Positions 1-15,616 of a stretch of 15,616 nucleotides of DNA are shown here, piece by piece; the first letter of the stretch is position 1, and every line of letters starts with the position of its first letter. A model generated the notes under the pieces. It did no database searches, was not told the DNA's origin, and saw nothing but the letters and a program-made list of their open reading frames with translations. The stretch is from Acidobacteriota bacterium (GTDB lineage Bacteria; Acidobacteriota; Vicinamibacteria; Vicinamibacterales; UBA823). The stretch is from NCBI GenBank assembly GCA_002720285.1, contig PBHT01000027.1:1-15616 (forward strand). The letters are read 5' to 3'. The translations under genes and the position numbers were made by a program.

Positions 1-333
1 GGCATGACTGACGGACCGGTATTGGAGTTGGGGCGTCAGCTCTTGGGGTATCTTGCGGTCTCGGGTCTTTTCGTCACCGTGGCGATGACGTTTACCGGGG
101 CGCTCCAGGGCACCGGTGATACGAAGGGACCACTCTATATCTCGATTTTGTCGCAGGTCGTTGTGCCGGTCGGGCTCTGCTTTATCCTCCAGGCGACTCG
201 TGGGCTCGAGCCTGCCGATATCTGGCTCGCGATTGTCCTCGGCCACGTGACGCGGTGCGCGCTCAGCATCCTCCGATTTCAGCAGGGCAAGTGGCGCAAT
301 ATCCGAGTTGACATTGACCCAACACCCGCCTAG
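1..333 (+). CDS. MATE-family efflux transporter, C-terminal fragment
   Basis: This is the 3' end of a membrane transporter gene; the reading frame is open from the first base, so the true start lies outside the window. About 110 residues remain. They contain two or three hydrophobic helices and, early on, the motif GALQGTGDTKGP, which resembles the conserved 'G.G.(T/D)' loop in the C-terminal half of MATE (multi-antimicrobial extrusion) proteins. MATE proteins are inner-membrane Na+ or H+ antiporters that export drugs and other cations. The short polar tail after the last helix and the TAG stop look like a natural C-terminus. The next gene begins about 45 bases downstream on the same strand, with its own possible -10 box between them. 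The family call is fairly firm; substrate cannot be judged from this fragment. Confidence 0.75.
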   Translation, partial: GMTDGPVLELGRQLLGYLAVSGLFVTVAMTFTGALQGTGDTKGPLYISILSQVVVPVGLCFILQATRGLEPADIWLAIVLGHVTRCALSILRFQQGKWRNIRVDIDPTPA

Positions 334-343
334 GGGGGTGCGT

Positions 344-349
344 TATAAT
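344..349 (+). promoter_or_regulatory. Candidate -10 box upstream of the sialidase-like gene
   Basis: A perfect TATAAT lies 30 bases before the ATG at 380, in the short gap after the transporter stop codon. No good -35 hexamer sits 16-18 bases upstream; TTGACA (308-313) and TTGACC (314-319) are too far away. It is plausible as the -10 of a promoter for the sialidase-like/TlpA pair, but rests on one hexamer. Confidence 0.3.
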
Positions 350-379
350 TCTGCCTAAGGCGAATCTGACATTTCAAAT

Positions 380-1603
380 ATGGCATTCGACTTTTCTCGT
401 CCACACATTTGGGCCCTAGCTCTTGGCATAACCGTTGTTCTTTTCGCGTGTGCCCCGGTAAGGGCCCAACAGCCGTTCACGGTTGAACCACTGGTGTCGC
501 CTGCACCCGGCTCTAGTCTCACCGGAAATCTCGTAGCGTCTGACACCGGACTCTACTTGAGTTGGCTCGAATCGCTTGATGAGGGTCATGCGTTCCGTTT
601 TGCCATGTGGGATGGGCAAACGTTCAGTGAGCCTCTAACGATTCACACCTCTGCTGCGTTTTTTGCGAATTGGGCCGATTTTGGGTCAATGCTTCCGTTT
701 GCGGATAACCGGCTGGCTGCGCATTGGCTTGAGAAGGCGGCCAACGGAACCTACCAGTACGATATCTGGATGTCAGTCTCCGATGATGGAGGGACGACTT
801 GGGGTGCACCCCAGCGGCCGCATCGCGATGGAACGTTGAGCGAACATGGTTTTGTCTCGCTGGCTGAGTACGGGAAGTCGGGCTTCGCCGGGGTCTGGCT
901 GGACGGACGGAAGTTTCGTAAGGGTGCTCGTGACAACGAGATGTCACTGATGTTTACGACCTTCGCGGATGGGGGCTTCCAGGCTGAACACCAGCTTGAT
1001 GGCCGGATCTGCGAGTGCTGTCAGACGGGCATGGCACGAACGGCCGACGGTCTGCTCATCGCCTACCGCGATCGCTCATCTGACGAAATCCGGGACATCA
1101 GTGTTGTGCGGTATGTGGATGGCACCTGGACCGAACCGGTCACGCTACACGAGGACGGATGGCAAATCCCGGGGTGTCCGGTCAACGGTCCGCAGGTGGT
1201 GGCCGATGGCGACCGCTTGGCAGTGGGCTGGTTTAGTGCGTCTGGTGGCGATCCGCGTGTTCAGGCGAAATTCTCACGTGACAGTGGGGCCAGTTTCAGC
1301 GAAGTAATTCGGGTCGATGATGGGCATCCGGTGGGCCGTGTCGACATCGAGATGCTCGGTGGTGCGACGGTTATGACTTGGCTTGAGCGTGGTGAAGGAG
1401 GCGAGGGTGCCGTGAAGCTCAGGCGGGTGTCGCCGTCAGGCGGACCTAGTCCGTCCCATTCGATCGCGCATACTGGTTCTGGCCGCGCCAGTGGCTTTCC
1501 AAGGATGGCGGTTTTTGGTGGTGACATCTATGTGACCTGGACGGAAGCTTACACGCGTGAGGGTTCATCCCAGGTGCGTATTGCCAAGGTAACGGTCGAG
1601 TGA
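380..1603 (+). CDS. Secreted sialidase-like (BNR/Asp-box) propeller with C-x-C-C motif
   Basis: The 407-residue product starts with a signal peptide (hydrophobic residues about 10-24, possible cleavage after VRA at 29; Cys24 is a poor lipobox candidate). The rest is beta-rich with Asp-box repeats: S-x-D-x-G-x-T-W at 134-141 and S-x-D-x-G-x-S-F at 299-306. It therefore resembles the six-bladed sialidase fold. I do not see the sialidase arginine triad, so hydrolase activity is unproven. The unusual element is ICECCQTG (Cys211, 213, 214), followed by IPGCPVNGP (Cys266). Four cysteines in this arrangement in an exported protein suggest a metal site or a redox-active centre. Its last codons overlap the start of a TlpA-type thioredoxin gene, which supports a thiol- or metal-related role. 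Sure about fold type and export, unsure about function. Confidence 0.7.
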   Translation: MAFDFSRPHIWALALGITVVLFACAPVRAQQPFTVEPLVSPAPGSSLTGNLVASDTGLYLSWLESLDEGHAFRFAMWDGQTFSEPLTIHTSAAFFANWADFGSMLPFADNRLAAHWLEKAANGTYQYDIWMSVSDDGGTTWGAPQRPHRDGTLSEHGFVSLAEYGKSGFAGVWLDGRKFRKGARDNEMSLMFTTFADGGFQAEHQLDGRICECCQTGMARTADGLLIAYRDRSSDEIRDISVVRYVDGTWTEPVTLHEDGWQIPGCPVNGPQVVADGDRLAVGWFSASGGDPRVQAKFSRDSGASFSEVIRVDDGHPVGRVDIEMLGGATVMTWLERGEGGEGAVKLRRVSPSGGPSPSHSIAHTGSGRASGFPRMAVFGGDIYVTWTEAYTREGSSQVRIAKVTVE

Positions 1604-2109
1604 AGACGCTCGGGACGCTGTGTTTGGTCTTGTGCGGCTTCGTCGTGTCTGCGTCAGCGCAGGAGGAAGGCGGGTCTGCCGACCTTATAAACGAGCCGGC
1701 GATCGAATTCGAGGGGGTGGACCTGGACGGAAACATCGTCCGTCTTTCGGACCTGACCGATAAGGTCGTGCTGATCAACTTCTGGGGAGTATGGTGTATA
1801 AGCTGCCGGCAGGAAATCCCTGAACTGGTCGCATTGGATCGGCAGTGGCGGGACCGAGGGTTGGTCATCCTTGGTGCTGATTATGGCGATGAGCCCAAAA
1901 CCCTGCCGCCTTTCGTTGAAGAGTTCGGGATGAGCTACCCAGTATTGCTCGACGACGGTCTGGCCGATCGCTATAGCGTCATCGTGTTCCCCACGAGTAT
2001 CCTCATCGATCGCTCTGGCCGTCTGCGACTGAGGGTCGAGGGGTTTCTGCCTGAGCGCTTTGAAATGATGACGGCCTCTATCGAGTACCTACTTGCCGAC
2101 GGCACGTAA
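1600..2109 (+). CDS. TlpA/ResA-like secreted thioredoxin-fold protein
   Basis: This is a 169-residue protein with a Sec signal peptide (hydrophobic core about 3-18, cleavage likely after SASA at 20). A thioredoxin-like AhpC/TSA-Redoxin domain follows. The active site is W65-C66-I-S-C69, set in an NFWGVWCISC context typical of TlpA/ResA proteins, and the cis-proline motif is VFPT (Pro130). Such proteins act in the periplasm on cysteines of particular partners, for example apocytochromes or copper-site proteins. Translation starts at a GTG whose bases overlap the TGA of the previous gene (GTGA, 1600-1603), with AAGGT about 9 bases upstream, so the two products are translationally coupled. The CECC/GCP protein encoded just before it is the obvious candidate substrate, by inference. 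No cytochrome maturation genes are in view. Confidence 0.85.
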   Translation: MKTLGTLCLVLCGFVVSASAQEEGGSADLINEPAIEFEGVDLDGNIVRLSDLTDKVVLINFWGVWCISCRQEIPELVALDRQWRDRGLVILGADYGDEPKTLPPFVEEFGMSYPVLLDDGLADRYSVIVFPTSILIDRSGRLRLRVEGFLPERFEMMTASIEYLLADGT

Positions 2110-2263
2110 GTCTGGCGCACTCCCACAACGCGCGGACATTTCAGACGTCCAACTGGGTCGTGTCGAGAGTGTTTAATCTGCAGGCAACGCCTGGAGCAGG
2201 AACGACGTTGCGGTGAAGTAGATTTCCTGCACTGCCTTCAGACTGCGCGCACCGTAGCGTGTT

Positions 2264-3466
2264 TTACTGTGAAACGCTCGGCCAGACAGCTCCTTGATCC
2301 TGCGCAGTGATTGGACCCATCCCCTTGTAAACGAAGCGCTGGACCCGTTTCCCTTCGTAGGTTTCCGTCGTGTAGACGTTGCCCTGCGAATCGGTGGCGA
2401 TACTATGCACACCGAAGAACTGACTGGGCTGGCGTCCACCGTCACCGAAGCTCGTGAGCACCTCAAGCGTATCGCGCTGGACGACGTGCACCTTTTCGTT
2501 TATGCCATCGGCGACATAGATGTAGGTTTGGTCCGCGTCCTTTGAAAAAGCGATATCCCAGACCGAGCCGGAGCCCAGCGTCTGTTTTGCGATAAACGCT
2601 TCCCGGATAAAGTTGCCTTCTGGGTCGAACACCTGGATCCGGTCGTTTGAGCGGTCGCACACGTAGAGTAGACGGTCGTGGGACAATTCGGCACAGTGGA
2701 CCGGGCTGCCAAACTGTTGCGGTGGTTCGGCGTTCGGGTCGTATCGGAAGGTGATGGAGTCATCGGGCTGATTCCCGTAAGCACCCCAATAGCGTTTGAA
2801 AGCACCAGTATCGGCATCAAGAACCGCGACACGCCGGTTACCGTACCCGTCAGCTATGTAAGCCTCGTTCTCTTCACCATCTACGAAGACTTTTGCCACG
2901 CGGCCAAAGTTTTCCGTGTCGTTACTGCCCGCATTGCCACCTGCGTTTCCAACCTGCAGAAGGAATTGCCCATCACTGGTGAACTTCAACACATGGGCAT
3001 CATCACCGCCGTTCCCACCGATCCAGAGGTTACCCTTGTGGTCGAAGGTGATGCCGTGGTTCGACTGAGGCCATTCGTAGCCCTCGCCTGGACCGCCCCA
3101 ATGGCCGATGAGGTTACCGGCTTGGTCAAATTCCAGCACCGGCGGGGCGGGCACACAGCACTCTTCGGCGATTGGCGGGTCATTAACGACAGGTGTTTCG
3201 TTGCGCGCATTCATCGACATGGCTCCGCGATGAACGATCCAGACATGGTCCTGATCGTCTACCGTTACACCAATCGTCGATCCGAGAATCCAGTGATTTG
3301 GTAGCGGCTTCGGCCATAGCGGGTCGACCTCGAACATCGGTGCTACGGGGCCTTGCGCCTCGGTGGTCTCAGTGGTTTCGTCCAGCACTGCCTGTCCACA
3401 CCCCATTACGATCAGGACTACCGCCAACGACGCGCTAACAAGAAGATTTCTCTTTGCGTATCCCAT
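2264..3466 (-). CDS. NHL-repeat six-bladed beta-propeller lipoprotein, PAL-like
   Basis: The 400-residue product begins with a basic/hydrophobic leader ending in VMGC (Cys23). This is a slightly atypical lipobox, so it is probably lipid-anchored after export. The remainder contains repeated NHL-type strands, such as the blades around 137-151, 254-271, 300-320 and 351-372. Three histidines, each at the start of a blade (NHGI His137, VHCA His258, VHSI His354), recall the zinc ligands of peptidyl-alpha-hydroxyglycine alpha-amidating lyase. Whether this protein has lyase activity is unknown. It also has an EECC pair (Cys103-104). The start is supported by GGGGAG about 5 bases before the ATG. It is convergent with the TlpA-like gene and separated from the next minus-strand gene by about 260 bases, so it is probably transcribed alone. 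Confidence 0.75.
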   Translation of the reverse strand: MGYAKRNLLVSASLAVVLIVMGCGQAVLDETTETTEAQGPVAPMFEVDPLWPKPLPNHWILGSTIGVTVDDQDHVWIVHRGAMSMNARNETPVVNDPPIAEECCVPAPPVLEFDQAGNLIGHWGGPGEGYEWPQSNHGITFDHKGNLWIGGNGGDDAHVLKFTSDGQFLLQVGNAGGNAGSNDTENFGRVAKVFVDGEENEAYIADGYGNRRVAVLDADTGAFKRYWGAYGNQPDDSITFRYDPNAEPPQQFGSPVHCAELSHDRLLYVCDRSNDRIQVFDPEGNFIREAFIAKQTLGSGSVWDIAFSKDADQTYIYVADGINEKVHVVQRDTLEVLTSFGDGGRQPSQFFGVHSIATDSQGNVYTTETYEGKRVQRFVYKGMGPITAQDQGAVWPSVSQ

Positions 3467-3679
3467 CGTTCTCCCCGTCGATAAGTGACTACCCCTCAGG
3501 GCAACGCTTACCTGCTGTGTCTAAAAGAAGGGCCAATTGTAAGGACTTAACGTCTAGACAGCAAGTTTCTTAAGCCGACCCGGACGGCCTAAGTCGGTGG
3601 GGGCAAAAACGTGCATGTCTCGGTCCAAACTGACGGTCACCTACGATAGCCCCTTTATTGAGGCTCTACCGCAACAGAG

Positions 3680-3711
3680 AAAAAAGGTCGCCTAGCCGTG
3701 GGTAGCCAACC
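3680..3711 (-). terminator. Rho-independent terminator after the cupin gene
   Basis: Read on the minus strand, a 9-base stem (8 pairs including one G-T, one mismatch) with arms 3703-3711 and 3686-3694 and an 8-base loop is followed by six Ts (3680-3685) and a further T-rich stretch. It lies 12 bases past the cupin stop codon and would end the tyrA/DUF3500/cupin transcript. Confidence 0.6.
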
Positions 3712-3723
3712 GATGCGGTGATG

Positions 3724-4239
3724 TCACTTCAGCTGAACTAGTTGGTCCGGGTCAATCCTAATGACTAAATAGGCGATGTCTTCCTCGATGTTGCTGAACC
3801 CGTGGGCGGTGCCGGCTGGAATAATAAGCATGTCATCTTTGCCGATCCTTTGGCTCTCACCGCCCTGAATACGTGGTCCGACCGAGCTTGGTCCTGTGAG
3901 GTTCTTGACGGTATTACCGTCGGGGTCTAGCGGTTGCCCGTCAACCAAAGTGCCGCCGGTGATGAGCGTGCCGGTTCCCTCAACAACGTAATACACCTCA
4001 GTCTGGTTGTGGTGCTGAATCGCACCACCCGGCTGCGTTGAGGGACGGCGCACTAGACCGATCCCCACGTTGTAGCCACCCGCATCAATCATCCTGATGG
4101 ATTGGTCGCTGACCCGACCCTCCGGCGCTGCGGCCATCGTTGCGGCAATATCATCAGCGCTGACGTATACGGTCGAGCCCGGGGGTGATTGGGTGGCGGT
4201 CAACCCGAGCAGCATAGCGAACACTCCGGTTCTTAGCAT
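3724..4239 (-). CDS. Secreted cupin-domain protein
   Basis: This is a 171-residue protein with a short signal peptide (about 1-17) and one cupin beta-barrel. The second cupin motif is textbook: PAGTAHGFSN at 141-150 with His146. The first motif reads QHHNQTEVYYVVEGTG. It has His76, His77 and Glu81, but the usual H-x-H spacing is altered because glutamine is at the first position, so metal binding may be through fewer or shifted ligands. An unusual glycine- and proline-rich insertion of about 35 residues (97-130) separates the motifs. Single-domain secreted cupins vary greatly in function, and none can be assigned here. AGGAG sits 7 bases before the ATG. The gene follows the DUF3500 gene by 48 bases on the same strand, suggesting co-transcription. 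Confidence 0.8.
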   Translation of the reverse strand: MLRTGVFAMLLGLTATQSPPGSTVYVSADDIAATMAAAPEGRVSDQSIRMIDAGGYNVGIGLVRRPSTQPGGAIQHHNQTEVYYVVEGTGTLITGGTLVDGQPLDPDGNTVKNLTGPSSVGPRIQGGESQRIGKDDMLIIPAGTAHGFSNIEEDIAYLVIRIDPDQLVQLK

Positions 4240-4287
4240 GATGATCTCCTTGCGATGTGACTGATGTCAGGCATTTGCAGTTTACGG

Positions 4288-5322
4288 TTATTGCTCAGCG
4301 TGATGCGGGAACTGTCGATAGTGAGCGGCTAAAAGGTCTTCGCCGAAGTCCCCGTTGAAGTCGCGCCAGACACTGTGGATGTGGTTGGCATCGTTCTGCG
4401 TGTTGTCGTATTCGACTAGGAAGGTAGGCCCCTGAATTCGGTAATAGTGGGCCTGCCCCCTTTCGATGCTGCCCATCCAGGCGAACTTGATCTGGTTCAT
4501 TCCCCCTGTGTGGAGTTGCTCGAGACGGTCGTGTGCGACCTGAGTGGGTTGCGCGTTGGCGTATTCTTCGATGAGGCGCACAAGCGCTTGCTGTTGTTCC
4601 GCTGTCAAACTTCCAAATGCCACGCCCGCGTCTCTTTGGGAGACCGCTTCACGGTCATTGGTCGTTAAAATGTCGTCTGGTGCGGTTTTACTAACGATGG
4701 CCTGTGCGCGCTGGGAAGAGTTCAGGGAATGAATGAATGTACGCGCCAAGTCCTCCTCGGCACCAAGAGCGCGAGTGCCGCGCATTGGGCCTTCCCTGAC
4801 CTCAGCCGGGTTTGCGCCGAAAAATTGCGGACTGGTAGCCATTGCGTAGCCGTTGACGATCGTCCAGTGTTGCGAGATATGGTGGCCTTCGTAGCGCCAG
4901 CCCCAGGGGCCATGCTCGGAGGGCTGCCCGAAGATCGTGAAGTAATACAACTCTGGGTCGCGGAATGCCCGCCCAGACATCTCGAACAGCACCAGCTCGA
5001 GTTGACGAATTGTTTCTGCCTTGCCGTAGCCCTTTTCGCTAAAGCCAGCTTTCAGTAAGTTGAGTGCGGCTTCCTGCTGCACTGTGTCCATTGATTTAAA
5101 GGGCAGACCCTTACGGTCTACGGGCGTATAAAACCAGTTGTAGCGTTCGGCAGCATCGAACGGCATGGTGGACTGCGCCAACTGGACGGGATCGAGGGTG
5201 TCGAGAAACATCTGGGTAGCCTCCAGCATCGCCGGTGCCGGTGCCTGGGCCTGATGGCTGGTTGAGGTCGTGGCGAGGCATACGAATGCAAGTGTTGTCA
5301 GTATTAAGGTCCGCATCGTCAT
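4288..5322 (-). CDS. DUF3500-family secreted protein
   Basis: The chosen start gives 344 residues with a clean Sec signal peptide (basic n-region MTMR, hydrophobic core to about 20, cleavage near HQAQA). Features I associate with the DUF3500 family are the PFDAAERYNWFYTPVDRKGL segment, the G-W-R-Y-E-G-H-H-x-S-x-H cluster, and the C-terminal HIHSVWRDFNGDFGEDLL segment. Members are secreted proteins of unknown function in soil and marine bacteria; the many histidines suggest metal binding. A strong AAGGAGG lies 6 bases before this ATG. An in-frame ATG at 5373 also has AAGGAGAG before it and would add 17 residues (MKILCRGLLVSILRRAT). That extension would spoil the signal peptide's short n-region, so I prefer 5322. 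Probably co-transcribed with the cupin downstream. Confidence 0.8.
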   Translation of the reverse strand: MTMRTLILTTLAFVCLATTSTSHQAQAPAPAMLEATQMFLDTLDPVQLAQSTMPFDAAERYNWFYTPVDRKGLPFKSMDTVQQEAALNLLKAGFSEKGYGKAETIRQLELVLFEMSGRAFRDPELYYFTIFGQPSEHGPWGWRYEGHHISQHWTIVNGYAMATSPQFFGANPAEVREGPMRGTRALGAEEDLARTFIHSLNSSQRAQAIVSKTAPDDILTTNDREAVSQRDAGVAFGSLTAEQQQALVRLIEEYANAQPTQVAHDRLEQLHTGGMNQIKFAWMGSIERGQAHYYRIQGPTFLVEYDNTQNDANHIHSVWRDFNGDFGEDLLAAHYRQFPHHAEQ

Positions 5323-5424
5323 CGTTGCCCTCCTTAAGATGCTAACGAGCAGCCCCCGACAGAGAATCTTCATCAGCGCTCTCCTTTTATGTGGCTAAGT
5401 GGATGACGTGGACCTGACTGCTCG

Positions 5425-6522
5425 CTACAGTAATCGCTTTTCGAGGTATCGTCTGCCGTCTTCCATCAGTTCTTGAAAAGCCATTTCATCACCGGTCTCC
5501 ACGATGTTACGAAAACGTCCAACTGCTGATTCGAGAGCGTCGAGCGACTCCATCCTAAAGTCATTGAGAGATTGGATTTCGAAGTATAGCTGTGGACTGT
5601 CATGAACAACGCGGCTGGCGACCTGCAGTTGTTCATCGAACGTTGTGCTCGAAAGCTCAGCCAAGGTTGGTGCTGCCTCACCGCTTTTGACAAGCGCTGT
5701 CATGAACGCGATGTTGGTAGCATGAGCCAACCCAAGCACCCAAGTGATCAGGCGGTCGTGACTCTCTAGATCCATACTGACGCGAACCGCCATCGTCGAA
5801 TTAAAGAGGTCTTCCGCTGCCGTGGTGGCTTCTGATACGCCCACGTCGATGAAGATTACATGGCGGCCAGACAATAGTTGTGTGTCTGGTCCGAACATCG
5901 GGTGGATCGACGTGACACGTATGCCTGCTTGTGCGAGCGTAGTAAGTCCTGGACGTACGGGGCTCTTTAGCGAGCCGATGTCAAAAACGATCCCATTTGG
6001 TGATCGTTCGGCTAATCCTAGGAGGATGACGTTGGAGGCGCGTAATGGCGCCGCTACCACGATGATGTCGTGGTCGAGGTCGAGAGATTCCCAATTAGCG
6101 CAGTGTGCATGGCCTTCAACCTTGCCTGCGGGATCAGCTACGTCTACTTGGAATCCCTGGGAGTCTAGGAACCTAACAAACCAGCGTCCCATTTTTCCAG
6201 CGCCGCCGATCACGAGGGCGCGTTGTCCCTCGCCACTGGCTTGGGTCACCACCTCATCATGCTCTTGAACCGTCAACGACGAGCGGATCAGTGACAAAAC
6301 TAGCTGTTCGGCAAGTTCTGGTGCGAAGCCGAGCTCGGCGGCTGTCGCTCGGGACCGATTAATAACGGCTTTTTCTTGACGGTAGTCGCGGAGGGGGAGT
6401 CCGGCCGCACGTTTTGTGGAACCGACCGTGAGTGAAAGGCGCTGCCGTGCGGCGACGAGCGTTAAAATCTGCCGGTCCAGGTCGGCCAATTCTGCTCTGA
6501 GGTCGGTTAGGGGCTTGGCCAC
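5425..6522 (-). CDS. tyrA: Bifunctional chorismate mutase/prephenate dehydrogenase (T-protein)
   Basis: This is the cytoplasmic enzyme of tyrosine synthesis: chorismate to prephenate, then NAD-dependent oxidation to 4-hydroxyphenylpyruvate. The N-terminal ~85 residues match an AroQ chorismate mutase (LRAELADLD, then VGSTK). They are followed by a Rossmann motif [12 protein letters not shown] and the dehydrogenase domain. The HPMFGPD histidine corresponds to catalytic His197 of E. coli TyrA, AHATN to its His257, and [12 protein letters not shown] carries the equivalent of Arg294. In the mutase domain the usual (A/E)RE reads RQE, so the arginine aligned with Arg51 of the E. coli PheA mutase appears shifted or lost. 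The frame is open to a TTG at 6621; I chose the GTG at 6522 because it gives 365 residues and VAKPLTDLR at the position of E. coli MVAELTALR. TTG at 6528 is an alternative; no clear Shine-Dalgarno is visible. It precedes DUF3500 by about 100 bases. Confidence 0.85.
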
Positions 6523-6779
6523 GGCCAATTGTAGCCCAGCCTCGCCAAACAGGGATTTGGCAAAGCGAAGGCGGCGATCGAATAAAGGGCGGGGTCGGGC
6601 ATTCTGCCTTCGCGCTCGCAAGCAGCGCGGATTCTGGCCTGTAGTGCTGCTCTGTTCTTAGGGAGGGGCGTAACCCTTGAAATTAGGGCCCCGGGTTCCG
6701 GCTGAGCGCTCTCCTAGTGTAGTATTACCCTGATACTCGGTAGGTAATTGGGGACTTAGAACAAGCGAGGAGCGCACGA

Positions 6780-8150
6780 ATGTCAGAGAGACTTTGGTTG
6801 AATCGAAGAGCGTTTCTGCGGGGTGCGGGGATCACTGCGCTCGCTGGCGCTGCCAACTCGGGGCCTTCGCTGGTGACTCCTGTGCGAGCCGATTCGCTGG
6901 ACCAGGCAGGTTCCACCAACTACGACTTCGATACGGTGTACGACCGGGTCGGATCAAGTTCTGTGAAGTGGGACGCGGCGATCGATAGGTATGGCCGCGA
7001 GAATATTGATGTTGGCATGGGGATCGCGGATATGGACTTCCGTGCTGCTCCCTGTATCACTCGTGGGTTGGCGGAACGTTGCAAGCATGAAAACTGGGGC
7101 TACATGAGCACGCCTCGGAGTTTCTATCAGCAGATTGCTGACTGGAATAAAAATCGTTACGGGCTCGAAGTAGACCCCGAATCAATCACCCTCTCCGACG
7201 GCGTTCACCCGGCGCTGATCGCGGCGTTGAACGCACTCGCACCAGCCGGAAGTAAAGTGCTTTTGGGGACGGCCGTGTATAGCGGGTTTTATGGAGACCT
7301 CCGGTGGAGTCGGACCATTGCAGAAAATAGTCCGATGATTGTGGAAAACGGTCACTACCGGATGGATTTTGATGACCTTGAATCTCGGATGAGTCACGAC
7401 ACCGACGCGATGATCCTTTGCAATCCACAGAACCCGACGGGTAACTGCTGGTCGGAAGAGGATTTGTTGCGGTTGGGACGGATGTGTCTTGAGCATCGGG
7501 TGGTGGTCCTGTCTGACGAAATTCATTGTGATTTCGTTATGAAAGGGCAGAAGTACACGCCATTTGCAAGCTTGCCTGACAAAGAGGTCGTGGACAACAG
7601 CGTGACCTTCAAAGCTGCAAGTAAGACCTTTAGCCTCGCGGCTATGAAGATTGCCTGGTTCTTTTCCACGAATCCCGAATATATGGAACTGATACGTGCG
7701 CAGCATCGGGCGAACACCAATACGTTGGGGGTAGTGGCTAACCAGGCCGCTCTGACTGATGAAGGCGCAGACTGGTTGGACCAGGTGAACGTCTACATTG
7801 ACGGAAACCAGGACTTCGCTGAGCAATATATTCGAGAGAACCTGCCAGGGGTCGAATATACGAAGGCGGAGGGCACCTACTTGGCGTGGATTGATATTAG
7901 CGGAGTAGCTGAACGCCTTGATGCGAAGCGTTTAGCCGCGGAGGCTACGGCGAACAGTGAAACGGGTAGACCGGTGACGGCGGAGGCGATCGTGGGGAAT
8001 TGGTTCGTCGACAACGCGAAGGTCCAGTTGAATGCCGGGTCGTCCTACGGGCCAGGAGGTGAGAATCACATGCGGATGAACGTAGCCACCTCTCGTAAGA
8101 TTCTCAAGCTGGCGCTCGATAACATGGCTGCGGCGCTCAACGACCTGTAG
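6780..8150 (+). CDS. Tat-exported MalY/PatB-type PLP-dependent C-S lyase (aminotransferase fold)
   Basis: The 456-residue product is a fold-type I PLP enzyme closest in pattern to MalY/PatB cystathionine beta-lyases (cystathionine or cysteine conjugates to a thiol, pyruvate and ammonia). Evidence is the N-terminal D-x-V-x-D-R-x-G-S-x-x-x-K-W-D segment, ISDMDF-like GIADMDFRAAP, and NPQNPTG (215-221). Further support comes from SDEIHCDFV with Asp246 for the PLP nitrogen and KAASKTFSLAA with Lys282 as the Schiff-base lysine. The unusual part is the leader: NRRAFLRGAGITALAGAA is a twin-arginine signal, so the enzyme should be folded with PLP in the cytoplasm and exported. GAGGAG lies 8 bases before the ATG. 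It is divergent from tyrA and ends just before a strong terminator. A class I/II aminotransferase activity is the alternative. Confidence 0.85.
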   Translation: MSERLWLNRRAFLRGAGITALAGAANSGPSLVTPVRADSLDQAGSTNYDFDTVYDRVGSSSVKWDAAIDRYGRENIDVGMGIADMDFRAAPCITRGLAERCKHENWGYMSTPRSFYQQIADWNKNRYGLEVDPESITLSDGVHPALIAALNALAPAGSKVLLGTAVYSGFYGDLRWSRTIAENSPMIVENGHYRMDFDDLESRMSHDTDAMILCNPQNPTGNCWSEEDLLRLGRMCLEHRVVVLSDEIHCDFVMKGQKYTPFASLPDKEVVDNSVTFKAASKTFSLAAMKIAWFFSTNPEYMELIRAQHRANTNTLGVVANQAALTDEGADWLDQVNVYIDGNQDFAEQYIRENLPGVEYTKAEGTYLAWIDISGVAERLDAKRLAAEATANSETGRPVTAEAIVGNWFVDNAKVQLNAGSSYGPGGENHMRMNVATSRKILKLALDNMAAALNDL

Positions 8151-8176
8151 GCTTGTCAGAATACTTCGGTTAAATC

Positions 8177-8216
8177 GGGCCCGGCTCTGATAATAGGGCT
8201 GGGCCCTTTTTTATTT
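8177..8216 (+). terminator. Rho-independent terminator after the MalY-like gene
   Basis: A 12-pair GC-rich stem (8177-8188 with 8195-8206, including two G-T pairs) with a 6-base loop is followed by TTTTTTATTT (8207-8216). It lies 26 bases past the stop codon at 8150 and separates this gene from the flavoenzyme downstream. Confidence 0.9.
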
Positions 8217-8279
8217 CGGTGTGCTTGGGTAAGGCGGCTCGAAGACGACATTGACCTGCGTGGTATGTGAGAGCCAAAC

Positions 8280-9620
8280 ATGAAGAAACACAAACAAGTT
8301 GAGAGAATCGCAAGACCCTTGAGTTCCAATTCTATGACTAGGAGGTCGGTGTTAAAGGCTACAGTGGCTTCGATTCTTGGCTATCAGTTGGCCGGTGATG
8401 CGGCAACATTGAATGCCTCACTAACGGATGAGAAGATTCGAAACCGTTACCAGCAGTCACACATTGCTGTGATTGGGGCTGGTGGGTTTGGCGGCTGGAC
8501 AGCATTGAGCTTGCTCCGGAAAGGTGCAAAGGTCACTTTGCTTGATACTTGGGGACCTGGAAACGCTCGCGCCAGTTCTGGCTGTGAACGGCGAATGATT
8601 CACAGTCAACTCTACGCTGTGGGAAGCACGGGTTCGAATAAGGAGGTCTACCGACCTCTCTACATGGACATGATTACGCGCGCTCTTCAGCTGTGGCGTG
8701 AACATGAAAAACGCTGGAACCGACAATTGTATTTTCCCTGTGGATCACTAACTCTTCAACCCAAGGATGCCCAAGATGGCAGGGAAGCGCTTGCTTATAT
8801 GCGTGAGCGGGGAACTGCTGTAGAGGAACTTTCACTGCAGGATTTAGAGCGTCGTTACCCGCAAATTAATCTAGAAGGGGTGTCGTGGGGATTGCTCGAT
8901 GTTGACAGCGGATATTTGCGGTCACGGCTGGCGTGTCAGGAACTCTTCAGAGGTTTTCTTGAAGAGGGAGGAGAGTATCGGCAGGTATCTGTCAAAGCCC
9001 CTGAGATAGATGGTAGTGGGCTCGACAGCCTCAGTTTATCTGACGGCTCTCGACTGTCCGCTGACCAATATATCTTTGCGTGTGGACCCTGGCTTGGTCA
9101 GTTGTTTCCGGGAACGATCCGGATCCGGCCGTCTCGCGCTGAGGCGTTCTTCTTTGGAACACCAGTTGATGATCACCGGTATGATGACCAACACCTGCCG
9201 ATTTGCATAGACGGCACTCGCAGTCCCAGTGCTGCTGTTGTTCCAGATGGTGACTTTCGAGGATTGTTAGTTGAAGGTGGTCCTCCAAGAGTACGGATTA
9301 TTGATCCGACTACTGAAGAACGGGTTCTGACAACGGATCTGCTGGCCTTTCATCGCGAGTATCTGGCTCTTCGGTTTCCAGGCATGAAGGACGCACCACT
9401 GCTCTCGATGAGAGTGTGTCAATACGAAAATAGTGACGATCGCAATTTTGTAATAGATCGACATCCTGCAGCGGAGAATGTGTGGCTTATTGGCGGTGGT
9501 TCAGGCCATGGATTTAAGCACGCACCAGTAATTGGGGAGTGGGCGGCTGAGATGGTTTTTCAGGAGAGAGCCGTTGAACCTTTGTTCGGGCTGCAACGAT
9601 TTACAAGACGTCTGGCGTAA
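8280..9620 (+). CDS. Tat-exported FAD-dependent amine oxidase, DAO/sarcosine-oxidase-like
   Basis: This is a 446-residue flavoenzyme. After a twin-arginine leader (TRRSVLKATVASILG, residues 20-34) comes the FAD-binding VIGAGGFGGWTA (GxGxxG at 66-71). The sequence then follows monomeric sarcosine oxidase/N-methyltryptophan oxidase in plan: D-x-(W/F)-x-P-x-x-(A/G)-S-S near 89-101. At the C-terminus is FVIDRHP and GGGSGHGFKHAPVIGE, which line the flavin. Cys380 (RVCQYE) is at the position of the cysteine that binds FAD covalently in sarcosine oxidase. Such enzymes oxidise secondary or primary amines to imines, giving H2O2; the substrate here is unknown. The ATG at 8280 has a weak ribosome site; an in-frame ATG at 8334 (MTRRSVLKA) is a reasonable alternative. 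No terminator lies before the propeller gene starting 64 bases later. Confidence 0.8.
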   Translation: MKKHKQVERIARPLSSNSMTRRSVLKATVASILGYQLAGDAATLNASLTDEKIRNRYQQSHIAVIGAGGFGGWTALSLLRKGAKVTLLDTWGPGNARASSGCERRMIHSQLYAVGSTGSNKEVYRPLYMDMITRALQLWREHEKRWNRQLYFPCGSLTLQPKDAQDGREALAYMRERGTAVEELSLQDLERRYPQINLEGVSWGLLDVDSGYLRSRLACQELFRGFLEEGGEYRQVSVKAPEIDGSGLDSLSLSDGSRLSADQYIFACGPWLGQLFPGTIRIRPSRAEAFFFGTPVDDHRYDDQHLPICIDGTRSPSAAVVPDGDFRGLLVEGGPPRVRIIDPTTEERVLTTDLLAFHREYLALRFPGMKDAPLLSMRVCQYENSDDRNFVIDRHPAAENVWLIGGGSGHGFKHAPVIGEWAAEMVFQERAVEPLFGLQRFTRRLA

Positions 9621-9684
9621 TAAGCCGCCCAGGTTTTGGTGGTTACGACCTCTTTCTACGGATGCAGGACGGCAGAAGGAAGCG

Positions 9685-11139
9685 ATGCTGATGGCACGAT
9701 TGAAGGCTAGAGTGGGGACCTGTCTGCTTGTCGTTGTGGTCCTGGGCGTGGTCGCGACAAAACCCGAAGCGGTTGGGGATGACTGGAACCGGTTCCGCGG
9801 CCCAAATGGCTCTGGGGTGATTGAGGCCACCGGGCTGCCGCTAGACTTTGGACCAGAGACTAATGTGGTCTGGAAGACCACAGTGGCACCGGGCTTCTCT
9901 TCACCGGTAATTAGCGGAGACCGCCTGCTTCTTACGGCGTTCGAGAACGACCAGCTAATTACGACATCTCTAGATCGGCAGAGCGGACGAATTTTATGGC
10001 GCCAGGCGGTGGAGCGGACGCGTGTCGATCGACCGGATTCCCGTAATCACTCCGCTGCGGCTAGTGCCGCGGTCGATGCAGTTGGCAATGTCTATGTGTT
10101 TTTCGGGGAGTTCGGTCTGATTGCGTATGACCGCGAGGGTGTTGAACAGTGGCGTCACCCCTTGGGTCCCTTTGACAACATTTATGGAATGGGTGCCTCG
10201 CCGATCGTGGCTGACAACCTAGTGCTGTTAGCGTGTGATCAGCAGAATGGGTCGTTTCTACTAGCAGTTGACGCCGATACTGGTGAGGTGCGTTGGAAGG
10301 TGGACCGTCCTGAGGCGAAGAGTGGACACTCATCGCCAGTTCTCTACGATCCCCCTGATGGACCGCTTCAGGTGCTGATGGCTGGCTCGTTTCTCCTCAC
10401 GGCCTACGATGTGGCGACTGGTGAGAAGCGATGGTGGGTTGGTGGATTACCGTTCGAAATGAAGTCGACTCCGGTGATGGACGGTGACACGCTCTACGTC
10501 CACGGTTTCTCCACGCCGCTCAACCAACCAGGCCGGCAGGTTGAGGTTGACAGTTGGGAAGACACGATTGCGGTCCACGATGCTAATGGTGATGGCCTAA
10601 TCGCACCTGATGAGTTTCCTCAGGAGCGTACGCGAGGATTTTTCTCCTTTGTTGATCTCGATGCTGACGGCCAATTGGACGAAGATAGTTGGAACTACTA
10701 TCGGGCTGCCATGATGAGCCTGAACGGGATGGTTGCTATCCGTCTTGGTGGGTCGGGGGACATGACTGAGGAAAACGTTGTCTGGCGGTACCATCGTTCG
10801 GTACCGCAGCTCCCATCACCGCTTTTGTATCAGGGCGTGCTCTACATGATCAACGACGGCGGGATAGCCACATCATTCCGTCCTTCCACTGGCGAGGTCA
10901 TTGAACGCGGTCGGATCCGAGGCGCAGTGGATAGTTACTACGCTTCGCCGGTTGCTGCTGACGGTAAAATTTTCTTCGTGAGTGAAATGGGGAAGGTAGC
11001 TGTTGTGCGACCAGGTGGAGGTTTTGAAGTTTTGGCGCTTAATGACCTCGGGTCCCCCACGTATGCGACGCCGGCGATTGCTGATGGGCGGATTTACATC
11101 CGCACCGAGGAGACGCTCTGGGCATTCGGCGAAGACTAA
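9685..11139 (+). CDS. Secreted PQQ-type beta-propeller protein with EF-hand loops
   Basis: From this start the protein has 484 residues, with a signal peptide (MLMARLKARV, then a V/L-rich core to about 24). The mature part opens with DWNRFRGPNGSG, the usual opening of PQQ-like (BamB/Trp-docking-type) propellers of environmental bacteria. It continues as repeated blades with A-x-D-x-x-(T/S)-G-(E/x)-x-x-W motifs. Between blades sit two calcium-loop motifs: DANGDGLIAPDE (299-310, a full EF-hand loop) and DLDADGQLDEDS (324-335, with Ser instead of Glu at position 12). No PQQ-dehydrogenase catalytic residues were recognised, so a binding or scaffolding role is as likely as an enzymatic one. The open frame reaches back to 9532 inside the flavoenzyme gene. 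I chose 9685 because GAAGGA precedes it and it yields a proper signal peptide; the ATG at 9691 is equally possible. Confidence 0.75.
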   Translation: MLMARLKARVGTCLLVVVVLGVVATKPEAVGDDWNRFRGPNGSGVIEATGLPLDFGPETNVVWKTTVAPGFSSPVISGDRLLLTAFENDQLITTSLDRQSGRILWRQAVERTRVDRPDSRNHSAAASAAVDAVGNVYVFFGEFGLIAYDREGVEQWRHPLGPFDNIYGMGASPIVADNLVLLACDQQNGSFLLAVDADTGEVRWKVDRPEAKSGHSSPVLYDPPDGPLQVLMAGSFLLTAYDVATGEKRWWVGGLPFEMKSTPVMDGDTLYVHGFSTPLNQPGRQVEVDSWEDTIAVHDANGDGLIAPDEFPQERTRGFFSFVDLDADGQLDEDSWNYYRAAMMSLNGMVAIRLGGSGDMTEENVVWRYHRSVPQLPSPLLYQGVLYMINDGGIATSFRPSTGEVIERGRIRGAVDSYYASPVAADGKIFFVSEMGKVAVVRPGGGFEVLALNDLGSPTYATPAIADGRIYIRTEETLWAFGED

Positions 11140-11211
11140 GCACGTGAGAAGTGCTGACACCACCGTAGCATCTGGCCTCAATCGTCTACATCAAGGAAGT
11201 AGTTTGGTTGT

Positions 11212-11820
11212 CTAGCGGACCCCGCTTGAGAGCGGCGTGTTGTTGATCGGAATCATGATGTGTGCACCTGGTGTGCCAGCACGCATCAACCATGGCTGTC
11301 CTTGCCCCTTCAAGGCGTTATCCCGCTGGCTGACCGTCGAGACACCGACCGCTTCTGAGGTTGCACCAGGCACCCGCATTACCCAGAGCAACCTAATCCT
11401 TCGGTCGTCGTGTCGAAGTAGATACATCATCGAACCGTAGGCTGGTGGGGGAAGTGTGCCTGTCTGGCGCGCAGCGACGATTCCTGCTTGGACCTCTCCA
11501 GGGGATTTGCCCTCGGCGCGGAGTCTCGCCATAAGATCGAATTGAGTGGCGAGCGTCTTGCTGTAACAGCTTGTCTGCATGGCGTCTGCGTCCATTGGCT
11601 GACACTCCACTTGGTTCGTGCCTTGACGCAGCACCTGTCGGGCACCGGTAGTGGGGTCATAGGTCACCACGGTCGCGTCTGCCTTGAGGTCTTCGGGCAG
11701 AGGAAGAACGGCATCAGTAATCTGCTGTTCCGTCGGCTGGGCTTGGACACTGGTCGGACCAACTAGTGGGCTACCGATGAATGCGACGACGATGAGACTC
11801 CAAACAAGTTTTATAATCAT
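11212..11820 (-). CDS. Secreted single-unit C-x11-C protein, unrecognised family
   Basis: The 202-residue product has a Sec signal peptide (MIIKLVWSLIVVAFIG, cleavage near VQAQ at 28), then one 164-residue unit (31-194) and a short tail TPLSSGVR. I do not recognise a named family. Within the unit are VLPLPEDLKADATVV, VLRQGTN, a cysteine pair Cys73/Cys85 spaced C-x11-C, and a charged probably helical stretch (LRAEGKSPGEVQ). The unit ends in RLLWVMRVPGAT, SQRDNAL, PWLMRAGTPGAH and IMIPINN. It is about 70% identical by hand count to the second unit of the gene upstream, including the tail, so it arose by recent tandem duplication. The ATG at 11820 lies 13 bases after the stop of that gene, without its own Shine-Dalgarno, suggesting translational coupling; a GTG at 11844 would overlap it. 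Function unknown. Confidence 0.75.
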   Translation of the reverse strand: MIIKLVWSLIVVAFIGSPLVGPTSVQAQPTEQQITDAVLPLPEDLKADATVVTYDPTTGARQVLRQGTNQVECQPMDADAMQTSCYSKTLATQFDLMARLRAEGKSPGEVQAGIVAARQTGTLPPPAYGSMMYLLRHDDRRIRLLWVMRVPGATSEAVGVSTVSQRDNALKGQGQPWLMRAGTPGAHIMIPINNTPLSSGVR

Positions 11821-12865
11821 TAATTCGCAATCGCTAGCGACCACTCGACAGAGGTGTGTTGTTGATCGGAATCATGATGTGCGCACCTGGTGTACCAGCA
11901 CGCATCAGCCATGGCCGCCCCTCACCCTTCAGGGCGTTATCCCGCTGGCTGACCGTCGAGACGCCGATTGATTCTGGCGTCGCGCCGGGCACTAGCATCA
12001 CCCAGAGGAGCTTGATCTGTCGGTCGTTATGCCGTAACAGATACATCATTTCCCCGAACGACGACGGCGGGAGCGTACCTGCTTCACGCCCGGCAGCAAT
12101 CGCTGCCTGAATTTCCGCACCGGACTTGCCCTCGTCGCGAAGCTTCGCTGTGAGGTCCCGTACCGGGGCGCTGCTTCGATTACGGCAGAACGTTTGCTGG
12201 CTCACTGGGTCTGGGGGCTGACACTCGACTTGGTTTGTGCCCTCTCGGAGAACCACTCGGGCACCAGTGTCCGGGTCAGTGGCTACTACGGTCGCCTCAG
12301 CCTTTAGGTCCTCGGGCAGTGGCAGAACTGCCTCAGCGATTTTCTGTTCGACCGATTTATTCGACCATAGCGTGTTGTTGATTGGGATCATGACGTGTGC
12401 CGCTGGCGTGCCAGGACGCATCAACCAGGGCCGGCCCTGGCCGTTCAACGCGTTGTCCCGTTGGCTGTCAGTCGAAACACCGGTTGATTCCGGCGTTGCA
12501 CCAGGCACCCGCATTACCCAGAGCAGTCGAATCCGGTCGTCTTTCTTATAGAGGCGATACGACATGGTTCCGGAGGGTGCTTCTGGAATGGTACCGTCCT
12601 GGACAGCAGCAGCAATCGCGGTCTGAATTTCCTCAGGGGACTTACCCTCGGCGCGGAGCTTGGCCGTTAGGTCGTTTCGGGGCGCGAGTATTTTATTGTA
12701 GCAGCGAGTGAACCCCGTTTCCTGGTCCTCAGGTTGGCATTCCACGATGTTTGTGCCTTGCCGAAGGACCTTTCTGATGCCTGTATCGGGCTCGTAAGTC
12801 ACGACTGTCGCGTCAGCCTTCAGGTCCTCCGGTAGAGGCAGGACCGCATTGGTGACTTCCTGATC
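11239..12865 (-). repeat. Three tandem 492-base coding repeats
   Basis: The three units occupy 12374-12865, 11858-12349 and 11239-11730, each exactly 164 codons, ungapped relative to each other. The first two are fused in one gene, the third is the next gene. DNA identity is visible over long runs between the last two units, such as the segments at 11237-11262 and about 11855-11880 and the matching CGCTGGCTGACCGTCGAGAC stretches some 618 bases apart. Confidence 0.85.
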
Positions 12866-12949
12866 GGCCGATTGAGCCTGAGCACCGGCGGGTCCGACCA
12901 GGACAGTACTTGTAAGAACGACTGCGAGTAAGCTAACGACACTCTTCAT
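11834..12949 (-). CDS. Secreted two-unit C-x11-C protein, unrecognised family
   Basis: This 371-residue protein has a Sec signal peptide (MKSVVSLLAVVLTSTVLVG, cleavage near GAQAQ at 26) and two copies of the same 164-residue unit (29-192 and 201-364) joined by an 8-residue linker. Each unit has VLPLPEDLKA(D/E)ATVV, VLR(Q/E)GTN, one C-x11-C pair (Cys71/83 and Cys243/255), R-L-L-W-V-M or K-L-L-W-V-M, SQRDNAL, and PWLMR-x-GTP-x-AH(V/I)MIPINN. The cysteines probably form a disulfide in the periplasm. I do not know a named domain; I recall unannotated secreted proteins with a similar 'DATV...LR.G(T/S)N...C' opening in environmental bacteria, without function. GGAGG stands 5 bases before the ATG. 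The gene starts 18 bases after the molybdoenzyme stop, so it belongs to that operon and is likely a partner of that enzyme (inference). Confidence 0.8.
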   Translation of the reverse strand: MKSVVSLLAVVLTSTVLVGPAGAQAQSADQEVTNAVLPLPEDLKADATVVTYEPDTGIRKVLRQGTNIVECQPEDQETGFTRCYNKILAPRNDLTAKLRAEGKSPEEIQTAIAAAVQDGTIPEAPSGTMSYRLYKKDDRIRLLWVMRVPGATPESTGVSTDSQRDNALNGQGRPWLMRPGTPAAHVMIPINNTLWSNKSVEQKIAEAVLPLPEDLKAEATVVATDPDTGARVVLREGTNQVECQPPDPVSQQTFCRNRSSAPVRDLTAKLRDEGKSGAEIQAAIAAGREAGTLPPSSFGEMMYLLRHNDRQIKLLWVMLVPGATPESIGVSTVSQRDNALKGEGRPWLMRAGTPGAHIMIPINNTPLSSGR

Positions 12950-12967
12950 TACGACCTCCGTAGACTG

Positions 12968-14137
12968 CTAAGCGATCATTACTGTTCGTGGATGTTGGGC
13001 ATTGTGCTCAAGGAACGTCTTCTTGACCTCGAGCTCCGCCGCGGTTGGCTGGACGGTGCCCTCGATGTCAGTTGCACGGGAAACGACCGTATGCTCTCCA
13101 GGAGTAGCGCCGTGCCAGTCGTAGGTAAAAAACTTCCACGAGTATTTTTCGCTCGTGGTGGGATCCATGGTGACTGGCTGCCATGAGCCATCATCCACCT
13201 TTACCTCGACCGACCTTAGCGGAGTTCCGTCATTCAGGACGACGCCGAAAACTTGGTGGCGGCTGCCGTTAGAAGTCACCCGTGCCACGAACGACTTCAA
13301 CTGAATGGTCGAAATATCAGTTTCCTTCCACTTCATCTCGCCGTTGATCATTTCCCCCTTCAACGTGCGATAGTGGCGGGCTTGAAACTTGCCGAGATAC
13401 CGGTCCTCTTGGACGTGAATCTCAGCGAGCCATTTGACGAGAGCCATGCCGTACCAACCCGGAACGAGCAATCGTAGTGGGAAGCCTTGATGGCGTGTCA
13501 GTGGTTCGCCGTTCAGTGCGTAAACCAGAATCGGCTCAGACGACAGTGCCTTCTCCCTTGCGAGACTCCGGCCATACTGTTGATCCACTGTGTAGGGACG
13601 GCCACGAAATTCAACCACCTCTTCACCGTGGTCAGCTCCGAAAAAGACGAACTCTTTCGCATCAGCCTTCACACCAGCACGGTCCAGTACCGTTCGGAGC
13701 GGTACGCCGGTCCAACGACCGTTGCCGGAGAGACCGTTTAACGGACCTCGATTTCCAGAGCACTCGAATCCGACCACGATTTCCCTGCTGGGCATGGTAC
13801 GTAGGTCGTCGATTGAGAGAGATAGTGCTTGGTCGACTAGACCAGAAATCCGTAGTCGATAGGTAGAAGGGTCGATGACCGGGTGCCCGTAATGCTGCGT
13901 GGTAGCGAACTGATCAGCAGGGGTGAACTGACCGTTTTCTGGGATCGTCCGGATATCAATAATGCGTGTTTCTGGACTCCGCACGAGGGTGAGAGGGTCG
14001 TCTATGTCGGTGAATGGGACGAGCGTCTCGCCCTGCGCGAGAGCTGGAAGCGCCCATTCCGGTATGCCGAGGAGGCCAATTCCGGCCACCGCGAGGCCGC
14101 CTTTCAGAATGTCCCGTCGATTGCTCTGTATCGTCAT
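12968..14137 (-). CDS. Tat-exported sulfite-oxidase-family molybdoenzyme
   Basis: The 389-residue product begins with a twin-arginine leader (NRRDILKGGLAVAGIGLLG), as expected of a protein exported with its molybdopterin cofactor already in place. The oxidoreductase molybdopterin-binding domain covers about 75-250. The molybdenum-ligating cysteine is Cys126 in VVGFECSGNRG. RLLVPGWYGMALVKWL (222-237) matches the conserved strand of sulfite oxidases. A C-terminal immunoglobulin-like Mo-cofactor dimerisation domain follows (about 260-380). Known relatives oxidise sulfite or related sulfur compounds and pass electrons to a c-type cytochrome; none is encoded here. Instead, two Cys-pair proteins follow within the same operon. 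AAAGGG lies 8-9 bases before the ATG. A possible -35 (TTGACG on the minus strand, 14186-14191) lies in the divergent gap with the RidA gene. Substrate is not determined. Confidence 0.85.
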   Translation of the reverse strand: MTIQSNRRDILKGGLAVAGIGLLGIPEWALPALAQGETLVPFTDIDDPLTLVRSPETRIIDIRTIPENGQFTPADQFATTQHYGHPVIDPSTYRLRISGLVDQALSLSIDDLRTMPSREIVVGFECSGNRGPLNGLSGNGRWTGVPLRTVLDRAGVKADAKEFVFFGADHGEEVVEFRGRPYTVDQQYGRSLAREKALSSEPILVYALNGEPLTRHQGFPLRLLVPGWYGMALVKWLAEIHVQEDRYLGKFQARHYRTLKGEMINGEMKWKETDISTIQLKSFVARVTSNGSRHQVFGVVLNDGTPLRSVEVKVDDGSWQPVTMDPTTSEKYSWKFFTYDWHGATPGEHTVVSRATDIEGTVQPTAAELEVKKTFLEHNAQHPRTVMIA

Positions 14138-14276
14138 TTCCGAACCCTTTCTGTATCAGGCGGTGACAAATGCCCCACAACACACCGTCAAGTTTTATCA
14201 CGAACTGCGTTCTAGCGTAAGAAATCGTCACGTGGCCAAGTCGGGAGAGGAGTTAAGTGCCCTGGTAAGCTGCGTG

Positions 14277-14282
14277 TATGAT
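14277..14282 (+). promoter_or_regulatory. Candidate -10 box for the RidA-like gene
   Basis: TATGAT lies 50 bases before the ATG at 14332, with a weak TTAAGT at 14253-14258 at 18-base spacing. It fits a leader of about 43 bases. The evidence is only these hexamers. Confidence 0.2.
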
Positions 14283-14331
14283 CAGTGCACTTGACAGGAC
14301 TGCCGTTGGCCTCGGTATCTAGGAGACAGAT

Positions 14332-14808
14332 ATGCAATTTGTGACTCGGTCTATCGGACTTTCGTTCGTGCTCGGTATTGTGACCACTCTTATCGTGACC
14401 GGAGTTGTCAATTCACAACAGCCCGGTCGGCAAATTCTTGATCCTGGTGGTCCCGGAACAGAGAACCCGGACCGTGCTTACAGTCGAGGTGTACGGATTG
14501 GGAACACACTTTACGTCGCTGGGAACACGGGGCAGGTGGAAAACACGGGTAGCCTCGATCGGGACCTTGAGACGGAGATCAGAAGTCTACTCGACGGTTT
14601 CAAGAGCAATGTTGAAGCAGGCGGTATGACGATGGACGACTTGGTCTGGGTGCAGATCTTCTGCACTGACCTTGCGCTATACGATATGTTCAACGAAATT
14701 TACGGGAGCTACTTCAGCGGGCCGTTACCGTCCCGTGCCTTCATCGGGACCAGTACACTTCTTGGCAACTCTCACTTTGAAATCATGGGCACTGCAGTGG
14801 ATGAATAG
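14332..14808 (+). CDS. Exported RidA/YjgF-family protein
   Basis: This 158-residue protein carries a signal peptide or N-terminal membrane anchor (hydrophobic residues about 8-26, then NSQQP). The rest matches the RidA/YjgF/Rid fold, which forms trimers and in RidA itself hydrolyses reactive enamines and imines released by PLP and flavin enzymes. Visible family features are AYSRGVRIGNTLYVAGNTG (49-67), the helix with FKSNVEAGGMTMDDLVWVQIF, and PSRAFIG with Arg135 at the position of the substrate-binding Arg105 of E. coli RidA. A near-terminal FEIMGTA also fits. Typical RidA proteins are about 130 residues and cytoplasmic, so the extra length is the leader. AGGAGA lies 5-6 bases before the ATG. 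It is divergent from the molybdoenzyme and convergent with the gene at 14899. Exact activity within the Rid subfamilies is uncertain. Confidence 0.8.
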   Translation: MQFVTRSIGLSFVLGIVTTLIVTGVVNSQQPGRQILDPGGPGTENPDRAYSRGVRIGNTLYVAGNTGQVENTGSLDRDLETEIRSLLDGFKSNVEAGGMTMDDLVWVQIFCTDLALYDMFNEIYGSYFSGPLPSRAFIGTSTLLGNSHFEIMGTAVDE

Positions 14809-14843
14809 GTCTCGACAGTCGGGCTCTAAACACCGAAGCACGC

Positions 14844-14871
14844 AGGGGTATGGGTGTGGACCCATACCCCT
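14844..14871. terminator. Perfect 12-base-pair hairpin between convergent genes
   Basis: AGGGGTATGGGT (14844-14855), loop GTGG, and its exact reverse complement (14860-14871) form a perfect stem-loop in the gap between two convergent genes (stops at 14808 and 14899). There is no T-run on either side, so it is a bidirectional hairpin of terminator-like position rather than a standard Rho-independent terminator. Confidence 0.5.
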
Positions 14872-14898
14872 ACGATTCCTCGACTCTGTTGACAGTAG

Positions 14899-15450
14899 TT
14901 AGGGGAGGGTCACCATGAGGTGCGCACTCGCCGTGCCCGCCTGCATGAGAAACAGGACACCACCCGTTCGCTCAGCCGGCAGACTGAGGGATTCATGGGT
15001 TGCGTATGGCACTGTGACCGTCATGTGCGGTGTCGCACTTTCCTGATCGTCGCCCCAGTTGTAGTAGTAAATCGAGCCGAACACCGGAAGCTCCCGCGTG
15101 CCGTTCTCTTCGGCTGCGGCACCTAAAGCATTCACCTCTTCGCGACTGTTCCCGGCTCTGGAGAACGCGAGGTTTTGTTCGTATCGTGCTAGATTGCCTT
15201 TATTGGTGCACTGTACAAAGAATGGGCGCCGGGGGTTCTGGCCGGAGCGGTCCCAGCAAATAAAGTCGTTACTACCCTCGCGAAGCATTTCGCGATTGCC
15301 GTCCGCATCCCATGTCACCACGGAGGCGTCGGCCTGGGCTCCAGCGGGTGCTGCCGATACGGCCCGTGCGATAGTTTCCTCCGCAGTTTGAGCATTCGCG
15401 GCAGTCGACACGGTCAGGACTATACAAGCGAACTGTATGATGCGCTTCAT
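14899..15450 (-). CDS. Secreted single-unit Cys-pair protein, divergent member of the unrecognised family
   Basis: The 183-residue product has a Sec signal peptide (MKRIIQFACIVLTVSTAANA, cleavage at about 20). Its single unit shares the pattern of the tandem units encoded at 11212-12949: ADASVVTWDADGNREMLREG against DATVV..D..G.R.VLR.G, then (S/T)N followed by a cysteine pair (Cys65/Cys81, here C-x15-C) and C-x-N. A charged stretch (SREEVNALG), L-P-x-F-G-S-I-Y-Y and the closing LMQAGTASAHLMVTLP against LMRAGTPGAHIMIPINN also match. Similarity is clear at both ends but weak in the middle, so the split is old. The protein may have kept an ancestral form. The ATG at 15450 is preferred because GGAGG sits 7 bases before it; the adjacent GTG at 15453 is the alternative. 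A long structured leader precedes it. Function unknown. Confidence 0.7.
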   Translation of the reverse strand: MKRIIQFACIVLTVSTAANAQTAEETIARAVSAAPAGAQADASVVTWDADGNREMLREGSNDFICWDRSGQNPRRPFFVQCTNKGNLARYEQNLAFSRAGNSREEVNALGAAAEENGTRELPVFGSIYYYNWGDDQESATPHMTVTVPYATHESLSLPAERTGGVLFLMQAGTASAHLMVTLP

Positions 15451-15474
15451 CACGTTACCTCCATTATTGTGAAC

Positions 15475-15561
15475 CCCGCCAGGCTGTTGGCCCAGCGAGA
15501 CGCTCAGAGGTGATTGTAGGTTTCTTTAGCCACCTCTGACAATGGGTGGCTGCTGGGCGGG
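15475..15561 (-). promoter_or_regulatory. Structured leader with nested inverted repeats upstream of the Cys-pair gene
   Basis: A perfect 9-base inverted repeat (TCAGAGGTG at 15504-15512, CACCTCTGA at 15531-15539, spacer 18) is nested inside a second pair (GCCCAGC at 15490-15496 with GCTGGGC at 15552-15558) and flanked by CCCGCC/GGCGGG. On the minus-strand transcript this lies between a possible promoter and the ribosome site. It could be a regulatory leader hairpin, an operator, or the terminator of a gene beyond the window. Confidence 0.4.
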
Positions 15562-15571
15562 TCTTGTGAGG

Positions 15572-15599
15572 TGTATAGTCATAGCTTAGTGCACGTAAA
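15572..15599 (-). promoter_or_regulatory. Candidate promoter for the Cys-pair gene at 14899
   Basis: Read on the minus strand, TTTACG (15594-15599) and TATACA (15572-15577) are spaced by 16 bases, each matching four of six consensus positions. Transcription would begin near 15565, giving a leader of about 115 bases that contains the inverted repeats. Confidence 0.3.
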
Positions 15600-15616
15600 T
15601 TGGCGGTCCAGTGGTA

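Follow-up and report, generated by a model that had tools for sequence, protein, structure and literature searches.

The window, a stretch of 15,616 nt (PBHT01000027.1), carries on its minus strand a gene for a sulfite-oxidase-family molybdoenzyme, followed after 18 bases by a gene for a secreted Cys-pair protein of two units and, 13 bases further on, by a gene for a secreted protein of one unit (Table 1). Genes, strands and gaps are those given in a preliminary description of this DNA. The one-unit protein starts at the ATG at 11820; starting instead at the GTG at 11844 would run into the gene upstream.

Table 1. Genes and features of the window, with the basis of each assignment
Feature	Position	Strand	Basis
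Sulfite-oxidase-family molybdoenzyme, Tat-type, 389 aa	12968..14137	-	PF00174, E 1.6e-45
Secreted Cys-pair protein with two units, 371 aa	11834..12949	-	ORF and two profile matches
Unit 1 of two-unit protein, with signal peptide	12350..12949	-	profile match 12350-12952
Unit 2 of two-unit protein	11837..12364	-	profile match; modelled alone
Secreted Cys-pair protein with one unit, 202 aa	11212..11820	-	ORF; AlphaFold2 model
C73/C85 pair, one-unit protein	11566..11604	-	alignment conservation
C71/C83 pair, unit 1 of two-unit protein	12701..12739	-	
C243/C255 pair, unit 2 of two-unit protein	12185..12223	-	
W-L-M-x2-GT-x2-AH-x-M hairpin motif, one-unit protein residues 177-189	11254..11292	-	alignment and model
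W-L-M-x2-GT-x2-AH-x-M motif, unit 1	12389..12427	-	alignment
W-L-M-x2-GT-x2-AH-x-M motif, unit 2	11873..11911	-	alignment
Divergent fourth unit, 184 aa, C66/C82 (C-x15-C)	14899..15453	-	sequence and profile searches
Secreted L-PSP/Rid-like protein, neighbour only	14332..14808	+	PF01042, E 2.9e-18

A family of secreted units with an invariant Cys pair

All three units of the two neighbouring genes contain C-x11-C, and LPLPEDLKA and AH(I/V)M, which the preliminary description had likewise called common to them, lie an equal 147 residues apart in each. The tandem period of the two-unit protein is 172 residues; the length of 164 residues given for a unit in the preliminary description varies with the boundaries chosen for it. 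The one-unit protein shares 64-72% identity with the units of the double, and unit 1 of the double groups in the tree with the unit 1s of its family. Measured against the relatives L006 and L008, the unit genes have a dN/dS of 0.11-0.26 and the enzyme gene one of 0.09-0.17, values which indicate that the observation is not due to chance.

Two further units had been missed. The divergent fourth unit was found at E 5e-14 with the two-unit protein as query and at 1.4e-61 with the profile, and falls in a seven-member group of divergent single units (tree support 100/100). It retains the M and the H-x-M of the motif, with F in place of W. A fifth unit, recovered by sequence and profile searches, lies in the same genome on another contig (G000:C12); this paralogue is without M179 and M189.

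The unit was said to be unrecognised, and the profile check bears this out. When 96 alignment rows were scanned against Pfam and NCBIfam, none matched a family above its curated cut-off; the best matches were weak and inconsistent (E 0.0018 and 0.0048), and no haem or cupredoxin family appeared. No PDB relative was found, nor was a description of the unit among the titles and abstract openings of the open-licence papers retrieved. Two candidate names were rejected. One protein of the Bacteroidota branch is called DUF4412 in UniRef, and neither it nor five others matched Pfam even at E 10. Cytochrome P460 (PF16694) was compared by hhalign, the unit against sequences from three of five P460 loci, with a probability of 0.2%.

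The Cys pair C73/C85 is kept in 96/96 rows of the alignment, in which one row is present twice, and in 92 of the 96 these two are the only Cys beyond residue 26. Eighty loci of this alignment were found in genome contigs by a peptide pattern that includes PWLM and GT, and therefore the conservation of W177, M179, G182 and T183 in the 96 rows is partly selected. We also considered 37 units found by searches without the motif pattern, a set that overlaps the alignment in nine units. Here C73, C85 and H187 are each present in 37/37, and W177, M179 and M189 each in 36/37. M189 has four exceptions in the 96-row alignment, in three of which H replaces M.

AlphaFold2 gave confident models of the one-unit protein (pLDDT 91.4, pTM 0.82) and of unit 2 of the double alone (pLDDT 94.0, pTM 0.86), and Foldseek returned no match to either at E<=0.001. 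C73 and C85 lie on neighbouring predicted strands, and W177-x-M179 and H187-x-M189 lie on a predicted C-terminal beta-hairpin. From the strand register of this predicted hairpin, we deduced that the W, M, H and M would cluster in space. The preliminary description had considered the proteins as a possible electron or thiol partner of the enzyme. For the Cys pair, a structural disulfide is more likely than an electron carrier, because 92/96 rows have exactly two Cys and the two lie on neighbouring predicted strands.

The family is large, with 7,243 clusters at 90% identity matching one unit seed, and its members are spread over at least four phyla. Members in Bacteroidota, Gemmatimonadota and Alphaproteobacteria keep the motif. 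The unit forms thousands of clusters, has invariant residues and can be modelled with confidence, but has neither a Pfam/NCBIfam entry nor a fold match found among solved structures, which makes it a good target for work on structure and function.

The molybdoenzyme beside the units

The enzyme had been called a Tat-exported member of the sulfite-oxidase family. Its place within that superfamily stands, at 155 bits for PF00174 relative to a gathering score of 24; the Tat signal is less firm, as its match of 17.7 bits (E 0.0033) falls below the model cut-off of 22.7. The nearest PDB entry is SorA (2blf, E 1.2e-37), yet the enzyme remains far below the NCBIfam equivalog cut-offs for SorA (173 of 600 bits), SoxC (159 of 420) and SorT (126 of 570). 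The Cys of ECSGN, one His and one Tyr, which are the Mo ligand and active-site residues, align with SorA. However, the Arg that lies two residues before the His in SorA, and binds sulfite there, is Thr in 26 of the 28 sequences of the enzyme's group. The enzyme shares the PF00174 domain and a Tat-like signal with SorA, SorT and SoxC but, unlike theirs, its gene has no adjoining cytochrome subunit gene. MsrP-type repair of Met in secreted proteins was considered and rejected (46.8 bits versus a cut-off of 207).

The preliminary description proposed that the units may serve the molybdoenzyme as an electron or thiol partner, standing in for a missing cytochrome c. Such a cytochrome is indeed missing from the window, where none of the 15 genes called encodes a CxxCH protein. 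The 18- and 13-base gaps also fit a partnership, as does the enzyme's position beside the units, at 19-22 bases, in six of the seven genomes of the window's family (f1) that hold units of clade A, the clade of the window's units. This association did not extend beyond the family. No match to the enzyme profile lies within 6 kb of a unit at any of 22 clade-A loci outside it; in one such genome (G326), a distant 240-aa PF00174 protein is encoded on the other strand, 3.4 kb from a clade-A unit. Reciprocally, the 25 best-matching orthologues of the enzyme outside f1, which are 67-74% identical and of which three loci end at contig ends, all lack a unit within 1.5 kb. A CxxCH gene occurs within 1.5 kb of only two of these 25, which suggests that such enzymes rely on a distant acceptor in any case. 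The unit's lack of a haem or cupredoxin family match also speaks against electron transfer. The reciprocal searches rule out a fixed molybdoenzyme partnership as a general rule, and the first guess is corrected accordingly: the molybdoenzyme is no lasting or fixed partner of the unit, and that the units are its electron or thiol partner even here is very unlikely. Two cases still speak against this rejection: the PF00174 protein of G326 and, in a separate genome (G261), a different sulfite-oxidase-superfamily enzyme that is followed by a cytochrome c gene and found beside a unit of the control clade, clade B, on the opposite strand.

Sulfur-oxidation and oxidase genes around the two-unit genes

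Counting one locus per genome (many of L006-L028 are the same contigs as G-numbered loci), a same-strand DsrE-like gene is present at 16 of the 22 clade-A loci in other families, with 9-101 bases between profile matches, a same-strand TsdA-like gene at 12, and same-strand ccoN at 10, with gaps of 8-11 bases. None of the three occurs at the 12 clade-B control loci, 11 of which come from the same genomes as clade-A loci and some of which have short flanks (L172, L174, L178); their sole profile match was one weak CcoOP (L175). Fisher p values for clade A versus clade B are 3e-5 for DsrE-like, 0.001 for TsdA-like and 0.005 for ccoN, and overstate independence because the loci are related by descent. 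By genus, the counts are 8/12, 4/12 and 3/12, respectively. The DsrE-like gene accompanies 15/17 two-unit versus 1/5 one-unit clade-A loci. Of the six loci where it is missing, two lie within ~115 bases of a contig end and one is on a 4 kb contig. The two-unit protein L177 and loci L286 and L287 have none of these neighbours.

The window's own family also contains a second clade of two-unit proteins, which share 33-39% identity with the units of the window. Its five loci, at most three distinct sequences, were fetched regardless of context. A DsrE-like gene lies 21-28 bases upstream in four, the fifth ending 58 bases before the unit, and a TsdA-like gene lies downstream in all five. In the sister genome G392, such a DsrE - two-unit - TsdA operon sits 1.5 kb beyond the position equivalent to the left end of the window; by synteny, the window's own genome may carry this operon past that end.

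The DsrE-like neighbours of the second clade match PF02635 above cut-off (2/2 scanned, E 1.1e-11 and 3.1e-11). Of those in clade A, DsrE3 matches in 2/17 rows (best E 1.4e-12), DsrE1 is linked to the DsrE family only via hhalign to DsrE3, and DsrE2 only via DsrE1. One invariant Cys is common to 17 aligned rows. The TsdA-like neighbours contain the SoxA-TsdA domain PF21342 above cut-off (2/2 scanned in clade A, 2/2 in the second clade), and a clade-A protein matches thiosulfate dehydrogenase 4wq7 at E 1e-39.

DsrE - cbb3 oxidase - TsdA clusters of Vicinamibacterales contain the two-unit clade-A gene in 10 of 19 genomes with this ccoN. In the other nine no unit gene lies beside ccoN, and DsrE1 directly adjoins ccoN in seven of them; the unit is thus dispensable to the oxidase module. 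No unit lies within 1.5 kb in 17 of 30 DsrE1 loci examined, and DsrE - two-unit - TsdA occurs without the oxidase at L146, L147 and L281-L284. The window's family has no such ccoN in 9/9 genomes at E<=1e-10, and the window's own clade-A copy stands beside the molybdoenzyme instead. Neither a DsrE - two-unit - TsdA nor a DsrE - ccoN cluster was found in the titles and abstract openings of the open-licence papers retrieved. The gene order offers a first testable lead on the function of the unit, sulfur-compound oxidation in Vicinamibacterales, with a cbb3 oxidase in some genera.

A candidate ligand patch and a proposed role of the double unit

Family, conservation, predicted fold and gene order are the observed basis of the reading we prefer, with a probability of about 0.45: the double unit would be exported and would act as an accessory in the oxidation of sulfur compounds outside the cytoplasm, and the single domain would have a disulfide and a ligand-like patch. 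The signal sequences suggest export, gene order points to sulfur chemistry, and a redox setting is likely. The unit would be a secreted alpha/beta domain of ~165 residues, not previously described, probably braced by a cross-strand C73-C85 disulfide, and W177-x-M179 opposite H187-x-M189 on the C-terminal hairpin would form the conserved patch. In other families of the order, and in the second doubled clade, the two-unit gene directly adjoins a DsrE-like gene, usually with the gene of a TsdA-like dihaem cytochrome close by and, for some genera, that of a cbb3-type oxidase; the window's copy adjoins the sulfite-oxidase-family enzyme instead.

It is unlikely that the unit is a general secreted domain which hitch-hikes in these operons and whose function is unrelated to them, such as a part in envelope structure or organic-ligand binding. 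It would account for the many members that, by eye, are lone single units with no recurrent neighbours, for flavobacterial copies that lie in ordinary synteny beside genes identified by eye as valS and ftsH, and for the absence of the unit from 9/19 copies of the oxidase module. Against it stand the short distances kept in several genera, 8-11 bases from ccoN and 9-101 from DsrE-like genes, with controls at 0/12, and the recurrence of the order DsrE - two-unit - TsdA in the distant second clade. Loci from Bacteroidota, Gemmatimonadota and Alphaproteobacteria had no match to any neighbour profile. As these loci keep the motif without such neighbours, the basic role of the domain may lie outside sulfur chemistry.

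The same gene order could reflect a carrier of sulfur intermediates with a SoxYZ-like role, in which a sulfane or thiosulfonate group, bound by either the Cys pair or the Met/His patch, is passed between DsrE-like proteins, TsdA or the molybdoenzyme. Like SoxYZ, the unit is small, predicted to be exported and beside sulfur-oxidation genes. SoxY has a C-terminal arm with a carrier Cys, which the unit lacks, and no Sox model is among the unit's Pfam and NCBIfam matches. The DsrE-like proteins, with their one invariant Cys, directly adjoin at 16/22 loci and at 4/5 of the second clade, and a known DsrE homologue takes thiosulfate from tetrathionate onto its Cys (PMC4175335). Against this, the two-Cys rule in 92/96 rows and the neighbouring predicted strands suggest a closed disulfide, and the pair is equally invariant in members without DsrE-like neighbours. 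We consider a carrier unlikely.

Returning to the accessory role, its most speculative part is the binding of a soft ligand by the patch, with Cu(I) preferred by analogy. CusF, a periplasmic Cu(I) chaperone smaller than the unit, is a working likeness only: a Trp, two Met and one His are near in sequence in both, on a predicted hairpin in the unit, but the unit has a Cys pair and another ligand order. CusF did not match the unit in the Pfam scan or PDB profile search and is absent from the Foldseek matches listed for the unit models. CusF binds Cu(I) by His36, Met47 and Met49, with Trp44 as cap (PMC9302797). In this manner, the patch might take a soft ligand, perhaps Cu(I), and copper could be held or delivered near the oxidase, or thiol-sensitive copper buffered. 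It is decidedly unlikely, taken as a whole, that the unit is a new fold with a new soft-metal site (W-x-M facing H-x-M), present in at least four phyla and missed by the family databases, the double supplying or guarding copper in sulfur-oxidising DsrE/TsdA modules, which in some genera include a cbb3-type oxidase of their own, and re-used beside the sulfite-oxidase-family enzyme in the window's lineage.

A minor feature of the locus is the L-PSP/Rid-like gene, which is flanked by the genes of the enzyme and of the fourth unit but runs in the opposite direction, and lies at most 6 kb from a unit in five of seven genomes of the window's family.

A secreted-type Cys-pair family

The gene order of the preliminary description, molybdoenzyme, two-unit protein and one-unit protein on the minus strand, 18 and 13 bases apart, was borne out, as were its motifs and Cys spacing in the units. 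dN/dS against relatives is 0.09-0.26 (all four genes at locus L006, three genes at L008). Two units had been overlooked, a fourth in the window (see table) and a fifth on another contig of the same genome, C12. The claim of an unrecognised family also held: neither single searches nor a scan of 96 profile rows, one of them a duplicate, placed the unit in a Pfam or NCBIfam family, the strongest chance matches having E 0.0018 and 0.0048, and no PDB sequence matched it (best E 0.051).

With the window's single unit as query we obtained 361 proteins among 591 candidates, with the 96-row profile 1,881 among 8,000 scored, and with a Gillisia member 7,243 among 7,308. Among the best 120 of each search, no family member carried a Pfam domain, and all names were 'hypothetical' or 'uncharacterized' except one 'DUF4412', a single name that was not borne out as the unit's identity. 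Of 339 loci, 80 were kept, and these belong to Acidobacteriota, Alphaproteobacteria, Gemmatimonadota and Bacteroidota. The unit is present in 57 of the 297 genomes of an Acidobacteriota draw and in 101/162 genomes of the window's order (E<=1e-20). At three alphaproteobacterial loci (L029, L030, L032) two single-unit genes are adjacent, the second with A-H-I-H replacing A-H-I-M.

The unit, a conserved domain of secreted type, has an invariant Cys pair (C73/C85) and a W-x-M / H-x-M patch (W177/M179 and H187/M189 on a predicted hairpin). The Cys pair would form a structural disulfide. For the patch, Cu(I) binding is our preferred, if tentative, reading; its residues resemble the ligand set of CusF, as outlined in PMC9302797.

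In a tree of 62 units, the clade-A units placed (those scoring about 230 bits or more in the search of the order's genomes, including the window's main copies) form one clade together with L166 (support 100/98). Within clade A, well-supported branches force two changes for unit 1 and two for unit 2, so doubling there either arose twice or has been obscured by gene conversion. There may have been still more doublings, since a second doubled clade and L177 lie outside this tree.

Sulfur-oxidation neighbourhoods of the doubled forms

Doubled forms are found in sulfur-oxidation gene neighbourhoods. We compared 22 clade-A loci outside the window's family, f1 (one per genome, 12 genera), with 12 control loci of clade B. 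In 16/22 a same-strand DsrE-like gene adjoins the unit, in 12/22 a TsdA-like gene lies within 3 kb and in 10/22 ccoN is 8-11 bases downstream, versus 0/12 controls each (Fisher p 3e-5, 0.001 and 0.005, for loci that share ancestry; per genus, 8, 4 and 3 of 12). CcoOP gave a single weak match among the controls. The DsrE link is a property of the doubled form, with 15/17 two-unit loci versus 1/5 one-unit loci. Of the six loci lacking DsrE, two (G418, G273) are truncated no more than about 115 bases from the unit, and a third (G324) is a 4 kb contig. Pfam named the COX1, FixO/CBB3 and SoxA-TsdA cytochrome neighbours, and a PDB match identified TsdA. Among the three DsrE-like groups, DsrE3 was assigned by Pfam and DsrE1 via hhalign to DsrE3; DsrE2 matches DsrE1, without a direct match to DsrE3.

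The second doubled clade, present in the window's family, was sampled through seven extra loci of lower-scoring units, five with two-unit genes (whose units have 33-39% identity to the window's). Four of these five have a DsrE gene ending 21-28 bases upstream of the two-unit gene (the two scanned match PF02635, E 1.1e-11 and 3.1e-11); in the fifth, the contig breaks off 58 bases ahead of the unit. All five have a SoxA-TsdA cytochrome gene downstream. L286 and L287, the remaining loci, show neither neighbour. The five two-unit loci cannot be counted as independent: L282/L283 share 98% and L281/L285 93% DNA identity, and the assignment of these near-identical contigs to different genera or families may be a binning error. 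Over 2,260 bases, L281 (G392, the window's genus) is 92% identical to the left end of the window. Judging by this synteny, the window's genome (81% complete) may carry the DsrE operon 1.5 kb past the contig end; the second-clade operon was not found in G277 and G394 of the same genus. A secreted-type gene pair, of which one member carries a CxxCH cytochrome motif and the other ends in a conserved CCWT stretch, recurs within some kilobases of clade-A or second-clade units (L141, L144, L146, L147, L281-L285), versus 0/12 controls. Doubled forms would act in the periplasm alongside DsrE-like and redox proteins.

Conversely, cbb3-type ccoN occurs in 19/162 genomes of the order, with the two-unit gene just upstream in 10 and absent there in 9; DsrE1 adjoins ccoN in seven of those nine. 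DsrE1 occurs in 43/162 genomes, with a unit within 1.5 kb in 13/30 fetched loci. Because 9/19 ccoN genomes and 17/30 DsrE1 loci lack a nearby unit, the unit is an optional part of these modules. A compact module, a DsrE-like gene directly by cbb3 ccoN without the unit, is seen at L237, L242, L244 and L247-L250. In the window's family this ccoN was found in 0/9 genomes (E<=1e-10, with a query that does match elsewhere), and a DsrE1/2/3 profile matches somewhere in 8/9.

The molybdoenzyme as a proposed partner

The proposed association with sulfite-oxidase-family genes stood within f1 only. Seven of its nine genomes have clade-A units, with the enzyme 19-22 bases away in six, whereas the enzyme profile was found within 6 kb in 0/22 clade-A loci outside f1. 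Nor was any unit found within 1.5 kb of the enzyme in the 25 best loci fetched outside f1 (three shortened by contig ends), which argues against a standing partnership. At G326, a distantly related 240-aa protein with PF00174 lies 3.4 kb from the clade-A unit, on the opposite strand. In one case (G261), a different superfamily enzyme, followed by a cytochrome c gene, lies beside an opposite-strand clade-B unit.

By sequence the enzyme is placed in the sulfite-oxidase superfamily, with SorA nearest in the PDB, but it scores well below the SorA, SoxC and SorT cut-offs. It is frequent in the order (113/162 genomes, E<=1e-20, paralogues counted). The 28 sequences of its group, counting the window's, have the motif TTQH(Y/F)GHP, whose second T is present in 26; SorA instead has an Arg there, with a putative role in sulfite binding. 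Related enzymes have cytochrome acceptors, SorT/SorU and SorAB being the pairs described in PMC4760952.

Other genes in the window and related loci

The table includes further genes seen alongside. The window's aminotransferase-fold product is apparently an exported PLP-type enzyme. The extra piece of L281 lies where the window stays continuous, at about 2254-2259. The DUF5818 genes directly adjoin clade-B units in two different Acidobacteriota families.

Coordinates of features in the window and in fetched loci
Sequence	Position	Strand	Feature
Window	1-333	+	MATE gene (PF01554); contig begins within it
Window	3724-4239		Cupin protein
Window	4288-5373	-	DUF3500 protein, secreted type (E 7.8e-93)
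Window	5425-6621	-	Chorismate mutase + prephenate dehydrogenase fusion (PF01817 + PF02153 + PF20463)
Window	6780-8150	+	Class I/II aminotransferase-fold protein (PF00155), Tat-like signal NRRAFLRG
Window	11212-11820	-	One-unit protein
Window	11834-12949	-	Two-unit protein
Window	12968-14137	-	Molybdoenzyme
Window	14899-15453		Fourth unit
L281	2489-3142		Small sulfite-oxidase-fold gene (YedY-like profile), on extra piece
L281	5399		Equivalent of window base 1, inside MATE gene
L281	6879		DsrE gene start
L223	2867-4036		Tat-type gene, aminotransferase-like by eye
L223	4309-5478		Tandem Tat-type gene, likewise
L103	2040-2366		Small secreted DUF5818 protein
L108	1169-1492		Small secreted DUF5818 protein
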